A stretch of 64,000 nucleotides of DNA from Clavibacter michiganensis subsp. tessellarius (GTDB taxonomy: Bacteria; Actinomycetota; Actinomycetes; Actinomycetales; Microbacteriaceae), in NCBI RefSeq assembly GCF_021922985.1, contig NZ_CP040788.1:1736001-1800000 (forward strand), given 5' to 3'. The position numbers and the translations under genes were made by a program. Under the pieces are notes generated by a model that saw only the letters and a list, made by a program, of their open reading frames with translations, searched no databases and was not told the DNA's origin. The stretch's first letter is position 1. Each line of letters begins with the position of its first letter. Positions 1 through 64,000 of this stretch are shown one piece after another.

Positions 1-795
1 CGCGACGATCGCGTCGGCCGTGCGCGGCCGGGCCACGATCCGCTCGGTCGCCTCCGCCGCCGCCTCCGCGGTGGGCGCGGACGCGCGCACGACGGACACG
101 TCCATCCCCCGGGCCTCGAACGCGCGCACGAGCGACGTGGCACGCGCGCTGGGACCCGCGGCGACCGCGGCGTCGAGCACGACCGGATGCGTGACGCCGG
201 CCGCCCGCAGGTGGTCGGCGAGCGCGTCGATCGCGTCGGAGGGATCGAGGAGGACGGCGGCGCGCACGGGCTCGCCGTGCGGATCCAGCTCCACGACCGG
301 CACGGAGCCGAGCCGCGCGATCCACTCGCCGGCGCGCGAGCCGAGCGTGCCGATGACCGCGTCGGTCTGGGCGCCGAGCGCCTGGACCATGCGGTCGGAG
401 TCGGCGGCGAGGCCCACGTCCGCGAGCGACACGTTCCAGCCGCGCGCCGCCGCGACGCGCACGACCGCGGAGGCGAGCTCCGGCGACCACGGGTTCCGGA
501 GGTCGTCGACCACGAGGCCGAGCTGGTGGTCGCCGCCCGTCACGAGCCCGCGGCCGAAGCGCGACGGCCGGTAGGCGAGCTGATCCGCGGCGTCGAGCAC
601 GCGCCGCTTCGTCTCCTCGCTGATGCCCGGCATGCCGTTCATCGCGCGCGTCACGGTCTGGCGGGAGACCCCGGCGGCGGACGCGACGTCGTGGATCGTG
701 GCGCGGCCGGCCGGCTCCCGGCCAGCGGCGCCCTGGCCGGCGGCGCTCCGCCCAGCGTGGCCGTCCGACCCGCTCAGCCGCGCAGGTCCAGCCAC
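1..795 (-). CDS. LacI-family transcriptional regulator (C-terminus cut by window edge)
   Basis: The minus-strand frame gives an N-terminal LacI helix-turn-helix at about residues 33-57 (TIHDVASAAGVSRQTVTRAMNG) followed by the hinge and the periplasmic-binding-like sensor domain (QLGLVVDDLRNPW). It is open to the window edge, so the last part is missing. The proposed GTG start at 795 overlaps the end of the upstream fusion gene by 22 nt and has GGAG about 8 nt upstream; a Gly/Ala-rich leader of about 30 residues precedes the HTH, so the true start is uncertain. It is co-directional with the sugar-type dehydrogenase/reductase fusion gene and probably represses that operon through the palindromes at 2834 and 2901. 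The ligand is unknown, likely a sugar or polyol. Confidence 0.88.
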   Translation of the reverse strand, partial: MAGPARLSGSDGHAGRSAAGQGAAGREPAGRATIHDVASAAGVSRQTVTRAMNGMPGISEETKRRVLDAADQLAYRPSRFGRGLVTGGDHQLGLVVDDLRNPWSPELASAVVRVAAARGWNVSLADVGLAADSDRMVQALGAQTDAVIGTLGSRAGEWIARLGSVPVVELDPHGEPVRAAVLLDPSDAIDALADHLRAAGVTHPVVLDAAVAAGPSARATSLVRAFEARGMDVSVVRASAPTAEAAAEATERIVARPRTADAIVA

Positions 796-2807
796 GCCAC
801 CTGCTCCGGGGTGAGCTCGACGGAGAGGCCCCGCATCGAGGAGCGCACCTCCGAGATGGTGCGCGGGCCGAACAGCGGGAAGGTCGGGAACGGCTGCGCC
901 AGCACGTAGGCCAGCGCGATCGCCGTGGCCTGCACGCCGTGCTCCGCGCCCAGCTGCTCGGCGCGGCGGAGGCGCTCGAAGTTGTCGTCGCCGTAGTAGC
1001 AGCGCACGAGCTCCGGGTCGCTCAGGTCGTCGGGTCGGGCGCGGCCGGTGAAGAAGCCGCGGGCCTGCGACGACCACGGCAGCAGCGGGATCTGCCTCTC
1101 CTCCAGCCAGGCCTTGGACGCCGGGTCCGTCACGTGCACGCACCCGGCCCAGGGCACGTCGTACGCCTCGGCCAGGCCGAAGTGGTCGCTCAGCGCCTGG
1201 AATCCCGCGCGGCCGTTGGCCTGCGCGTACGCCTGCGCCTCGTCGAAGCGCTCGGGCGTCCAGTTGGAGACGCCGTAGGAGCGGATCCGCCCGGCGCGCT
1301 GGTGCTCGTCCATCACGTCGACGAACTCCCCCACCGGCACGTCGAGGTTGTCGCGGTGCATGAGGTAGATGTCGGCGTAGTCGGTGCCCTGGCGCTCGAG
1401 GCTCTCGAGCAGCTGGCGGGTGAGCGACTCGGGGTCGCAGTGCGGGGTGTGGGCGCCCTTGGTGATGACGACGACGTCCTCGCGGACGCCGCGGTTCCGG
1501 ATCCACCTCCCCAGGCGCCCCTCGAGCACGCCGCCGCCGTAGATGTAGCCGGTGTCGAAGGCGTTGCCGCCCTGCTCGACGAAGTGGTCGAAGATCGCGG
1601 ACGCGTGCGCCAGGTCGGGCTGGTTGTCGACGCCCATGACGAGCCGCGACATGCGCTTGCCGACGCCGGGGATCTCGCCGTAGAGCATCGGGCTGTCGTC
1701 GCGGACGCTCACGGGGCGGCCGGAGACCGTGGGGATGTCGGCGTCCTCGGCCTCGAACGGGTAGCGCAGGTCGAGCGCGGCGCGCCAGCGGTCGAGGGTG
1801 CGGGCGGTGGCGAGCGTCTCGTCGAGCGTCATCTGCGCGGCCTCGCCGAGGCCGGCCGCGAGGGCGTCGGTCGTGGCGTCGGCCTCGATGGCGTACGGCT
1901 TCGCGCCGGTGAAGGTGAGCGTGCGCGACTCCTCGCCGACGATCGAGACCTCGATGGCCGGGGCGTCGCCGAGGGTCCACGGGTCGCTGAGGTGGATGCG
2001 GCCCTTCGAGCCCAGGATCGTGAGCGCCTGCGGCTCGTCGAGCGCGACGCCCGTACGGAGGGTCGCGGTGATGCCCGGCTTCCCGGCCACGCCGCGGTAG
2101 GCCACCCGCGCGACCGACCACTCGTCGACGCCGGTCGGCCCGACGGTGCCGTCGACCTCGAGAGTGAGCGGCTCGGCGACGGCGATCCCGGTCGCGGCCT
2201 GCACGACGGCGGCCGCGGCGGTGACCGTGTAGCCGCCGACGTCGAGGATCCCGCCGCCCGCGGTCGCGGTGTCGTAGAGGCGGCCGGTGCGGGATCCGGT
2301 GCGGAAGGAGAAGGAGGCGTCGACGTGCGCGACCTCGCCGATCACGCCGTCGCGGATCAGCTCGAGGAGCGCCGGGGTCTGCGGGTGGAAGCGGTACATG
2401 TACGCCTCGACGAGCGGGAGGCCGGCCGCGCGCGCCGCGTCGACGAGCGCCATCGCGGTGCCGTGGTTGACGGCGAGCGGCTTCTCGCAGAGGACGGCCT
2501 TGCCGGCCTCGAGCGCGCGGACGACGAGGTCGGCGTGGCCGGTGTGCACGGTCGAGATGTAGACGGCGTCGACGGCCGGATCCGCGAAGACGGCGTCGTA
2601 GTCGCCTCCCGTGACGTCGGCGAAGCCGTGGTCGGCGGCCTCGGCGGCGAAGGCCCCGGCGCGCTCGGCGCTCGAGCTGCCGGCGGCGACGAGGCGCGCG
2701 TCGCGCGTGCTCGCGGGGAGCTGGGAGAGGAAGCGGCGGGCGATGCTGCCCGGGCCGAGGACCGCCCAGCCGGGTGCGGTCGGGGTGGTCGTGGTGGGGT
2801 CGGTCAT
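774..2807 (-). CDS. Gfo/Idh/MocA oxidoreductase fused to aldo/keto reductase
   Basis: A 677-residue protein with two complete enzyme modules. Residues 13-345 form a Gfo/Idh/MocA NAD(P)-dependent dehydrogenase with the Rossmann start (LGPGSIARRF) and the EKP motif at 108-110. Residues 370-677 form an aldo/keto reductase with the usual tetrad visible: Asp417, Tyr422, Lys449 and His483 (YLMHRDN). The two families are normally separate proteins of about 330 residues, so fusion suggests coupled oxidation and reduction of one sugar-derived metabolite. ATG at 2807 is chosen because GAAGGG lies just upstream; a longer frame would run over the operator. Two LacI-type operators lie upstream and the LacI gene follows, so substrate-induced expression is likely. 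The actual substrate cannot be read from sequence. Confidence 0.9.
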   Translation of the reverse strand: MTDPTTTTPTAPGWAVLGPGSIARRFLSQLPASTRDARLVAAGSSSAERAGAFAAEAADHGFADVTGGDYDAVFADPAVDAVYISTVHTGHADLVVRALEAGKAVLCEKPLAVNHGTAMALVDAARAAGLPLVEAYMYRFHPQTPALLELIRDGVIGEVAHVDASFSFRTGSRTGRLYDTATAGGGILDVGGYTVTAAAAVVQAATGIAVAEPLTLEVDGTVGPTGVDEWSVARVAYRGVAGKPGITATLRTGVALDEPQALTILGSKGRIHLSDPWTLGDAPAIEVSIVGEESRTLTFTGAKPYAIEADATTDALAAGLGEAAQMTLDETLATARTLDRWRAALDLRYPFEAEDADIPTVSGRPVSVRDDSPMLYGEIPGVGKRMSRLVMGVDNQPDLAHASAIFDHFVEQGGNAFDTGYIYGGGVLEGRLGRWIRNRGVREDVVVITKGAHTPHCDPESLTRQLLESLERQGTDYADIYLMHRDNLDVPVGEFVDVMDEHQRAGRIRSYGVSNWTPERFDEAQAYAQANGRAGFQALSDHFGLAEAYDVPWAGCVHVTDPASKAWLEERQIPLLPWSSQARGFFTGRARPDDLSDPELVRCYYGDDNFERLRRAEQLGAEHGVQATAIALAYVLAQPFPTFPLFGPRTISEVRSSMRGLSVELTPEQVAWLDLRG

Positions 2808-2833
2808 GGGTGAGCCCTTCGCGGCGTCGTCGG

Positions 2834-2847
2834 CGTGAACGTTCACG
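2834..2847. promoter_or_regulatory. LacI-family operator 1
   Basis: Perfect 14-bp palindrome CGTGAACGTTCACG with the central CG typical of LacI/GalR operators. Symmetry continues outward (CGTCG on both sides) with one mismatch per half. It sits 27 nt before the start of the fusion gene, where a bound repressor would block transcription. Confidence 0.85.
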
Positions 2848-2900
2848 ACGACGCTACGGGCGGGCATCCGGTCGCGTCAAGGGGCGGCGGGCGGGCGGCG

Positions 2901-2914
2901 CGTGAACGTTCACG
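2901..2914. promoter_or_regulatory. LacI-family operator 2
   Basis: Second exact copy of CGTGAACGTTCACG, 67 bp centre-to-centre from the first. Two identical operators on one promoter region suggest cooperative or looping repression by the LacI regulator encoded downstream. The site could also affect the divergent osmC-like gene starting at 3063. Confidence 0.82.
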
Positions 2915-3062
2915 GCGGCGCCGTCGCCGGATCCCGGACGGGAGGCCGGCCGCCGCCGCGTCACGTTCCGTCACGCGGGCCCGGATCGCCGCGGGCCTGC
3001 CTATCGTCGAGCGCACCACGGCCGACCGGCCGTCCCCGACCCGCACGACGAAGGAGCGCACC

Positions 3063-3539
3063 ATGCCGCAGCACCCCACGGGATCCGTCCTCGAGTTCGA
3101 CCTCCGCGGATCGGGCTCCGGCGTCCTCCAGGAGATCTCCATCGCGGGGAGCCCGCACACCGTCCGCGCCGAGGGCCACCCCGCGTTCGGCGGCACGGAC
3201 AGCGCGCCCAGCCCGCTCGACCTCGTGCTCTCCGCGTACGTCTCGTGCAACCAGGTGACGGCGACGATCGTCGCGCTCGGCCAGGGGATCACCCTCGGCG
3301 CGTTCGAGGGCCGCGTGCAGGCCGAGCTCGACAACTCCGTGCTCGTCTTCGGCGCCGAGGGCGACGGCACGTTCCAGCGCCTGACCCTCACGGTCGACCT
3401 CGAGACCGAGCTCGACGACGCCGCATTCGACGCGTTCGTCGCCGAGGTCGCCCGCCGCTGCCCGCTGACGCAGCTCTTCGAGCGCGCCGGGGTGGAGATC
3501 ACGAACGTCTGGACGAACCGGGCGCTCGCGCGGGTGTGA
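3063..3539 (+). CDS. OsmC/Ohr-family protein
   Basis: A 158-residue protein of the OsmC-like family, whose members reduce organic hydroperoxides by a Cys pair. The family pattern is visible: an N-terminal beta region, the central stretch with GGTDSAPSPLDLVLSAYVSCNQVT (first Cys at about residue 62), and a late CPLTQLFERAG segment holding the second Cys. ATG at 3063 is preceded by AAGGAGC. The gene is divergent from the fusion gene. OsmC-like proteins include members with other or unknown roles, so peroxidase activity is inferred. Confidence 0.88.
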   Translation: MPQHPTGSVLEFDLRGSGSGVLQEISIAGSPHTVRAEGHPAFGGTDSAPSPLDLVLSAYVSCNQVTATIVALGQGITLGAFEGRVQAELDNSVLVFGAEGDGTFQRLTLTVDLETELDDAAFDAFVAEVARRCPLTQLFERAGVEITNVWTNRALARV

Positions 3540-3578
3540 TCCCGGAGGCGGGGCCGGGGGCCGGGCCGGCTTGCGCAG

Positions 3579-4217
3579 TCAGCCGTCCGCGGGCTCGGGC
3601 TCGGGCCCGGGCTCGCCGGCGGCCTCGGGCGCCCGCAGCGTGAGCCACTCCTCGTCGATGCGGTAGCCGAGCGCGGTGCCGGCCGCGATGATCGCCGCGT
3701 TCTCGCTCGATCCGCCGGTGCGGAACGACGTGACGCCCGCCTCGAGGAGCCCCCGCACGGAGGCCGCCTTCACGGCCGTGCCGAGGCCGCGCCCGCGGTG
3801 GGCGGCGTCGACGACCGTCACGTCGGTCTCGGCGGCGCTGCCCGCGGGATCCAGGTCGACGAACGTCATCGCGAGGAGCGCGCCCACGGCGTCGAACGCG
3901 CCGTAGCCGCGGCGGCCGGGTGCCGGGACGCGGGCGGAATCGGCCGTGAGTCCCGCGTGCCGGGTGGCCGGGCTGCCCGGGTAGTCGTCGAGCGTGGCGG
4001 CGTCGAGCGCGAGGATCGCACCGACGTCGGCCGGGCCCAGCTCGCGGAGCACCGCGTACCCGGCGACCCGGTCGACCAGCGTGCGCAGGCGGACGGGATC
4101 CACGTCCGCCGCGTCGAGCTGCGCGCCCCACGACCGGGCGGTCACTACCCAGCCGGCGGCGAGCGGCTCCGCTACCCGCGGATCGTCGGATCGGGCGATG
4201 GCGGGATCGGCGCTCAT
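3579..4217 (-). CDS. GNAT-family N-acetyltransferase
   Basis: A 212-residue GCN5-related N-acetyltransferase. The acetyl-CoA-binding motif A is seen as DVTVVDAAHRGRGLGTAVK, followed by FRTGGSSENAAIIAAGTALGYRIDEEW, a typical C-terminal GNAT motif. The first 70 residues are poorly conserved. The start at 4217 (MSADPAIAR) is preferred to an upstream ATG because the longer frame adds an atypical leader. The C-terminal tail is rich in Glu and Pro. The substrate is unknown. Confidence 0.85.
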   Translation of the reverse strand: MSADPAIARSDDPRVAEPLAAGWVVTARSWGAQLDAADVDPVRLRTLVDRVAGYAVLRELGPADVGAILALDAATLDDYPGSPATRHAGLTADSARVPAPGRRGYGAFDAVGALLAMTFVDLDPAGSAAETDVTVVDAAHRGRGLGTAVKAASVRGLLEAGVTSFRTGGSSENAAIIAAGTALGYRIDEEWLTLRAPEAAGEPGPEPEPADG

Positions 4218-4362
4218 CCCGCGAGCCTGGCACGGCGCGAGCGCCCAGGACAGGCAGCCGACCCGCGCCGCCGACCGCAGCACGGAGAGCCACGGGATGC
4301 TGCGGCTGTTCGCGGTGGTCGGGCGCAGCGGCTGGGGTGCGGCGCCCCGCGATCTCCCGTCG

Positions 4363-5823
4363 TCAGCCGAGGAAGTAGTCGCGGACCTTCTCGTCGGAGT
4401 CCAAGATCCGCTCCGTCTCGACCCCGACCGAGCGCGCGAGGTCGACCGACCCCAGGAGGGCCGCCTCGACGTCCGGCGAGAAGGCCCTCTCGAGCACCTC
4501 GAGGCAGGTGGCCATGCTCGCGTCGAGCTCGTCGATCAGCGCCTGGTGCTCGGCGGCGAGCTTCTCGTCCAGCTCGCGCTGGTCGCGCAGGTAGCCCTCG
4601 ACGAGGGCTGCCTCCCGCCGGGAGAGCGCGTCCGAGACGGCCGAGTGCATGATCATGCCCACCGTGTTCCCGATGACCGCCCCGAGCACCGGCACCGGGA
4701 TGAGCGCCTGGCCCACGAAGGACGACAGCGCGCCGACGGCCGCCTCCAGGCAGACCAGCTCGGCGTTCTCGAGGAACTCCGCCTCGGCGATCTCGCCCGT
4801 CCGGAGCCGGTGCGCCTGCTCAGCGACGCCGAACGCCGCGGTCACCATGGCGCTGGCCACGGCTGCGGACGTGGTGGTGAAGTTGGTGAGCGCGTAGATG
4901 CTGAGGCCGCGGATCCCGCCCCTGAGGAAGCCCCTGCCGGAGTCGCCCGCGATCTCGGTCCAGTCCTCCTCGGTGAAGTCCTGGAGCCGCGTGCCGGCAC
5001 GGCGCTTCCGCACCACGGCGAGCACGAACGCCGTCGCCCCCTCGACCCCCGCGGCGACCAGGGTCGCCTTCGCGCCCTCCTGGGCGGTCGGCCTGCTCGC
5101 GCGGTGGGCATCGTCCCGTCGGCCCTGGTCGGTCGCGCGCAGCGAGTCCTTCTCCCCCTCCAGCGTCGCGTCGTACACGCCGCGCTGCACCTCGTCGTAG
5201 CGGAGGTGCGAGGCCTCGAGCGACTCGATTCCCAGGTCGCGGGTCGCGAAGAAGGTCTGGACGGCCTTCCAGTCGCGGAAGGACGGGCCATCGCCCCCGC
5301 GAGCGAGCAGACGGCCCGCCTCCTCGCGACTCATGCCGTGCAGCGCCTGGATCACCTCGAAGTGGTCGCTCGGGATCTGGTACCTGCCGCCGCCGCTCAC
5401 GAAGTCGGGGTACCTCTCGAGGTGCTCGGCGATGGCGCCGAGCCCGAATCGACCGCCCGCCGCGACGAACTTCTGCTGGATCTCGACGCCGCCGCGCATC
5501 AGGTCGACCGGTCCGTTGTCGTTCACCCACTCGTAGACCCGCCCCTCGCCCAGGATCTGGCTCCTGGCGTCCCCGATCCCGCTCTCGGCCGCCTCGGCGA
5601 TGAAGCCGTGCATCCCCTTCGTCCCGCCCCGGTTGCGCCCGACCACCTCGAGGTCGATGGTGCGGATGGCCGCGTCGACCCGTGCCAATGCGTCGCGGAG
5701 GTTCCCGTCCTGGCGCCGGAGCGCGGCGAGCAGCCCGTCGAGGCGCACCTGGTTGAGGTGGTTCACCCATGCCGCGACCGCCTGCTCCTGGTTGCGCTCG
5801 GCGAGGTCCGGCACGTCAACCAC
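4363..5823 (-). CDS. Unknown protein, second gene of a two-gene membrane-associated module
   Basis: A 486-residue protein I do not assign to a named family. The N-terminal half is soluble and charged, with NHLNQVRLDGLLAALRRQD near residue 20 and VNDNGPVDLMRGGVEIQQKF near residue 100. The region from about 240 to 400 is Ala/Gly-rich and hydrophobic (ALIPVPVLGAVIGNTVGMIM), compatible with membrane insertion or a pore-like segment. The C-terminus is helical and acidic and looks coiled-coil-like. Its start overlaps the end of the upstream gene by 8 nt, so the two are surely co-translated. I have the impression that similar pairs occur in distant phyla, which would fit a mobile accessory role, but this is memory rather than a search. 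Confidence 0.75.
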   Translation of the reverse strand: MVDVPDLAERNQEQAVAAWVNHLNQVRLDGLLAALRRQDGNLRDALARVDAAIRTIDLEVVGRNRGGTKGMHGFIAEAAESGIGDARSQILGEGRVYEWVNDNGPVDLMRGGVEIQQKFVAAGGRFGLGAIAEHLERYPDFVSGGGRYQIPSDHFEVIQALHGMSREEAGRLLARGGDGPSFRDWKAVQTFFATRDLGIESLEASHLRYDEVQRGVYDATLEGEKDSLRATDQGRRDDAHRASRPTAQEGAKATLVAAGVEGATAFVLAVVRKRRAGTRLQDFTEEDWTEIAGDSGRGFLRGGIRGLSIYALTNFTTTSAAVASAMVTAAFGVAEQAHRLRTGEIAEAEFLENAELVCLEAAVGALSSFVGQALIPVPVLGAVIGNTVGMIMHSAVSDALSRREAALVEGYLRDQRELDEKLAAEHQALIDELDASMATCLEVLERAFSPDVEAALLGSVDLARSVGVETERILDSDEKVRDYFLG

Positions 5824-6808
5824 GGTCGGCGTCCCCCTCGACCCGCTCGCTCAGCAGCGCCGCGCAGGCCTGCGTGCTGTTGACCAGAGCGGCCAGGCGC
5901 GACCGGTCGCTCGCAGGGAGAGCCGCGAAGTCGGCACCGAAGGAGCGCATCGCCTCGCGGTAGCTCGTCGTGAGCGACGTCCGGAGCTCGTCGGTGCGTC
6001 GGAGGAGGGCGTCGACCCTGGTGGCCAGCTCCTCCACGCGGGCGGTGTTGCGCATGACCGCGCCGAGAGCCTCCTGCTTCTCCTCGCGGGTCTCGCCCTT
6101 CTTCCACGCGAACAGGGCGACCGAGGTGAGGATCGCCGCTCCCGCGACGCTCCAGCCCACCGGACCGGACAGGGCGAGGATGGCCCCGCCCATGGCCGTC
6201 CCGCCGCCGCCGGCCGCCAGAGCGCCGCCGCCGAGCCAGGCGAGGGCCGCGTTCGTGGCCGCAGCGCCGGACAGGGCGGAGATCGCCGTGCCGGTCGACG
6301 CGGCGCCGAAGGTGGTCGCGACCCACATGGCCGCGCTCGGCGCCACGCTCGCGACCGCGGCCCCGGCGGCGAACCCGGCACCGCCTCCGGCCGCGGACCG
6401 CCGGGCGGCCTCGAGGTCCCGCCGTGCGAACTCCTCGACGTCCAGGAACTCCGCCTTGTCGACGTCGATCCGGCCGATGGCCGCATCGAAGGACTTCGGG
6501 GTGTTGGCGATGCTGTTGACCAGCGCCTCCACGTGCTCGATCAGGTCGGTCGACCGCTCGCGCTGACGCAGCAGCGCGAGTCCCGTGTCGTTCATCCCCG
6601 TGTACGCGATGTTGTACGCGGCGACGGCGTCCTCGTAGGGATCCGGCTTCCTCGCGGCGAGCTTCTCGACGGTCTCCTTCGTCGTGTCCCGGATGTCTCC
6701 CACCCGCTCGCCCACCTGCGTGGACGCGGCGCGCGCCCTCCGGGCGGCCTCGTCCATCGCCTTCGCGATGCCGTCCCTGGCCTTGCCCAACCCGCGCTGC
6801 TCGTCCAT
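5816..6808 (-). CDS. Unknown protein with Gly/Ala-zipper hydrophobic core, first gene of module
   Basis: A 330-residue protein. Residues 1-130 are helical and charged (KETVEKLAARKPDPYEDAV, then RERSTDLIEHVEALVNSIAN). Residues 140-245 are an extreme Gly/Ala-rich hydrophobic stretch (WLGGGALAAGGGGTAMGG, then LSGPVGWSVAGAAILTSVAL), ending at a basic KKGE. The last 85 residues are coiled-coil-like. This is the layout of a helical-hairpin membrane inserter rather than a transporter. No signal peptide is visible. It overlaps the next gene by 8 nt. A broken copy of its N-terminus lies upstream at 7381-7642, showing past duplication. Function unknown; a membrane-acting toxin or defence effector is only a hypothesis. 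Confidence 0.75.
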   Translation of the reverse strand: MDEQRGLGKARDGIAKAMDEAARRARAASTQVGERVGDIRDTTKETVEKLAARKPDPYEDAVAAYNIAYTGMNDTGLALLRQRERSTDLIEHVEALVNSIANTPKSFDAAIGRIDVDKAEFLDVEEFARRDLEAARRSAAGGGAGFAAGAAVASVAPSAAMWVATTFGAASTGTAISALSGAAATNAALAWLGGGALAAGGGGTAMGGAILALSGPVGWSVAGAAILTSVALFAWKKGETREEKQEALGAVMRNTARVEELATRVDALLRRTDELRTSLTTSYREAMRSFGADFAALPASDRSRLAALVNSTQACAALLSERVEGDADRG

Positions 6809-6904
6809 CGCACGCCACCGATCCCCGTCGAAGTCATTTCCTCACTGGAGGATATAGACGACCGGCGACACCTTCGCGGGAGGCGCGAGACGGATGAATC
6901 GCGT

Positions 6905-7376
6905 CGATCAGCCCCGAGCGCGATCCCGTCCCGCCGCAGCGCCTCGACGAGAAGGAGCTCCGCCGCGTCGACCGCGCGGAGCAGCTCCGCGGGCTCGGTG
7001 CCGATGCGCCCGACGACCGCGTCGATCCCGCGGAGCCCCGCCCGCGTCAGCAGCTGCTTCTCGTTGGTGATCCACTCGCCGCGGTGGGCGAGGATCGCGT
7101 GCGCCGCGGAGCACGCCGCCACCGAGAGGAGACCGGCGCACTGCGCGACCCGACCGTGGCGGGCGTGGCCCTCGCGGGCGTAGTGCAGCGTGAGCTCGGC
7201 GCGCTGCCACCAGATCTCGGGCGCGGACGCGCGCAGGGCCGGCGGGTACGGGAACGCCGGCACCTCGCCGCGGAGGGGACGGTTCACGCCGACCTCGGCC
7301 AGCAGGATCGTGCTCGGCAGGCCCGCCTGGTGGAACAGCACCTGCACGTTGACGAAGCGGCCCGCGAGCGCCTCCC
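6905..7376 (-). pseudogene. Nucleotidyltransferase C-terminal fragment
   Basis: The minus-strand frame reads ALAGRFVNVQVLFHQAGLP to LLLVEALRRDGIALG, resembling the C-terminal helical half of actinobacterial nucleotidyltransferase-domain proteins (WWQRAELTLHYAREG, CAGLLSVAA, HRGEWITNEKQLL). The N-terminal catalytic GS...DxD part is absent. The frame runs directly into an in-frame stop at the junction with a remnant of another gene, and no proper stop is found before it enters the next gene. This looks like a dead fragment brought in or left by deletion. Confidence 0.65.
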
Positions 7377-7642
7377 CCGTACTCGATTAGGTCGGTCGGT
7401 CGCTCGGACGGACGGCGACAGTAAGCAATCATCGCCGTCCATGGTTGTGCAGGCGGCGACACCTCGTCATGTGAATGCCGCTTCCTCACGGCAAGATTCT
7501 CGACAACCTCCTTCGCGGCTCTCTTGAGATACCCGCGCCCACCCAGCGACGCTAATGGCGCGTACACCGGTAGGGATGACCTAGCCCACGTCCAGCGCCA
7601 TCCAGCCCCTGCGACGCCCCGACCGCTCTGCGCGTCCATCAC
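7377..7642 (-). pseudogene. Degenerate N-terminal copy of the 330-residue module gene
   Basis: From MDAQSGRG at about 7639 the minus-strand frame parallels the intact gene at 5816-6808: KEVVENLAVRKRHSHDEV matches KETVEKLAARKPDPYEDAV, and SERPTDLIEY matches RERSTDLIEH. After that point homology stops and the nucleotidyltransferase fragment begins. Both the intact gene (6522-6530) and this remnant (7367-7375) carry AGCGCCTCC at the equivalent place, so the deletion or fusion probably used this 9-bp identity. About 85 residues of the copy survive, with internal divergence. Confidence 0.7.
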
Positions 7643-7974
7643 GCCCCTCCGGTCTCAGTGACTGTCATGTCATGCCGTGCGGCACGGGCACGGCCCACGC
7701 CGGACGTCCGGATAGCAGGACGGACGGACGGACGGTGGATCATGCGTCTCCGTAACCCCTCAGACCTACGGCGTACGGGCGATGCCCACCGCAGACCACA
7801 GGTACGTTGTCGGCTGCCTTACCCAGATCGCGGTGACGGTGTTCCCGCTCTCCAAAGGCCTACACGAGTCACCGAAGGTCTCTTCCTCGATTTGGGGGCA
7901 TTGCCCCAGTCTCGTGAAGTGAGAAGCTCGCTGCTAGCGCATCGGGCTACAAGCCCGCACGAACAGGAGACCCT
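7643..7974. other. Gene-free transition into low-GC island
   Basis: No convincing gene is seen. The stretch holds a short tetranucleotide repeat (GGAC repeated four and a half times at 7718-7735) and a weak hairpin around 7894-7907. Base composition falls toward the right, marking the left edge of acquired DNA. AGGAG at about 7961 serves the following gene. Confidence 0.5.
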
Positions 7975-10032
7975 ATGCCTGCCGACGATCGGCCACAAGA
8001 CGCTTCAAAGTACCGCGAGCAGAGGCGCCCGCCTTTAACAGCAAATGAGACCAGTCTGATTCACCACGTGTTGCACGGGCTTGTTTTTGACCTTGACAGT
8101 GCTCATTCAACCGGCCGTGCCAGCGAAGCCGGAATGCGATCTTGGTCTTCAAGTCGCGACGTCAGGGCAAGCGTAGTCAGGGATATACTGCGCGGTCAAA
8201 ACAGCAAGACCGCGACGCCAGACCCACACGGCATACGCATGAAGGGTGTGCGCTTAGTCGGTCAGCTAGACCTCGACCTCGTTGATTCACATATTGCACT
8301 GGATTTAACTAACTGCTTCCTACCGAGTGGCTTAAGAGGCCAGGGGCTCACCATGCCCTCCATAACGCTTCAACGATGCCTTGTCCTAGAGGGTGAATTC
8401 CGTGACAACCGTGCGGCTGTGGACCTCAGCGAATCAAAATTGGGCACACTCAACCTCGCAGAGACTACTATCTCCACCCTTCAGACTGGCGCGCTAAACA
8501 TTACAAATGCTGTCATCGCGAGTGATGTCACCCTTACAAAAGCGAGATTCATCTCCATCAGCAAGGGCACAACATTCGAACTTCAGCGAGCGCGCATCTC
8601 AGGCCACCTAAGAATGCCTGGAGCGCTCCTCGAAAATGACATCGCCTCCGCTATGGACTGCAGCGGCGCCGTCTTTAGCAACAACGTTCTATTGAACGGG
8701 GGCTTTAAAGCCAGAGGGGCCGGAGCAGGAGGCACCCTCCGGATGATCAGAACGAATATAAACGGTCAACTCGCCATGAAAAGTGCTCACCTTTTAAATG
8801 AATCAGGACCTGCATTCATCGGAGACGGACTGGTCTCCGCAGGGGGAATATTCATGTCTAACGGATTTAAGGCGATAGGTCATTCGAGCCTGGGTGCCAT
8901 AAGGCTTTTACATGCTGAAATTGGAAACACCCTGGCATTTGGTTCCGCTCGACTTGTGAACCAGGCAGGGCCGGCGTTTCTTGCGGAGGGTCTGACCGTG
9001 TCGGGAACGGTCTTTTTCAATAGGGGTTTCCGTGCGGTTTCTCGCAGCAAGCGAGCCGGGTTGGGATTGTACGGTAGCAAAATAAAAGGTCAGTTGATTA
9101 TGCGCGACTCCCTTCACGAAAACCACGAGGGCCCGGCTATAAATATAACGCGGTCTCAGATTGACGGTGATGCCATATTTGCCTCCTTGTTCGCTGCTTT
9201 TGGCGAGGGAGAACTGGGCGCAGTCCGCTTAGCATCCTCAACTGTTGGAGGCGCCGTGAGTTTCCGGGGGGCAAAGGTGGCGAATATGACAGGGCCAGCG
9301 CTGGTAGTGATTGAGGGCTCCATTGGAGGCAATTTGCAAATAGACGGCGAATTGGAGACATTGGGCGCAGCCGGCTACAGCGTCGTTAACCTTCAACGGA
9401 CGGAAGTCAGGGGCACCATTGCGCTGGAGGAAGGAAGTATTAAGAAGGCTCTAGATGGTGCGCAATGGGCAGTTGACGGGTTGACTTTCACAAGCTACCC
9501 AACCGTCGGCTTTGATGCATGGCTTTTCTTACTCAAGAATGGCACCCCCAACTACCGCCCACAGCCCTACCAGATATTGGCGTCAGTAAGCCGGGCACTG
9601 GGCCATGACGCGGATGCAAAGAAAGCAGTTATCACGCAGCTAGACGACCGGGTTGTCCGTGGCCACTTGCCGGCACCAACACGCGCATGGAACATTTTTA
9701 CGAAAGCCAGCCTAAGATACGGATATCAGCCATGGCGCGCCCTTATTGGCGTCCTCGGCGTCTTCCTTGCCGCGCTCATGCTCCTCGTGGTCAATCCCGA
9801 CGCCACACAAACCTTAGAAAACAAAGGCCCCTGCAACTTCACACAACAATTCAAGATCGCGGTAGATATGGTAATTCCTCTAGTTCGGACCAACACAGGT
9901 GCGCGATGCCTGCTGGTAGATAGTGGAGCGGGTGAGCTTTTGTCACTTGTAGGCGTCGTTCTAACACTTCTAGGCTGGGCACTTACAGCCCTTTTTGCGG
10001 CAGGCTTCACTCGGGCTGTGAGACAGATTTGA
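7975..10032 (+). CDS. Low-GC repeat protein with C-terminal membrane helices
   Basis: A 685-residue protein. Residues 80-500 hold a degenerate repeat of about 50-70 residues built on phrases such as GPAF, a GL.V.G..F...GFKA segment and a short beta-strand with a small-residue turn (GAIRLLHAEIGNTLAFGSARLVNQAGPAF and later copies), which suggests a right-handed beta-solenoid. Near the C-terminus are two hydrophobic helices at about 586-605 and 655-678. The arrangement recalls large actinobacterial repeat proteins often labelled membrane-associated oxidoreductase, though I see no cofactor motif. ATG at 7975 has AGGAG upstream. GC is near 50% with many A/T-ending codons, far below its neighbours, a strong sign of transfer. 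Role unknown. Confidence 0.8.
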   Translation: MPADDRPQDASKYREQRRPPLTANETSLIHHVLHGLVFDLDSAHSTGRASEAGMRSWSSSRDVRASVVRDILRGQNSKTATPDPHGIRMKGVRLVGQLDLDLVDSHIALDLTNCFLPSGLRGQGLTMPSITLQRCLVLEGEFRDNRAAVDLSESKLGTLNLAETTISTLQTGALNITNAVIASDVTLTKARFISISKGTTFELQRARISGHLRMPGALLENDIASAMDCSGAVFSNNVLLNGGFKARGAGAGGTLRMIRTNINGQLAMKSAHLLNESGPAFIGDGLVSAGGIFMSNGFKAIGHSSLGAIRLLHAEIGNTLAFGSARLVNQAGPAFLAEGLTVSGTVFFNRGFRAVSRSKRAGLGLYGSKIKGQLIMRDSLHENHEGPAINITRSQIDGDAIFASLFAAFGEGELGAVRLASSTVGGAVSFRGAKVANMTGPALVVIEGSIGGNLQIDGELETLGAAGYSVVNLQRTEVRGTIALEEGSIKKALDGAQWAVDGLTFTSYPTVGFDAWLFLLKNGTPNYRPQPYQILASVSRALGHDADAKKAVITQLDDRVVRGHLPAPTRAWNIFTKASLRYGYQPWRALIGVLGVFLAALMLLVVNPDATQTLENKGPCNFTQQFKIAVDMVIPLVRTNTGARCLLVDSGAGELLSLVGVVLTLLGWALTALFAAGFTRAVRQI

Positions 10033-10083
10033 TATGTCGTCGCGTGTTTCTTATGGGGCCGACTCAAGTGTGGACACAACCAC

Positions 10084-11271
10084 TCACGCCCGCCCCGCCA
10101 CGCTCCGCCACGACTGGATGCCGCCGCGCAGGCTCACCGCATCGCGCCCGGCTTCGCGGAGCGCGGCCGCGGCCGCCCGCGAACGCACGCCCGACGCGCA
10201 GTAGACGATGACCCGGTCGGTGATCGCGCCGGGCACCGCACCCGGATCCACCGTGACGATGCGCACCGGCACCGCGACGTGGCCGGGGATGGAGTCGACG
10301 AGGCGCTCGTCGGGCTCGCGCACGTCGAGGAGCACGACCTGCTCGTCGGAGGCGAGGATCCGCTCCACCTCCTCCGCGTCGAGCTCGGTGCCGTCGGTGG
10401 CCGCGCCCACGCCGCAGAACAGGTCGTAGTCGGCGAGCGCCGTGACCCGCTGGCGGCCCTTCGCGCGCTTCACGCCGATGGTGCGGCTGGTGCCGGCGAG
10501 CGCGTCGAGCACGACCACCCGGCCGATCAGCGGCGTCCCCGCACCCGTGACGAGCTTGATGACCTCGGTCGCCATGAGCGCACCGACCGTGCCGCACACC
10601 GCGCCGAACACGCCCGCCTCCTCGCAGGAGAGCACGGCGCCGTCGGCCGGCGGCTCCGGGAACACGTCGCGGTAGTCGATACCGCGGCCGTCGGGCGCGG
10701 CATCCCAGAAGACGGTGACCTGCGCGTCCCAGCGGTACACGGATCCCCACACGCACGGGACGCCGACGAGCGCGGCGGCGTCGCTGATGAGGTACCGCGT
10801 GGCGAAGTTGTCGGTGGCGTCGACGACCACGTCGTATCCGCCGAGGATCCGGAGGGCGTTGTCGTTCGTGAGCCGCTCGGCGTGCTCCACGACCTCGATG
10901 CCGGGGTCGGTGCGGTGCACGGAATCCGCCGCTGACGAGGTCTTCGGCCGGCCGACGTCGGGCGTGCCGTGGATGGTCTGGCGCTGGAGGTTGGAGAGGT
11001 CCACAGCATCGTCGTCTACGATTCCCAGGGTCCCGATCCCCGCTGCGGCCAAGTACTGCAGCACCGGGGAGCCCAGTCCGCCCGCGCCGATCACGAGCAC
11101 GCGCGCCTGGTCGATGCGGGACTGACCCCCCATCCCGATGCCGGGAAGGGCGAGGTGCCGGGAGTGCCGTTCGCGCCGCTCGTGCGCATCCTGCCCGGAG
11201 CCATGACCACCCAGGCCCCGCCCTCCGGGGTGCGTGCCGTCCAGATCGACGAGCGGCAGAGACGACCCCAT
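10084..11271 (-). CDS. MoeB/ThiF-type adenylyltransferase with C-terminal rhodanese domain
   Basis: A 395-residue protein. Residues 35-270 form the ThiF/MoeB E1-like domain: SRHLALPG, nucleotide-binding VLVIGAGGLGSP at about 58-69, DDDAVDLSNLQRQ and DATDNFATRYL. Residues 285-395 form a rhodanese domain with active-site loop CASGVRS. Enzymes of this MoeZ/MoeBR type adenylate and then sulfurate the C-terminus of MoaD/ThiS-like carriers for molybdopterin, thiamine or cysteine synthesis. The zinc-binding CxxC pairs of E. coli MoeB are not evident. ATG at 11271 has GGAGG six bases upstream and its start codon overlaps the divergent ATG at 11270 in a single CATG. Confidence 0.9.
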   Translation of the reverse strand: MGSSLPLVDLDGTHPGGRGLGGHGSGQDAHERRERHSRHLALPGIGMGGQSRIDQARVLVIGAGGLGSPVLQYLAAAGIGTLGIVDDDAVDLSNLQRQTIHGTPDVGRPKTSSAADSVHRTDPGIEVVEHAERLTNDNALRILGGYDVVVDATDNFATRYLISDAAALVGVPCVWGSVYRWDAQVTVFWDAAPDGRGIDYRDVFPEPPADGAVLSCEEAGVFGAVCGTVGALMATEVIKLVTGAGTPLIGRVVVLDALAGTSRTIGVKRAKGRQRVTALADYDLFCGVGAATDGTELDAEEVERILASDEQVVLLDVREPDERLVDSIPGHVAVPVRIVTVDPGAVPGAITDRVIVYCASGVRSRAAAAALREAGRDAVSLRGGIQSWRSVAGRA

Positions 11272-12976
11272 GACAGACCTCCGTACGGACGGCGGACGCG
11301 GACCCGCGTCGACCGGACCCAGCGTACGACGGCCCGCCGACGGTCCCCGCGGCGGGCGTCCCTCGGGCCCCCTCGGCCGCTTCCACCACCGCCGCTGGGG
11401 CGACGCCTGGCTCATCGGGCTCCTCGGCTTCCTGCTCGCGCTCCCCCTCGCCGGCGCGCCCTCGGTCTGGTACGACGAGGCCGCCACCGTGATCTCCGCC
11501 ACCCGCGGCTGGGACGACCTCCTCCGCGAGCTCAGCACGGTCGACGCCGTCCACGGCCTCTACTACGCGGGCATGAAGGTGTGGTTCGAGCTGGTCGGCT
11601 ACTCCCCCACCTCGCTCCGGTTCCCGAGCGCCGTCTTCATCGGCCTCGCCGCCGCCGGGGTCGTGCTCCTCACCCGCACCGTCTCGACGCGCGCCACGGG
11701 CATCGTCGCCGGGCTGGCCTTCGTCGTGATCCCGCGCTCGGCCTGGATGGGCACGGAAGGCCGGTCCTTCGCGCTCGGCACCCTGATCGCCGTCGCGCTC
11801 ACCATCACGCTGGTGCTCGCGGCCCGCCGGGCCGGCGCGCGCTGGCAGGTGCAGGCCAGGTGGTGGGCGCTCTACGGGCTGCTCGCGTGGCTCGGCGCGT
11901 CCACGTTCGTGTACCTGGCGCTGCTCGTCGGCGCGCACGGCGTCGTGATCCTCTGGGCCATCGCCTCCGCGCGCGCCGGCCGCCGCAGCCGGCGCCCCAT
12001 GGTCGTGTCGCTGCTCGGCTGGGCGCTCGCCTCGATCACCGCCGGGCTGCTGTCGCTGCCGCTCGTGCGCGTGGTGACGGAGCAGTCGGGCCAGGTCGGC
12101 TGGATCAAGCCCATCGGCCCGAACACGATCACGCAGGTGATCTCGACGCAGCTCTTCTACCAGAACGACGTCTTCGGCTTCCTCGCCTGGGCGCTGGCGC
12201 TCGTGGGCCTCGCGCTGCTGGTGCGGCGCGGGATCCGCCTGGTGCGCGCCCGCCTGGCCTCGCGCGTGGAGCCGGAGGGCGCCCTCGCCGAGTACGAGTC
12301 GGCGTACCTCCACGCCGGGTGGTCGCCGACGATCCTGCAGCTCGCGGTCGTCTGGTTCGTCGTGCCGACGCTGCTGCTCATCGGCGCGTCCACGCTCATG
12401 TCGCCGCTGTACTCGCCGCGCTACATGGCATACACGGCGCCCGCGTTCGCGATGCTCATGGCCGTCGGGATCCTCGCACTCCGGTGGAAGCCGCTCGTCG
12501 CCGCCGTCACGGCCGTGCTCGTGGCGCTCTCGGTGATGCAGCTCGTGCACGACCGCACCACCACCCGGAAGGCCGACTCCGACTGGGCCGCCATCGCGCG
12601 GATCGTGTCCGAGGAGCGCGCGCAGGAGGCGCCCGGCACGAGCGAGGCCGTGATCTTCGGGCCCGTGCGCCGGCACCCCAAGGCGACCTCGCGCATCGTC
12701 GGGTACTCCTACCCCGACGCGTTCCGCGGCATGGACGACATCCTCCTGCGCACGCCGCCCGGCGACACCGACGGCCTCTGGGAGGAGACGTACCCGCTGG
12801 CCGACCGCGTCGACGAGGTCGACGGCGCCGACGTCGTGTGGCTCGTCACGAGCGACAAGCAGGACATCCGAGACGACGTGGCTGAGGCCCTCACCCCGCG
12901 CGGCTTCGCCAAGACCGACGACTGGCACGTGATGAACGCGAGCGTCGAGCGGTACGAGCGGGTCGCGGCGGGCTGA
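11270..12976 (+). CDS. Polytopic membrane glycosyltransferase (GT39/ArnT-like)
   Basis: A 568-residue membrane protein with about ten hydrophobic segments. The first loop after TM1 contains WYDEAATVISATRGWDDLL, the acidic loop typical of lipid-phosphate-sugar-dependent GT-C glycosyltransferases, and HGLYYAGMKVWFELVGYSPTSLRFPS matches the family pattern. It likely transfers a sugar from polyprenyl phosphate outside the membrane. ATG at 11270 lacks a strong Shine-Dalgarno and sits face to face with the moeB-like start, so both genes share one short promoter interval inside their coding starts; a slightly upstream or downstream start is possible. Confidence 0.82.
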   Translation: MTDLRTDGGRGPASTGPSVRRPADGPRGGRPSGPLGRFHHRRWGDAWLIGLLGFLLALPLAGAPSVWYDEAATVISATRGWDDLLRELSTVDAVHGLYYAGMKVWFELVGYSPTSLRFPSAVFIGLAAAGVVLLTRTVSTRATGIVAGLAFVVIPRSAWMGTEGRSFALGTLIAVALTITLVLAARRAGARWQVQARWWALYGLLAWLGASTFVYLALLVGAHGVVILWAIASARAGRRSRRPMVVSLLGWALASITAGLLSLPLVRVVTEQSGQVGWIKPIGPNTITQVISTQLFYQNDVFGFLAWALALVGLALLVRRGIRLVRARLASRVEPEGALAEYESAYLHAGWSPTILQLAVVWFVVPTLLLIGASTLMSPLYSPRYMAYTAPAFAMLMAVGILALRWKPLVAAVTAVLVALSVMQLVHDRTTTRKADSDWAAIARIVSEERAQEAPGTSEAVIFGPVRRHPKATSRIVGYSYPDAFRGMDDILLRTPPGDTDGLWEETYPLADRVDEVDGADVVWLVTSDKQDIRDDVAEALTPRGFAKTDDWHVMNASVERYERVAAG

Positions 12977-12988
12977 TCCGGGCGGGTC

Positions 12989-13849
12989 TCACACGGCGTC
13001 CTGCCACTCGCCGATCGTCCGGACCACGAGGTCGAGGTGCGACTCGAGCAGGAAGTGCCCGCCGTCGACCAGCTCGATCCGCGCGTGCGGCGCATCCCGA
13101 CGGAACGCCTCCGCTCCCGCCGCCGCGAAGATCTCGTCGTTCCGTCCCCAGATCACGAGCAGCGGCACCCGGGACTCCCGGAGCCACGCGTGCACCGCGG
13201 GGTACAGCTCGCGGTTCGTGGCGTAGTCGCGGAAGAGCGCGAGCTGCACGTCGTCCTGGCCCGGCCGGGCGAGGAGCGCGAGGTCGTGCTCCCAGGCGTC
13301 CGGATCCACCACCGACGGGTCCGGCACGCCGTGCGTGTACTGCCACTCGACGGCCGCGCGACCGAGGGCCGGGCGGAGGGCGTCGCGCGTGGCGTCGGTG
13401 CGCTCGGCGGCGTCGGCCCAGATCGGATCCCAGAACGACGGCACGAAGCCCTCCTCGTAGGCGTTCCCGTTCTGCGTGATGACGCCCGTGACCGCGGCCG
13501 GATCGGCGAGCGCCAGGCGCCAGCCGACGGGGGCGCCGTAGTCCTGCACGTAGATCGCGTACCGGGAGACCCCGATGGCGGCGAGGAAGCGGCCGGTCAT
13601 GTCGGCGAGCGCGGCGAACGTGCACCCGACGTCGTCGACGGACGGCGCGGACGAGCGCCCGAACCCGAGGTGATCCGGCGCGATGACACGGAAGCGGCCC
13701 GCGAGCGCGGGGATCAGGTGCCGGAACATGTGCGAGCTCGACGGGTAGCCGTGGAGGAGCAGGAGCACGGGTGCGTCCGCGGGTCCGGCCTCGCGCCAGA
13801 AGACGTCGAGCCCGTCGATCGAGACGGTGCGGTGGTGGACGGTGGCCAT
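12989..13849 (-). CDS. Alpha/beta hydrolase, haloalkane dehalogenase/epoxide hydrolase type
   Basis: A 286-residue alpha/beta hydrolase. The oxyanion segment LLHGYPSSSHMFRHL and the nucleophile elbow VQDYGAPVGW (Asp103) place it with Asp-nucleophile enzymes such as haloalkane dehalogenases, fluoroacetate dehalogenases and epoxide hydrolases; the catalytic His lies in VDGGHFLLESH near the C-terminus. ATG at 13849 is followed upstream by an inverted repeat and a divergent CGNR regulator, so expression is probably controlled by that regulator. The natural substrate cannot be inferred. Confidence 0.87.
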   Translation of the reverse strand: MATVHHRTVSIDGLDVFWREAGPADAPVLLLLHGYPSSSHMFRHLIPALAGRFRVIAPDHLGFGRSSAPSVDDVGCTFAALADMTGRFLAAIGVSRYAIYVQDYGAPVGWRLALADPAAVTGVITQNGNAYEEGFVPSFWDPIWADAAERTDATRDALRPALGRAAVEWQYTHGVPDPSVVDPDAWEHDLALLARPGQDDVQLALFRDYATNRELYPAVHAWLRESRVPLLVIWGRNDEIFAAAGAEAFRRDAPHARIELVDGGHFLLESHLDLVVRTIGEWQDAV

Positions 13850-13850
13850 G

Positions 13851-13882
13851 GCTAACCCCTTCGAGTTGTTTTGGTGGTTAGC
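13851..13882. promoter_or_regulatory. Inverted repeat between hydrolase and CGNR regulator
   Basis: GCTAACC at 13851-13857 and GGTTAGC at 13876-13882 form a perfect 7-bp inverted repeat with an 18-nt spacer, directly beside the hydrolase start. It is a likely operator of the divergent CGNR protein. The same geometry occurs at the second CGNR locus at 41662. Confidence 0.65.
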
Positions 13883-13936
13883 GAGACGGTAGCATGGATC
13901 CATCGCGCCGCCCGTGCGCGGAGGATCGAGGAGCCG

Positions 13937-14437
13937 GTGGACCGGGACGAGGAGTTGCTGCTGGCCGTGCTGAACAGCGCGCCGGTGGTCGACGGGCGGC
14001 GCGAGGACCGGCTGGCCGGCGCATCCGGCCGCCAGCTCGCGCGCACCTGGGGCGGCACCGGCACCGCCGCCGAGCTCGAGCGCCTCCGCCGGGCCCGCGA
14101 TGCGATCCAGGCCGTCGTCCGCGGGGGCGGCGCGGCACCCCCCGCCGTCGAGGAGCTCGCGGCCGTCGTCGACGGTGCCGTGCGCACGCCGCGCGTGTCC
14201 GCCGACGGCGTGGCCTGGGAGCTCTCCGCGCCCCGCGACGACCGGCTCCCGGTGGAGGCCGTGCTCGCCTGGTCCAGCGTCGCCGCCCGGCTGCCCGGCC
14301 GCCTCCGCCCGTGCGCGAACGACGAGTGCGAGCTGTTCCTCGTCGACCACAGCCGCCCGGGCACGGCGAGGTGGTGCTCCATGTCCACGTGCGGCAACCG
14401 GATGAAGGCGCGCGCGCACGCCCAGCGGACGCGCTGA
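13937..14437 (+). CDS. CGNR zinc-finger transcriptional regulator
   Basis: A 166-residue protein with an N-terminal ABATE-like ligand-binding region (LLAVLNSAPVVDG) and a C-terminal CGNR zinc finger: LRPCANDECELFLVDHS then WCSMSTCGNRMKARAH, giving four Cys and the CGNR signature. GTG at 13937 is preferred because GAGGAG lies just upstream. It is divergent from the alpha/beta hydrolase and probably senses a related small molecule. Most family members remain uncharacterised. Confidence 0.88.
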   Translation: MDRDEELLLAVLNSAPVVDGRREDRLAGASGRQLARTWGGTGTAAELERLRRARDAIQAVVRGGGAAPPAVEELAAVVDGAVRTPRVSADGVAWELSAPRDDRLPVEAVLAWSSVAARLPGRLRPCANDECELFLVDHSRPGTARWCSMSTCGNRMKARAHAQRTR

Positions 14438-14498
14438 CCCGGGCACCGGCCGGGCGCCGGCCCGGCGTCGGCCTCGCGGCGGGCATCGGCCGCGCACG

Positions 14499-14536
14499 CA
14501 CGAGGGGCCCGGCGCTCTGGCGTCGGGCCCCTCGTG
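14499..14536. terminator. Strong hairpin terminator between convergent genes
   Basis: Perfect 13-bp stem CACGAGGGGCCCG / CGGGCCCCTCGTG with a 12-nt loop. It sits between the CGNR gene and the oppositely oriented secreted-protein gene and can serve both strands. No clear U-tract follows, as is common in high-GC actinobacteria. Confidence 0.85.
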
Positions 14537-14612
14537 GTGGAGCGGGCGGATCATGTGCGGTCCCCGACCGGACCGACGGTGACGTCAGCCCGCTCGGGCG
14601 CCGCGGGGACGA

Positions 14613-15164
14613 TCAGCGGAGCGGGATGCTGCCCGCGAACCGCGCGGTGGCCTGCAGCGTGGTGACGTCCTTCGACTGGACCACGTGGTAGTCGAGCTCC
14701 CGGTGACCGGCGGCGTCCTTCGTGATGACGGGGTTCGAGAAGTCGGTCGTCAGCGACCAGTCGCCCGTGCCGTCCACGTGCACGCGCTTGGAGACGGTGG
14801 CGAAGCCGGCCGCCCCGCGGTTGGAGTACAGCGGGTCCTTGGTGACCTGGTACGTGACGACCACGGTCTGGTCGGGGACGCCGGTGCCGCGGAAGGCGAC
14901 GCACTTGGTCGTGCCGACGCAGGTCGCCCGCTGCGACACCTGGACGGTGAGCTGGTCCGTTCCGTCGTCGGGTCCCGTGAGGCGGACGGGTGCCGGCAAC
15001 GCGACGCGGGCGTTCGGATCCGCGGACGCTGCCGGAGCGCGGTGGGCGACGGACGTGGCCGCGTGCGGGGCGGCGTGGGCGGTGGTGGGCGCGGCGAGTC
15101 CGAGGGACAGGCCGCCGGTGAGGGCGATGGCGGCCGCGGCCGCGGTGCGGATGACGATGTGCAT
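14613..15164 (-). CDS. Secreted protein of unknown function
   Basis: A 183-residue protein with a Sec-type signal peptide: a basic start, a hydrophobic Ala/Leu core and a likely cleavage after TAHA-A near residue 31. The mature part is Ala/Pro-rich at first, then a beta-rich domain with two Cys in CVGTTKC that could form a disulfide. No known domain is recognised. GGAGGATCC lies just upstream of the start. Confidence 0.75.
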   Translation of the reverse strand: MHIVIRTAAAAAIALTGGLSLGLAAPTTAHAAPHAATSVAHRAPAASADPNARVALPAPVRLTGPDDGTDQLTVQVSQRATCVGTTKCVAFRGTGVPDQTVVVTYQVTKDPLYSNRGAAGFATVSKRVHVDGTGDWSLTTDFSNPVITKDAAGHRELDYHVVQSKDVTTLQATARFAGSIPLR

Positions 15165-15371
15165 GGATCCTCCAGGGTGTGCGGATGGGGGGACGAGCGG
15201 ATGCGCACGGGGAGGTTAGGCGAGGCGTGGATCCGGGCGTCCGGTGCGCTCACAGGCACGCCCTCGTCCCGGTGGCCCGGTGGTCGACGGGAGACGGACC
15301 GCTCGTCGCGCAGGCCGCGACACGGGGCCCCGGCCACCGCGACCGCCCGACGACCCCGTACCGTCGCCTGC

Positions 15372-15791
15372 GTGAGCACCTTCTTCGTCGCCGGCAGCTG
15401 GCGGAACCGGGATGCCGTCGCGGAGGTCGTCACCGCACTCGACGGCGTCGGCGCGCGGTCGTACTGCTTCGTCCACGCCGCCTACGACGGGGAGGCGGCC
15501 GCCTTCGCGGTTCCGGGCGGGGCCGACGACGCCGACCTCGACGCCCCGGGGATCCTCCGCCTGTTCGAGCAGGACCTCGCCGCGCTGCGGGCCGCCGACC
15601 GGTTCGTGCTCGTGCTGCCCGCCGGCGCCGCCGCGCACATGGAGGCCGGCATCGCGTACGGCCTCGGGAAGCCGTGCGTCGCGGTCGGCGCGGCGGAGCG
15701 ATCCGAGACCCTCCACCTCGCGTTCGAGGTGATGTGCGCCGGGCCGGAGGACCTGATCCGCCACCTCCGCGCGACGGGGGCCGTGGGCTAG
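15372..15791 (+). CDS. Nucleoside 2-deoxyribosyltransferase-like protein
   Basis: A 139-residue single-domain protein. FFVAGSWRNRDAV at the N-terminus, DRFVLVLPAGAAAHMEAGIAYGLGKPCVAVG in the middle and a C-terminal MCAGPEDLIRHL resemble the nucleoside deoxyribosyltransferase/TIR-like fold, where the Glu in HMEAG is the catalytic-type residue. Such short proteins may be nucleotide-sugar hydrolases rather than true transferases. GTG at 15372 follows TACCGT by 7 nt, so the message may be leaderless. Confidence 0.75.
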   Translation: MSTFFVAGSWRNRDAVAEVVTALDGVGARSYCFVHAAYDGEAAAFAVPGGADDADLDAPGILRLFEQDLAALRAADRFVLVLPAGAAAHMEAGIAYGLGKPCVAVGAAERSETLHLAFEVMCAGPEDLIRHLRATGAVG

Positions 15792-16675
15792 CCGGGCTCC
15801 CGCGCCACCCGCGGCCGCAGCTCGCTGACCAGCGTGCCGGCGACGATGAGCGCCGCGCCGAGGATCGCCAGCGCGGGCAGCCGCTCACCCGCCACGCGAC
15901 CGACGACGCCCGCCCAGACCGGCTCGCCCGCGTAGATGATCGTCGCGCGCGTGGGCGAGACGGAGCGCTGCGCCCAGTTCATCGTGAGCTGGATGAGGCA
16001 GCTGCTCGCCCCCAGCGCCAGCGCCGCCACGAGCCACACCCACGAGAACGCCGGGATCGCCTCGCCCGCCACGGGCATGCACACGAGGGCGAGGGCGCCG
16101 GCCACGAGGAGCTGCACCACGGTCACCCGCCCCACGTCGACGCGACCCGCGAACAGGCCGATGAGGATGATCTCCGCGGCGATCGGGAGCGTGCTGACGA
16201 GCGTCGCCAGCTCCCCCGTCCCCAATGCCACGCCCTCCTGCGGACCCGCGACGAGCAGCAGCCCGACGAACGCGAGCGCCACCCCGACCAGGGCGAGAGC
16301 GCTCGGCCGCCTCCGGAACGCGGCCCACTGGAGCAGCGGCACGAGCGGCACGTAGAGCGCGGTGATGAAGGCCGACGTGCTGCTCGGGATGGTCTGCAGG
16401 CCGTACGTCTGGAGGCCGTAGCCGAGGAAGATCATGGCGCCGATGGCCGCGCCCGCGCCGAGGTCGACCCGGCGCATGCCGCCGAGCGCCCGCCGGAAGA
16501 CGATGGCGCTGATCAGCCCGGCCGCGAGGAAGCGCAGCCCCACGAAGAAGAGCGGCCCGCTGTGCTCCATCGCCACGTGCACGGCGAGGAACGTGCCGCC
16601 CCAGATCGCCGTGATGCCGATGAGCGCCCACTCGGGGCGCGTCGGCCGGACGGCGCGGGGCAGCATCGTGCGCAT
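15788..16675 (-). CDS. EamA/DMT-family transporter
   Basis: A 295-residue protein with ten predicted membrane helices in two EamA repeats; the first repeat includes WALIGITAIWGGTFLAVHVA and FFVGLRFLAAGLI, the second ends in VAGTLVSELRPR. Drug/metabolite transporters of this family usually export amino acids or other metabolites. It overlaps the convergent gene's stop by 4 nt and follows ispE closely on the same strand. Confidence 0.9.
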   Translation of the reverse strand: MRTMLPRAVRPTRPEWALIGITAIWGGTFLAVHVAMEHSGPLFFVGLRFLAAGLISAIVFRRALGGMRRVDLGAGAAIGAMIFLGYGLQTYGLQTIPSSTSAFITALYVPLVPLLQWAAFRRRPSALALVGVALAFVGLLLVAGPQEGVALGTGELATLVSTLPIAAEIILIGLFAGRVDVGRVTVVQLLVAGALALVCMPVAGEAIPAFSWVWLVAALALGASSCLIQLTMNWAQRSVSPTRATIIYAGEPVWAGVVGRVAGERLPALAILGAALIVAGTLVSELRPRVAREPG

Positions 16676-16693
16676 GGGGTGGAGCGGGCCGGC

Positions 16694-17632
16694 TCAGCCG
16701 GTGATGATGCGGGCGCCGTGCACGGGCCCCGTGGCGCGGATGACCGTGAGGCGGGCGGCGCTCAGCGCGATCTGCAGCTCGAGCGCGCCGTCGAGGTCCG
16801 CCGCGAGGAACGCGACCGTGGGGCCGGATCCCGAGACGATGCCCGCGAGCGCGCCGTTCTCCTCGCCGAGCTGCAGCACCTCGCCGAGGCCGGGCGCGAG
16901 GTGGAGCGCGGGCGCCTGGAGGTCGTTGTGCAGGACCTCGGCGAGCATGTGCGGATCCCCCGCCCGCAGCGCCTGCAGCACGCCCGAGTCGACCTGCGGG
17001 ATCTGCTGCGCCGGGAAGATGTCCTGCGCGTGCCGCTCGCGGTGCTTGTCGAGCTCGCCGTAGACGTCGGGCGTGGAGACGCCGAACTCGGCGATGGCGA
17101 GCACCCACTGGAAGGTGCCCTTGGCGAGCGCGGGGCTGAGGCGGTCGCCGCGGCCCGTGCCGATGGCGGTGCCGCCGGCGAGCGCGAACGGCACGTCCGC
17201 GCCGAGCTCGGCGCCGAGGGCGAGCAGCTGGTCCCGCGTGCGCTCGGTGCCCCAGAGGGTGTCGCAGGCGAGGAGGGTGGCCGCGGCGTCCGCGGATCCG
17301 CCGCCCATGCCGCCCGCGATGGGCACGTTCTTCTCGATGCGCAGGTGCACCCCGCCGCGGTACCCGGTGCTCCGGGCGAGCAGGCGCGCGGCGCGGATGG
17401 CGAGGTTGTCGGCGCCGACCGTGAGGTGCGACGTGTCGATGGACCCGCCGAACTCCACCGAGAAGCCGTCGGACCGGGTGGCGTACACGTCCTCGTAGAG
17501 GCTCACGGCCTGGTACGCGGTGGCGACGTCGTGGTAGCCGTCCTCCTGCAGGGCGCCGACCGTGAGGGACACGTTGATCTTGCCCGGGGCCCGCGCGTGC
17601 ACCACATCTGAGGTGCTGGCCGCGGAGGTCAT
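16694..17632 (-). CDS. ispE: 4-diphosphocytidyl-2-C-methyl-D-erythritol kinase
   Basis: A 312-residue GHMP kinase of the MEP isoprenoid pathway, phosphorylating CDP-methylerythritol at the 2-hydroxyl. [13 protein letters not shown] at the N-terminus and the ATP-binding [17 protein letters not shown] are diagnostic; [13 protein letters not shown] is the third GHMP motif. ATG at 17632 begins 11 nt after the end of rsmA, with which it is surely co-transcribed. Confidence 0.95.
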
Positions 17633-17642
17633 GTGCTCCAAC

Positions 17643-18545
17643 CTAGCGGAGGCTGAGAGGCACTCCGACCCCGTCCCGATCGGCCCAGGCACGGGCCACG
17701 CGGAGGTAGTCGTGGACGCTCAGCTGCTCGCCCCGCGAAGTGGGGGCGACCCCGCCGGCCTCGAGGAGCGCGGATGCCGCCTCGCTCCCGCCGAGCAGCT
17801 CGGCGAGGGCCTGGCGCAGCATCTTGCGGCGCTGCTGGAACGCGGCGTCCACGATCCGGAAGGTGCGCTTCCGCAGCTCCTCCGAGGCGAAGGGCTCGGC
17901 ATGCCGCTCGAACGCGACGAGCACGGAGTCGACGTTCGGCACCGGCCAGAACACCTGGCGGCTGACCTGCCCGGCGGTGCGCCAGGCGCCGTACCAGGCG
18001 GCCTTGACGCTGGGCGATCCGTAGACCTTGGATCCGGGTGCCGCGGCGATGCGGTGCCCGACCTCGGCCTGCACCATGACGACGCCCGTGCGGATCGCCG
18101 GGAAGTGCTCGAGCAGGTGCAGCAGCACCGGCACCGAGACGTTGTACGGGAGGTTGGCGACGAGCGCGGTGGGGTCCCCGGGCAGCTCGGTGACGCGGAG
18201 CGCGTCCTCGTGCACGACGGTGAGGTCGGCGTCCGGCTGGTAGAGGCCCACCGTGATCGGCAGCTGCTCGGCGAGGCGGCCGTCGATCTCGACCGCCACG
18301 ACGCTCGCGCCCGTCTCGAGGAGCCCGAGGGTGAGGGATCCGAGGCCGGGGCCGACCTCGACCACATGCGTGCCGGACTCGACGCGGGCGACGCGCACGA
18401 TGCGACGGACGGTGTTCGCGTCGATGACGAAGTTCTGGCCGAGCTTCTTGGTGGGCGCGACGCCGAGCAGCTCGGCGAGGTCGCGGATCTCGGCGGGGCC
18501 GAGGAGCGTGGGAGCGGGCGCGGCGGGTGCCGTCTCGTCGCTCAC
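17643..18545 (-). CDS. rsmA: 16S rRNA A1518/A1519 N6-dimethyltransferase
   Basis: A 300-residue KsgA/RsmA enzyme that dimethylates two adenines near the 3' end of 16S r[21 protein letters not shown] and the SAM motif [16 protein letters not shown] are followed by the catalytic NLPYNVS motif. The start overlaps the tatD stop by 4 nt. A resuscitation-promoting factor gene, often found between tatD and ksgA in actinobacteria, is absent here. Confidence 0.95.
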
Positions 18546-19492
18546 GCGCGGCCCGCCGGGTCGAGCTCGGCGGGGTCCTTCGCGGGCGACGTCACGGGCT
18601 CGTCGTCCCAGCGTCCGTAGACGAGCTCGGTGTTGGAGGAGATCTGCGCGGCGAGCATCGACACGTCGGTGCCGAGGTGCGCGGCCATGGCGCGGAGCGT
18701 GTTCGGGATCAGGTACGGCGCGTTCGGCCGGCCGCGGAACGGCACGGGCGTGAGGAACGGCGCGTCCGTCTCCACGAGAAGCAGCGAGCGCGGCGCGAAG
18801 GCCAGCGCCTCGCGGAGGTCGTGCGAGTTCTTGAAGGTGACCGTGCCGGAGAACGACATGTACCAGCCGTTCTCGGCGCAGATCCGGGCGAGGTCCTCGT
18901 CGCCGGAGAAGCAGTGGAAGACGGTGCGCTCGGGGGCGCCGACGCGCAGCAGGGTGGCGACGACCTCGTCGTGCGCGTCGCGGTCGTGGATCTGGAGGGC
19001 GATGCCGCGCTCCTTGGCGATGCGGATGTGCTCCTCGAACGAGCGCTGCTGGGCCGCACGGCCGTCCTCGCCCGTGCGGAAGAAGTCGAGCCCGGTCTCG
19101 CCGACGGCGCGCACGCGCGGGCGTCCGGCCAGCTCGTGGATCTCGGCCAGCGCGTCGTCGAGCGTGCCCGCCTCCTCGTAGGCCGGGGCCTCGTTCGGGT
19201 GGATCGCGACGGCCGCGAGCATGCGCGGCTCGTGCGCGGCGGTCTCCGCCGACCAGCGCGAGGTCTCGAGGTCGCCGCCCACCTGGATCACGCCGCGGAC
19301 GCCGACCGAGCTCGCCCGGTCGAGGTGCTCGGTGAAGTCGATGGGCGACTCGCCGTCCGCGATCTCGAGGTGCGTGTGGTTGTCGTAGACGGGGACCGTG
19401 AGCGCCTCGGGCAGCGGCGGGTACGTGAGATCGCGCGTCTGGCCGTGGGCCGAGGAGGTGTCGCGCTGGCGCACGTAGTTCGATTCGGACAT
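18542..19492 (-). CDS. tatD: TatD-family metal-dependent deoxyribonuclease
   Basis: A 316-residue TatD hydrolase with the metal ligands seen in [39 protein letters not shown] and ETDAPFLTP. Members are Mg-dependent 3'-5' DNases. ATG at 19492 is used; an in-frame GTG at 19501 is an equally possible start. It begins a 4-nt-overlap operon with rsmA and lies 69 nt after metG. Confidence 0.93.
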
Positions 19493-19561
19493 CGCGCTCA
19501 CTCTACCGACGGGAGGGTGCGTCGCCCGGCGGGGCGCGGCCCCCGGACGACGGGCGACGGG

Positions 19562-21139
19562 TCAGGCGGCGGGCGTCGCCGGCTCCTGCTCGATGCGCGG
19601 GAACAGCGGCGCCTCGAGCGGGGTGACGGTGCCGGATCCGGTCCACTCGTCGGCGAGGTCGATGCGCTGCTGGCCGACCGTGCCGGTGCCGCCGAGCGCG
19701 GTCCAGAGCTTCGCGGTGGCGCCGGGCAGCACGGGCGCGAGCAGCACGGCGAGCGTGCCGAGGCCGCGGACCGCGGTGTGCAGCACGGTCTCGAGGCGCG
19801 CGCGGCCGTCCTCCTTCTTGGCGAGGGCCCACGGCTCCTGGCTCGTGATGTAGCCGTTGAGCTCGTCGACCAGCGTCCACACGGCGGCGAGCGCCTCGTG
19901 GATGGCGAGCCGCTCGATGGCCTCGTCGGCGGTCTCCGCCGCGGAGCGCGCGACCGAGAGCACGCGCTCGTCGGCCTCGGTGAGCGCGTTCGCCTCCGGG
20001 ATCCGGCCGTCGAAGTAGCGGCCGACCATGGCGATCACGCGGGAGGACAGGTTGCCGAAGCCGTTGGCGAGCTCGGCCTGGTAGCGGGCCGACAGGTCCT
20101 CCCAGCTGAACGAGCCGTCCTGCCCGAAGGCGAAGGCGCGCATGAAGTGGTAGCGGAACGCGTCGATGCCGAAGGTGTCGGTGATGGTCTGCGGCACGAT
20201 GCCCGTGAGCTTCGACTTCGACATCTTCTCGCCGCCGACGAGCAGCCAGCCGTGGCCGAAGACGCGGCGCGGCGGCTCCTCGCCGAGCGCCATGAGCATG
20301 GCCGGCCAGATGACCGCGTGGAAGCGGAGGATGTCCTTGCCGACGAGGTGCGTGGCGGGCCAGCGGCGGCGGAACTCCTCGTCGTCCACGCCGTAGCCGA
20401 TGGCCGTGACGTAGTTCATCAGCGCCTCGAACCACACGTAGACGACGTGGCTCTCGTCCCACGGGATCGGGATGCCCCAGTCGAAGCTGGAGCGCGAGAT
20501 CGACAGGTCTTCCAGGCCGCGGCGGACGAACGACAGGATCTCGTTGCGCGCGCTCTCGGGCTGGATGAAGTCGGGGCGCTCCTCGTAGAACGCGAGGAGC
20601 CGCTCGCCGAAGTCGCTCATGCGGAAGAAGTAGTTCTTCTCCTCCAGCAGCTCGACGGGCTTCGAGTGGATGGCGCACACCAGCTGGCCCTCGAACGGAC
20701 CGGTGCCCTCGAGGAGGTCGGAGGGCTGCTTGTACTCCTCGCAGCCGACGCAGTAGTAGCCCTTGTACTCGCCCGTGTAGATGTACCCGGCGTCGTGGAG
20801 GCGCTGCAGGAACACCTTCACCGACTCCTCGTGGCGGGCGTCGGTGGTGCGGATGAAGTCGTCGTTGGAGATGTCGACGGCCGCGAGCAGCGGCTGCCAG
20901 CTCTCGGTGACGAGGCGGTCGGCCCAGGCCTGCGGGGTCGTGTCGTTCGCGGTGGCGGTGCGGAGGATCTTCTGCCCGTGCTCGTCGGTGCCCGTGAGGA
21001 ACCAGGTGTCGTCGCCGCGCTGGCGGTGCCAGCGGGCGAGGACGTCGGCGGCGACCTCCGTGTACGCGTGCCCGATGTGCGGGACGTCGTTCACGTAGAA
21101 GATCGGCGTGGTGATGTAGAAGGGCTCGCCGCGGGACAT
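19562..21139 (-). CDS. metG: Methionyl-tRNA synthetase
   Basis: A 525-residue class I aminoacyl-tRNA synthetase charging tRNA-Met. The HIGH-type motif is DVPHIGHAYTE and the KMSKS loop appears as GGEKMSKSKLTG; the connective insertion has only a partial zinc site (CVGCEEY). It lacks the C-terminal EMAP-like dimerisation domain, as do many actinobacterial enzymes. GGAG precedes ATG at 21139; an ATG at 21148 is the alternative. Confidence 0.96.
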   Translation of the reverse strand: MSRGEPFYITTPIFYVNDVPHIGHAYTEVAADVLARWHRQRGDDTWFLTGTDEHGQKILRTATANDTTPQAWADRLVTESWQPLLAAVDISNDDFIRTTDARHEESVKVFLQRLHDAGYIYTGEYKGYYCVGCEEYKQPSDLLEGTGPFEGQLVCAIHSKPVELLEEKNYFFRMSDFGERLLAFYEERPDFIQPESARNEILSFVRRGLEDLSISRSSFDWGIPIPWDESHVVYVWFEALMNYVTAIGYGVDDEEFRRRWPATHLVGKDILRFHAVIWPAMLMALGEEPPRRVFGHGWLLVGGEKMSKSKLTGIVPQTITDTFGIDAFRYHFMRAFAFGQDGSFSWEDLSARYQAELANGFGNLSSRVIAMVGRYFDGRIPEANALTEADERVLSVARSAAETADEAIERLAIHEALAAVWTLVDELNGYITSQEPWALAKKEDGRARLETVLHTAVRGLGTLAVLLAPVLPGATAKLWTALGGTGTVGQQRIDLADEWTGSGTVTPLEAPLFPRIEQEPATPAA

Positions 21140-21234
21140 GGGCTCCATCCTAACGATCGGCGGGAGCGCTCCCGGCCGTGTGACCGGGGCCCGCGGGGCG
21201 GCTCCTGCGGTGGATCCGACGGGGTCGTCGGCGG

Positions 21235-22368
21235 TCAGGACAGGTGGCGCTCGGCCGGCCCGTCGTACTCGGAGAGCGGCCGGATGAGCGAGTTCGACGC
21301 CCGCTGCTCCACGACGTGGGCGGTCCAGCCGACGACGCGCGCGGCCACGAACAGCGGCGTGAAGGCGCGGGTCTCGAAGCCGAGGAGCGCGTAGGCGGGG
21401 CCCGACGGGTAGTCGAGGTTCGGCAGGATCCCCGTGCGCTCGGCCATGCCGCGCTCGAGCGCGTCGTACAGCTCCATGGTGCGGGTGGCCGACTCCCCCG
21501 CCGTTCCGCCGTCGGCGACGCGGGCCGCCACGAGGTCGTCGAGCGCCGCCTTCATGGTGGGCACGCGCGAGTCGCCCGCGCGGTAGACGCGGTGGCCGAA
21601 GCCCATGACCTTGCGCTTGGCGGCGAGCGCCTCGTCGAGCCAGGCCTCCACGCGGGACGCGTCGCCGATCTCGTCGAGCGTCTCGAGCACCGCCTCGTTG
21701 GCGCCGCCGTGCAGCGGGCCCTTGAGCGCGCCGATCGCGCCCGTGACGGCGGAGTGCAGGTCGGCGAGGGTGGAGGTGATGACGCGGGCCGTGAACGTGG
21801 AGGCGTTGAAGGAGTGCTCGGCGTAGAGGATGAGCGACACCTCGAGCGCCTTCGCGTCGGCCTCGGTGGGCCGGTCGCCGTGCACCATGAGGAGCAGGTT
21901 CTCGGCGAGGCCGAGGTCGTCGCGCGGCTCGACCGGCGGGAGGCCCTGGCGGCGGCGCTGGTCGTAGGCGATGAGCACGGGGATCTGCGCGAGGAGGCGC
22001 ACGGACCGCTCGAGGTCGGCGTCCGCGGAGTGGTCGTCGGGGGCGGGATCCGCGGCGCCGATCGCGCTGACCGCGGTGCGCAGCACGTCCATGGGGTGCG
22101 CGTCGACGGGCAGCGCGTCGATGATCCGCAGCACGGCCGCGGAAGGCTGCCGCTCCGCGCGCTCCTGGTTCTCGAAGTGCGCGAGCTCCTCGTCGGTCGG
22201 CAGCTCGCCGTGCCAGAGGAGGTACGCGACCTGCTCGAAGGAGCACGCGGCGGCGAGCTCCTGCACGGGGTACCCGCGGTAGAGGAGGGAGTTGGTGGCC
22301 GGCTCGACCTTGCTGATCGCGGTCGTGTCGACGACGACCCCGGCGAGGCCCTTGCGGATGTCGGCCAT
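21235..22368 (-). CDS. prpC: 2-methylcitrate synthase / citrate synthase family
   Basis: A 377-residue citrate synthase-fold enzyme of the short PrpC type. It condenses propionyl-CoA (or acetyl-CoA) with oxaloacetate. Active-site landmarks are LYAEHSFNAST, GPLHGGANEAV and GFGHRVYRAGDSR. ATG at 22368 has GAAGGAGC upstream. prpD and prpB lie 10 kb away on the same strand, so a methylcitrate-cycle role is likely but a split locus is unusual; it could also act as a second citrate synthase. Confidence 0.88.
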   Translation of the reverse strand: MADIRKGLAGVVVDTTAISKVEPATNSLLYRGYPVQELAAACSFEQVAYLLWHGELPTDEELAHFENQERAERQPSAAVLRIIDALPVDAHPMDVLRTAVSAIGAADPAPDDHSADADLERSVRLLAQIPVLIAYDQRRRQGLPPVEPRDDLGLAENLLLMVHGDRPTEADAKALEVSLILYAEHSFNASTFTARVITSTLADLHSAVTGAIGALKGPLHGGANEAVLETLDEIGDASRVEAWLDEALAAKRKVMGFGHRVYRAGDSRVPTMKAALDDLVAARVADGGTAGESATRTMELYDALERGMAERTGILPNLDYPSGPAYALLGFETRAFTPLFVAARVVGWTAHVVEQRASNSLIRPLSEYDGPAERHLS

Positions 22369-22643
22369 GGTGCTCCTTCGCGTCATGCCGCACCCGCGTC
22401 GGTCGGGCGGATCGGGTCGCCTCGGGGTGCGCTCGTCACTGTATCGGGGCGGGTGGTGCGGGGGCGAGGGGCGCCGACGACGAGGCGGTGGACGCACGAC
22501 GGCGGTCTGGGGAGGCGCCGCGGGATCCGCCCGCCGATGACGGCCTCCTCCGCACACGGGTCGCCGCCGGATCCCCTCGGTAGCCTCACGAGCAGGCGCA
22601 CCCGAGGCGCCGCCCGCGCAGCAGCGCCGACCCGGAGGACGCC

Positions 22644-24134
22644 ATGCCCGAGAGCACCGACCACGCCGATCCCGACGCCGAGGCCGAGGCCGCCGAGCGC
22701 GCGGCCGACGCGCAGCCCGACGACGCGACCGAGCCCGACGGCTACGACGTCGCCGTCATCGGCGCCGGGCCCGCGGGCACCGCCGCCGCCCTCCGCGCCG
22801 CCGAGCTGGGCGCGTCCGTCGTCGTGCTGGAGGCCGGCCGCGTCGGCGGCACGTGCGTCAACACCGGGTGCGTGCCCACGCGCGTGCTCGCGAAGACCGC
22901 GCGGCTCGTGCGCGAGGTGCGCTCCGCGGGCGAGAACGGGATCGGGGTGGGCGAGCCTGCGCCGCATTGGCCGTCGATCGTCGCGCGCGTGCACGAGCAG
23001 GTCGACCGCGTGCGCTCGCTCAAGGACGAGGCCGCGCGGTTCGCGGCGGCGGGCGTCACGCTGGTCCACGAGGGCCGCGCGCGCTTCGTCGACGACCGCA
23101 CGCTCGAGCTCGACAGCGGCCGGCGCATCACCGCGGGCTCGATCATCGTGTGCGTCGGCGGCCACTCGAAGCGCCTGCCCGTGCCCGGCGCCGAGCTCGC
23201 GACCGTGCCCGAGGACGTGCTCGCGCTGCCGGGGATCCCCCGCCGCCTCGCCGTCATCGGCGCGGGCAACACGGGCGCGCAGCTCGTCACGGTCTTCCGC
23301 TCGTTCGGCTCCGAGGTCACGCTGCTCGACGTCGCGCCGCGCGTGCTCACGGCGTCCGACGAGGCGATCTCGGAGGCCGTCGCCGACGCCTTCACCGCGC
23401 AGGGCGTGCGCGTGCGCACCGGCATCGACACGGTGACGGGCCTCACCCGGACGGGCGACGGATCCCTCACGCTGCTCTGGCGCGAGGGCGACCGTCCGCA
23501 GTCCTCCAGCTTCGACGCCGTGATCATGGCCACCGGTTGGCCGGCCGACGTGGAGGACCTCGGGCTCGAGCACGCCGGGGTCGAGGTGACGAGGTCGGCG
23601 ATCCCCGTCGATCGGTACCTCCGCACGCGCGTGCCGCACGTCCTCGCGGTGGGCGACGCGAACGGCAAGGACATGCTCGTGCAGGCCGCGCAGTCGGAGG
23701 GCGAGGCCGCGGCGGAGAACGCGGTGCTCGGGGTCAACCGGCGGATCCCGCTGCAGCTCCTCCCGGCCGGCGGCTTCACCGACCCCGACTACGCCGGCGT
23801 CGGCCTCACCCAGGCGGAGGCGCGCGAGCGCGACGGCGCGTGCGTCGTGGCGCGCGTGCCGTTCGCCGAGGTCGACCGCGCCGTGATCGACGACCGCGAG
23901 GCCGGCTTCCTGCTGCTCATCGCCGACCGCCGCCGCGAGCTGATCCTCGGCGCGCACGCGGTGGGCGAGAACGCGGTCGAGGTGATCCAGTCGGTCACCA
24001 CCGCGATGGCCGCGGGCGTCGACGTGTCCACCCTCGCGCACGTGCGGTTCGCGTACCCCACCTACAGCGCGATCATCGGGATCGCGGCGCGGCGCCTGCT
24101 GCAGGAGGACGAGCGGGCGGGCGAGCTCGACTGA
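22644..24134 (+). CDS. FAD-dependent pyridine nucleotide-disulfide oxidoreductase
   Basis: A 496-residue class I flavoprotein disulfide reductase homologue. An acidic 33-residue leader precedes the FAD site VAVIGAGPAGTAAALRA; the redox disulfide CVNTGCVPT follows; the NAD(P)-binding GAGNTGAQLV and the FAD-binding VPHVLAVGDAN are clear. At the C-terminus the usual HPT-SE catalytic His-Glu pair of lipoamide dehydrogenase is replaced by FAYPTYSAI, so it is probably not a standard dihydrolipoamide dehydrogenase. Substrate unknown. GGAGG lies just upstream of ATG. Confidence 0.88.
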   Translation: MPESTDHADPDAEAEAAERAADAQPDDATEPDGYDVAVIGAGPAGTAAALRAAELGASVVVLEAGRVGGTCVNTGCVPTRVLAKTARLVREVRSAGENGIGVGEPAPHWPSIVARVHEQVDRVRSLKDEAARFAAAGVTLVHEGRARFVDDRTLELDSGRRITAGSIIVCVGGHSKRLPVPGAELATVPEDVLALPGIPRRLAVIGAGNTGAQLVTVFRSFGSEVTLLDVAPRVLTASDEAISEAVADAFTAQGVRVRTGIDTVTGLTRTGDGSLTLLWREGDRPQSSSFDAVIMATGWPADVEDLGLEHAGVEVTRSAIPVDRYLRTRVPHVLAVGDANGKDMLVQAAQSEGEAAAENAVLGVNRRIPLQLLPAGGFTDPDYAGVGLTQAEARERDGACVVARVPFAEVDRAVIDDREAGFLLLIADRRRELILGAHAVGENAVEVIQSVTTAMAAGVDVSTLAHVRFAYPTYSAIIGIAARRLLQEDERAGELD

Positions 24135-24176
24135 GGCGCGGTCGGGCGGCCCGGCGGCGCGTGGTCGGATGGACGC

Positions 24177-24797
24177 ATGACCGCGCTCATCGTCACGGCC
24201 CACCCCGATCCCGACTCCCTGACCCACGAGGTCGCCCGCCGGCTGGAGGCGGCGCTCGGCTCGGCGGACGGGCCCGGCGGAGCAGACGGCCACGGCGCAT
24301 CCGGCGTCACGACCGCGCACCTCGCGCAGGAGGGCTTCGACCCGGTGTTCGGCATGGCCGACCGGAGCGCGTACGCGGGCGCCTCCCCCGCGCCCGCGGA
24401 CGTCCTCGCCGAGCAGGCGCGCCTCGACGCGGTGGACCACGTCGCGCTCGTCTTCCCCGTGTGGTGGTGGTCGATGCCGGCGCTGCTCAAGGGCTGGATC
24501 GACCGCACCTTCATCGCCGGCTGGGCGTTCGGCATCGACGACGACGGCCGCATCGAGAAGCGGCTGCAGCGCCTCACCGTGCACCTCGTGCCCGTCTCCG
24601 GCACGAGCCGGGAGTCGTTCGCCCGGCACGGGTACCTCGCGGCGTTCGAGACGCAGATCGGGCACGGGATCCTCGACTACTGCGGCGCGCGGCGGGGCGC
24701 GACCGCGTTCGTGCACGACTCCGAGTCGGGCGACCGGGACACCGTGGGCGCCGAGGTGGAGCAGGCCGTGGCCGAGGTCGTCGCGGCGGTCGGCTGA
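24177..24797 (+). CDS. Flavodoxin-fold NAD(P)H dehydrogenase (quinone)
   Basis: A 206-residue protein of the MdaB/KefF/NQO-like family using FMN or FAD to reduce quinones with two electrons. Seen motifs are LIVTAHPDPDSLTHEV at the start, VFPVWWWSMPALLKGWIDRTF in the middle (the classic FPLYWWSMPA-type signature) and HLVPVSGTSRESF. It follows the disulfide oxidoreductase by 42 nt and may share a detoxification role. Confidence 0.9.
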   Translation: MTALIVTAHPDPDSLTHEVARRLEAALGSADGPGGADGHGASGVTTAHLAQEGFDPVFGMADRSAYAGASPAPADVLAEQARLDAVDHVALVFPVWWWSMPALLKGWIDRTFIAGWAFGIDDDGRIEKRLQRLTVHLVPVSGTSRESFARHGYLAAFETQIGHGILDYCGARRGATAFVHDSESGDRDTVGAEVEQAVAEVVAAVG

Positions 24798-24834
24798 TCC
24801 CGCGGGCCCTCGGCGGGAGCCGCCCCGTGTCGCC

Positions 24835-24840
24835 TAGCGT
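24835..24840 (+). promoter_or_regulatory. -10 element, leaderless GNAT message
   Basis: TAGCGT ends six bases before the ATG at 24847, spacing that puts the transcription start on the start codon. No Shine-Dalgarno intervenes beyond a weak GGAG. Confidence 0.5.
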
Positions 24841-24846
24841 CGGAGC

Positions 24847-25380
24847 ATGACCGCCGACGATCCGCGTCCCGACCGACCCGATGCCGCCGCCCCGCCCCGT
24901 CCCGGCACCGGCGCTGGCGCCGGCGAGGTCACGATCCGCGCCGCCGTCCCCGCGGACGTGCCGGCGGTCGCCGGACTCCGCTGGCGGTGGTCCCTCGACG
25001 AGGGCGGCGTGACGCCCGTCACCGACGAGGCGGGGTACGTCGCCGCGACCGCCGCCTTCGCCGCGGCGCATCCGCAGTCGCACCGCTGCACCGTCGCCGA
25101 GCTCGACGGCGTGGTCGTGGGCCTGGCCTGGCTGGCCCTGACCGACCGGCCGCCGACGCCGGACGACCTGAGCCGGGTGTCCGGCGACGTCCAGTCCGTC
25201 TACGTCGTCCCCGAGCTGCGCGGATCCGGGACAGGCTCCCGGCTCGTGGCGGCGCTGCTCGCGGACGCACGCGCCGCGGGCTGCCGGTACGTCCGCGTGC
25301 ACTCGAGCCCGCGGGCGATCCCGCTCTACGCGCGCGCCGGGTTCGCCGTGGACGAGACGTACCGCGTCGTCCGCCTCTGA
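24847..25380 (+). CDS. GNAT-family N-acetyltransferase
   Basis: A 177-residue acetyltransferase. Motif A is VQSVYVVPELRGSGTGSRLVAALLADARAAG, and the C-terminal YVRVHSSPRAIPLYARAGFAVDETYRV matches the usual substrate-side end of the fold. A disordered, Pro/Asp-rich leader covers the first 30 residues. Substrate unknown. Confidence 0.9.
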   Translation: MTADDPRPDRPDAAAPPRPGTGAGAGEVTIRAAVPADVPAVAGLRWRWSLDEGGVTPVTDEAGYVAATAAFAAAHPQSHRCTVAELDGVVVGLAWLALTDRPPTPDDLSRVSGDVQSVYVVPELRGSGTGSRLVAALLADARAAGCRYVRVHSSPRAIPLYARAGFAVDETYRVVRL

Positions 25381-25395
25381 GGATCCGGCGCCGGA

Positions 25396-25866
25396 TCAGG
25401 CCGAGGCGCGGGCAGTCCGCCGCCGCTCGACCGCCGTCATCACGAGGTACAGCGTCGTCCAGAGCACGAGGCCCGCGGCGAGGAAGATCCCGACGACGGT
25501 GAGCACGCCGCCCGCGGTGTCCACCGGGAACCAGCCGCTGAGGAGGAGCGCCGGGAGGACGGTCACGAGCATCAGCGCGAAGTGGGCGACCGACTGCCGC
25601 GGGAGGCTGCAGCCGGGCACCTGGTAGAGGAGCGAGCCGGCGGCGGTCGCGGCGACGATGACGCCCACCGCGAGGGTCGAGCGGCCGTCCGCCGTCCGGC
25701 CGTCGAGGAGCAGGTAGGCGCCGATCGCGGACATGACCGCGAGCGGGATCCCGCCGAGGAGCACGGCGCGGAGGAGCAGGCGCGGGTTGCGCGGGGCGCT
25801 CGCGTCGCGGACGGCGCCGCGGGTATCCGCCGTGCCGGGATGTGCCGCGTCGTCCGCTCGCCGCAT
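25396..25866 (-). CDS. Four-helix membrane protein, DUF3021-like
   Basis: A 156-residue protein with four hydrophobic segments beginning at about residues 30, 62, 92 and 120. The phrase QSVAHFALMLVTVLPALLLSGWF resembles DUF3021 proteins. In other genomes such proteins often pair with a LytTR regulator, which is not present here. Convergent with the GNAT gene. Confidence 0.65.
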   Translation of the reverse strand: MRRADDAAHPGTADTRGAVRDASAPRNPRLLLRAVLLGGIPLAVMSAIGAYLLLDGRTADGRSTLAVGVIVAATAAGSLLYQVPGCSLPRQSVAHFALMLVTVLPALLLSGWFPVDTAGGVLTVVGIFLAAGLVLWTTLYLVMTAVERRRTARASA

Positions 25867-26019
25867 CGGGCCTCCTCATCCCGGCCAGTCGACCACGGAC
25901 GCCCAGCGCGACGGAACCCCCGGTCCGGGTGGGTGCGCGCCTCCCGCGGCGTCGCCCCGCTCGCTACGGTGGGTCTCGGCCTCCGCACCGGGTCGCATCC
26001 GCCCACCAGGGAGTCCGCC

Positions 26020-27486
26020 GTGCTCATCACCCTCACCTCCACGGCGCCCTCGGCGTCGGACCTCAGCCACCTGCTCCGGAAGCACCCGGGCCGCGCCCAG
26101 TCCTTCGATCTCGCGGTCGGCACCGCGCACGTCGTCTACCCCGAGGCGACGGACGAGCGCTGCACGGTGGCGCTGCTGCTCGAGGTGGACCCGATCGCGC
26201 TGGTCCGCGACAAGCGCTTCCGGAGCGCGGGCGCGTCGAGCATCGCCCACTACGTGAACGACCGGCCCTACGCCTCGTCGTCGATGCTCGCCGTCGCGCT
26301 CGGGCACGTCTTCCGCACGGCCATGGGCGGCCGGAGCGAGTCCCTCCCCGAGCTCGCCGCGGGGACCCTGCCGCTCCGCATCACGGTCGCCGCCCTGCCC
26401 GCGCGCGGCGGCGCCGACCTCGTGCACGCGCTGTTCGCGCCGCTCGGCTGGCACGTCGAGGCGACGCCCGTGCCCCTCGACCCCGAGCGCCCGGAGTGGG
26501 GCGCCTCCGCGTACGTCGACCTCGTGCTCACGGGCGACGTGCGGCTCGCCGACGCCCTCCGCCACCTCTACGTGCTGCTGCCGGTGCTCGACGACGGCAA
26601 GCACTACTGGGTGTCCGACGACGAGGTCGGCAAGCTGCTGCGCGCGGGCGACGGCTGGCTCGCCGGGCACCCGGCGCGCGACCTCATCACCCGCCGGTAC
26701 CTCGCGCATCAGCGGGACCTCGTGGGCGACGCGGACGAGCGGCTCGACGCCTCGACCGCGGACCCGAACGAGCGGCTCGATGCCTCGACCGCGGACGCGC
26801 GCGACACCGGATCCGCAGACGCCGCCGCGGACGCCGCCGCGCACGCCGACGCCCCGTCCGACGCCGGCCCCCGCTCCCCCTCCCTCGCGCGCCTCCGCGC
26901 CGAGACCGTGCACGCCGTGCTCACGGAGGTCGGCGCCCGCACGGTCGCCGACGTCGGCTGCGGGTCGGGCGCGCTGCTCGCGCACCTGATGGCCGACCCC
27001 GCCCTCACGACGATCATCGGCACGGACGTCTCCGCCCGCGACCTCGAGGCCGCCGCCCGCCGCCTCGGCCTCCGCGACGCGAGCGACCGGGTGCGGGAGC
27101 GGATCCGGCTGCTGCAGTCGTCCGCGACCTACGAGGACCCGCGCATCGCCGGCCTCGACGCCGTCGTGCTGATGGAGGTCGTCGAGCACGTGGACCCCGA
27201 CCGGCACGCCGCCCTCGAGGCCTCCGTGCTCGGATCCGCCGCGCCGCGCGTCGTGGTCGTCACCACCCCGAACGCCGAGCACAACGCGCTCTACCCGGGC
27301 CTCGCTGCGGGCGCGATGCGCCACCCCGACCACCGCTTCGAGTGGACCCGCGCCGAGTTCGCCGCGTGGGCCCAGGGCGCGGCCGGCCGCCACGGATACC
27401 TCGTCGAGATCCGGCCCGTCGGCGACGAGCACCCCGTCCACGGCTCCCCCACCCAGCTCGCCCTCTTCCGGAAGGCCACGCGATGA
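26020..27486 (+). CDS. hen1: 3'-terminal RNA ribose 2'-O-methyltransferase Hen1
   Basis: A 488-residue bacterial Hen1. The N-terminal 245 residues form the bacteria-specific domain that helps Pnkp ligate (LITLTSTAPSASDLSHLLRKHP). A disordered Asp/Ala-rich linker with a 33-bp tandem repeat follows. The C-terminal methyltransferase shows the SAM site VADVGCGSGAL at 309-319, the metal-binding EVVEH at 386-390 and a RHPDHRFEW motif. It 2'-O-methylates the 3' end of cleaved RNA before religation, blocking re-cutting at that site. GTG at 26020 has AGGGAG upstream. Its stop overlaps the pnkp start as ATGA. Confidence 0.95.
   Translation: MLITLTSTAPSASDLSHLLRKHPGRAQSFDLAVGTAHVVYPEATDERCTVALLLEVDPIALVRDKRFRSAGASSIAHYVNDRPYASSSMLAVALGHVFRTAMGGRSESLPELAAGTLPLRITVAALPARGGADLVHALFAPLGWHVEATPVPLDPERPEWGASAYVDLVLTGDVRLADALRHLYVLLPVLDDGKHYWVSDDEVGKLLRAGDGWLAGHPARDLITRRYLAHQRDLVGDADERLDASTADPNERLDASTADARDTGSADAAADAAAHADAPSDAGPRSPSLARLRAETVHAVLTEVGARTVADVGCGSGALLAHLMADPALTTIIGTDVSARDLEAAARRLGLRDASDRVRERIRLLQSSATYEDPRIAGLDAVVLMEVVEHVDPDRHAALEASVLGSAAPRVVVVTTPNAEHNALYPGLAAGAMRHPDHRFEWTRAEFAAWAQGAAGRHGYLVEIRPVGDEHPVHGSPTQLALFRKATR
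26735..26796 (+). repeat. Tandem repeat in Hen1 linker
   Basis: Two 29-bp copies (26735-26763 and 26768-26796) with one mismatch and a 33-bp period encode ERLDASTAD twice. They lie between the ligase-activating and methyltransferase domains and lengthen a flexible linker. Confidence 0.8.
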
Positions 27487-30110
27487 CCGACGCCCCCGCC
27501 CCCGCTCCCGCTCCCGCCGCGCTGCCGATCCCCCGCATGTCGCTCGTGCTCCTCGTGGGCGCGAGCGGATCCGGCAAGTCCACCTTCGCCCGCACGCACT
27601 TCGGCCCCTACGAGGTGCTGTCGAGCGACGCCTTCCGCGGCCTCGTCTCCAACGACGAGAACGACCAGAGCGCGACCTCCGCCGCCTTCGAGGCGCTCCG
27701 GCACGTCGCCGCGCACCGCCTCCGCCGGGGCCTGATGACCGTGATCGACGCGACGAACGTCCAGCCCGAGTCGCGCCGCTCCCTCGTGCAGCTCGCCCGC
27801 GACCACGACGTGCTGCCCGTCGCGATCGTGCTCGACGTGCCGGTGGGCGTGTGCGTGGAGCGGAACGCCGCGCGCACCGACCGGTCGTTCGGCGCCTCCG
27901 TCGTGAAGCGCCAGCACGACCAGCTGCAGCGCTCGCTGAAGGGCCTCGGCCGCGAGGGCTTCCGCAAGGTGCACGTGCTCCGCGGCGTGGAGGAGATCGC
28001 CGCCGCGCGCTTCACGGTCGAGCCGCTCCTCAACGACCTCCGCCACGAGCGCGGGCCCTTCGACGCGATCGGCGACGTGCACGGCTGCCGATCCGAGCTC
28101 GAGACGCTGCTCGGCGAGCTGGGCTACGAGATCGAGCGCGACGAGCGGGGCCGACCCGTCGACGCCGCGCACCCCGAGGGCCGCCGCGTCGTGTTCCTCG
28201 GCGACCTCGTGGATCGCGGACCCGACACCCCCGGCGTCCTCCGCCTGGCGATGGGCATGGTGCGCGCCGGCCACGCGTTCGCCGTGCCGGGCAACCACGA
28301 GGACAAGCTCGTGAAGGCGCTGCAGGGGAAGAAGGTGCGGGTCGCCTACGGCCTCGCGGAGTCGCTGGCGCAGCTCGCCGAGGAGGACGACGCGTTCCGC
28401 GTGGACGTCGAGCGGTTCTGCCGCGAGCTCGTCTCGCACCTGGTGCTCGACGGCGGCGACCTCGTGGTGGCGCACGCGGGCCTCATCGAGGCGTACCAGG
28501 GCCGCGCATCGGGCCGCGTGCGCGCCTTCGCGCTCTGGGGCGACGCCACCATCGGGGAGGCGGACGAGAACGGCCTGCCGGTGCGGCGCGACTGGGGCCG
28601 CGACTACCGCGGATCCGCGACAGTGCTCTACGGGCACGTCGCCGGCGTCGGCACCGAGTGGGTCAACGGCACCATGTGCCTCGACACCGGATGCGTGTTC
28701 GGCGGCGAGCTCAGCGCCCTCCGCTGGCCCGAGCGCGAGGTCGTCGCCGTGCCCGCCGAGCGGGTCTGGTCGGAGCCGGCCGTACCGCTCGGGCGCCGGT
28801 ACGCATCGGCCGACCGCGGCGCCGGCGCGGCTGCCGGCGCGGCTGCCGGCGCGGCTGCCGGCGCGGACGGGCCGCGCGACGCCGGTCTCCTCCGCATCGA
28901 CGACGTGCTCGGGAAGCAGGTCGTGGAGACGCGCGCCTTCGGCCGGGTCGGGATCCGCGAGGACGCCGCCGCCGGCGCCCTCGAGACCATGAGCCGCTTC
29001 GCCGTCGAACCGCGGCACCTCCTGTACCTGCCGCCCACGATGAGCCCGCCCGCGACCTCGTCCCGCGACGACGTGCTCGAGCACCCGGCCGAGGCCTTCG
29101 AGGCGTACCGGCGCGACGGCCTGGAGCGGGTGATCTGCGAGGAGAAGCACATGGGATCCCGCGCGGTCGTGCTCCTCACCCGCGACCCGGCCCGCTTCGA
29201 CGCGCCCGCGGGCTGGCGCGGCGTCGTGCACACCCGCACGGGCCGCCCGTTCTTCGACGCCGCGGAGACGGACGCGCTGCTCGCGCGGCTCGACGCCGCG
29301 GTGGAGTCGGCCGGCCTCTGGGCGGAGCTCGACACGTCGTGGCTGCTCCTCGACGCGGAGCTGCTGCCGTGGTCCGTGAAGGCCGGGCCGCTGATCTGCG
29401 ACCAGTACGCGTCCGTCGGCGCCGCCGCGACGGCCGCGCTGCCCGCCGCCGCCCGCACGCTCGAGCAGGCGGCCGCCTCGGGCATCGACGTCGCCGACCT
29501 CCTCGACCGCACGCGCGCCCGGGCTGCCGACGCGGAGGCGTACGTCGCCGCGTACCGGCGCCACGCCGCGCCCTCCGCCGGCCTCGACGACGTGCGCCTC
29601 GCGCCGTTCCAGCTCCTCGCCACCGAGGGCGCGACCCACCTGGCGCGCGAGCACGCGTGGCACCTGGCGCTCGCGGACCGGCTGGCGGTCGCGGATCCGG
29701 GCCTCGTGATCCCCACCCGCTCCATCGAGGTCGACCTCGCGTCGCCGGAGTCGGAGGAGGCCGCCACGCGCTGGTGGCAGGAGCTCACGGACGCGGGCGG
29801 CGAGGGCATGGTCGTGAAGCCCGTCGCGGGTCTCGTCCGGGGGCGGAAGTCGCTCGCGCAGCCGGGCATCAAGGTGCGCGGCCGCGAGTACCTGCGCATC
29901 GTCTACGGCCCCGACTACACGGAGCCCGCGAACCTCCGCCGCCTCCGCGACCGCGACGTCGGCCACAAGCGCTCGATGGCCCTCCGCGAGTACGCGCTCG
30001 GCGTCGAGGCGGTCGAGCGCTTCGTCGCGGGCGAGCCGACGTGGCGCGTCCACCAGGCGGTCTTCGGCGTGCTCGCGATGGAGTCCGAGGCGGTGGATCC
30101 GCGGCTGTGA
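27483..30110 (+). CDS. pnkp: Polynucleotide kinase-phosphatase-ligase, RNA repair
   Basis: An 875-residue bacterial Pnkp with three enzymes in order: 5' kinase with P-loop GASGSGKST at 26-34; binuclear 2',3'-phosphatase with GDVHGC near 197, GDLVDRGP and GNHEDK; and an adenylyltransferase/ligase domain with nucleophile Lys555 in EEKHMGSR. It heals and, with Hen1, seals RNAs cut by ribotoxins such as tRNA anticodon nucleases. A Gly/Ala linker near residue 450 carries a 12-bp tandem repeat. Co-translated with hen1. Confidence 0.96.
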   Translation: MTDAPAPAPAPAALPIPRMSLVLLVGASGSGKSTFARTHFGPYEVLSSDAFRGLVSNDENDQSATSAAFEALRHVAAHRLRRGLMTVIDATNVQPESRRSLVQLARDHDVLPVAIVLDVPVGVCVERNAARTDRSFGASVVKRQHDQLQRSLKGLGREGFRKVHVLRGVEEIAAARFTVEPLLNDLRHERGPFDAIGDVHGCRSELETLLGELGYEIERDERGRPVDAAHPEGRRVVFLGDLVDRGPDTPGVLRLAMGMVRAGHAFAVPGNHEDKLVKALQGKKVRVAYGLAESLAQLAEEDDAFRVDVERFCRELVSHLVLDGGDLVVAHAGLIEAYQGRASGRVRAFALWGDATIGEADENGLPVRRDWGRDYRGSATVLYGHVAGVGTEWVNGTMCLDTGCVFGGELSALRWPEREVVAVPAERVWSEPAVPLGRRYASADRGAGAAAGAAAGAAAGADGPRDAGLLRIDDVLGKQVVETRAFGRVGIREDAAAGALETMSRFAVEPRHLLYLPPTMSPPATSSRDDVLEHPAEAFEAYRRDGLERVICEEKHMGSRAVVLLTRDPARFDAPAGWRGVVHTRTGRPFFDAAETDALLARLDAAVESAGLWAELDTSWLLLDAELLPWSVKAGPLICDQYASVGAAATAALPAAARTLEQAAASGIDVADLLDRTRARAADAEAYVAAYRRHAAPSAGLDDVRLAPFQLLATEGATHLAREHAWHLALADRLAVADPGLVIPTRSIEVDLASPESEEAATRWWQELTDAGGEGMVVKPVAGLVRGRKSLAQPGIKVRGREYLRIVYGPDYTEPANLRRLRDRDVGHKRSMALREYALGVEAVERFVAGEPTWRVHQAVFGVLAMESEAVDPRL
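28821..28866 (+). repeat. 12-bp tandem repeat in Pnkp linker
   Basis: GCCGGCGCGGCT is repeated almost four times, coding for AGAA units between the phosphatase and ligase domains. Slippage here would change linker length without a frameshift. Confidence 0.85.
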
Positions 30111-30157
30111 GGCCGGGCGCATGTGGACGCGCCCGCTCCCTGCTGCGCGCCCGCGGC

Positions 30158-30163
30158 TAGCCT
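30158..30163 (+). promoter_or_regulatory. -10 element, leaderless small gene
   Basis: TAGCCT ends exactly six bases before the GTG at 30170, as in other apparent leaderless genes of this window. Confidence 0.45.
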
Positions 30164-30169
30164 CGCCGG

Positions 30170-30328
30170 GTGCCCGCCGCCCCCGCCGCCCGATCCGGCG
30201 GGGTGCGTGCGGTCACGCGCGCGGGGCACGTCCTCGCATCGCTCGCGATGGGGTTCCTGCTGGCCGTGCTCGCGCTCGGCCTCGCGCTCGACGGGTCGCT
30301 CCACGGGCTCGACGAGCGGGACGCCTGA
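30170..30328 (+). CDS. Small single-helix membrane protein
   Basis: A 52-residue frame starting with GTG and ending in TGA: a Pro/Ala/Arg-rich leader, one hydrophobic helix (LASLAMGFLLAVLALGLAL) and a short acidic tail. A well-spaced -10 element before the GTG and good third-position GC support it. No family recognised. Confidence 0.5.
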   Translation: MPAAPAARSGGVRAVTRAGHVLASLAMGFLLAVLALGLALDGSLHGLDERDA

Positions 30329-30362
30329 CGGCTGCGCCGACGTCGGCCACGGCGACGCGGCA

Positions 30363-31193
30363 TCAGGCGGGAGGTGCGACGCCCCACGTGGTCGTGGTGT
30401 CGCACGCGTCCGGGATCCCCGGACGGTCGCTCAGGTCGCGCGGCGACGTGGGCTCCGAGACCGACCCGCCGCCGAACTGGACGCGTTCGCCCAGCGCGTG
30501 CACCTCGTCCCCGGTGGTGAGCGTGGCGCCGTCCCAGGAGGTGGTCTGCTCCGGGAAGAGCGGCAGGACGAGGTCGGCGCCCTCGACCCCCGGCGTCCCC
30601 CTCTCGAGGTAGACGCACCCGTCGCGCACGACGAGCACCCCGGACACCAGGGCTGCGTCCGAGAAGCCGTTCGACACGTAGGTCGCGATCCGGGCGGGGG
30701 CCACGTCGTCGTCGTGGGGCGCGAGCACGAGGTCGAGAGAGGGCTCGTCCTCGCGGTCGAGGACCACGTCGAGGCGCTCGACGGCCGTCCGCCCCTCGGG
30801 CACGGCGACCGCGTACGTGGTGGGGCCGAGGTCCTCGGTGCATGCCGGGCCGCCCGTGACCTCCATGCCGACGCGCAGGCCGCCTCCCTCGATGCGCACC
30901 GACGTGGGGGCCTCCGGACAGCTCGACGAGCCGTAGGTGGTGACGAGGAACCGCTGGCCGACCTCGAGCCAGCGCACCTCCGGCTCCGTGTGCGCGGGTC
31001 CCTCGAACGTGATGAGCCCCGCGCCGACGGCGTCGAAGCGCTGACCCACGACGGTCGGCTGGGGCGGATGCGTCGCCACGAGCACGACCGCGGCCAGCGC
31101 GGCGGCCCCGACCGCCACCGCCGCCACGGCGATGCGCGTCATCGTCCGTGTGAAGACGGGATCCGTCCCGTGGTGGTCCTCGCGTCGCCGCAT
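30363..31193 (-). CDS. Membrane-anchored extracytoplasmic protein, unknown
   Basis: A 276-residue protein with one N-terminal helix at about residues 20-41 (AVAAVAVGAAALAAVVLVA) and a large beta-rich outer domain containing several Cys (SSSCPEAP, GPACTED, DGCVYL, DACDTT) likely paired in disulfides. There is no lipobox. GGAGGG precedes ATG at 31193. Function unknown; the anchored sensor or substrate-binding layout is only a description. Confidence 0.7.
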   Translation of the reverse strand: MRRREDHHGTDPVFTRTMTRIAVAAVAVGAAALAAVVLVATHPPQPTVVGQRFDAVGAGLITFEGPAHTEPEVRWLEVGQRFLVTTYGSSSCPEAPTSVRIEGGGLRVGMEVTGGPACTEDLGPTTYAVAVPEGRTAVERLDVVLDREDEPSLDLVLAPHDDDVAPARIATYVSNGFSDAALVSGVLVVRDGCVYLERGTPGVEGADLVLPLFPEQTTSWDGATLTTGDEVHALGERVQFGGGSVSEPTSPRDLSDRPGIPDACDTTTTWGVAPPA

Positions 31194-31281
31194 GCGCGCT
31201 CCCTCCGCTGCCCTGAGTCGACCACACAGCGTGCGTGACGACCACCCTCCCGATCGGGTGGGTGGCCGGGGGCGGCCCGCA

Positions 31282-32196
31282 TCACGCCCCGCCGCGGTTC
31301 CCCTCCAGCGTGAACGTGAAGACGTCCTCGTCGAACGCGCTGTAGCCCGCGTAGTCGAGGAGCTCGTAGAGGCGGGCACGGGTCTGCATCTCGGGCACCT
31401 TCGACGCGAGCGTGCCCTCCTCCAGGATCGCGTCGAGGCCGCGCTCCGCGGCGCCCATCGCGAGGCGCAGGAGCGACACCGGGTAGATGACGATGTCGAC
31501 GCCGACGTCGCGGAGCTGCGACGTGGTGAACAGCTCGCTCTTCCCGAACTCGGTCATGTTGGCGAGGATCGGCACGTCGACCGCGGCGCGCATCGCCTCG
31601 AACTCGGCGAGGTCGGCCATCGCCTCGGGGAAGATCGCGTCGGCACCCGCGTCCACGAGCGCGCGCGCCCGGTCGACCGCCGCGGCCATGCCGTCCACGC
31701 CGCGCACGTCGGTGCGGGCCATGATCAGCAGGTCGGGATCGCGGCGGGCGTCGACGGCCGCGCGGATCCGCTTCAGCGCCGTCGACTCGTCCACGACCTG
31801 CTTGCCGTCGAGGTGGCCGCAGCGCTTGGGGTTCACCTGGTCCTCGATGTGGAGGCCCGCGACGCCGGCGTCCTCCAGCATCTGCACGGTGCGGGCGACG
31901 TTCATCGGCTCGCCGAAGCCCGTGTCCGCGTCCACGAGGCACGGCAGGTCAGTGACGCGCGCGATCTGCTGCGAGCGCCCGGCCACCTCGGTGAGCGTGG
32001 TGAGGCCGATGTCCGGCAGGCCGAGGTCCGCCGAGAGCACGGCGCCGGAGATGTAGACGCCGTCCATCCCCTTGTCCTGGATGAGGCGGGCCGAGAGCGG
32101 GTTGAACGCGCCGGGCATCCGGAGCAGCTCGCCGCTCGCGAGACGCTCGCGGAACGCGCGGCGCTTGGCGGCGGAGGTGAGGGTGGAGTGCAGCAC
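31282..32196 (-). CDS. prpB: 2-methylisocitrate lyase
   Basis: A 304-residue PEP mutase/isocitrate lyase-fold enzyme that cleaves 2-methylisocitrate to pyruvate and succinate. Landmarks are DADTGFGEPMNVARTV, HIEDQVNPKRCGHLDGK (active-site Cys in KRCGH) and MARTDVRGVDG. GTG at 32196 overlaps the last base of the prpD stop codon, so translation is coupled. Confidence 0.95.
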   Translation of the reverse strand: MLHSTLTSAAKRRAFRERLASGELLRMPGAFNPLSARLIQDKGMDGVYISGAVLSADLGLPDIGLTTLTEVAGRSQQIARVTDLPCLVDADTGFGEPMNVARTVQMLEDAGVAGLHIEDQVNPKRCGHLDGKQVVDESTALKRIRAAVDARRDPDLLIMARTDVRGVDGMAAAVDRARALVDAGADAIFPEAMADLAEFEAMRAAVDVPILANMTEFGKSELFTTSQLRDVGVDIVIYPVSLLRLAMGAAERGLDAILEEGTLASKVPEMQTRARLYELLDYAGYSAFDEDVFTFTLEGNRGGA

Positions 32197-33746
32197 TAGA
32201 GGAGTCCCTTCGGGGAGCCGGCGCCGTCGAGGAGGCCCGGCCGGGCGGTCACGGTGAGGCCGGCGAGCTCGTCGGCGGTGAGCTCGGGCAGGCGCTCGAC
32301 GAGGGCGAGGAAGCGGTCGACCTCGGCATCCTCGAGCACGCCGTCGGCGAGCGTGCGGAGCTTGCCCACGTAGTCGGCGCGCGCGAACGGGCGGGCGCCG
32401 AGCGGGTGCGCGTCGGCGACGGCGATCTCGTCGACGATGGTCGAGCCGTCGGTCAGGCGGATCTCCACCCGGCCGCCGAACGCCTTCTCGGCCGGGTCCA
32501 TGGAGTGGTACCGGCGGGTCCACTCCGGGTCCTCGGTCGTGGTGACGCGGCGCCAGAGGTCGACCGTGTCGGGGCGGCCGGCGCGCTCGGGCGCGTACGA
32601 GTCGACGTGGTGCCAGGCGCCGTCCTGGAGCGCGACGGTGAAGATGTACGGGATCGAGTGGTCGAGCGTCTCGCGGCTGGCGCGAGGGTCGTACTTCTGC
32701 GGGTCGTTCGCGCCGGATCCGATGACCACGTGCGTGTGGTGCGACGAGTGGATGAGGACCCGGTCGATGGCGTCCGCGTCCGCGAGCACCGGGTGCGTCG
32801 CGTGCAGCCGGCGGGCGAGGTCGATCCACGCCTGCGCCTGGTACTCGGCCGAATGCTCCTTCGTGTACGTGTCGAGGATCGCCCGCTTGGCCTCGCCGGG
32901 CGCGGGCAGCGGCACGTCGTAGGAGGCCGCCGGGCCGTCGAGCAGCCACGCGATGACGCCGTCCTCGCCCTCGTAGATGGGGGTGGGGCTGGTCTGGCCG
33001 CGCATCGCCCGGTCGATCGCCTCGACGGCCATCTTCCCGGCGAACGCGGGCGCGTGCGCCTTCCACGTGCTGATCGCGCCCTTGCGCGACTGGCGCGTGG
33101 CGGTCGTGGTGTGCAGGGCCTGGCCGATCGCCTGGAACACCGTCTCCTCGTCGAGGCCGAGGAGCGTGCCGATGCCGGCGGCGGCCGACGGGCCGAGGTG
33201 CGCGACGTGGTCGATCTTGTGCGCGTGCAGGCTGATGGCCTTCACGAGGTCGACCTGGATCTCGTAGCCCGTGGCGATGCCGCGGATCACGTCGGCGCCC
33301 GTGAGCGCGCGGCCGTCGGGCCGGCCTCCAGCGGCGGCGTGCTGCGCGGCGGCGAGGATCGGCGGGATGTTGTCGCCCGGGTGCGAGTACTCCGCGGCGA
33401 GGAAGGTGTCGTGGTAGTCGAGCTCGCGCACGGCCACGCCGTTCGCCCAGGCCGCCCACTCGGCGCTGACGCGGGTGCCCGGATCCGCGCCCACTACGGT
33501 CGCGCCCGCGCCGCCCGTGGACGGCCCGTGCGCGAGGGCCTGCGCGCGCGCCGCGACGACGGGAGCCCGCGTGAGCGAGGCGGTGGCGACCGCCGCGTTG
33601 TCGATGATGCGGTTGACGACCATCTCGGTGACGTCGGCGTCGACCTCGACCGGATCCGCGGCGACGGCGGCGATGCGCCCCGCCAGCTGCTCCCCGGGAG
33701 GCAGGGCCTCGTCGCTGCGGTGGACGCGGACGCGGTGGATCTGCAT
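32196..33746 (-). CDS. prpD: 2-methylcitrate dehydratase
   Basis: A 516-residue MmgE/PrpD-family enzyme dehydrating 2-methylcitrate in propionate catabolism. The family-type stretches [34 protein letters not shown] and [21 protein letters not shown] are clear. ATG at 33746 is chosen over the GTG at 33758 because AGGAAG lies in between as a ribosome site. It is the first gene of a two-gene prpDB operon; prpC is 10 kb away and no prp regulator is seen beside it. Confidence 0.93.
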
Positions 33747-33836
33747 GCTCTTCCTCACGGTCGGGCGCCTGTCGCGGAGGGCTCATGGCCCCGTCCGCGC
33801 GGCACCGGTCCAGCGTATCCACCGCCGAGCACGTCC

Positions 33837-33842
33837 TACGCT
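33837..33842 (+). promoter_or_regulatory. -10 element, leaderless double-GNAT gene
   Basis: TACGCT ends five bases before the GTG at 33848. Confidence 0.5.
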
Positions 33843-33847
33843 GGGGC

Positions 33848-34759
33848 GTGCTCACCGTCGACCCGGAGTCCCCCCGCACCGCCGACGTGCTGCCGCTCCT
33901 GCGGCAGGCCGACGAGTTCGCGCTCGCCCTCTACCCGGCCGAGAACTACCACGCGCTCGACGTCGGCGACCTCGAGCGGCCCGGCGTCACGTTCCTCGTG
34001 GCCCGCGACGACGGCCGGGCTCTCGGCACGGCGGCGGTCGTGGACGGGGGCGACGGATCCGCGGAGCTGAAGCGCGTGTTCGTGACCGACGCCGCGCGCG
34101 GCCTCGGCGTCGGGCGCGCGCTGCTGGTCGCCGCGGAGGAGCGGGCGCGCGAGCTCGGCGCCGACGTCATGCGGCTCGAGACGGGCCTGCCGCAGACCGC
34201 GGCCATCGCGATGTACGAGCGCGGCGGCTACCGGCACGTGCCGCGCTTCGGGCCGTACGCCGCGGATCCGACGAGCGTCTGCATGGAGCGCGACCTGCGG
34301 GAGGCGCCCGCGCCGCTCCCCCGCTGGATCCTCCGCCCCGCACTCCCCGACGACGCGACCTGGATGGCCGAGCTCCGCGCCGTCGCGCTGCGGCCCGACC
34401 TCGAGCGGCTCGGCCGATGGGATCCGGTGCGGGTCCGCCGCCGCTTCCTCGACGGCTGGGCGCCCGAGCGCACCTCGGTGATCCGGGTCGCCGGCCGCGA
34501 CGCGGGCCTCATCGCCCGCCGCGACGAGCCCGACGCCCACTGGATCGAGCACTTCTACCTGGACCCCGCGGTGCAGGGCCGCGGCATCGGCGCCGAGGTG
34601 CTGCGCGATCTGATGGCCCGGTTCGACGACGGCCGCCCGTACCGCCTCGACGTGCTCCAGGGCAGCGCGGCCCGGCGCCTCTACGAGCGGGCCGGCTTCC
34701 GGGTGGAGCGGGAGGACGCGGTGGATGCGTGGCTGGTGGCGTTGCGATCCTGTGGGTGA
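33848..34759 (+). CDS. Tandem-domain GNAT acetyltransferase
   Basis: A 303-residue protein with two GNAT domains. The first (about 1-155) has KRVFVTDAARGLGVGRALL and the ending TAAIAMYERGGYRHVPRF; the second (about 160-300) has WIEHFYLDPAVQGRGIGAEVL and AARRLYERAGFRVERED. Both motif A regions look intact. GTG at 33848 is set by its -10 spacing. Substrates unknown. Confidence 0.9.
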   Translation: MLTVDPESPRTADVLPLLRQADEFALALYPAENYHALDVGDLERPGVTFLVARDDGRALGTAAVVDGGDGSAELKRVFVTDAARGLGVGRALLVAAEERARELGADVMRLETGLPQTAAIAMYERGGYRHVPRFGPYAADPTSVCMERDLREAPAPLPRWILRPALPDDATWMAELRAVALRPDLERLGRWDPVRVRRRFLDGWAPERTSVIRVAGRDAGLIARRDEPDAHWIEHFYLDPAVQGRGIGAEVLRDLMARFDDGRPYRLDVLQGSAARRLYERAGFRVEREDAVDAWLVALRSCG

Positions 34760-35071
34760 CTGCCCGCGTTCGTCTGAAAGCCGCCCGAGCGCAGACGCCT
34801 CGTCTCGACGGGAGATCCGAGACGCGACGGCGGCGATGCTGCGGCGCCCCCTCCGCTGACACCATCCATTCCTCGAGTGGATCGCGCGATCGCGCGGTCG
34901 CGTGATGTGCCCGTACCACACGAGAACGCCATCATCACGTCTGCGCGAGAAGCCGCTGCGGACGCCACAAGGCTGCTACCGTCCGGCGCTATGGACGGCT
35001 TGGGGCCGCTCTTCAGCAGGCCTTCTCGCACTGCTGACATCGGGGATCACGACGAATGGAAGAGCTACGAC
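34760..35071. other. Gene-free stretch before secreted-protein gene
   Basis: About 310 bases with lower GC than average near 34860-34990 and a run of CGCGATCG-like repeats around 34885-34905. It presumably holds the promoter and leader of the next gene, but no clear -35/-10 pair or hairpin could be fixed. Confidence 0.4.
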
Positions 35072-35539
35072 ATGGACGCATCGGCAGAGGTGGTCGGCAT
35101 CGCATCCGAGAGCGCCGCACGGGTGAAGCGGAGGCGGTCTCGTGCACTGGCCGCCCTCTCCGTCACAGCAGGGGTGGCCCTCGCCTCCGTGACGGGTGCA
35201 TCGTCGGCGCAAGCGGTGGGACCGGCGTTCGAGATCTTCTACGGACCGGACTGCAGCGGAGGCGGAACGGCCTCGCGCGTCTACACGGGCATCAATCAGG
35301 GCGAGGCCTGGATCGACGACACCTTCGACAAGACGACCTGGGGTTCCACCGGCAGCGGCCAGCTGATCCGGAACAACGCCGCGTCCATCTACGTCAGTCA
35401 CGCCAACGTCGCGCTCTATCTCGACGGCAGCTCCTACATCGGGTGGGACGCCCAGGCGAGCGGGGCCTGCTTCAATCTGACGGACGGCATCCGCAACCAC
35501 AACACCAGGTGGAAGACCGCCAGCTACTACGGATCCTGA
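35072..35539 (+). CDS. Small secreted protein of unknown function
   Basis: A 155-residue protein. A basic RVKRRRSR segment is followed by a hydrophobic helix and a likely cleavage at AQA-V near residue 48. The mature domain has two Cys (PDCSGGG and GACFNL) and resembles the general style of small secreted actinobacterial proteins with ASIYVSHANVALYLDGSSYIGW; no family is assigned. Upstream in-frame ATGs exist, but GGAAG and the signal peptide fit 35072. Confidence 0.72.
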   Translation: MDASAEVVGIASESAARVKRRRSRALAALSVTAGVALASVTGASSAQAVGPAFEIFYGPDCSGGGTASRVYTGINQGEAWIDDTFDKTTWGSTGSGQLIRNNAASIYVSHANVALYLDGSSYIGWDAQASGACFNLTDGIRNHNTRWKTASYYGS

Positions 35540-35600
35540 ACGGGCCTCGAGCGCTTCGGCGACACGAGCGACTCGCACGGAACCGCCGGCCGCGAGGCAG

Positions 35601-36170
35601 TCAGAGGGGCCGCGCGTGACGCTCGCGCGCGAGGAGGGCGTACCCGTCGAGGGTGATCCACTCGCCCTTGGACCGGTCGGCCTCGACCTGCCTCGATTCC
35701 CGCCGGAAGCCGATCCGCGTCAGCAGCCGCGCCACGGCGTCGTTGCGGGAGTCGCAGGAGGCCACGACCCTGTGGGCGCGCTCCTGGCCGAAGACGAGGT
35801 CCAGCACTGCCCCCAGCGCTTCGGAGGCGATGCCACGACCCTGTGACGAGCGCGCCAGTGTGACGCCGACCTCGAACGTGTCGGGCTGCGCGTCGAGGAG
35901 GTGCAGCGCGACGTCCCCGAGGAGCCCGCCCGACCCGGCGTCGCGGACGGCCAGCTGCAGCCAGCCGCCGGGCGAGGGGAGCCGACCTCCCGGCTGGGCC
36001 GCGACCAGGCGCTCGGCATCCGCTCGGGAGTAGTCGATCCCCCACGACTGGTACCGGGCGACGTCCGGATCCCGGCGGTACCGGACGAAGTCGTCGACGT
36101 CGCGCGGCTCGAGCGGCTCGATCAGCAGGCGGCAGGTCGTCAGGGCGATGCGGTCGTACGACGAGGGCAT
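35601..36170 (-). CDS. GNAT acetyltransferase, RimJ/RimL type
   Basis: A 189-residue protein beginning with TCRLLIEPLEPRDVDDFVRYRRDPDVARYQSW, the usual opening of RimJ/RimL-type acetyltransferases. Acetyl-CoA motif: VGVTLARSSQGRGIASEALGAVLD. DSRNDAVARLLTRIGFRRE is the C-terminal signature. Substrate unknown; family members modify protein N-termini or antibiotics. Confidence 0.9.
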   Translation of the reverse strand: MPSSYDRIALTTCRLLIEPLEPRDVDDFVRYRRDPDVARYQSWGIDYSRADAERLVAAQPGGRLPSPGGWLQLAVRDAGSGGLLGDVALHLLDAQPDTFEVGVTLARSSQGRGIASEALGAVLDLVFGQERAHRVVASCDSRNDAVARLLTRIGFRRESRQVEADRSKGEWITLDGYALLARERHARPL

Positions 36171-36497
36171 GCTCCGAAGCTAGCGGGCGTGCCGGTAGCC
36201 GATGCGACGGGCTGCTCCGCGTGACCTGCGACGCCAGCAGGGCGGGAGCAGCGTCCACCACGTGACCGGCCGGGCGTCCCCCGCCGGATCGCTGCCGTCG
36301 CATCGCCGAGCCGGCCCACGGCATCACCGTTCGAGGACTCCCACACCGTCCAGGGGGGTGATCGTGGCCCGACGCCCCCATGTCGCGGAGGTACGACCGT
36401 CGATGAGGAGTGGTACCGCTAGGGATTCCCTCCCCGTCCGCTCGCTAGGCGGCGACGAGCAGCAGCGCGAGCTGCCCCGGTGCCGTCCCCGGGCCCT
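36171..36497. other. Gene-free stretch
   Basis: About 327 bases. The only structure seen is an 8-bp inverted repeat GCTGCTCC / GGAGCAGC at 36211-36218 and 36245-36252. No plausible coding frame on either strand. Confidence 0.4.
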
Positions 36498-37085
36498 CTA
36501 GCCGTCGGGGTGCAGACCCGCGTCCGCCGGCCCGGTCCGCCACGCGGTGAACAGGACCTCGAAACCCGCCCGCGTCGGCGCGCAGCACATGGGGCCCGCG
36601 GTGACGGCCGCATCGGGATCCAAGGGCGACACCCGCACGAGGCGCCACGGCTCGTCGTCGACCCGGGCGCGGACCGTCAGCGCGTCGCCGGAGCGGCTCG
36701 CGCGGATCGTGACGAGCCGGCCGTGCCAGTCGGGGACGGGCGCCAGCGACCAGTCGGACATGCCGCGGGTGACGACGGCGCCGAGGCCGTCCTGGCCGTC
36801 GCTGCGCTCGACGCCGGCCTTGGTCCACGTGCTGTCGTCGACCTTCACGAAGACGCCGGCCTGGTCGAACTGCGCGGAGAGGTCGAGGCGGAACGACACC
36901 TCCACGGCCGTGTCCTGGTCGAGCGGGGCGAGGAGGGCGTGCTCCGTGTCGTGGACGAAGCCGTAGGAGGTGGTGCGCCAGGCGTCGCTGCCCTCGACTG
37001 CCGTGACGCGCATGCCGTCGTCGGCGACCTCGACGTGGGCGGGCGCGGTGGTCCAGGAGCCGGAGGTCCAGTCGATGTCGGTCAT
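36498..37085 (-). CDS. DUF1349-family beta-sandwich protein
   Basis: A 195-residue protein of the DUF1349 family (concanavalin-like beta-jellyroll). Recognisable pieces are TSYGFVHDTEHALL, VSFRLDLSAQFDQAGVFVKVDDSTWTKAGVERSDG and DWHGRLVTIRASRSGDALTVRA. It has no signal peptide, so it acts in the cytoplasm; relatives are suspected to bind carbohydrate. Function unproven. Confidence 0.85.
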   Translation of the reverse strand: MTDIDWTSGSWTTAPAHVEVADDGMRVTAVEGSDAWRTTSYGFVHDTEHALLAPLDQDTAVEVSFRLDLSAQFDQAGVFVKVDDSTWTKAGVERSDGQDGLGAVVTRGMSDWSLAPVPDWHGRLVTIRASRSGDALTVRARVDDEPWRLVRVSPLDPDAAVTAGPMCCAPTRAGFEVLFTAWRTGPADAGLHPDG

Positions 37086-37310
37086 GGGGCGAGCGTACGC
37101 ATGCGGCGATCGCCGCGGCTCGACGACCGGCCGCGCTCGGACGGCGCGCGAGGAGGGCGATCCGCCCCCATCCCGCCTGTTCACGGAAGCAGAACATCGC
37201 GTTCATGCACGGGGTCGGGCCGCGCCCGATGATCCTGATGCCGAGTTCCCGCGCGCCTGCGCGGCCGGCCTGCGCGACCCCGCGCGCATCCCCATCACAG
37301 AAGGACGAAC

Positions 37311-38843
37311 GTGACGATCCCCCCTGCCCGCCGTGCCGCCCCCGCGCGCATCGGCGCCCTCACCGCGGCGGCCGCCGCGGTCGTGCTCTCCGTCGGCATC
37401 GGCGCGCCCGCGCACGCCGCCGCCGACCCCGCGCTCCAGCCGGCCCCCACGGCGAGCGACCACCTCATCACCGACGTGCCCGGCCTCGTCAACGGCCGCG
37501 AGCTCGGCGCCTTCACCGGCGTCGGCGGGCGCACGGTCGACGCGAGCCGCCTGATCCGCACCGAGTCGCTCGACAAGATCACCGCGGCGGGCGCCGCGAC
37601 CCTCGCGACCGCGCACCACGTCGACCTCGTGATCGACCTCCGCACGCCCGGCCAGATCCAGAAGAAGCCCGACGTGCCGATCCCCGGCGCGAAGACCGTG
37701 GCCGTCTCGCTCTTCGGCGCGGATGGCGACTACCCCGACGACACCGTGATGTACCAGGACCTCATCGACAAGGGCCACGTCGACGCCGCGAACCCGGGCG
37801 TGATGATCAGCGCGTACCGCCAGGTGCTGCAGGCCATCGCGTCGCACACGGGCGACGGCACGATCCTCATCCACTGCTCGCACGGCATGGACCGCACGGG
37901 CACCGTGGTCGACCTGCTCGACCGGATCCTCGGCGTCGGCAGCTCCGACATCCTCCACGACTACCTGCTCTCCAACACGCAGCTCGGCGTCGACTGGGCG
38001 AAGCCCGCGCTCCTCCAGGGCACCTTCGAGGCCGGCATCGCGTCGCGCTACGCGGGGATGGACTCCTACATCCGCACGACGCTCGGCGTCGACGACCAGG
38101 AGATCCGCGCCCTCCGCGCGGAGTTCCTCGTCTCCGATGACGCGGCCGCGACGTCCATCACCGTGGGCGGCGTGACCGTGCCGCTCGACGGCGCGGCCGC
38201 CGCCGCGGGCGCGACCGTGCCCGTCGGCCTCGCGTCGATCGCCCCCGCCGACGTGCACGTGGCCCTCGCCGACGCCGGCAGCCGCGCGTCCGTCACCGTC
38301 GCCGGCCGCGTCGTCACGGTCGTCGTCACCGCCGCGGACGGGCGCAGCACGCGCACGTACCGCGTCACCGCCGGGCTCGCGCGGATCGAGCTGCCGGGCG
38401 GATCCTCGCCCGTCGCGGGCGGGACGGTCGCGGTCCGCGCGTCCGGCCTCACCCCGGGCGCGGCCTACCGGGTCGAGCTCCACTCGACGCCGACCGACGT
38501 GGGCACCCTCACCGCCGCCTCCGACGGCACGGTCGCGGGCACCGTCACGATCCCCGCGGGCACCGAGGCGGGCGCGCACACGCTGACGCTCCTCGACGCG
38601 TCGGGCGCCGCCGTCACGGATCCGGCCGCGCTCACCGTGGGCGCCGCGCAGGTCGCCGGCACGACGACGACGGGCACCACGGGCACGACGACGGCCGCGC
38701 ACCACGCCGGCCCCGCGGTCGCGACCGGCGGCACGCCCGTCGCCGCCACCCCGTGGCCCGGGCTGGCGCTCGCGGGCCTCGGCCTCGGCGCGCTCGCGGC
38801 CCTGGCCGTGACGCGTCGCCGCCGGGCGTCGACGCAGCGGTGA
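37311..38843 (+). CDS. Secreted tyrosine/phosphoinositide phosphatase with C-terminal anchor
   Basis: A 510-residue exported protein. The signal peptide ends at about AHA-A (residue 36). Residues 45-275 form a Y_phosphatase3-type domain with the P-loop HCSHGMDRTGT (CX5R). Residues 280-445 form Ig-like or bacterial surface repeats. After a Thr/Gly-rich spacer come ATGGT, a hydrophobic helix (LALAGLGLGALAALAV) and a basic RRRR tail, the layout of a sortase substrate but without a canonical LPXTG. Its stop overlaps the sortase start. It may act on host or extracellular phosphoesters. Confidence 0.88.
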   Translation: MTIPPARRAAPARIGALTAAAAAVVLSVGIGAPAHAAADPALQPAPTASDHLITDVPGLVNGRELGAFTGVGGRTVDASRLIRTESLDKITAAGAATLATAHHVDLVIDLRTPGQIQKKPDVPIPGAKTVAVSLFGADGDYPDDTVMYQDLIDKGHVDAANPGVMISAYRQVLQAIASHTGDGTILIHCSHGMDRTGTVVDLLDRILGVGSSDILHDYLLSNTQLGVDWAKPALLQGTFEAGIASRYAGMDSYIRTTLGVDDQEIRALRAEFLVSDDAAATSITVGGVTVPLDGAAAAAGATVPVGLASIAPADVHVALADAGSRASVTVAGRVVTVVVTAADGRSTRTYRVTAGLARIELPGGSSPVAGGTVAVRASGLTPGAAYRVELHSTPTDVGTLTAASDGTVAGTVTIPAGTEAGAHTLTLLDASGAAVTDPAALTVGAAQVAGTTTTGTTGTTTAAHHAGPAVATGGTPVAATPWPGLALAGLGLGALAALAVTRRRRASTQR

Positions 38844-39493
38844 CGAGGGATCCGCGGACGACGCGGCGGCGGGCGCTCACCGCCGCCGCGGTCGTCGCGG
38901 CGTCCGCGGCCGTGGTCGTCGGCACCCTGTCGGCCGTGGGCGCGCTGCCCGCGGCCGACGCCCCGCGCGACCTCACGGGCGCACCGGTGCAGGCCGACGT
39001 GCCCGTCCCCGCCGACGGAGACGCCGACGGATCCGCGCAGCCGGCCGTCGACTCCGGCCTCGGCCGCCTCCGGGCGCCGTCGGTCGGGCTCGACGTGCCG
39101 CTCGGCGCGGTCGACGTGGTCGACGGCGTCGTGGATCCGCCGGGCTTCACCTCCGCCTACCGCGTGCGCGACCTCGGGGTCGCCCCCGAGGACGCGGCCG
39201 CCGGCACCGTGTTCGTCGTCATGCACTCGGTGCGCGGCGGCGGCATGGGCCCGGGCGACCTCCTCATCGACGACCGGGCCGGCAGCGCGCGCATCGCGCC
39301 CGGCGCGGTCATCGAGGTGGCGGGCGTCGACTATGCGGTCGGATCCAGCCGGGCGGTCGCCAAGGGCGCGCTGCCCGACGACGCCGCGGTCTGGGCGGAC
39401 ACCCCGGGCCGGCTCGTCGTCATCACATGCCTCCAGCGCGCCGACGGCACCCCGTCGCGCGACGACATGGTGATCGAGGCGACCCGGGCCTGA
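38840..39493 (+). CDS. Sortase (class E/F-like)
   Basis: A 217-residue membrane-anchored sortase. One N-terminal helix is followed by the beta-barrel. The catalytic triad is readable: His in VVMHSVRGGG, Cys in VVITCLQRADG and Arg in TPSRDDMVIEATR. GTG at 38840 shares four bases with the phosphatase stop (GTGA), so the enzyme is translationally coupled to a likely dedicated substrate. Housekeeping sorting of other proteins cannot be excluded. Confidence 0.85.
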   Translation: MTRDPRTTRRRALTAAAVVAASAAVVVGTLSAVGALPAADAPRDLTGAPVQADVPVPADGDADGSAQPAVDSGLGRLRAPSVGLDVPLGAVDVVDGVVDPPGFTSAYRVRDLGVAPEDAAAGTVFVVMHSVRGGGMGPGDLLIDDRAGSARIAPGAVIEVAGVDYAVGSSRAVAKGALPDDAAVWADTPGRLVVITCLQRADGTPSRDDMVIEATRA

Positions 39494-39554
39494 CCGCACC
39501 TCCGCTCGGGACGAGGGCGCGCGACCCGACCCGGTCGCGCGCCCTCGTCGCCGC

Positions 39555-39560
39555 TAGGTT
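39555..39560 (+). promoter_or_regulatory. -10 element, leaderless FUSC-like gene
   Basis: TAGGTT ends six bases before the GTG at 39567 and decides between two adjacent GTG codons. Confidence 0.5.
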
Positions 39561-39566
39561 CGGGTG

Positions 39567-40670
39567 GTGAGCATCACCCGCGTCCGAGACGCCGTCGTCC
39601 GCGCGTGGCGCGCCGCGACGTCCCCGGGCCGGCTCATCCTCGCCGCCAAGACCGCGCTCGCGGTGGGCATCGCGTGGGCCGTCGCCCCCTACGTGCCGGG
39701 CGTCGCCAACGAGTACCCCTACTACGCGCCGCTCGGCGCGCTCGTGAGCATGTACCCGACGCTCATGGGCTCCGCGCGCACGGGCCTCCAGACGCTGCTC
39801 GGCCTCGGCGCGGGCATCCTGCTCGCGACCGCGGTGATCATGACCACGGGCCCCTCGTGGTGGTCGATCCCCGTCATCGTGGGGATCGGCGTGATCCTCT
39901 CCGGCTCCGGCTGGTTCGGCGCCGGCCGCGAGTACGTGCCGATGGCGGCGCTGTTCGTGCTCATCATCGGCGGGCAGGACGCCGACCAGTACTCGCTCGG
40001 CTACCTCGTGCAGATGGCGGTCGGGGTGGTGACGGGGCTCCTCGTCAACGTGCTCATCGCGCCGACGCTGTCGAGCGGGCGCGCGGCGGCCCGGATCAGC
40101 GCGTTCCAGCGCGAGGTCGCCCAGCGGCTGCGCGAGGTGGGCGACGCGGTCGAGTCCGACTCCCCGCCCGCGCACGCCGACTGGATCCGCGCCAGCGAGG
40201 ACCTCGCCGGCACCGCGCGGGCCGTGCGCGCCGACCTCCGGGAGGCCGACGAGAGCCGCAAGGGCAACCCGCGCGCGCTCGTGAACAAGCGCGACATCCG
40301 CATCGACCACGCCCGGCTCGAGGCGATGGACCAGATCGTCTTCCACGTCCGGGACGTCTCCGCCGCGCTCGCCGACACCATCTGGGAGCAGCGCGGATCC
40401 ATCGGCCTCGACCACGGGATCGGCGCGCCCATCCGCGACGCCTGCCACGCGGTGGCCGACGTGCTCGACCTCGACGACCCGGACTCCCCCGAGCGCCACC
40501 GCGCCATGGGCGAGGCCGCCCGGCAGGTGCGGCTGCTCGTGGAGGCGGTGGACCGGCAGTCGCAGGAGCTCGGCCGCGCGATGGGCCCGGGCGTCCTCAC
40601 GGCGATGCACTTGAAGCGCGTGCTGCGGCACCTCGAGCCCGTGGACGCGGCGGAGTCACCGGCCCCGTAG
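39567..40670 (+). CDS. FUSC/aromatic acid exporter-family membrane protein
   Basis: A 367-residue protein. The first 170 residues hold about five or six membrane helices (LILAAKTALAVGIAWAVAPY and following), matching the ArAE/FUSC fold. The rest is a long cytoplasmic helical domain. Family members export aromatic acids or other organic anions; half-size proteins like this probably dimerise. It overlaps the convergent EamA gene by 15 nt. Confidence 0.85.
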   Translation: MSITRVRDAVVRAWRAATSPGRLILAAKTALAVGIAWAVAPYVPGVANEYPYYAPLGALVSMYPTLMGSARTGLQTLLGLGAGILLATAVIMTTGPSWWSIPVIVGIGVILSGSGWFGAGREYVPMAALFVLIIGGQDADQYSLGYLVQMAVGVVTGLLVNVLIAPTLSSGRAAARISAFQREVAQRLREVGDAVESDSPPAHADWIRASEDLAGTARAVRADLREADESRKGNPRALVNKRDIRIDHARLEAMDQIVFHVRDVSAALADTIWEQRGSIGLDHGIGAPIRDACHAVADVLDLDDPDSPERHRAMGEAARQVRLLVEAVDRQSQELGRAMGPGVLTAMHLKRVLRHLEPVDAAESPAP

Positions 40671-41648
40671 CGCCGCGTCGGGCCCGGGGCCGGCCTCCGT
40701 GGGGGCCTCGGACCCGAGCTCCCCCGCACCCGGCAGCGCATCCGCCCGCGCGTCGAACCGCACCGCGACGATACCCGCGACGATGAGCGCGCCGCCCACG
40801 AGCTGGAGCGCCGTCAGCTCCTCGCCGAGCAGCAGCCACGCCCAGGCGCCGGCGGCCGCGACCTCGAGCAGGCCCGTGAAGGACGCGAGGCGGGATCCGA
40901 GCATCGCGCCCGCCGTGATCCCCGCGCCGTACGCGAGCGCCGTCGCGACCACGCCCACCACGAGCATGGGCACCCACCACGGCACCACGCTCCCGAGCAG
41001 CACGACGTCGGCGACGGATCCGGTGAACGGCAGGATCCCCGTCACGCCGACGAGCGCGAGCAGCACGGCCGCGACGAGCAGCCCTGCGGCCGCGAGCGCC
41101 ACCGGCGGCAGCCCGTCCGCACCCCGGGCCGCGATGGCGAAGTAGCCGGCGCAGCCGATCATCGCGCCCAGCGCGAGGAGGAGGCCGACGGGATCCAGCG
41201 CCCCGCCGCCCGACGGCGACACCACGAGCGCGAGTCCGCCGGCCGCCGCGACGGATCCGAGGAGCACCGGCACCGCGGGCCGCCGCCGGGTCATCGCCCA
41301 CGCCACCCCCACGAGCAGCAGCGGCGCCATGAACTCGATGAGGATCGCCGTGCCCACCGGGATCCGCTCGATGGCCGCGAAGTACATGACCTGCGCGCCG
41401 GCGACGCCCACGAGCGCCATCCCGAGCACCCGGCGCCACGCCCGCAGCACGGGCCGCAGGTCGCCGCGCAGCTGCACGAGCGCGATCGGCGCCAGCAGCA
41501 GCCCGCCCACGAGCGCGCGCAGGGTGACGGCCGCGACCGGGCTCCAGCCCGACGACAGGAGCGGCTTCACGAACGCGCCCGAGAGCCCGAAGGACGCGGC
41601 GGCGACGATCGCGAGCACGAGTCCGGTGGTGAGGTGGCGTCGGGGCAT
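40656..41648 (-). CDS. EamA/DMT-family transporter
   Basis: A 330-residue protein with ten hydrophobic helices in two EamA halves (VLAIVAAASFGLSGAFVKPLL; LIEFMAPLLLVGVAWAM). A 37-residue hydrophilic tail follows the last helix. It lies divergent from a CGNR regulator with an inverted repeat between, so it is probably induced by the compound it exports. Confidence 0.9.
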   Translation of the reverse strand: MPRRHLTTGLVLAIVAAASFGLSGAFVKPLLSSGWSPVAAVTLRALVGGLLLAPIALVQLRGDLRPVLRAWRRVLGMALVGVAGAQVMYFAAIERIPVGTAILIEFMAPLLLVGVAWAMTRRRPAVPVLLGSVAAAGGLALVVSPSGGGALDPVGLLLALGAMIGCAGYFAIAARGADGLPPVALAAAGLLVAAVLLALVGVTGILPFTGSVADVVLLGSVVPWWVPMLVVGVVATALAYGAGITAGAMLGSRLASFTGLLEVAAAGAWAWLLLGEELTALQLVGGALIVAGIVAVRFDARADALPGAGELGSEAPTEAGPGPDAALRGR

Positions 41649-41661
41649 GGTGCTCTCGTCT

Positions 41662-41693
41662 CGTCAGGGGCCAAGCGGCCTACGGTCCTGACG
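41662..41693. promoter_or_regulatory. Inverted repeat between EamA exporter and CGNR regulator
   Basis: CGTCAGG at 41662-41668 and CCTGACG at 41687-41693 form a perfect 7-bp inverted repeat with an 18-nt spacer, starting 14 nt upstream of the exporter ATG. Geometry is identical to the repeat at 13851, though the arm sequence differs. Confidence 0.65.
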
Positions 41694-41721
41694 CTAGACT
41701 GGTCGTGGATAAGGAGTCAAC

Positions 41722-42282
41722 TTGCATTTCACCCCTGACACCGAGGACGTGCTCGCGTTCGACGCCGTCGTGCTCAACACGGCGCCCCGGGCGACCCGCA
41801 GCGGCGAGGACCTGCTCGCGACGCCCGAGCAGCTCGCCGACCTGATGACCCGCAGCGGCTTCTCCGGCCGCTTCGACCGCGACGACCGCGAGCTGCAGGA
41901 GGTGCGCCGCGCCCGCACGCGGCTCCGCGAGATCTGGACCCTCGACCGCGACGACATGGTCGACGCCGTCAACGGCCTGCTCGCCCGGCACCGCGCATCG
42001 CCCCGGCTCGTGCGGCACGACGCGCTCGACTGGCACCTGCACGCGACGCCCGACGACGCGCCGCTCGCCGACCGGATCCTCGTGGAGGCCGCGATGGCGC
42101 TGGTCGACGTGATCCGGTCCGACGCGACCGACCGCCTGCGCGAGTGCGCCGCCGACGACTGCGACGGCGTGCTCGTCGACCTCTCGCGCAACGGGTCCAA
42201 GCGCTTCTGCAGCGTGCGCTGCGGCAACCGGATGAACATGGTCGCGTTCCGCGAGCGGCGCGGGTCCACGCCTCCCGCGTGA
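41722..42282 (+). CDS. CGNR zinc-finger transcriptional regulator
   Basis: A 186-residue protein with the ABATE-type N-terminal half (FDAVVLNTAPRATRSGEDLL) and a C-terminal CGNR finger (LRECAADDCDGVLVDLS, FCSVRCGNRMNMVAF). The start is TTG at 41722 with AAGGAG eight bases upstream. Divergent from the EamA exporter it likely controls. Second CGNR protein of the window. Confidence 0.88.
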   Translation: MHFTPDTEDVLAFDAVVLNTAPRATRSGEDLLATPEQLADLMTRSGFSGRFDRDDRELQEVRRARTRLREIWTLDRDDMVDAVNGLLARHRASPRLVRHDALDWHLHATPDDAPLADRILVEAAMALVDVIRSDATDRLRECAADDCDGVLVDLSRNGSKRFCSVRCGNRMNMVAFRERRGSTPPA

Positions 42283-42429
42283 CGGCCGGCGACGCGTGCG
42301 GGCGCGTGGAGGAAGCGCACGCGCCGAGGCGCCCCATCCCTACGCTCGGGTCGCACGCGGGATCGGGACGCGGATGCCCTCGATCCTCCCGACCGCGCCG
42401 CAGCACCTTCCTCCCGTCGAAAGGCTGTC

Positions 42430-43143
42430 ATGACGCTTCGCCCGCTTCCCCTCCCCCCTCGGGGAGCCGCCCGCTCCCGCCGCCGCGGAACGCTCCGGAC
42501 GACCCCCGGCATCGCCGTCGTCGCGCTCGCCGCCGTCGTCGGCTCCCTCCTCACGGCGGTCGCACCCGCCCACGCCTCGGAGTCGACCCTCGCCGAGGCC
42601 CGGACCGCGATCTCCTCGTCCGTGAACCACGGCACCTACACGGAGGACCTCCTCTCCGGGAAGGTCACCGTCGACCAGCTCGTGGACGTCACCATGGATC
42701 TCCGATCCACGGGGCGCATCCCGAGCGCCGGGCCGGTCCTGAGCCGCGCGGAGGTCACCCAGCAGGCCGTCTCGGCCATCGCCAGCCTCCGCGCCGTGGC
42801 CGCCGCTCCGGCCGCACCCACCCTGACCGGCTCCTCGCGCTCCCACGCGTCCACCGATCCGCTCGTCGAGGACAAGCACTGGTGGAACCACCTGACGCAC
42901 TGGTTCGGCTTCAAGGCGGACGCCCTGACGCTCGTCGGCGCCGGCGCCGCGAGTGCCGCCGTCGGCGGCATCCTCGCAGGCGCCTGCTTCGCCAGCGGCA
43001 ACGTGATCTGCGGAGGCCTCGCCTTCCTGGCCACCGCCGCCGTCGCCTTCATGGTCGCTGCAGCCGGGAACTGCCTCGCCCAGCACCATGCATTCCTCTA
43101 CGTCAGCGTCCCGAACTTCAAGGCCAGCGGATGCCGCGACTGA
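42430..43143 (+). CDS. Secreted Cys-containing protein, tandem paralog 1
   Basis: A 237-residue exported protein. A 43-residue leader with an Arg-rich start and hydrophobic core ends near AHA-S. The mature N-half (ESTLAEARTAISSSVNHGTY) is helical; EDKHWWNHLTHW marks the middle; the C-half is Ala/Gly-rich and hydrophobic with three Cys (GACFASGNVICGG, GNCLAQ) and ends FKASGCRD. The C-half could insert in a membrane after secretion, reminiscent of pore-forming peptides, but no family is recognised. GTC-ATG follows a GAAAGGC ribosome site. Confidence 0.72.
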   Translation: MTLRPLPLPPRGAARSRRRGTLRTTPGIAVVALAAVVGSLLTAVAPAHASESTLAEARTAISSSVNHGTYTEDLLSGKVTVDQLVDVTMDLRSTGRIPSAGPVLSRAEVTQQAVSAIASLRAVAAAPAAPTLTGSSRSHASTDPLVEDKHWWNHLTHWFGFKADALTLVGAGAASAAVGGILAGACFASGNVICGGLAFLATAAVAFMVAAAGNCLAQHHAFLYVSVPNFKASGCRD

Positions 43144-43231
43144 TGGCGTGACGCACGACCCCACGGGATGACCTCGCCGAGACGGGCCCCACACGGGCGC
43201 GCCCGTGCGGATGCCCGGATCAGCCCCAGCC

Positions 43232-43275
43232 CACCGCCCCGGTCGCCGCCTCACGAGGAGGCGACCGGGGCGGTG
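43232..43275 (+). terminator. Strong hairpin terminator after paralog 1
   Basis: A perfect 16-bp stem (43232-43247 with 43260-43275), extended inward by CCTC/GAGG. It separates the two paralog genes into independent transcription units. Confidence 0.88.
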
Positions 43276-43344
43276 TCGCGTCCGGGCGGGCCGTTCGCAC
43301 GGCGCCCCTCTGTGCAGGGCGTGCATGCGTGCTGTCCGCCCGTG

Positions 43345-43351
43345 CCTACGC
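43345..43351 (+). promoter_or_regulatory. Probable promoter of paralog 2
   Basis: CCTACGCTC occurs here about 75 bases before the second paralog's ATG; the same string precedes paralog 1 at about 42339-42347 by a similar distance. This suggests that promoter and leader were duplicated with the gene. Confidence 0.5.
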
Positions 43352-43423
43352 TCTCCGATCGCGGGGGCGCGGCCCCCGCGTCTGCGCCGGGTCGCCCGCC
43401 CGGCACCCCCATGAGAGGACGTC

Positions 43424-44131
43424 ATGACGCACCGCCCTGCCCCGCATGCTCCCCGCACCTCACGGCGCCACCGGACCCGGATGGGACGCGCCACCACCGG
43501 GGTCGCCATCGCCGGACTCGTCGCCATCGCCGGCTCCTTGCTCACCGCTCCCACCCCCGCCCACGCCTCCGAGGCCGCCCTCGACGGCGCTCGCGCCGCG
43601 ATCTCCGCCTCCATGAGCCGGGGCACCTACTCGGAGGACGTCCTCTCCGGGAAGATCACCGTCGAGCAGATCGTCGACGTCGACCTCGCCGCCCGCGCAG
43701 CGATCCACGCGGACGCGACACGGATCCCCACCCGCGCGGCGCTCATCCGGCAGACCACCGAGGAGATCGCCGACGTCCGCATCCACGGGGCCGAGCCGAC
43801 CACCCCGGAGCTCAGCCCCTCCACCGGATCACGCCCCGCCTCCGACCCCCTGGCCGAGGACAAGCACTGGTGGAACAAGGTCACCCACTGGGCCACCATC
43901 TCGGTGAACGCGCGCAAGGCGTGGCGGGCGGGGGCCGGCGCCGCCGGGATCTCCGCCGTCATCTTGGGCGCCTGCCTCTTCGAGGGCGTCGTCGTCTGCA
44001 CAGCGGTCGCGGCGATCGGCGTCGCGGTCGCGGCCTCCCTGGCGTCGACTGCCGCGTGGTGCGTCGCGCACGATCAGCCCGTCCTGTACGTCAAGGTCCC
44101 GGACTTCACGAACAGCCACTGCGGCGACTGA
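43424..44131 (+). CDS. Secreted Cys-containing protein, tandem paralog 2
   Basis: A 235-residue paralog of the preceding gene. Shared features: Arg-rich signal peptide ending AHA-S, SxGTYxEDxLSGKxTVxQxVDV, AEDKHWWNKVTHW, an Ala/Val-rich hydrophobic C-half with Cys in GACLFEGVVVC and AWCVAHD, and a SHCGD end. Cys positions are conserved between copies while the surrounding residues diverge, suggesting selection for disulfide structure. GAGAGGAC precedes the ATG. Function unknown. Confidence 0.72.
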   Translation: MTHRPAPHAPRTSRRHRTRMGRATTGVAIAGLVAIAGSLLTAPTPAHASEAALDGARAAISASMSRGTYSEDVLSGKITVEQIVDVDLAARAAIHADATRIPTRAALIRQTTEEIADVRIHGAEPTTPELSPSTGSRPASDPLAEDKHWWNKVTHWATISVNARKAWRAGAGAAGISAVILGACLFEGVVVCTAVAAIGVAVAASLASTAAWCVAHDQPVLYVKVPDFTNSHCGD

Positions 44132-44156
44132 CCGGGCAGCCGGTCCCGCGCCGTCG

Positions 44157-44972
44157 TCACCGCGCCTGCAGCGCCGCCTGGTACAGGTCGCGCTTGCCGA
44201 GGCCGGTCGCCTCGGCGATGGTGCCGGCCGCGTCCTTGAGGCGCGCGCCGTCGGACACCAGCTCGAGCACCTGCATCACGCCCGTCGCGAGGTCGACCTC
44301 GAGCGCCGCGGCGCCCTCCGCGACCACGACGATCTCGCCGCGCACGCCCTCGGCGGCCCAGGCGGCGAGCTCGGCGGCGGATCCGCGGCGCACCTCCTCG
44401 TACAGCTTCGTGAGCTCCCGGCACACGACGAGCCGGCGGTCCGGTCCCCACTCGGCGACGACGTCCTCGAGCGACGCCTGCAGCCGGTTCGGCGACTCGA
44501 AGAAGACCATGGTGCGGCGCTCGCGCACGAGCTCCCGGAGCACGCGGCGCCGGTCGCCGCCCTTGCGCGGCAGGAAGCCCTCGAACGTGAAGCGGTCCGT
44601 GGGGAGGCCGGACACGGCGAGCGCGCTGAGCACGGCGCTCGGGCCGGGGATCACCGTGACGCGGACGCACGCCGCGGCCGCCGCCTCCACCAGGTGGAAG
44701 CCGGGGTCGGAGATCGCGGGCATGCCGGCGTCGGAGAGCACCAGCACGTCGGTCTCGCGCGCGAGCTCGACGAGGTCGGCCGAGCGCTCCTGCTCGTTGT
44801 GGTCGTGCAGCGCGATGAGGCGCGGCCGGTTCTCGACGCCGAGCGCCGTGAGCAGGCGGATGGTCGTGCGGGTGTCCTCGGCGGCCACGACCGTGGCGGA
44901 GGACAGCGCCTCCACGAGCCGCCGCGACGCGTCGCCCAGGTTGCCGATGGGGGTCGCGCCGAGGATGATCAC
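44157..44972 (-). CDS. rsmI: 16S rRNA C1402 2'-O-methyltransferase
   Basis: A 271-residue SAM-dependent methylase of the tetrapyrrole-methylase fold. Diagnostic segments are LGATPIGNLGDASRR, AAEDTRTTIRLL, LVLSDAGMPAISDPGFHLV, VIPGPSAVLSALAVSGLPTDRF and GFLPRKGGDRRR. GTG at 44972 overlaps the end of the preceding small membrane gene by 4 nt. Confidence 0.95.
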   Translation of the reverse strand: MIILGATPIGNLGDASRRLVEALSSATVVAAEDTRTTIRLLTALGVENRPRLIALHDHNEQERSADLVELARETDVLVLSDAGMPAISDPGFHLVEAAAAACVRVTVIPGPSAVLSALAVSGLPTDRFTFEGFLPRKGGDRRRVLRELVRERRTMVFFESPNRLQASLEDVVAEWGPDRRLVVCRELTKLYEEVRRGSAAELAAWAAEGVRGEIVVVAEGAAALEVDLATGVMQVLELVSDGARLKDAAGTIAEATGLGKRDLYQAALQAR

Positions 44973-45310
44973 CGGTCGATCATCCCATCCGGCGTCGGGC
45001 GGTCCCGGACGCGCCCGTCGGCGTCCGCCGGATCCGCGTCGGGGAGGCCGGCGCGATCGCCGACGTGCTCGGGGTCGTCGACCTCCTCGTCGCCCGGGTC
45101 GCTCCAGCCGCGGATCCAGTTGGCGATCCCGCATCCGATCGAGAAGAGCCCGAGGGGCACGCCGAACAGGACGATGGTGTCGAAGCGTCCGGCGCTGCTG
45201 ATCTCCCCGAAGGCGCCCGTGAGCCCGAGGACCGAGATCACGCACAGGGCGATCCCCAGGATCCACAACCCCAGCGTCGCGCGCCACCGGGCCCGGCTCC
45301 GCAGGAACAC
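44969..45310 (-). CDS. Small membrane protein, unknown
   Basis: A 113-residue protein with two hydrophobic helices (LGLWILGIALCVISVLGL and FDTIVLFGVPLGLFSIGCGIA) and an acidic Asp/Pro-rich cytoplasmic tail. It lies directly upstream of rsmI and overlaps it by 4 nt; the pair forms an operon with the SRPBCC gene 4 nt further upstream. Confidence 0.7.
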   Translation of the reverse strand: MFLRSRARWRATLGLWILGIALCVISVLGLTGAFGEISSAGRFDTIVLFGVPLGLFSIGCGIANWIRGWSDPGDEEVDDPEHVGDRAGLPDADPADADGRVRDRPTPDGMIDR

Positions 45311-45313
45311 GCG

Positions 45314-45844
45314 TCAGCCCGCGTCGGGCGCGTCCACGCCCGCATCGGGATCGGTGTCGGCGTCGCCCGCACCCACCGCCGCGAGCACCACCGGGTCCGC
45401 GCAGCCGCGCGCGTAGCCGTCGATGCGCCGGTCCATGTCGCGCTGCAGGATCCACGCCCCGATGCGCTCGGCGACGGGCGCCAGCCACGCGGGCCGGCAC
45501 GCGAAGTTGTAGCGCCAGATCGCGAGCGTCTGCCGCGGCTCGCCCTCGACGGGCGCGAACCGCCAGCCGCCGCCCATGCGGGCGAAGAACCACGAGCCCT
45601 GCGTCATCCTCATGCCCACGTTCGACGGCGGCTGGTGCGAGACGTACTCGCTCACCATGCTGAGGCCGAGGCGCGAGACGGTGAACGTGCGGACGCCCTT
45701 GGCGGGTTCGGTCGCGCCGCCCATGAGGTGCTGGTGCGCGATGAAGGGATCCCACCGCTTCCGGATCTCCCCCTGGGTCTGCGAGATCGCGAACGCCACG
45801 GCGGGCTCCACGGGGACGATGTGGCGGGACTCGACGACGGGCAC
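45314..45844 (-). CDS. SRPBCC/polyketide cyclase-like protein
   Basis: A 176-residue START/SRPBCC-type lipid-binding fold, inferred from the opening SRHIVPVEPAVAFAISQTQGEIRKRWDPFI, the beta-strand pattern and a closing amphipathic helix (WILQRDMDRRIDGYARG). The ligand is unknown. GTG at 45844 is used; an ATG eight bases upstream is out of frame. The C-terminus is Asp/Ala-rich. Confidence 0.75.
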   Translation of the reverse strand: MPVVESRHIVPVEPAVAFAISQTQGEIRKRWDPFIAHQHLMGGATEPAKGVRTFTVSRLGLSMVSEYVSHQPPSNVGMRMTQGSWFFARMGGGWRFAPVEGEPRQTLAIWRYNFACRPAWLAPVAERIGAWILQRDMDRRIDGYARGCADPVVLAAVGAGDADTDPDAGVDAPDAG

Positions 45845-45942
45845 GGATCCATGCTGGCACGGCGCGCGCGGGCGACGGCGGGCGGGCGCCCCCGTCGACG
45901 GGCGGCCGACTTGACGGCGCGGGACGATGGCACGTACGTTCG

Positions 45943-45954
45943 TTGAGCGTTCAA
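45943..45954. promoter_or_regulatory. Short inverted repeat in DoxX upstream region
   Basis: TTGAGCGTTCAA has 4-bp arms (TTGA/TCAA) around a central GCGT; possible operator. The rest of the 397-base gap 45845-46241 shows no gene or hairpin that I can support. Confidence 0.3.
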
Positions 45955-46241
45955 CAATGAGCGCGAGGGGCTGGGGGCACCGGGGACCGCGCCGATCGCG
46001 CGGCGGTCCCGCCGCGGCATCCGCCTGATGCCGCCCTGGGCCTCGATCGTCCCGGCCCGATCGTCGGGTGTCCGCCAGGGCACGACCGACGGGGTCGCGC
46101 GGCCTCCGCACGGCGTGATCGCCGTGCACGGCGTGATCGTCGTGCCCGAGGAGACCGCCGCGGACCGCTCCGCCCCCCGTCGGCGGACCCCCGCGGCCGC
46201 CGGCCCACCACCAGGAACCACCGAACGAAGGAGAACCCCGC

Positions 46242-46685
46242 ATGCGCACGCTGCTCCACCCCGCCCGCACGTCGCCCGTCCTCCAGGACGCCGCCCTGCT
46301 CCTCGCCCGCGTGGCGATCGGCTTCATCCTCATGGCCCACGGGCTGCAGAAGTTCCTCGACTACACGCTCGACGGCACCGCCGCCTCCTTCACGAAGATG
46401 GGCATCCCGGTGCCGGCCGCGGCGGCGGTCTTCGCCGCGACGGTCGAGACCGTCGGCGGGGCCGCGCTGATCCTCGGCCTCCTCACGCCCCTGGTCGCGG
46501 CGCTGAACGTCCTCAACCTGCTCGGCGCCTTCGTCGTCGTGCACGCCGACAAGGGCGTCTTCGTCGACGGCGGGGGCTACGAGCTCGTGCTCGCCCTGAT
46601 CGCGGGCCTCGTCGTCGTCGCGCTGCTCGGCGCGGGCCGCTTCAGCGTCGACGGGCTGCTCAGCCGCCGCCGCCGCACCGCCTGA
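46242..46685 (+). CDS. DoxX-family membrane protein
   Basis: A 147-residue protein with four helices; RVAIGFILMAHGLQKFLDY is the hallmark DoxX opening, followed by FTKMGIPVPAAAAVFAATVETVGGAALILGLLTPLVA. Relatives take part in thiol stress responses and thiosulfate oxidation complexes. GAAGGAGAA precedes the ATG. Confidence 0.92.
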   Translation: MRTLLHPARTSPVLQDAALLLARVAIGFILMAHGLQKFLDYTLDGTAASFTKMGIPVPAAAAVFAATVETVGGAALILGLLTPLVAALNVLNLLGAFVVVHADKGVFVDGGGYELVLALIAGLVVVALLGAGRFSVDGLLSRRRRTA

Positions 46686-46697
46686 TCCGACGGGCCG

Positions 46698-46919
46698 CTA
46701 CAGCCCCCGCCGCGCCATCCACCGGTACACGAAGACCCCGATGACGCCGAGCGCCATGAGGGCGGGCCCGACGACGAGGAAGATCGAGCCCAGCTCCCCG
46801 GTCGCGCCGCGGTAGGTCGCGATCGCGCCGCCGATCACCGCGGCCCAGGCCGCCACGCGCCGCGGGAAGTCGAAGCGCTTCGGGCGTCCCGGGCGGCGGT
46901 CGCCCGCGTCGTCGCTCAC
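46698..46919 (-). CDS. Small membrane protein
   Basis: A 73-residue protein with a basic N-terminus (RPKRFDFPRR) and two helices. GTG at 46919 overlaps the stop of the upstream gene by 4 nt, forming a two-gene operon. Function unknown. Confidence 0.65.
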   Translation of the reverse strand: MSDDAGDRRPGRPKRFDFPRRVAAWAAVIGGAIATYRGATGELGSIFLVVGPALMALGVIGVFVYRWMARRGL

Positions 46920-47224
46920 GATCCGTCCGCGATCCGGGGCATCAGCTCGACGAGGGCCGGGTGCGGCCGGGCGCCGTCCGGCATCAGCGCCGCGAGCGGC
47001 TCGTAGGTCATCAGGTACGCCTGGAAGTTGGCGACGCCCAGCACGGCGAGGTCGCGGTCGTCCAGCGTCTCGCCGCGGTGGAGCCGCCCCAGCGCCGGGC
47101 GCGCGCCCGTCGCGTCCACGATGACGGACAGGTCCACCGCCCCGTCCTCGTCGCCCGCGACCCAGGGGCGCAGCGGGTGGTCCGCCGGCCCCGGGTCGAC
47201 GATGATGCGTCCTGCGCCGTCCAT
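46916..47224 (-). CDS. Small acidic cytoplasmic protein, unknown
   Basis: A 102-residue protein with no recognised domain ([37 protein letters not shown]). ATG at 47224 has GAGGGGA upstream; an in-frame ATG at 47266 is the alternative. Divergent from the GH13 gene and overlapping the small membrane gene. Confidence 0.6.
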
Positions 47225-47435
47225 GCCGTCCCCCTCGGCGGGACCCGCGGCCCCGGTGTCCAGCATGCCCGGACCCGTGACCGGCGACGACCGCGGACGC
47301 ATCCGCCCGCGGCGCGCCCGGCCGCCCCGCCGCCCCGCACGGCGCCGCCGCATCCTGCGTACGCTCGGGGCAGCGGCCCCGCGGGCCGACGGCGCCCGGA
47401 TCGGGCACGACGCACCACCACCCCGAGGAGCACCA

Positions 47436-49703
47436 GTGGACGACGCCACCGAGCAGAACGCGATCCCCGAGCCGGAGCCCACCGAGATCACCTACGACGA
47501 GGACCGCTTCCCCGCGCGTCCCGCCCGGCTCCGCTCCCGCCCCCAGATGCGCGCGAGCGGGATCCGCCGGTCGTCGTCCGACCCGCGCGCCGCCGACGCG
47601 TCGAACCCGTCCTACGTGGAGTGGCTCCGCCGCCAGTCGATGCTCGGCGACGCCGACGTGCTGAGCCGCGGCCTCTCCGGCTCGCCCAGCATGTGGTCGA
47701 ACCCGTACGCGCGCCCCGACGCCCGCCGCGCCATCGACACCGCGTCGGTCTGGTTCACCGCCTACCCGATCTCGCTCATCACCAAGCCCGGCGAGACCTA
47801 CCTCAGCGCGCTCGGCGACCCCGAGCTGTGGGCGATCTTCCAGTCCATCGGCATCGAGGCCGTGCACACCGGGCCCGTGAAGCTCGCCGGCGGCATCACC
47901 GAGTGGTCGCAGACCGCGAGCGTCGACGGCCACTTCGACCGCATCAGCACCCAGATCGACGCGGCCTTCGGCACGGAGGACGAGTTCCGCCGCCTCACCG
48001 AGGTCGCCGACCAGCACGGCGGCAGCGTCATCGACGACATCGTGCCCGGCCACACCGGCAAGGGCGCCGACTTCCGCCTGGCCGAGATGGGCTACAAGGA
48101 CTTCCCCGGGATCTACCACATGGTCGAGATCCCCGAGGAGGACTGGCACCTGCTGCCCGACGTGCTCCCGGGCCGCGACGCCGTGAACCTCGACGTGGCC
48201 GCCGAGCAGGCGCTGGCGGATCAGGGCTACATCATCGGCCGACTGCAGCGCGTGATCTTCTACGCGCCCGGCGTGAAGGAGACCAACTGGAGCGCCACCG
48301 CGCCCGTGCTCGGCGTCGACGGCCGCACGCGCCGCTGGGTGTACCTGCACTACTTCAAGCAGGGCCAGCCCTCCATCAACTGGCTCGACCCCACGTTCGC
48401 CGGCATGCGCATGGTCATCGGCGATGCGCTGCACTCGCTGGGCGACCTCGGCGCGAGCGCGCTGCGGCTCGACGCGAACGGCTTCCTCGGCGTGGAGAAG
48501 AGCGTCGAGGGACCGGCGTGGTCCGAGGGCCACCCGCTCTCGGAGGCCGCGAACCACCTCATCGCGAGCATGGTGCGCAAGGTCGGCGGGTTCTCCTTCC
48601 AGGAGCTGAACCTCACGATGGAGGACATCCGCGACACCGGCCGCGTCGGCGCCGACCTCTCCTACGACTTCATCAACCGGCCCGCGTACCAGCACGCGCT
48701 CGCGACCGGCGACACCGAGTTCCTGCGGCTCACGCTCCGCACCTCGCTCGAGGTCGGCGTCGAGCCCGTCACGCTCGTGCACGCCCTGCAGAACCACGAC
48801 GAGCTCACCTACGAGCTCGTGCACTGGGCGACCGAGCACTGCGCGGACGTCTTCCCGTTCCGCGGCGACGAGATGACGGGCGCCGACCTCGCGGAGACCA
48901 TCCGCGGCGACCTCCTCGAGGAGCTCACGGGCGAGAGCGCCGACTACAACCACGTGTTCACGACGAACGGCATCGCCTGCACCACGGCGTCCGTCATCGC
49001 GGCGGCACAGGGCTTCACGACGCTCGACGCGATCGGCGAGGACGACGTGGCCGGGATCCGCGCCGCGCACCTGCTGCTCGCCAAGTTCAACGCGTGGCAG
49101 CCGGGCGTCTTCGCGCTCTCCGCCTGGGACCTGCTCGGCGTGCTGCCGCTGCAGGCGTCGCAGGTCGCCGACCTCATCGAGGGCGGCGACACCCGCTGGG
49201 TCCACCGCGGCGGGCACGACCTGCTCGACGGGGCGCCCGAGGCGACCGGATCCGCGTCCGGCATGCCGCGCGGCCGCTCGCTCTACGGGTCCCTCCCCGC
49301 GCAGGTCGACGACCCGGAGTCGTTCGCCTCGGGCCTCCGCAGCGTGCTGGAGGTGCGCGAGCGCTTCGACGTGGCCGTCGGCACGCAGGTCGACGTCCCC
49401 GACGTCGGCCACCACGGCATGCTCGTGATGGTGCACCGCCTCGACAACGGCGACGCGGCGGGCGACGCGCGTCTCCAGCTCACGGTGCTGAACTTCACGG
49501 GCGAGCCGATCCTCGCGACCGTGCGCTCCGAGGAGCTGCCCCCGCGTCGCACCGTCCGCGACGCCACGACGGGCGAGGAGATCGGCACGGTCGACGACCT
49601 GTCCAGCTTCCCCGTGCAGCTCGAGCCCTACGCGGGCCTGTTCCTGCTGCTCGACGAGGCGCCCGAGGTCGAGGGCGACGACGAGGACGACGCCGACAGC
49701 TAG
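47436..49703 (+). CDS. GH13 alpha-amylase-family protein, trehalose synthase-like
   Basis: A 755-residue GH13 protein. The (beta/alpha)8 barrel shows the nucleophile Asp in ALRLDANGF, the acid/base Glu in FSFQELNLT and the transition-state Asp in LQNHDELT. Overall order resembles trehalose synthase (maltose alpha-glucosyltransferase), but conserved region I reads [10 protein letters not shown] where TreS has a VNHTS-type motif, so substrate preference may differ. A basic 75-residue leader and an acidic tail are cytoplasmic. GTG at 47436 has CGAGGAG upstream. Confidence 0.85.
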
Positions 49704-49728
49704 CCGTCGGGAGCCGCGACCCGGCGGA

Positions 49729-50268
49729 TCAGCAGCGCGCCTCGAGGGCGACGTCGCGGATCCGCCGGTCGCGGATGTCCGCCCACTCCACCGCGAGGCG
49801 GGGCGCGGCGACCGGGTGCCGCACGAGGTCGACGACCCGGTTCGCGAGCAGCCGAGGCGCCGGGCAGCCGGACGCGAGGATCCCCGTCACGGCGACGTCG
49901 GCCGCGCGCGTGCGCTCGAGCTCGGCGTGCATCCGCAGCACCCACGCGTCGAGCGCCCGGATGTCGCGCCCGATGGCGCCCTCCCGACCGCCCACCACGA
50001 CGACCAGGTGCCGCAGCCCCGGCAGGTGGTCGGGCACCTCCACCGCGCGCAGGCGGCGCGTCGAGGCCCGCACGCCGCGGAGGCCCGGCGCCGCCGCGTC
50101 GACGCCGACCACGAGCGCGCGGACGGGACGCGGATCCGCCTCCGCCCGCTGCTCGGCGAGCGCGGCGGCGAGGTCGGCCAGCACCGGCAGCGCGTCGCCG
50201 GCGAGCGCCATGCGGGGCGTGCGCGGCCGGTCGCGGCTCGCGAGCGGATCGACCAGCGCGGTCCGCAC
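49729..50268 (-). CDS. Unknown protein, second gene of a pair
   Basis: A 179-residue alpha/beta protein with LVVGVDAAAPGLRGVR and HLVVVVGGREGAIGRDIRALDAWV, suggesting a Rossmann-like core but without a P-loop. GTG at 50268 has GGAGG upstream and begins one base after the preceding stop. No family recognised. Confidence 0.6.
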   Translation of the reverse strand: MRTALVDPLASRDRPRTPRMALAGDALPVLADLAAALAEQRAEADPRPVRALVVGVDAAAPGLRGVRASTRRLRAVEVPDHLPGLRHLVVVVGGREGAIGRDIRALDAWVLRMHAELERTRAADVAVTGILASGCPAPRLLANRVVDLVRHPVAAPRLAVEWADIRDRRIRDVALEARC

Positions 50269-50269
50269 G

Positions 50270-50809
50270 TCAGGGCCTCCGCCGGCGACGCGGCGGGACG
50301 CGGCGCTCCCCCGCGCCGCGCCCGCCCGGGAGGCGCTCGGTACCGACGGGCCGCCCGCTCAGCCGCACGTCGTGCAGCGCCGGCGCGCCCCCGCAGGGGA
50401 CGACCACGAGGTCGCCCACCGCGAGGTCGGCCGGGAGCGGGACGACGTCCGCGTCGGCCGACGGCCGGCCCGCGACGACGCGCGCCGGGGTGAGCGCGGA
50501 TGCGGCCGTCGACCTCCCGAGGACGCGCGCCCCCTTCCAGCGGGCGTCCACCCCGTCGAGGTGCCCGTCGACGCACACGACGCGCTCCCCGGCGATCCCC
50601 GCCAGGACCGCCGTGACCGCGACGACCACCAGGGCGCCGCATCCCGCGGCCGGCCCCGGGAGCTCCCCCGGCTCCCCGGAGTGCACGCACGGCGTGCCGC
50701 ACACCTCCACGAGCCGCCGCACGGAGACCCCGGCGACCACGACGTCGTCGGGGACGACGGGCGACGGGGCGGGCGGGGCGGCGGGAGGCAGGGTGAGGGT
50801 CGCGGTCAT
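50270..50809 (-). CDS. Unknown protein, first gene of a pair
   Basis: A 179-residue protein with a Pro-rich N-terminus, a short hydrophobic strand region (ALVVVAVTAVLAGIAGERVVCVDG) and an Arg-rich tail. Several Cys are present. Co-transcribed with the following gene. Not recognised. Confidence 0.55.
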   Translation of the reverse strand: MTATLTLPPAAPPAPSPVVPDDVVVAGVSVRRLVEVCGTPCVHSGEPGELPGPAAGCGALVVVAVTAVLAGIAGERVVCVDGHLDGVDARWKGARVLGRSTAASALTPARVVAGRPSADADVVPLPADLAVGDLVVVPCGGAPALHDVRLSGRPVGTERLPGGRGAGERRVPPRRRRRP

Positions 50810-50883
50810 GGATCCACTCCAGCGCCCGGCGGGCCCGTCGCGCGAGCGCGCTCACGACACCCGTACGCCTCCCGGGCGGAACC

Positions 50884-51357
50884 TCACGGGCTCCCGACGG
50901 GACCGGCCTCGCCGTCGCCACGCAAGGCGCCCGCCATGCCCCGCAGGAGGCGCCGCGCGGTCCGCTGCTCGGACTCGGTCATGCCGCCGAGCATCCGCCG
51001 CTCGACCGAGCGCACGGCCGCCGAGGCCGCCGCGAGGTCGCGCCGCCCCTTCGCGGTGAGGCGGACCGGGATGGCGCGGCCGACGGCGCCCTCGGGCGGC
51101 CGGGTCACGGATCCGTCGCGCTCCAGGGACTGCAGCAGCACGTTCATGGACTGCCGGGTCACGAAGGCGCCGCGGGCGAGGTCCGAGTTCGACGAGCCGG
51201 GTCGCTGGGCGAGGATCTCGAGGCACGAGTAGTGCGTGACCGTCATGCCGAGCGGCCGCAGCACCTCCTCCATCGCCAGCCGCAGCGCGGTCGCGGTCTC
51301 CTTCAGCAGGTAGCCGAGGGAGGTCTCGAGGTCGATGCCGTCGTCGCCTTGACTCAT
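50884..51357 (-). CDS. MarR-family transcriptional regulator
   Basis: A 157-residue winged-helix regulator. LEILAQRPGSSNSDLARGAFVTRQSMNVLLQSLERDGSVTRP is the DNA-binding part and LTAKGRRDLAAA the wing and following helix. ATG at 51357 overlaps the first operator copy. Divergent from the VOC gene, which it probably represses along with itself. Confidence 0.93.
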   Translation of the reverse strand: MSQGDDGIDLETSLGYLLKETATALRLAMEEVLRPLGMTVTHYSCLEILAQRPGSSNSDLARGAFVTRQSMNVLLQSLERDGSVTRPPEGAVGRAIPVRLTAKGRRDLAAASAAVRSVERRMLGGMTESEQRTARRLLRGMAGALRGDGEAGPVGSP

Positions 51358-51372
51358 GTCAGCATTCTGACA
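51357..51372. promoter_or_regulatory. MarR operator copy 1
   Basis: TGTCAGCATTCTGACA, a perfect 6-bp inverted repeat with a 4-nt centre, overlapping the marR-type start codon. Confidence 0.82.
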
Positions 51373-51384
51373 TACGCTCCTCCA

Positions 51385-51400
51385 TGTCAGGCATCTGACA
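51385..51400. promoter_or_regulatory. MarR operator copy 2
   Basis: TGTCAGGCATCTGACA, same arms as the first copy, 28 bp away and about 19 nt before the VOC start. The pair covers the divergent promoter. Confidence 0.82.
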
Positions 51401-51418
51401 TTGACATCAGGAGGATCC

Positions 51419-51787
51419 ATGCCCGTCACCGGCCCCGACTTCGTCTCGCTCCAGGTCCGCGACCTCGCCGCCTCGCAGGCGTTCTACGAGCGCCATCTCG
51501 GCCTCGTCCGCTCCCCCGCGGGCCCGCCGCACGCGGTCGTCTTCACGACGACGCCCGTCGCGTTCGCGCTCCGCGACCTCGCCCCCGGCACCGACCTCGA
51601 CGCCGTCGCCCAGCCCGGCGTGGGCGTAGCCCTCTGGCTGCACGCGACGGACGTGCAGGCGATCCACGACGGGCTCGTCGCCGACGGCCGCACGATCGTC
51701 CAGCCGCCCGTCGACGGGCCCTTCGGCCGCACCTTCACGTTCCAGGACCCCGACGGCTACCACGTGACGCTGCACGACCGGGCCTGA
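51419..51787 (+). CDS. VOC-family (glyoxalase/bleomycin resistance) protein
   Basis: A 122-residue vicinal-oxygen-chelate protein: VSLQVRDLAASQAFYERHLGLV and FTFQDPDGYHVTLHD are family hallmarks. It may bind a drug or isomerise a small metabolite. AGGAGG precedes the ATG. Regulated by the adjacent MarR protein. Confidence 0.9.
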   Translation: MPVTGPDFVSLQVRDLAASQAFYERHLGLVRSPAGPPHAVVFTTTPVAFALRDLAPGTDLDAVAQPGVGVALWLHATDVQAIHDGLVADGRTIVQPPVDGPFGRTFTFQDPDGYHVTLHDRA

Positions 51788-51801
51788 GGGGGGGGTGCCG
51801 C

Positions 51802-51865
51802 CGAGTCGGGCCGCCGGCGAGTCGGGCCGCCGGCGAGTCGGGCCGCCGGCGAGTCGGCCCGCCGG
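51802..51865. repeat. 16-bp tandem repeat, four copies
   Basis: CGAGTCGGGCCGCCGG is repeated four times without spacer, the last copy with one change. It lies between the VOC and mannosyltransferase genes. Confidence 0.9.
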
Positions 51866-51939
51866 ACCCGGCCGCCGGGCGGGTCGCCGCCGAGCGTCCG
51901 CGGCCCGGGCGCCCCGGCTCGTGCATGCGATGATGAGCC

Positions 51940-53652
51940 GTGCCCGACATGCCCCACCGCCCCGCCGAGCCCGGGGGCGCCGGCACCGGCATCGAGGGCG
52001 CGGCGGACGACCGCGGCACGCACGGCGGCACGCCCACGCGCGTCGGTCGGCGCTCGGACGAGCGCGCCGTCGCCGCCCGCGGATCCCGCCTCGACGACCT
52101 GCTGGCCCGCCTCGTCACGACGCCCGGCCGCCGGCGCGCGCTCGAGTGGGGCACGGTCGTCGCGATCGCGCTGCTCGCCGCGGTGCTCCGCATCCAGTCG
52201 CTCGGCCACCCCGACACGCTCGTCTTCGACGAGACCTTCTACGTGAAGGACGCGTGGACCCTCCTCCACCTCGGCTACGAGGGGTCGTGGCCCACGGATC
52301 CGAACCCCGCCTTCATCGCCGGGCAGACCGACGGGTACCTGCAGGCGCCCGGCTTCGTGGCGCATCCGCCGCTCGGCAAGTGGGTCATCGCGCTCGGGCT
52401 CGCGGTCTTCGGCGCGGCGGATCCGGTGGGCTGGCGCATCGCGACGGCCGTCGTCGGCACCCTGGCCGTCGTGCTCCTCACGCTCATCGCCCGCCGGCTC
52501 ACCGGATCCGCGGTGGTCGCCGCCATCGCCGGCCTCCTGTTCGCGATCGACGGCCACGCCATCGTCATGAGCCGCATCGCGCTCCTCGACACGCACGTCA
52601 TGTTCTTCGGCCTCCTCGGCGTCGGCGCGATCCTCCTCGACCGCACCTGGCACGAGCGCCGGTTCGCGCGCCTCCTCGCCCTCCGCCGCGACGCGCGCCC
52701 CGAGAGCGCGCACCCGCTCGAGTTCGGCCCCGTGATCCTGTGGCGCCCGTGGCTGATCGCCGCCGGCGTCGCGTTCGGCGCGACCTCGTCGGTCAAGTGG
52801 TCGGGCGTCTTCTTCCTCGCGGGCTTCGGCCTCTACGTGGTGCTCAGCGACATGCTGCTGCGCCGCCGCCACGGGCTCGCCGCGTGGTTCACGGCCGGCG
52901 CCGTCGTGCAGGGCCCCGTCTCCTTCCTCCTCCTCGTGCCGCCTGCGATCGCCGCGTTCCTCGCCTCGTACGCGGGCTGGTTCGCCACCTCGAACGGCTA
53001 CTTCCGCGGCTGGGCCGCGGAGGGCGCGAACGCGTGGCAGGGCGGGCTCGCGTGGGTGCCGCTCTCGATCCAGAGCCTGTGGCACTACCTCTCGCAGCAG
53101 TACGCGTTCAACGTCGGGCTCGACGTGACGCACCCGTACCGGGCGGATCCGCGGCTCTGGCTGCTCCTGTACCGGCCGACGCAGTTCTACTACGAGGCGT
53201 ACGGCTACGGGCAGGCCGGCTGCACGGTCGACGCGTGCTCGGCCTCGATCACCTCGATCGCGAACCCGATCATCTGGTGGCTCTCCGTCGCGGCGATGCT
53301 CTACCTCGTCTACCGCCTGGCCGCGCGCCGCGAGTGGCAGGTGGGCCTCGTGCTCATGGGCATCGCGGTGGGGTACCTGCCGTGGCTGCTCTACGTGAAC
53401 CGCACGGTCTTCCAGTTCTACTCGATCGCCTTCGAGCCGTACCTGCTGCTGTGCCTCGCGATGGTCCTGGGGCTGGTCCTCGGCGACCGGCGCGACGCGC
53501 GTCCGCGGCGGACGCGCGGCATCGTCGTGGTCGTCACGGTGCTCGTCGTGTGCGCGCTCGTGAGCGCCTTCTTCTACCCGATCTGGGTGGGGCAGCTCGT
53601 GCCGACCTGGTTCTGGCGGCTGCACGCCTGGATCCCTTCGGGCTGGATCTGA
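51940..53652 (+). CDS. Dolichyl/polyprenyl-phosphate-mannose-protein mannosyltransferase
   Basis: A 570-residue GT39 membrane enzyme that O-mannosylates exported proteins, using polyprenyl-phosphate mannose. The acidic catalytic loop is seen in LVFDETFYVKDAWTLLHLGYEGSWP, with VAHPPLGKWVIALG nearby; GVAFGATSSVKWSGVFFLAGF and many further helices match PMT proteins. It shares the base at its stop with the next gene's ATG. The many secreted proteins in this window are possible substrates. Confidence 0.93.
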   Translation: MPDMPHRPAEPGGAGTGIEGAADDRGTHGGTPTRVGRRSDERAVAARGSRLDDLLARLVTTPGRRRALEWGTVVAIALLAAVLRIQSLGHPDTLVFDETFYVKDAWTLLHLGYEGSWPTDPNPAFIAGQTDGYLQAPGFVAHPPLGKWVIALGLAVFGAADPVGWRIATAVVGTLAVVLLTLIARRLTGSAVVAAIAGLLFAIDGHAIVMSRIALLDTHVMFFGLLGVGAILLDRTWHERRFARLLALRRDARPESAHPLEFGPVILWRPWLIAAGVAFGATSSVKWSGVFFLAGFGLYVVLSDMLLRRRHGLAAWFTAGAVVQGPVSFLLLVPPAIAAFLASYAGWFATSNGYFRGWAAEGANAWQGGLAWVPLSIQSLWHYLSQQYAFNVGLDVTHPYRADPRLWLLLYRPTQFYYEAYGYGQAGCTVDACSASITSIANPIIWWLSVAAMLYLVYRLAARREWQVGLVLMGIAVGYLPWLLYVNRTVFQFYSIAFEPYLLLCLAMVLGLVLGDRRDARPRRTRGIVVVVTVLVVCALVSAFFYPIWVGQLVPTWFWRLHAWIPSGWI

Positions 53653-54656
53653 TGCCCGCCACCGCCGCCCGCCTCCACCCCGCGCTCCCCGGCCTCGCCG
53701 CCGCGGCGGCCGCCGCCCTCGTGGCGTGGGCCGTGCACGCGCTCGTCCCGGCGATCCCGCTGCTCACGGTCGCGGTCGCCCTCGGCATCGTCGCCGCGCA
53801 GATCCCGGCCGCCCGGCCCGCGCTCACCGGGCCGCTGAAGCCCGGCCTCACGCTCGCGTCGAAGCGGCTGATGCGGATCGGCGTGGTGCTCCTCGGCCTG
53901 CAGCTCGGGCTCTCCGACATCGTCGGCCTCGGCTGGCGCGCCGTGCTGCTCGTGGTCGCGGTCGTGGTGCTCGCGTTCGCGGGCACGTACGCGATCGCCC
54001 GCGCCCTCCGCATGCCCGGCCAGCAGCCGCTCCTCCTCGCGACCGGCTTCTCCATCTGCGGCGCGAGCGCGATCGGCGCGATGGCGGGCGTCACGCGCGC
54101 CAAGCCCGCCGACCAGGGCGCGCCCGTCGCGCTCGTCACGCTCTGCGGCACGCTCGCGATCGCCGTGCTGCCCCCGCTCGCCGGGCCGCTCGGCCTCGAC
54201 GACGTCGCCTTCGGGCACTGGGTCGGCGCGGGCGTGCACGACGTGGGGCAGGTGGTCGCGACCGCGCAGATCGCCGGATCCGCCGCCCTCACCATCGCCA
54301 TCGCCGTGAAGCTCACGCGCGTGCTCCTGCTCGCGCCCGTGGTCGCCGTCGCGGGCGTCGTGATGCGCCGCCGCGAGGGCCGGGTGGAGGGCGCCGCGCG
54401 TCCGCCGATCGTGCCGCTGTTCGTGCTCGGGTTCCTCGCGGCCGTGCTCGTGCGCACCTTCGTGCCGCTGCCGGACGGCGTGCTCGACGCCGCGCAGGTC
54501 GCGCAGACGGCGCTCCTCGCGATCGCGCTCGTGGCGCTCGGATCCGCGGTGCGCCTCCGCGAGCTCGTCGGCCAGGGCGGATCCGCGCTCGCCGCGGGCC
54601 TCCTCTCCTGGGCGCTCATCGCGGGCCTCGCGCTCGCGGCCGTGCGCCTGTCCTGA
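53652..54656 (+). CDS. YeiH/UPF0324-family putative sulfate exporter
   Basis: A 334-residue protein with nine or ten helices. LASKRLMRIGVVLLGLQLGLSDI and ATGFSICGASAIGAMAG are characteristic of the family, as is GAGVHDVGQVVATAQ. Sulfate/sulfonate export is proposed for relatives and is not proven. The start overlaps the mannosyltransferase stop as TGATG. Confidence 0.9.
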   Translation: MPATAARLHPALPGLAAAAAAALVAWAVHALVPAIPLLTVAVALGIVAAQIPAARPALTGPLKPGLTLASKRLMRIGVVLLGLQLGLSDIVGLGWRAVLLVVAVVVLAFAGTYAIARALRMPGQQPLLLATGFSICGASAIGAMAGVTRAKPADQGAPVALVTLCGTLAIAVLPPLAGPLGLDDVAFGHWVGAGVHDVGQVVATAQIAGSAALTIAIAVKLTRVLLLAPVVAVAGVVMRRREGRVEGAARPPIVPLFVLGFLAAVLVRTFVPLPDGVLDAAQVAQTALLAIALVALGSAVRLRELVGQGGSALAAGLLSWALIAGLALAAVRLS

Positions 54657-54774
54657 TCCGCCGCGGCCCGCCGCCGCCCGCCCGCCGCGGCCCGCCGTCG
54701 CCGATCGGCCCGGTCGCGCCGCCCTGCGTGTCGCCCCGTTACGCCGCGGCCAGGGCGGCTGCGGGAGCGCGGGC

Positions 54775-54780
54775 TAGCGT
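54775..54780 (+). promoter_or_regulatory. -10 element, leaderless metY
   Basis: TAGCGT ends six bases before the ATG at 54787. Confidence 0.5.
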
Positions 54781-54786
54781 GACCCC

Positions 54787-56082
54787 ATGGTCGATCGCGA
54801 GTACGGGTTCAAGACGAGGGCGATCCACGCGGGCAACATCCCCGACGCCACCACGGGTGCGCGCGCCCTCCCCATCTACCAGTCGAGCGCGTTCGTCTTC
54901 GACGACACCGCCGACGCCGCCGCGCGCTTCGCGCTGCAGAAGTACGGCAACGTCTACTCGCGCCTGTCGAACCCCACGGTCGCGTCGTTCGAGGAGCGCG
55001 TCGCGAGCCTCGAGGGCGGCCTCGGCGCGGTCGCCACGGCGAGCGGGCTGAGCGCGCAGTACATCACCTTCGCCTCGCTCGCGGGCGCCGGCGACCACAT
55101 CGTCGCCTCCGCCAACCTCTACGGCGGATCCATCACGCAGCTCGACGTGACCCTCCGCCGCTTCGGCGTGGAGACCACGTTCGTGCAGTCGAGCGACCCG
55201 GCCGACTACGCCGCCGCCATCACCGACCGCACCAAGCTCGTATTCGCGGAGACGGTCGCGAACCCGTCGGGCGAGATCGCCGACATCGAGGGCCTCGCGG
55301 CCGTGGCGCACGCGGCCGGCGTCCCGCTCGTCATCGACTCCACCATCGCGACCCCGTACCTCAACCGGCCCATCGAGTGGGGCGCCGACATCGTCATCCA
55401 CTCGGCCACCAAGTTCCTCGGCGGGCACGGCACGACGCTCGGCGGCGTGGTCGTCGAGTCCGGCCTCTTCGACTGGGAGAGCGCCCGCTTCCCCCTGCTC
55501 GACCAGCCCGTGCCGAGCTACGGCGGCCTCAACTGGACCGGCAACTTCGGCGAGTACGCGTTCCTCACCCGCCTCCGCGCCGAGCAGCTCCGCGACATCG
55601 GCCCCGCGCTCGCCCCGCACTCCGCGTTCCTGCTCGCGCAGGGCGTCGAGACGCTGCCGTACCGGATGCAGGCGCACATCGACAACGCGCGGGCCGTCGC
55701 CGAGTGGCTGGATCAGGATCCACGCATCACCGCCGTCAACTGGGCCGGCCTCCCCGCGCACCCGCACCACGAGCGCGCGCGCAAGTACCTGCCGACGGGA
55801 CCCGGATCCGTGTTCACGTTCGAGGTCGCGGGCGGCCGCGCGGTCGGCCAGCGCTTCATCGAGTCGGTCGAGCTCGCGAGCCACCTCGCCAACATCGGCG
55901 ACGCCAAGACCCTCGTCATCCACCCGGCCTCCACGACCCACGCGCAGCTGAGCGAGTCGCAGCTGGTGGACGCGGGCGTGCTGCCCGGCATCGTCCGCAT
56001 CAGCGTGGGCATCGAGGACGTCGCCGACATCATCCACGACCTGGACCAGGCGCTCGCCGCCGCCACGGAGGGAGCGAAGTGA
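54787..56082 (+). CDS. metY: O-acetylhomoserine/O-acetylserine sulfhydrylase
   Basis: A 431-residue PLP enzyme of the Cys/Met metabolism family. It makes homocysteine from O-acetylhomoserine and sulfide. The PLP-binding Lys is in IHSATKFLGGHGT, and GFKTRAIHAGNIPD and YSRLSNPTVASFEERVASLEGG are typical MetY segments. It overlaps the next gene by 4 nt. Confidence 0.94.
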   Translation: MVDREYGFKTRAIHAGNIPDATTGARALPIYQSSAFVFDDTADAAARFALQKYGNVYSRLSNPTVASFEERVASLEGGLGAVATASGLSAQYITFASLAGAGDHIVASANLYGGSITQLDVTLRRFGVETTFVQSSDPADYAAAITDRTKLVFAETVANPSGEIADIEGLAAVAHAAGVPLVIDSTIATPYLNRPIEWGADIVIHSATKFLGGHGTTLGGVVVESGLFDWESARFPLLDQPVPSYGGLNWTGNFGEYAFLTRLRAEQLRDIGPALAPHSAFLLAQGVETLPYRMQAHIDNARAVAEWLDQDPRITAVNWAGLPAHPHHERARKYLPTGPGSVFTFEVAGGRAVGQRFIESVELASHLANIGDAKTLVIHPASTTHAQLSESQLVDAGVLPGIVRISVGIEDVADIIHDLDQALAAATEGAK

Positions 56083-56858
56083 GCTTCGACACCGGCGGGG
56101 TACCGCCCGAGCGCACCGGATCCACGCCCCACCCGGCCGCCGACGCCGCGGACCTCGCGCCGCTCGACCCCGCCGAGGAGGCCGCCGACCGCGCGGCGGG
56201 CGACGCGGCGGAGGCACAGGCCGACACCGAGCACGCCGACGCGTCCGCACCCGTCGAGCCCGTCGCGACAGTGCCGACTGGAGGGGGCGACGCCGACGGC
56301 ACCCAGACGACGCAGCTCCAGAACGGCCTGACCTGCGCGATCCCCCGCTCCAGCCCGCTCGCCGCCCTGCTCCGCTCCGAGCGCACGTGGACCGGCCCGA
56401 GCGCCAAGGAGCGCCAGGCGATCCTCCGCCGCGCGAAGAGCGTCGCGATCGTCGGCGCCTCGCCGAACCCGGCGCGCTCCAGCTACTTCGTCGGCACGTA
56501 CCTCCAGCAGTCGAGCGACTACCGCGTCTACTTCGTGAACCCGAACGCCACCGAGATCCTCGGTGAGAAGGCGTACCCCGACCTCGCGTCGCTGCCCGAG
56601 GTGCCCGACATCGTCGACGTGTTCCGCAAGGCGAGCGACATCCCGTCCGTCGTGGACGACGTGGTCGCCGTCGGCGCGCCCGTCATCTGGGTGCAGCTCG
56701 GCATCTGGAACCAGGAGGCGGCGGAGGACGCCGAGGCCCGCGGCCTCACGGTGGTGATGGACCGCTGCGTCAAGGTCGAGCACGCGCGCTTCCACGGAGG
56801 CCTGCACCTGCTCGGCTTCGACACCGGCGTGATCAGCTCGCGGAAGGCCGCGGTCTAG
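56079..56858 (+). CDS. CoA-binding domain protein (YccU-type) with acidic leader
   Basis: A 259-residue protein. The C-terminal 150 residues are a CoA-binding Rossmann domain (VAIVGASPNPARSSYFVGTYL, GAPVIWVQLGIWNQEAAEDAEARGLTVVMDRCVKVEHAR). The first 105 residues are an acidic disordered leader not found in short homologues. GTG at 56079 overlaps metY's TGA. Coupling to metY suggests a role in sulfur amino-acid metabolism. Confidence 0.9.
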   Translation: MSFDTGGVPPERTGSTPHPAADAADLAPLDPAEEAADRAAGDAAEAQADTEHADASAPVEPVATVPTGGGDADGTQTTQLQNGLTCAIPRSSPLAALLRSERTWTGPSAKERQAILRRAKSVAIVGASPNPARSSYFVGTYLQQSSDYRVYFVNPNATEILGEKAYPDLASLPEVPDIVDVFRKASDIPSVVDDVVAVGAPVIWVQLGIWNQEAAEDAEARGLTVVMDRCVKVEHARFHGGLHLLGFDTGVISSRKAAV

Positions 56859-56910
56859 CGGACGGGTCCCGGACGCGCATCCGGAGGGGGCGCGGCGCGC
56901 CCCGCCCGCG

Positions 56911-57420
56911 TCACCAGCCGAGCGTGCCCGGCGCGCCCTTGAAGGGACCGACGACGCGCGGCGTGATCCAGCCGCCGTAGAAGTCGCCCTCCTGCGCCTC
57001 GACCACGACGCCGTCGACCGTGATGCGGTCCATCGCCGACGGGTACACGGCGACCATGTCGGCGAGCACCTCGAAGCCGCGCGTGGGCGACGGGTACCAC
57101 CAGGCGGAGCGCTCGGCCGTGACGGGTCCGGCGGAGAGGGAGAGGTACGACGCCTCGCCCTTGTACTCGCACCACGACCGGCCCGCGGCGGAGGAGAGCA
57201 CGCCTGCCGCGAAGTCGGCGGAGGGGATGTAGTAGACCGGCGGATGGCTCGTCTCGAGCACCCGGACGGCGGCGCGGGTGTCGGCGACGACGCGGCCGCC
57301 CAGCTGGATCACCACGTGCTCGGCGCTCGGATCGACGCGCGGCGGACGCGGGTAGTCCCAGACGGATTCCTGCCCCTCGCCGGGGATCTCGCGGGGACGA
57401 CGGGCCGGGGGGATGCGCAT
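56911..57420 (-). CDS. DUF427-family protein
   Basis: A 169-residue protein with the DUF427 signatures VYYIPSADFAAGVL and SWCEYKGEASYLSL, and a closing FYGGWITPRVVGPFKG. Family function unknown. ATG at 57420 starts a basic Pro-rich leader. Confidence 0.9.
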   Translation of the reverse strand: MRIPPARRPREIPGEGQESVWDYPRPPRVDPSAEHVVIQLGGRVVADTRAAVRVLETSHPPVYYIPSADFAAGVLSSAAGRSWCEYKGEASYLSLSAGPVTAERSAWWYPSPTRGFEVLADMVAVYPSAMDRITVDGVVVEAQEGDFYGGWITPRVVGPFKGAPGTLGW

Positions 57421-57539
57421 GCGCCGACGGTACCGCGGGCTCCTGAGCGCCCCGGATCCCGCGGGAGCGGGCCTGCTGCACCCCCGTCCCGTAAAGGCGT
57501 ATCCACTAAACGTTTTTGCACGAATGGTCCTCAGGGTGC

Positions 57540-57545
57540 TTGACT
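57540..57545 (+). promoter_or_regulatory. -35 element of glsB-like gene
   Basis: TTGACT lies about 60 bases before the ATG at 57606 in an AT-richer stretch; a matching -10 is weak. TCGAGGAG provides the ribosome site. Confidence 0.35.
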
Positions 57546-57605
57546 GGGGCACGTCCACCCGCATTCGGGTGTCACACAGCACGAAATCTTCGAGGAGTAA
57601 CGCAC

Positions 57606-57866
57606 ATGGGCATCATCGGTTTTCTGGTTCTGGGTCTGATCGCCGGAGCGCTCGCCAAGCTGATCCTCCCGGGCAAGCAGGGTGGCGGAATCATCGTCAC
57701 GCTGATCCTGGGCGTCGTCGGGGCCTTCCTCGGCGGCTTCATCGGCAGCGCGCTCTTCAACAAGCCGGTCGACGGCTTCGACCTCGGCTCGCTCGCGCTC
57801 GCCATCGTCGGCGCGATCATCGTCCTGCTGGTCTACGGCGCGATCGTGGGCCGCAAGAAGGCCTAG
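57606..57866 (+). CDS. GlsB/YeaQ/YmgE transglycosylase-associated membrane protein
   Basis: An 86-residue protein with three helices: IIGFLVLGLIAGALAKLI, PGKQGGGIIVTLILGVVGAFLGGFIG and a final helix ending GRKKA, a close match to GlsB/YeaQ stress proteins. Followed by a strong hairpin. Confidence 0.93.
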   Translation: MGIIGFLVLGLIAGALAKLILPGKQGGGIIVTLILGVVGAFLGGFIGSALFNKPVDGFDLGSLALAIVGAIIVLLVYGAIVGRKKA

Positions 57867-57882
57867 TCCTTCTGCACCGCGG

Positions 57883-57924
57883 AGCCCCCGTCGCCTGATC
57901 CGGACCGGATCGGCGGCGGGGGCT
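57883..57924 (+). terminator. Hairpin terminator after glsB-like gene
   Basis: AGCCCCCG...CGGGGGCT arms enclose a second GATCCGG/CCGGATC stem, giving a long stable hairpin 17 bases after the stop. Confidence 0.8.
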
Positions 57925-57974
57925 CTCGTCATGTCGGGCTCCTGATCCCGGCGGGTCGCGACGCGGGGCCTGCC

Positions 57975-57980
57975 TACGAT
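57975..57980 (+). promoter_or_regulatory. -10 element, leaderless membrane-protein gene
   Basis: TACGAT ends six bases before the ATG at 57987. Confidence 0.5.
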
Positions 57981-57986
57981 GACCGC

Positions 57987-58646
57987 ATGCCCGACGCCGT
58001 CTCCCCCGCCCGCTCCCGATCCCGCACCGCCGCCGTCCTCGTGGCCGTCGCCCTCCCGCCGCTCGCCCTCGCCGCCGCCGGGCTCAGCCACCCGAGCCAG
58101 CTGACCGACGCGACCGCGATGCACTGGCGCGACATGCACATCGCGCTGCTGCCCGTCTTCCCGCTGCTGGCGATCGCGCCGATCCTGCTCACGCGCCGCC
58201 ACGACCGCCGCCTCGGGATCCTCGCGGTCGTCCTCGGCTTCGCCTACGCCGTCTGCTACCAGGCGCTCGACATCCTCGCGGGCATCGCGGCCGGCGCCCT
58301 CAAGATGGAGGGCGGCCAGGGCGTCACGACGATGTACGCGCTCGCCGACGGCATCGTCGTCACGGGCGTGTGGGCCTACGTCGCCGCGACCGTGCTCGCG
58401 AGCGCGCTCGTGATCCGGCACGCGGGCCTCCGCGCGCTGCCGGGCGCGGCGATCGCGGTGATCGCGGCCGTCTCGTTCGTCGACAGCCACATCTTCTTCC
58501 CGCGCGGGGTGGTCACCATGCTCGGCCTCGCGGTCGGCTGGACCTGGCTGGCGCTGGCCTCGTCCGGCCCCGCCCGTCGCGCCGCCCGCGGATCCGGCGC
58601 CTCGGCGGACGCCCCCGTCGCCGACCGCGCGGAGGCGGCGGCATAG
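57987..58646 (+). CDS. Six-helix membrane protein, unknown
   Basis: A 219-residue protein with five or six hydrophobic helices. GLSHPSQLTDATAMHWRDMHIALLPVFPLL holds several His residues that could bind metal or heme; VSFVDSHIFFPRGVVTM holds another. Function unknown. Confidence 0.75.
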   Translation: MPDAVSPARSRSRTAAVLVAVALPPLALAAAGLSHPSQLTDATAMHWRDMHIALLPVFPLLAIAPILLTRRHDRRLGILAVVLGFAYAVCYQALDILAGIAAGALKMEGGQGVTTMYALADGIVVTGVWAYVAATVLASALVIRHAGLRALPGAAIAVIAAVSFVDSHIFFPRGVVTMLGLAVGWTWLALASSGPARRAARGSGASADAPVADRAEAAA

Positions 58647-58649
58647 TCT
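58644..58649 (+). promoter_or_regulatory. -10 element, leaderless sdaA
   Basis: TAGTCT, which includes the stop codon of the upstream gene, ends six bases before the ATG at 58656. Confidence 0.5.
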
Positions 58650-58655
58650 GACGGG

Positions 58656-60023
58656 ATGACAGCGTACGTCTCGGCACTCGACCTCTTCTCCATCGGGATC
58701 GGGCCGTCGAGCTCGCACACCGTCGGACCCATGCGCGCGGCCCTGCTCTTCGCCGAGGAGTGCCGGGCGTCGCCGCGGTTCACGGAGATCGCGCGGGTGA
58801 CGGTGCGGCTGTACGGCTCGCTCGGCGCGACCGGGCTCGGCCACGGGACGCCCGACGCGGTCGTCGCCGGTCTCGCGGGCCTCGCGCCCGAGACGTGCGA
58901 CCCGGACGAGGTGCGCGGCCGCTGGTCCGGGCTCGGCGAGGGCGTCGACGTGCCGCTCGCCGGCGTCCACCCGGTCCGCATGGTCGGGCGCGACCTCACG
59001 TTCGAGCCGTTCACGCGCCTCCCCCGGCACCCCAACGCGATGCACCTCGCCGCCCTCGACGCCGATGGCGGCACGGTGCTCGAGAGCACCTGGTTCTCGG
59101 TCGGCGGCGGGTTCGTGCTGCGCGAGGACCAGGCGCCGTCGGCCGTGCTGCCCACGGGCCTGCCGCATTCGTTCTCCAACGCCGACGAGCTGATCGCGCT
59201 GGCCGAGTCGACCGGGCGCTCCATCGCCGACGTCGCGCGCGACACCGAGGAGTCGATCCACGGATCCCGCCGCGCGGTCGCCGGGCTCGACGCGATCTGG
59301 GACGCCATGGCCGCGTGCGTGACCGCGGGCCTCGGCGGCCAGGGCACGCTGCCGGGCGGGCTCAACGTGCGACGCCGGGCGGCGCGCGTCGCCTCGCAGC
59401 TGGCGACCATCGACGCGGAGGGCCAGCGCGACACGTCGCACGAGTGGCTGCACGCGTTCGCGCTCGCGGTGAACGAGGAGAACGCGTCCGGCGGGCGCGT
59501 CGTCACGGCGCCGACGAACGGCGCGGCCGGCATCATCCCCGCCGTCGGCTCCTACTACCTGCGATTCGTGCCCGGCGCCGACCGCGACGGGATCCGCGAC
59601 TTCCTGCTCACCGCCACCGCGATCGGCTCGCTCGTCAAGGCCAACGCGTCCATCTCGGGCGCGGAGGCCGGCTGCCAGGGCGAGGTCGGCACGGCGTGCG
59701 CGATGGCGGCCGGCGCGCTCTGCGCGGTGCTCGGCGGATCCCCGCGCCAGGTCGAGAACGCCGCCGAGATCGCGATGGAGCACCACCTCGGCCTCACGTG
59801 CGATCCCGTGGGCGGGCTCGTGCAGATCCCGTGCATCGAGCGGAACGCCATCGCCGCGTCCACCGCCGTCAACGCCGCCCGCATGGCGCTGCACGGCGAC
59901 GGCACGCACCTCGTCTCGCTCGACACCGTGATCGAGACGATGCGGCAGACGGGCCTCGACATGTCCACCAAGTACAAGGAGACGTCCACGGGCGGCCTCG
60001 CGGTGAACGTCATCGAGTGCTGA
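58656..60023 (+). CDS. sdaA: L-serine ammonia-lyase (iron-sulfur type)
   Basis: A 455-residue single-chain L-serine dehydratase that converts serine to pyruvate and ammonia. The opening [18 protein letters not shown], Cys ligands of the [4Fe-4S] cluster in [14 protein letters not shown] and [18 protein letters not shown], and [14 protein letters not shown] at the end are diagnostic. Confidence 0.96.
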
Positions 60024-60060
60024 GGGCGGCGGGCGCGCCCCGCCGTGACAGGCTGTCCGC

Positions 60061-60414
60061 ATGGGCGCTCCCGCACTGCTCCTCGCCGTCGCGGCGCTGC
60101 TCATCCTCGGCACCACGCAGGTCGCCGCGTGGGGCGGCCTCAAGCGCAACGGCTGGATCGGGATCCGCACGCGCCCCCTCATGACGAGCGACGAGGCCTG
60201 GCGCGCCGGCCACCGCGCGGCCCTGCCCGCCCTCCGCGGCACCTGCATCCCCGTCGCGATCGGCGGCGTGATCGGCGCGGCCGCGAGCGGCGTGGGGATG
60301 AACAGCGTCGCGACCTGGGGCGCGCTGCTGCTCGTCGCGGGGATCGCGTGGGGCACCTTCCGGGCGGGGCGCGCGGCGAGGGCCGTCACCCGGACGCGCG
60401 ATCCCGGACGCTGA
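60061..60414 (+). CDS. SdpI-family membrane protein
   Basis: A 117-residue protein. KRNGWIGIRTRPLMTSDEAWRAGHRA is the SdpI/YhfL-family signature between the first and second helices; three helices in all. SdpI in Bacillus gives immunity to the SDP killing peptide; small homologues like this have no proven role. The start is six bases after CAGGCT. Confidence 0.88.
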   Translation: MGAPALLLAVAALLILGTTQVAAWGGLKRNGWIGIRTRPLMTSDEAWRAGHRAALPALRGTCIPVAIGGVIGAAASGVGMNSVATWGALLLVAGIAWGTFRAGRAARAVTRTRDPGR

Positions 60415-60416
60415 AC

Positions 60417-60444
60417 GGCCCCGCCCACGTGGGACGGGGCCGCC
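60417..60444. terminator. Hairpin terminator between sdpI-like and secreted gene
   Basis: CGGCCCCG / CGGGGCCG arms with a CCCAC/GTGGG inner stem. Lies between convergent genes. A near-identical hairpin follows the paralogous secreted gene at 61416. Confidence 0.8.
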
Positions 60445-60459
60445 CGGCTCACCTCGGGA

Positions 60460-60894
60460 TCAGCGGTGCCACCAGGAGAAGCCGCCGGTCCTCACGGGGT
60501 GGATCTTGTCGAAGGGCGACGTGTACTTGTAGATGGCGTTGACGTCGAGTCCGGGGCAGGGGTCGGTCCCGGTGTCGCTGCGCTGCCCGAACTCCTCGCA
60601 CGTCATCATGTCGAACCTCTGCTCCGCCGAGGAGCCCTGCCACGCGAGGCCGTAGTACTGGAACATGAACTTGAGCTTCTGGTGGCAGGTGTCAGGGCCG
60701 CCCTTGTAGACCTTGACGATGAGGCCCGACCCGATCTCCCCGTCGGACTGCGACGAGTTCCAGGCACCGCACACGCGGTAGTTGGACTGCGCCTGGGCAG
60801 CCGGTGCGGGGCCGGCCGCGAGGCCTGCCGAGACGAGGGCGAAGGCGGCGAGGCCGCCGGCGAGGAGGCGCGGGAGGGTGCGGGGGAGCTTCAT
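60460..60894 (-). CDS. Small secreted four-Cys protein, paralog A
   Basis: A 144-residue exported protein with a Sec signal peptide ending near AQA-Q (residue 35). The mature domain of about 110 residues has four conserved Cys (RVCGAWN, DTCHQKL, MTCEEFG, DPCPGLD) suggesting two disulfides, and ends FSWWHR. Its close paralog lies 600 bases upstream. No family recognised; small disulfide-rich secreted proteins of plant-associated actinobacteria may be effectors or toxins, but that is inference. Confidence 0.75.
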   Translation of the reverse strand: MKLPRTLPRLLAGGLAAFALVSAGLAAGPAPAAQAQSNYRVCGAWNSSQSDGEIGSGLIVKVYKGGPDTCHQKLKFMFQYYGLAWQGSSAEQRFDMMTCEEFGQRSDTGTDPCPGLDVNAIYKYTSPFDKIHPVRTGGFSWWHR

Positions 60895-60961
60895 GGATCA
60901 TCCGTCCTGTCGGGGAGCCACGGGATCGTGGCTTCCGGAGCATAGGGCCGGGCCGCACCAG

Positions 60962-61415
60962 ACCCGGGGAACGTTCCCCACGAGCTGAGGAGCCTCAACC
61001 GGTCGGCGTCACGGTGGCGGCCGACGCGACGCGCGGATCCGACCTCGCCGCGGCCTCACGGGATCCTTCACGTTCGGCGCCGCGCACTTCCGCACGAAGC
61101 CCGGCCTGGTGCTCGTGCCCGCGGAGGGCGCCCTCGAGCGCGCGCTGCCGACGCTCGTGCCCGGCAGATCAGCGCGCATGCTCACCGACGGCATCGACCG
61201 GAGTCGCCGTCACGTCGGCGCAGCACCACGGCGGCCCATGGCCCGCCACCACCTCGCAGCACACGTCCGTCGGCGTGACCGCGCTGCGCCGGTTCCAGCG
61301 CCCGATCGCGTACCAGGACGCCCCCGAGGCGCTGCTGCCGCCGGCGCTCCGAGACGGGTGGACGGATCCGCGGCGCGTCGACGGCGTGCTGCGCGCACGA
61401 CCGCCTCAGACGGAC
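60962..61415. other. Probable gene remnant between the two paralogs
   Basis: About 450 bases with coding-like GC periodicity but no intact frame. A plus-strand piece reads SFTFGAAHFRTKPGLVLVP and, after a frame change, a second reads VTALRRFQRPIAYQDAPEAL and DGWTDPRRVDGVLRA. They look like broken parts of one gene that I cannot identify. Confidence 0.4.
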
Positions 61416-61447
61416 GTGCGGCCCCGCCCAGAGGGACGGGGCCGCAC
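61416..61447 (-). terminator. Hairpin terminator after paralog B
   Basis: Perfect 11-bp stem GTGCGGCCCCG / CGGGGCCGCAC with a 10-nt loop, sharing GGCCCCGCCCA and GGGACGGGGCC with the hairpin at 60417. Confidence 0.85.
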
Positions 61448-61469
61448 GGCGTCCGGGAGTGCGTCCGGC

Positions 61470-61901
61470 TCAGGACCTCCAATACGAGAATCCGGGGCTC
61501 GTGACACGGTGGACCTGGTCGTACACCGAGCTGTACTGGTAGATGGCGTTCTGCGTGAGTCCGTAGCAGGGGTCGCCCATGTATCCGATGCGCCCCGCGA
61601 ATTCCTCGCACGTCATGAGGCGCGTCGAGTACTGGACGGAGGATCCCTGGTAGGCCTCGCCGTAGTGGTCGTACATGTACTCGAGCTTCTGGTCGCACGT
61701 GAACGAGCCGTTCTTGTAGACCTTGACGACGAGGCCCGTGCCGAGCCCGCCGGACACCGCCGAGTTCCACGCGGCGCAGATGCGCACGTTCGACTGCGCT
61801 TCGGCGGCGGGAGCGGGACCTGCGGCGACGATGGCGAGGACGAGACCGGCGGCGGCGGACGCGCCGACGAGGAGGCGCGTGAGCTGTCGGGTGGGGCGCA
61901 T
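61470..61901 (-). CDS. Small secreted four-Cys protein, paralog B
   Basis: A 143-residue paralog of the gene at 60460. Signal peptide ends near AEA-Q. Shared phrases are QSNxRxCxAWNS, GTGLVVKVYKNG, YYGxAxQGSS, MTCEEF and NAIYxYxS; all four Cys are kept (RICAAW, FTCDQK, MTCEEF, DPCYGL). GAAGGAGC lies before ATG at 61901. Function unknown. Confidence 0.75.
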   Translation of the reverse strand: MRPTRQLTRLLVGASAAAGLVLAIVAAGPAPAAEAQSNVRICAAWNSAVSGGLGTGLVVKVYKNGSFTCDQKLEYMYDHYGEAYQGSSVQYSTRLMTCEEFAGRIGYMGDPCYGLTQNAIYQYSSVYDQVHRVTSPGFSYWRS

Positions 61902-62040
61902 GGAGTGCTCCTTCGGGCGGGGGATCGCGCACGGGATCCCGCGGCCGACGGAGGCTAACGGTTCCTCTCCCCGGCGCTCGCGGTTCCTCCCCGGGCACGC
62001 GAGGCGCGACATGGGACGGAGCGTCCGCACGACGACGACC

Positions 62041-63993
<1,953 letters not shown>

Positions 63994-64000
63994 GCGTCCA

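What the first reader, a model, noticed from the sequence alone, without database searches (positions are those of the whole stretch)
4363..6808. Two-gene module with Gly/Ala-zipper membrane cores, function unknown
Two overlapping genes encode 330- and 486-residue proteins, neither with a signal peptide, each joining coiled-coil-like ends to a Gly/Ala-rich hydrophobic core. This layout fits proteins that are held soluble and then insert into membranes, as in abortive-infection effectors or toxins. The locus sits in an accessory island with a broken duplicate. Sequence shows gene overlap and core composition; the toxic or defence role is inference.
Basis: partly seen in the sequence, partly recalled or inferred. 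Interest (0 to 1): 0.75.

Follow-up and report, generated by a model that had tools for sequence, protein, structure and literature searches.

The report
Two-gene membrane-anchored candidate phage-defence module
Two overlapping bacterial genes belong to a catalogued but unexplained candidate anti-phage system; the first looks like a membrane platform that also occurs with a partner from another named defence system, and the second looks like a membrane-tethered, nuclease-like effector.

Summary
The two genes are real and mostly as described. PADLOC-DB already lists the pair as PDC-M09, a candidate defence system (A 477 bits, B 820 bits); I found no paper naming it. The pair is sporadic (B in 6 of 199 family genomes, own included), and in 27 of 30 records with a B relative an A gene directly precedes a full-length B. 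New here: (1) A's 98-residue uncharged Gly/Ala core is its most conserved part. (2) B is more than coiled coil plus core: residues 40-242 are modelled as an alpha/beta domain, with E77, D107, Q116 and K118 invariant in 110 of 110 sequences, as in PD-(D/E)xK nucleases; a homology test was not significant. (3) In two virus contigs and a Lactiplantibacillus plasmid, A is paired with BnzB of the Bunzi system instead of B, and those BnzBs end in B's C-terminal tail; a Vibrio BnzB without A lacks it. Best reading: A is a membrane platform that holds effectors by that tail; B is a membrane-tethered, nuclease-like defence effector. Nothing was tested in cells, and my neighbourhood control showed no excess of defence genes.

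The parts
5816..6808 (-). Gene A, 330 aa, PDC-M09A; membrane platform candidate
   Evidence: ORF; PADLOC PDLC04406 477.4 bits, residues 1-328 of 330
4363..5823 (-). Gene B, 486 aa, PDC-M09B; nuclease-like domain plus membrane half plus tail
   Evidence: ORF; PADLOC PDLC04408 820.5 bits, residues 1-485
5816..5823 (-). 8-bp overlap of A's end and B's start
   Evidence: coordinates; overlap or close abutment in relatives
6104..6397 (-). A's uncharged Gly/Ala core, residues 138-235
   Evidence: 98-residue run, longest of 2000 shuffles 43; highest conservation of the protein at residues 151-225
6419..6640 (-). A's first helical arm, residues 57-130
   Evidence: AlphaFold2 model, block-mean pLDDT 57-93
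5849..6061 (-). A's second helical arm, residues 250-320
   Evidence: AlphaFold2 model, block-mean pLDDT 73-93
5098..5706 (-). B's N-terminal alpha/beta domain, residues 40-242
   Evidence: AlphaFold2 model, block-mean pLDDT 83-95 in 17 of 20 blocks of residues 41-240, 65-73 in three; alpha-beta-beta-beta-alpha-beta order
5593..5595 (-). B Glu77, invariant, in the HGxxAE motif
   Evidence: 110 of 110
5503..5505 (-). B Asp107, invariant
   Evidence: 110 of 110
5470..5478 (-). B Gln116-x-Lys118, invariant
   Evidence: 110 of 110 each
4636..5085 (-). B's hydrophobic helical half, residues 247-396
   Evidence: helices in a low-confidence part of the model (block-mean pLDDT 44-76); non-significant fold resemblance to complex I / TIM23-core chains
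4366..4551 (-). B's C-terminal tail, residues 425-486; proposed docking site for A
   Evidence: tail profile hits only BnzB-like proteins outside B
7367..7639 (-). Remnant of a second A-like gene
   Evidence: 69% DNA identity over 161 bp; 34% protein identity over 92 residues of A

Best explanation
The pair is one operon of a two-component, membrane-associated anti-phage (or anti-mobile-DNA) module. A forms helical arms around a glycine-zipper core that inserts into the cytoplasmic membrane and acts as a platform. B docks on A through its C-terminal tail, inserts its own Gly-rich helices, and holds a PD-(D/E)xK-like nuclease domain at the membrane, where it would cut incoming DNA, or be triggered by infection. 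Shown: overlapping gene pair, conservation, the invariant residues, the modelled alpha/beta domain, sharing of A and of the tail with BnzB loci. Inferred: co-transcription, defence, membrane insertion, docking, nuclease activity, which DNA is cut.
For: Both proteins are full-length PADLOC PDC-M09A/B. PDCs are putative defence candidates; a 2026 paper says of them (chiefly of the single-gene ones) that they were found by guilt-by-embedding (PMC12988326, passages). A directly precedes a full-length B in 27 of the 30 records that have a B relative at E under 1e-30; the other three (L007, L008, L030) hold partial copies. Sporadic: B in 6 of 199 family genomes, own included, each with A beside it at over 470 bits; 3 of 396 in the phylum sample, own included, one of them a 44-bit partial match with a stop inside; 61 plasmid records. 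H72, G73, E77, D107, Q116, K118 and P151 are invariant in 110 of 110 Bs, E80 in 109, in a domain modelled with the order of a PD-(D/E)xK core. A's core is the most conserved part. In L036 an A (PDC-M09A, 250 bits) follows BnzB (354.6 bits) with an overlap; L037 is the same arrangement, cut by the contig end; the Lactiplantibacillus plantarum plasmid record L123 repeats it, while the Vibrio BnzB in L124, which has no A within the stretch's two neighbours tested, has no tail. Outside B, the tail profile hit only the BnzBs of L036 and L037 at E up to 1 among 3357 ORFs (overlapping loci counted more than once).
Against: B's N-domain gave no Pfam hit, no significant profile match to Mrr_cat (score 14.99, E 0.058, 11 columns; 2 of 30 column-permuted controls scored higher) and no restriction-enzyme fold among the 50 listed matches of each search, where helices of the whole model dominate. 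B's membrane half is modelled poorly, A's core very poorly. Neighbourhood control: 87 PADLOC families hit by 113 neighbours of the pair against 83 by 114 control proteins, so no enrichment. The same 2026 paper says that many of the most prevalent single-gene PDCs are not associated with known defence islands and that PDCs are unvalidated. L036 and L037 were found through A, so their adjacency to A is by selection; only L123 was found through BnzB, as the best of 485 records and a close relative of L036's BnzB (58%), and it is one of only two that I looked at.
Confidence: 0.5

Rival explanations
1. Pore-forming abortive infection: A and B stay soluble or quiescent and, on infection, insert their glycine-zipper cores and depolarise the cell; B's N-domain would be a sensor without catalysis.
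For: Uncharged 98-residue core; helical arm, core, helical arm layout, with ClyA-type pore formers among the weak fold rows (E 0.37 and 1.1); sub-threshold Pfam hits in B relatives to Romo1 (E 0.006 and 0.0055) and a class II bacteriocin (E 0.037); a core that tolerates almost no change.
Against: No significant fold match. It does not explain the invariant E-D-QxK set or the tail shared with BnzB.
Confidence: 0.25
2. Dynamin-like membrane remodelling or repair: A is a stalk-and-paddle without GTPase that works with GTPases such as the dynamins beside it in Lactococcus plasmids.
For: Weak LeoBC match of A (24.8 bits) and of an A relative (25.3 bits); dynamin genes near the pair in L027, L061 and L062, one of them with a LeoBC match of 45.2 bits.
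Against: In L061 and L062 insertion elements lie between the first dynamin and the pair; L011, another Lactococcus plasmid, has no dynamin annotated in the stretch read; none is annotated in the stretches read of the E. coli, Klebsiella, Leptolyngbya or Niallia records, though one E. coli stretch (L025) has a GTPase-family gene 3.8 kb before A.
Confidence: 0.08
3. Not anti-phage: a plasmid or mobile-element module, for example exclusion of incoming plasmids or a stability function.
For: Frequent on plasmids (61 records, 30 of them typed conjugative); near insertion sequences or tellurite genes in Klebsiella; no enrichment of defence genes in my control.
Against: Chromosome-sized contigs in three Clavibacter genomes, at one site, and six E. 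coli chromosomes; pairing of A with BnzB of a named defence system.
Confidence: 0.15

Closest known systems
PDC-M09 (PADLOC-DB 2.0.0 candidate system)
   Same: Both proteins match over their full length; same gene pair.
   Different: Nothing measured differs; no paper in the library searched names PDC-M09.
Bunzi (BnzA + BnzB)
   Same: A relatives occur directly after BnzB homologues, which carry B's tail; two-gene layout.
   Different: No BnzB match in the window's own genome, though the control genomes were silent too; BnzA's model did not match in the L036/L037 records, which are fragments; outside the tail no likeness of B to BnzB was found. That Bunzi was shown to protect against phage is recalled, not read.
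SNIPE (membrane-bound nuclease, PMC13190303: abstract, outline and passages)
   Same: Proposed principle: a nuclease fixed in the inner membrane cuts DNA as it enters. A's core also resembles a phage tape-measure family weakly (E 6.6e-4).
   Different: SNIPE is one protein with DUF4041 and a GIY-YIG nuclease; neither was listed for A or B by Pfam. A works-like comparison only.
LeoBC / bacterial dynamin-like proteins (PMC4159319: passages)
   Same: Gly-rich hydrophobic tip between helices; weak LeoBC profile match.
   Different: No GTPase domain listed in A or B.
DUF726 and HTH proteins with an A-like core
   Same: Same Gly/Ala core.
   Different: Fused to a DUF726 or an HTH domain in one chain; no B or tail hit in those loci.

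Membership tests
PDC-M09 | PDC-M09A profile match over the full protein | tested here: met
   477.4 bits, residues 1-328
PDC-M09 | PDC-M09B profile match over the full protein | tested here: met
   820.5 bits, residues 1-485
PDC-M09 | The two genes adjacent | tested here: met
   8-bp overlap
PDC-M09 | Anti-phage activity | not testable with these tools
   candidate class, validation pending for most (PMC12988326, passages)
Bunzi | BnzB present in the genome | tested here: inconclusive
   no match in 4 genus genomes, own included, but the control set was silent too; B itself is not BnzB by PADLOC
Bunzi | A is a BnzA | tested here: not met
   no BnzA among PADLOC matches of A at E up to 10; HMMER's filters drop most matches above about 0.1
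PD-(D/E)xK nucleases (B, residues 40-242) | Conserved acidic residue, Asp and (E/Q)xK in order | tested here: met
   E77, D107, Q116-x-K118 in 110 of 110
PD-(D/E)xK nucleases (B, residues 40-242) | alpha-beta-beta-beta-alpha-beta core | tested here: met
   H67-90, E97-99, E108-110, E113-117, H128-137, E147-150 in the model; order of elements only, no superposition
PD-(D/E)xK nucleases (B, residues 40-242) | Profile homology to a known member family (Mrr_cat) | tested here: inconclusive
   score 14.99, E 0.058, 2 of 30 permuted controls higher
PD-(D/E)xK nucleases (B, residues 40-242) | Fold match to a solved member | tested here: inconclusive
   none among the 50 rows listed for the whole model in each search; no domain-only model could be made
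Tim17/22/23 four-helix fold (B, residues 247-396) | Fold match | tested here: inconclusive
   12 of the 50 Foldseek rows are complex I chains or the TIM23 core, the best at probability 0.93, none with E under 0.5
SNIPE | GIY-YIG nuclease and DUF4041 | tested here: not met
   by Pfam: no match in B; six weak others in A
ClyA-type pore-forming toxins (A) | Fold match | tested here: inconclusive
   2wcd_A E 0.37, 6mrt_A E 1.1
Dynamin-like proteins (A) | GTPase domain | tested here: not met
   by Pfam: no Dynamin_N in A or B

The most novel reading that the evidence does not exclude
A is a general membrane platform of bacterial immunity that carries interchangeable effectors: B in PDC-M09, BnzB in a Bunzi variant without BnzA, each fixed to A by the same short C-terminal tail. 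The near-unchanging glycine-zipper core would be the part that inserts into, or senses, the membrane opened by phage DNA entry, and B would be a PD-(D/E)xK nuclease acting at that site, a two-protein counterpart of SNIPE.
Probability: 0.3. Interest if true: 0.82.

Novelty: new member of a known kind. Interest (0 to 1): 0.52.

Why it matters
PDC-M09 is a widespread candidate whose function I did not find described. The tail shared by B and BnzB joins it to a named system and gives a testable rule: the tail should predict which effectors sit on A. The invariant E-D-QxK set gives single-residue knock-outs that would tell a nuclease mechanism from a pore mechanism at once.

Tried and rejected
Housekeeping gene pair: rejected; 6 of 199 family genomes and 3 of 396 phylum genomes have a B match, own included in both, and the genus relative G034 has neither gene and none at the same site.

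Ordinary phage gene: not supported; one record each for B and A among 50,697 phage records, both partial. A scan of viral contigs with the window's B found no relative; scans with alignments of distant relatives found intact pairs in six contigs (L033, L040, L041, L042, L043, L044) besides A with BnzB in two and other partial matches. Those records may be proviruses or plasmids.

Defence-island enrichment: tested with 13 loci (5 kb on each side; 7.8 kb in all for L011) against 13 control stretches of 10 kb from the same records, half a record away. A 14th locus (L030) was dropped, with its control (L079), because its B is partial, and L062 stood in for L027, whose record is too short for a control. 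No enrichment: 87 families hit in the target set, 83 in the control set at E up to 1e-10. Single-gene PADLOC models are unspecific (controls rang for Cas12f on TnpB genes and GajB on a helicase), so this is weak evidence either way. Names such as McrBC, BREX, SIR2 and type I restriction near the pair are therefore anecdotes.

Homology of B's N-domain to Mrr_cat: not significant. A ClyA-like fold for A: nothing significant. VIA-align rows for B are dominated by helical repeats. Foldseek of B against viral models gave no match with E under 0.2. Solved structures by sequence: best E 0.1 (A) and 0.13 (B).

Membrane half of B in other proteins: one search lists 15 further ORFs in viral contigs (L045-L059) and three weak ones (E 0.12) in L025, L038 and L040; the L045-L059 loci were fetched with A1 by patterns that include one from that region, so no count is drawn from them.

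Full report
1. What is there. Searches confirm two minus-strand genes: A, 5816-6808, 330 aa, and B, 4363-5823, 486 aa, overlapping by 8 bp. The genome is a Clavibacter: B is 98% identical to a Clavibacter californiensis protein, and the relatives G109 and G166 have contigs of the same length as those listed for two named Clavibacter species. A has one run of 98 residues without charge (2000 shuffles: longest 43); B has one of 37 (1 of 2000 shuffles as long or longer).

2. It is already catalogued. Pfam and NCBIfam have nothing above their cut-offs. PADLOC-DB 2.0.0 names A as PDC-M09A (477 bits) and B as PDC-M09B (820 bits). PDCs are described in the papers seen as putative candidates found by guilt-by-embedding (said chiefly of single-gene ones) and not validated, many of the prevalent ones lying outside known defence islands (PMC12988326, passages), or as unpublished candidates (PMC11811056, passages). 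A full-text search for PDC-M09 gave no paper, so the nine papers that hold a word beginning PDC-M (listing) do not name it in the text held; supplements, preprints and subscription papers were not searched.

3. Distribution. B: 6 of 199 genomes of the family, own included, with A beside it in all six; 3 of 396 in the phylum sample, own included, one partial with a stop inside; 61 plasmid records, of which 46 are Klebsiella, with Lactococcus, Leptolyngbya, Rhodococcus, Curtobacterium, Raoultella and Niallia; with the Klebsiella pair as query, 11 of 5426 E. coli genomes, six of them chromosomal with 79-100% of the query covered, the other five with 5-7% on plasmids. In one search, 30 distinct records have a B relative at E under 1e-30; in 27 a full-length B has A directly upstream on the same strand (in L002 A is in two reading frames), and the other three (L007, L008, L030) hold partial copies; L058, at 4e-11, is not counted. 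Protein searches gave 1154 relatives of B and 5261 of A at E up to 0.001 among the roughly 8000 candidates scored in each: A, or its core, is the more widespread. In the genus, the pair lies between a GNAT-like gene (by eye; no Pfam hit) and the ThiF-rhodanese gene (10084-11538) in G109 and G166; G034 lacks it; L007 has lost 5022-7081.

4. Anatomy of A. In 77 relatives the Gly/Ala core at residues 151-225 has mean information of 3.75-4.08 bits per column in blocks of 15, against 2.30-3.54 elsewhere. The AlphaFold2 model shows helical arms with confidence near 90 at residues 81-120 and 271-320 and a core mostly below 50. No fold match is significant. The same core occurs in other architectures of the family's genomes: an HTH protein (L117; L118 alike by eye), DUF726 proteins (L120, L121; L122 alike by eye) and two more (L116, L119), and weakly in LeoBC and in a phage tape-measure family (E 6.6e-4; composition may account for it).

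5. Anatomy of B. In 110 sequences, down to 25% identical to the window's, H72, G73, E77, D107, Q116, K118 and P151 never change, and E80 changes once. The model gives residues 41-240 at block-mean pLDDT 83-95 in 17 of 20 blocks, with a helix carrying E77 and E80, then strands around D107 and Q116-x-K118, a helix and a strand. This is the order of a PD-(D/E)xK core (recalled). A profile comparison with 30 Mrr_cat domains put Q116-x-K118 on Mrr's QxK strand over 11 columns but was not better than chance, so the assignment rests on motif and predicted topology only. Residues 247-396 are Gly-rich helices of low confidence; 12 of the 50 Foldseek rows are complex I chains or the TIM23 core (the identity of the complex I chains as B14.7/NDUFA11 is recalled), none significant. 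Residues 425-486 form a conserved, mostly helical tail.

6. Partner exchange. An A relative in virus contig L036 (7598-8695) follows, with an overlap, a 481-aa protein that is BnzB by PADLOC (354.6 bits, residues 39-392) and whose residues 445-475 match the end of PDC-M09B. L037 has the same pair cut by the contig end (220 bits to that BnzB). A profile of B's tail, built from B sequences only, hit nothing else outside B at E up to 1 among 3357 ORFs of all loci then held, overlapping loci included (E 9.6e-6 and 1.2e-4). Searching plasmids with that BnzB gave 485 records, 11 of them covering at least 80% of it. Of the 485 I read two: in the best one (Lactiplantibacillus plantarum, L123) BnzB is followed, one base apart, by an A (300 bits) and has the tail (19.4 bits); in a Vibrio (L124, 73% covered), BnzB is preceded by a 562-aa protein that the A profile does not hit, and has no tail hit. 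BnzA's own model matched nothing in the L036 and L037 records, which are fragments. The simplest account is that A replaces BnzA and that the tail is what binds A; this is inference from four loci, two of which were found through A.

7. Neighbourhood. Within about 10 kb of the pair lie McrBC genes (L012), a restriction endonuclease gene, called McrBC-like in a sister record (L028), WYL and SIR2 genes (L025), WYL, TrlF and BREX (L026), DUF3644/PDC-S19 and a methyltransferase (L009), and two dynamins (L027). A matched control did not bear this out: 87 PADLOC families hit by 113 neighbours, 83 by 114 control proteins. The defence reading therefore rests on PADLOC's listing and on the BnzB link, not on my neighbourhood count.

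8. Mechanism. I judge a membrane-held, nuclease-like effector on a shared platform the most likely (0.5), a pore-forming abortive system next (0.25). SNIPE shows that a nuclease in the inner membrane can cut phage DNA at entry (PMC13190303, abstract, outline and passages); the comparison is of principle, not of membership.

9. Verdict. Real, catalogued, unexplained; the new elements are B's nuclease-like domain, the conservation of A's core and the exchange of partners with Bunzi.

Noticed in passing
window 7375-10083: A 2.7-kb insertion with low GC (54% at 8001-10000 against about 73%) carries a 685-aa ORF (7975-10032) without a Pfam, PHROGs or PADLOC match, and replaces about 340 bp of a nucleotidyltransferase-like gene (by eye) that is an open frame in G166 (L066:12034-12870).
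   Followed up: partly
L027, L061, L062: Lactococcus plasmids have two dynamin-family genes around the pair; in L027 both begin with an HTH domain and one matches LeoBC at 45 bits.
   Followed up: partly
[not shown]
   Followed up: no
L012 and L063, upstream of A: Two Klebsiella plasmids hold McrBC in one and an AAA ATPase with a nuclease-domain gene in the other, in the same slot before the pair.
   Followed up: no
L117, L118, L120-L122: The A core occurs in one chain with HTH and with DUF726 domains in other genomes of the same family.
   Followed up: partly
L036:8731-9489: A GIY-YIG nuclease gene (LEM-3-like, E 6e-14) follows A in the BnzB-A locus.
   Followed up: no
P0249 (relative of B): The protein database gives this B relative a precomputed Pfam accession, PF27347.1, that the held Pfam copy did not report for it; a newer family may cover B.
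   Followed up: partly
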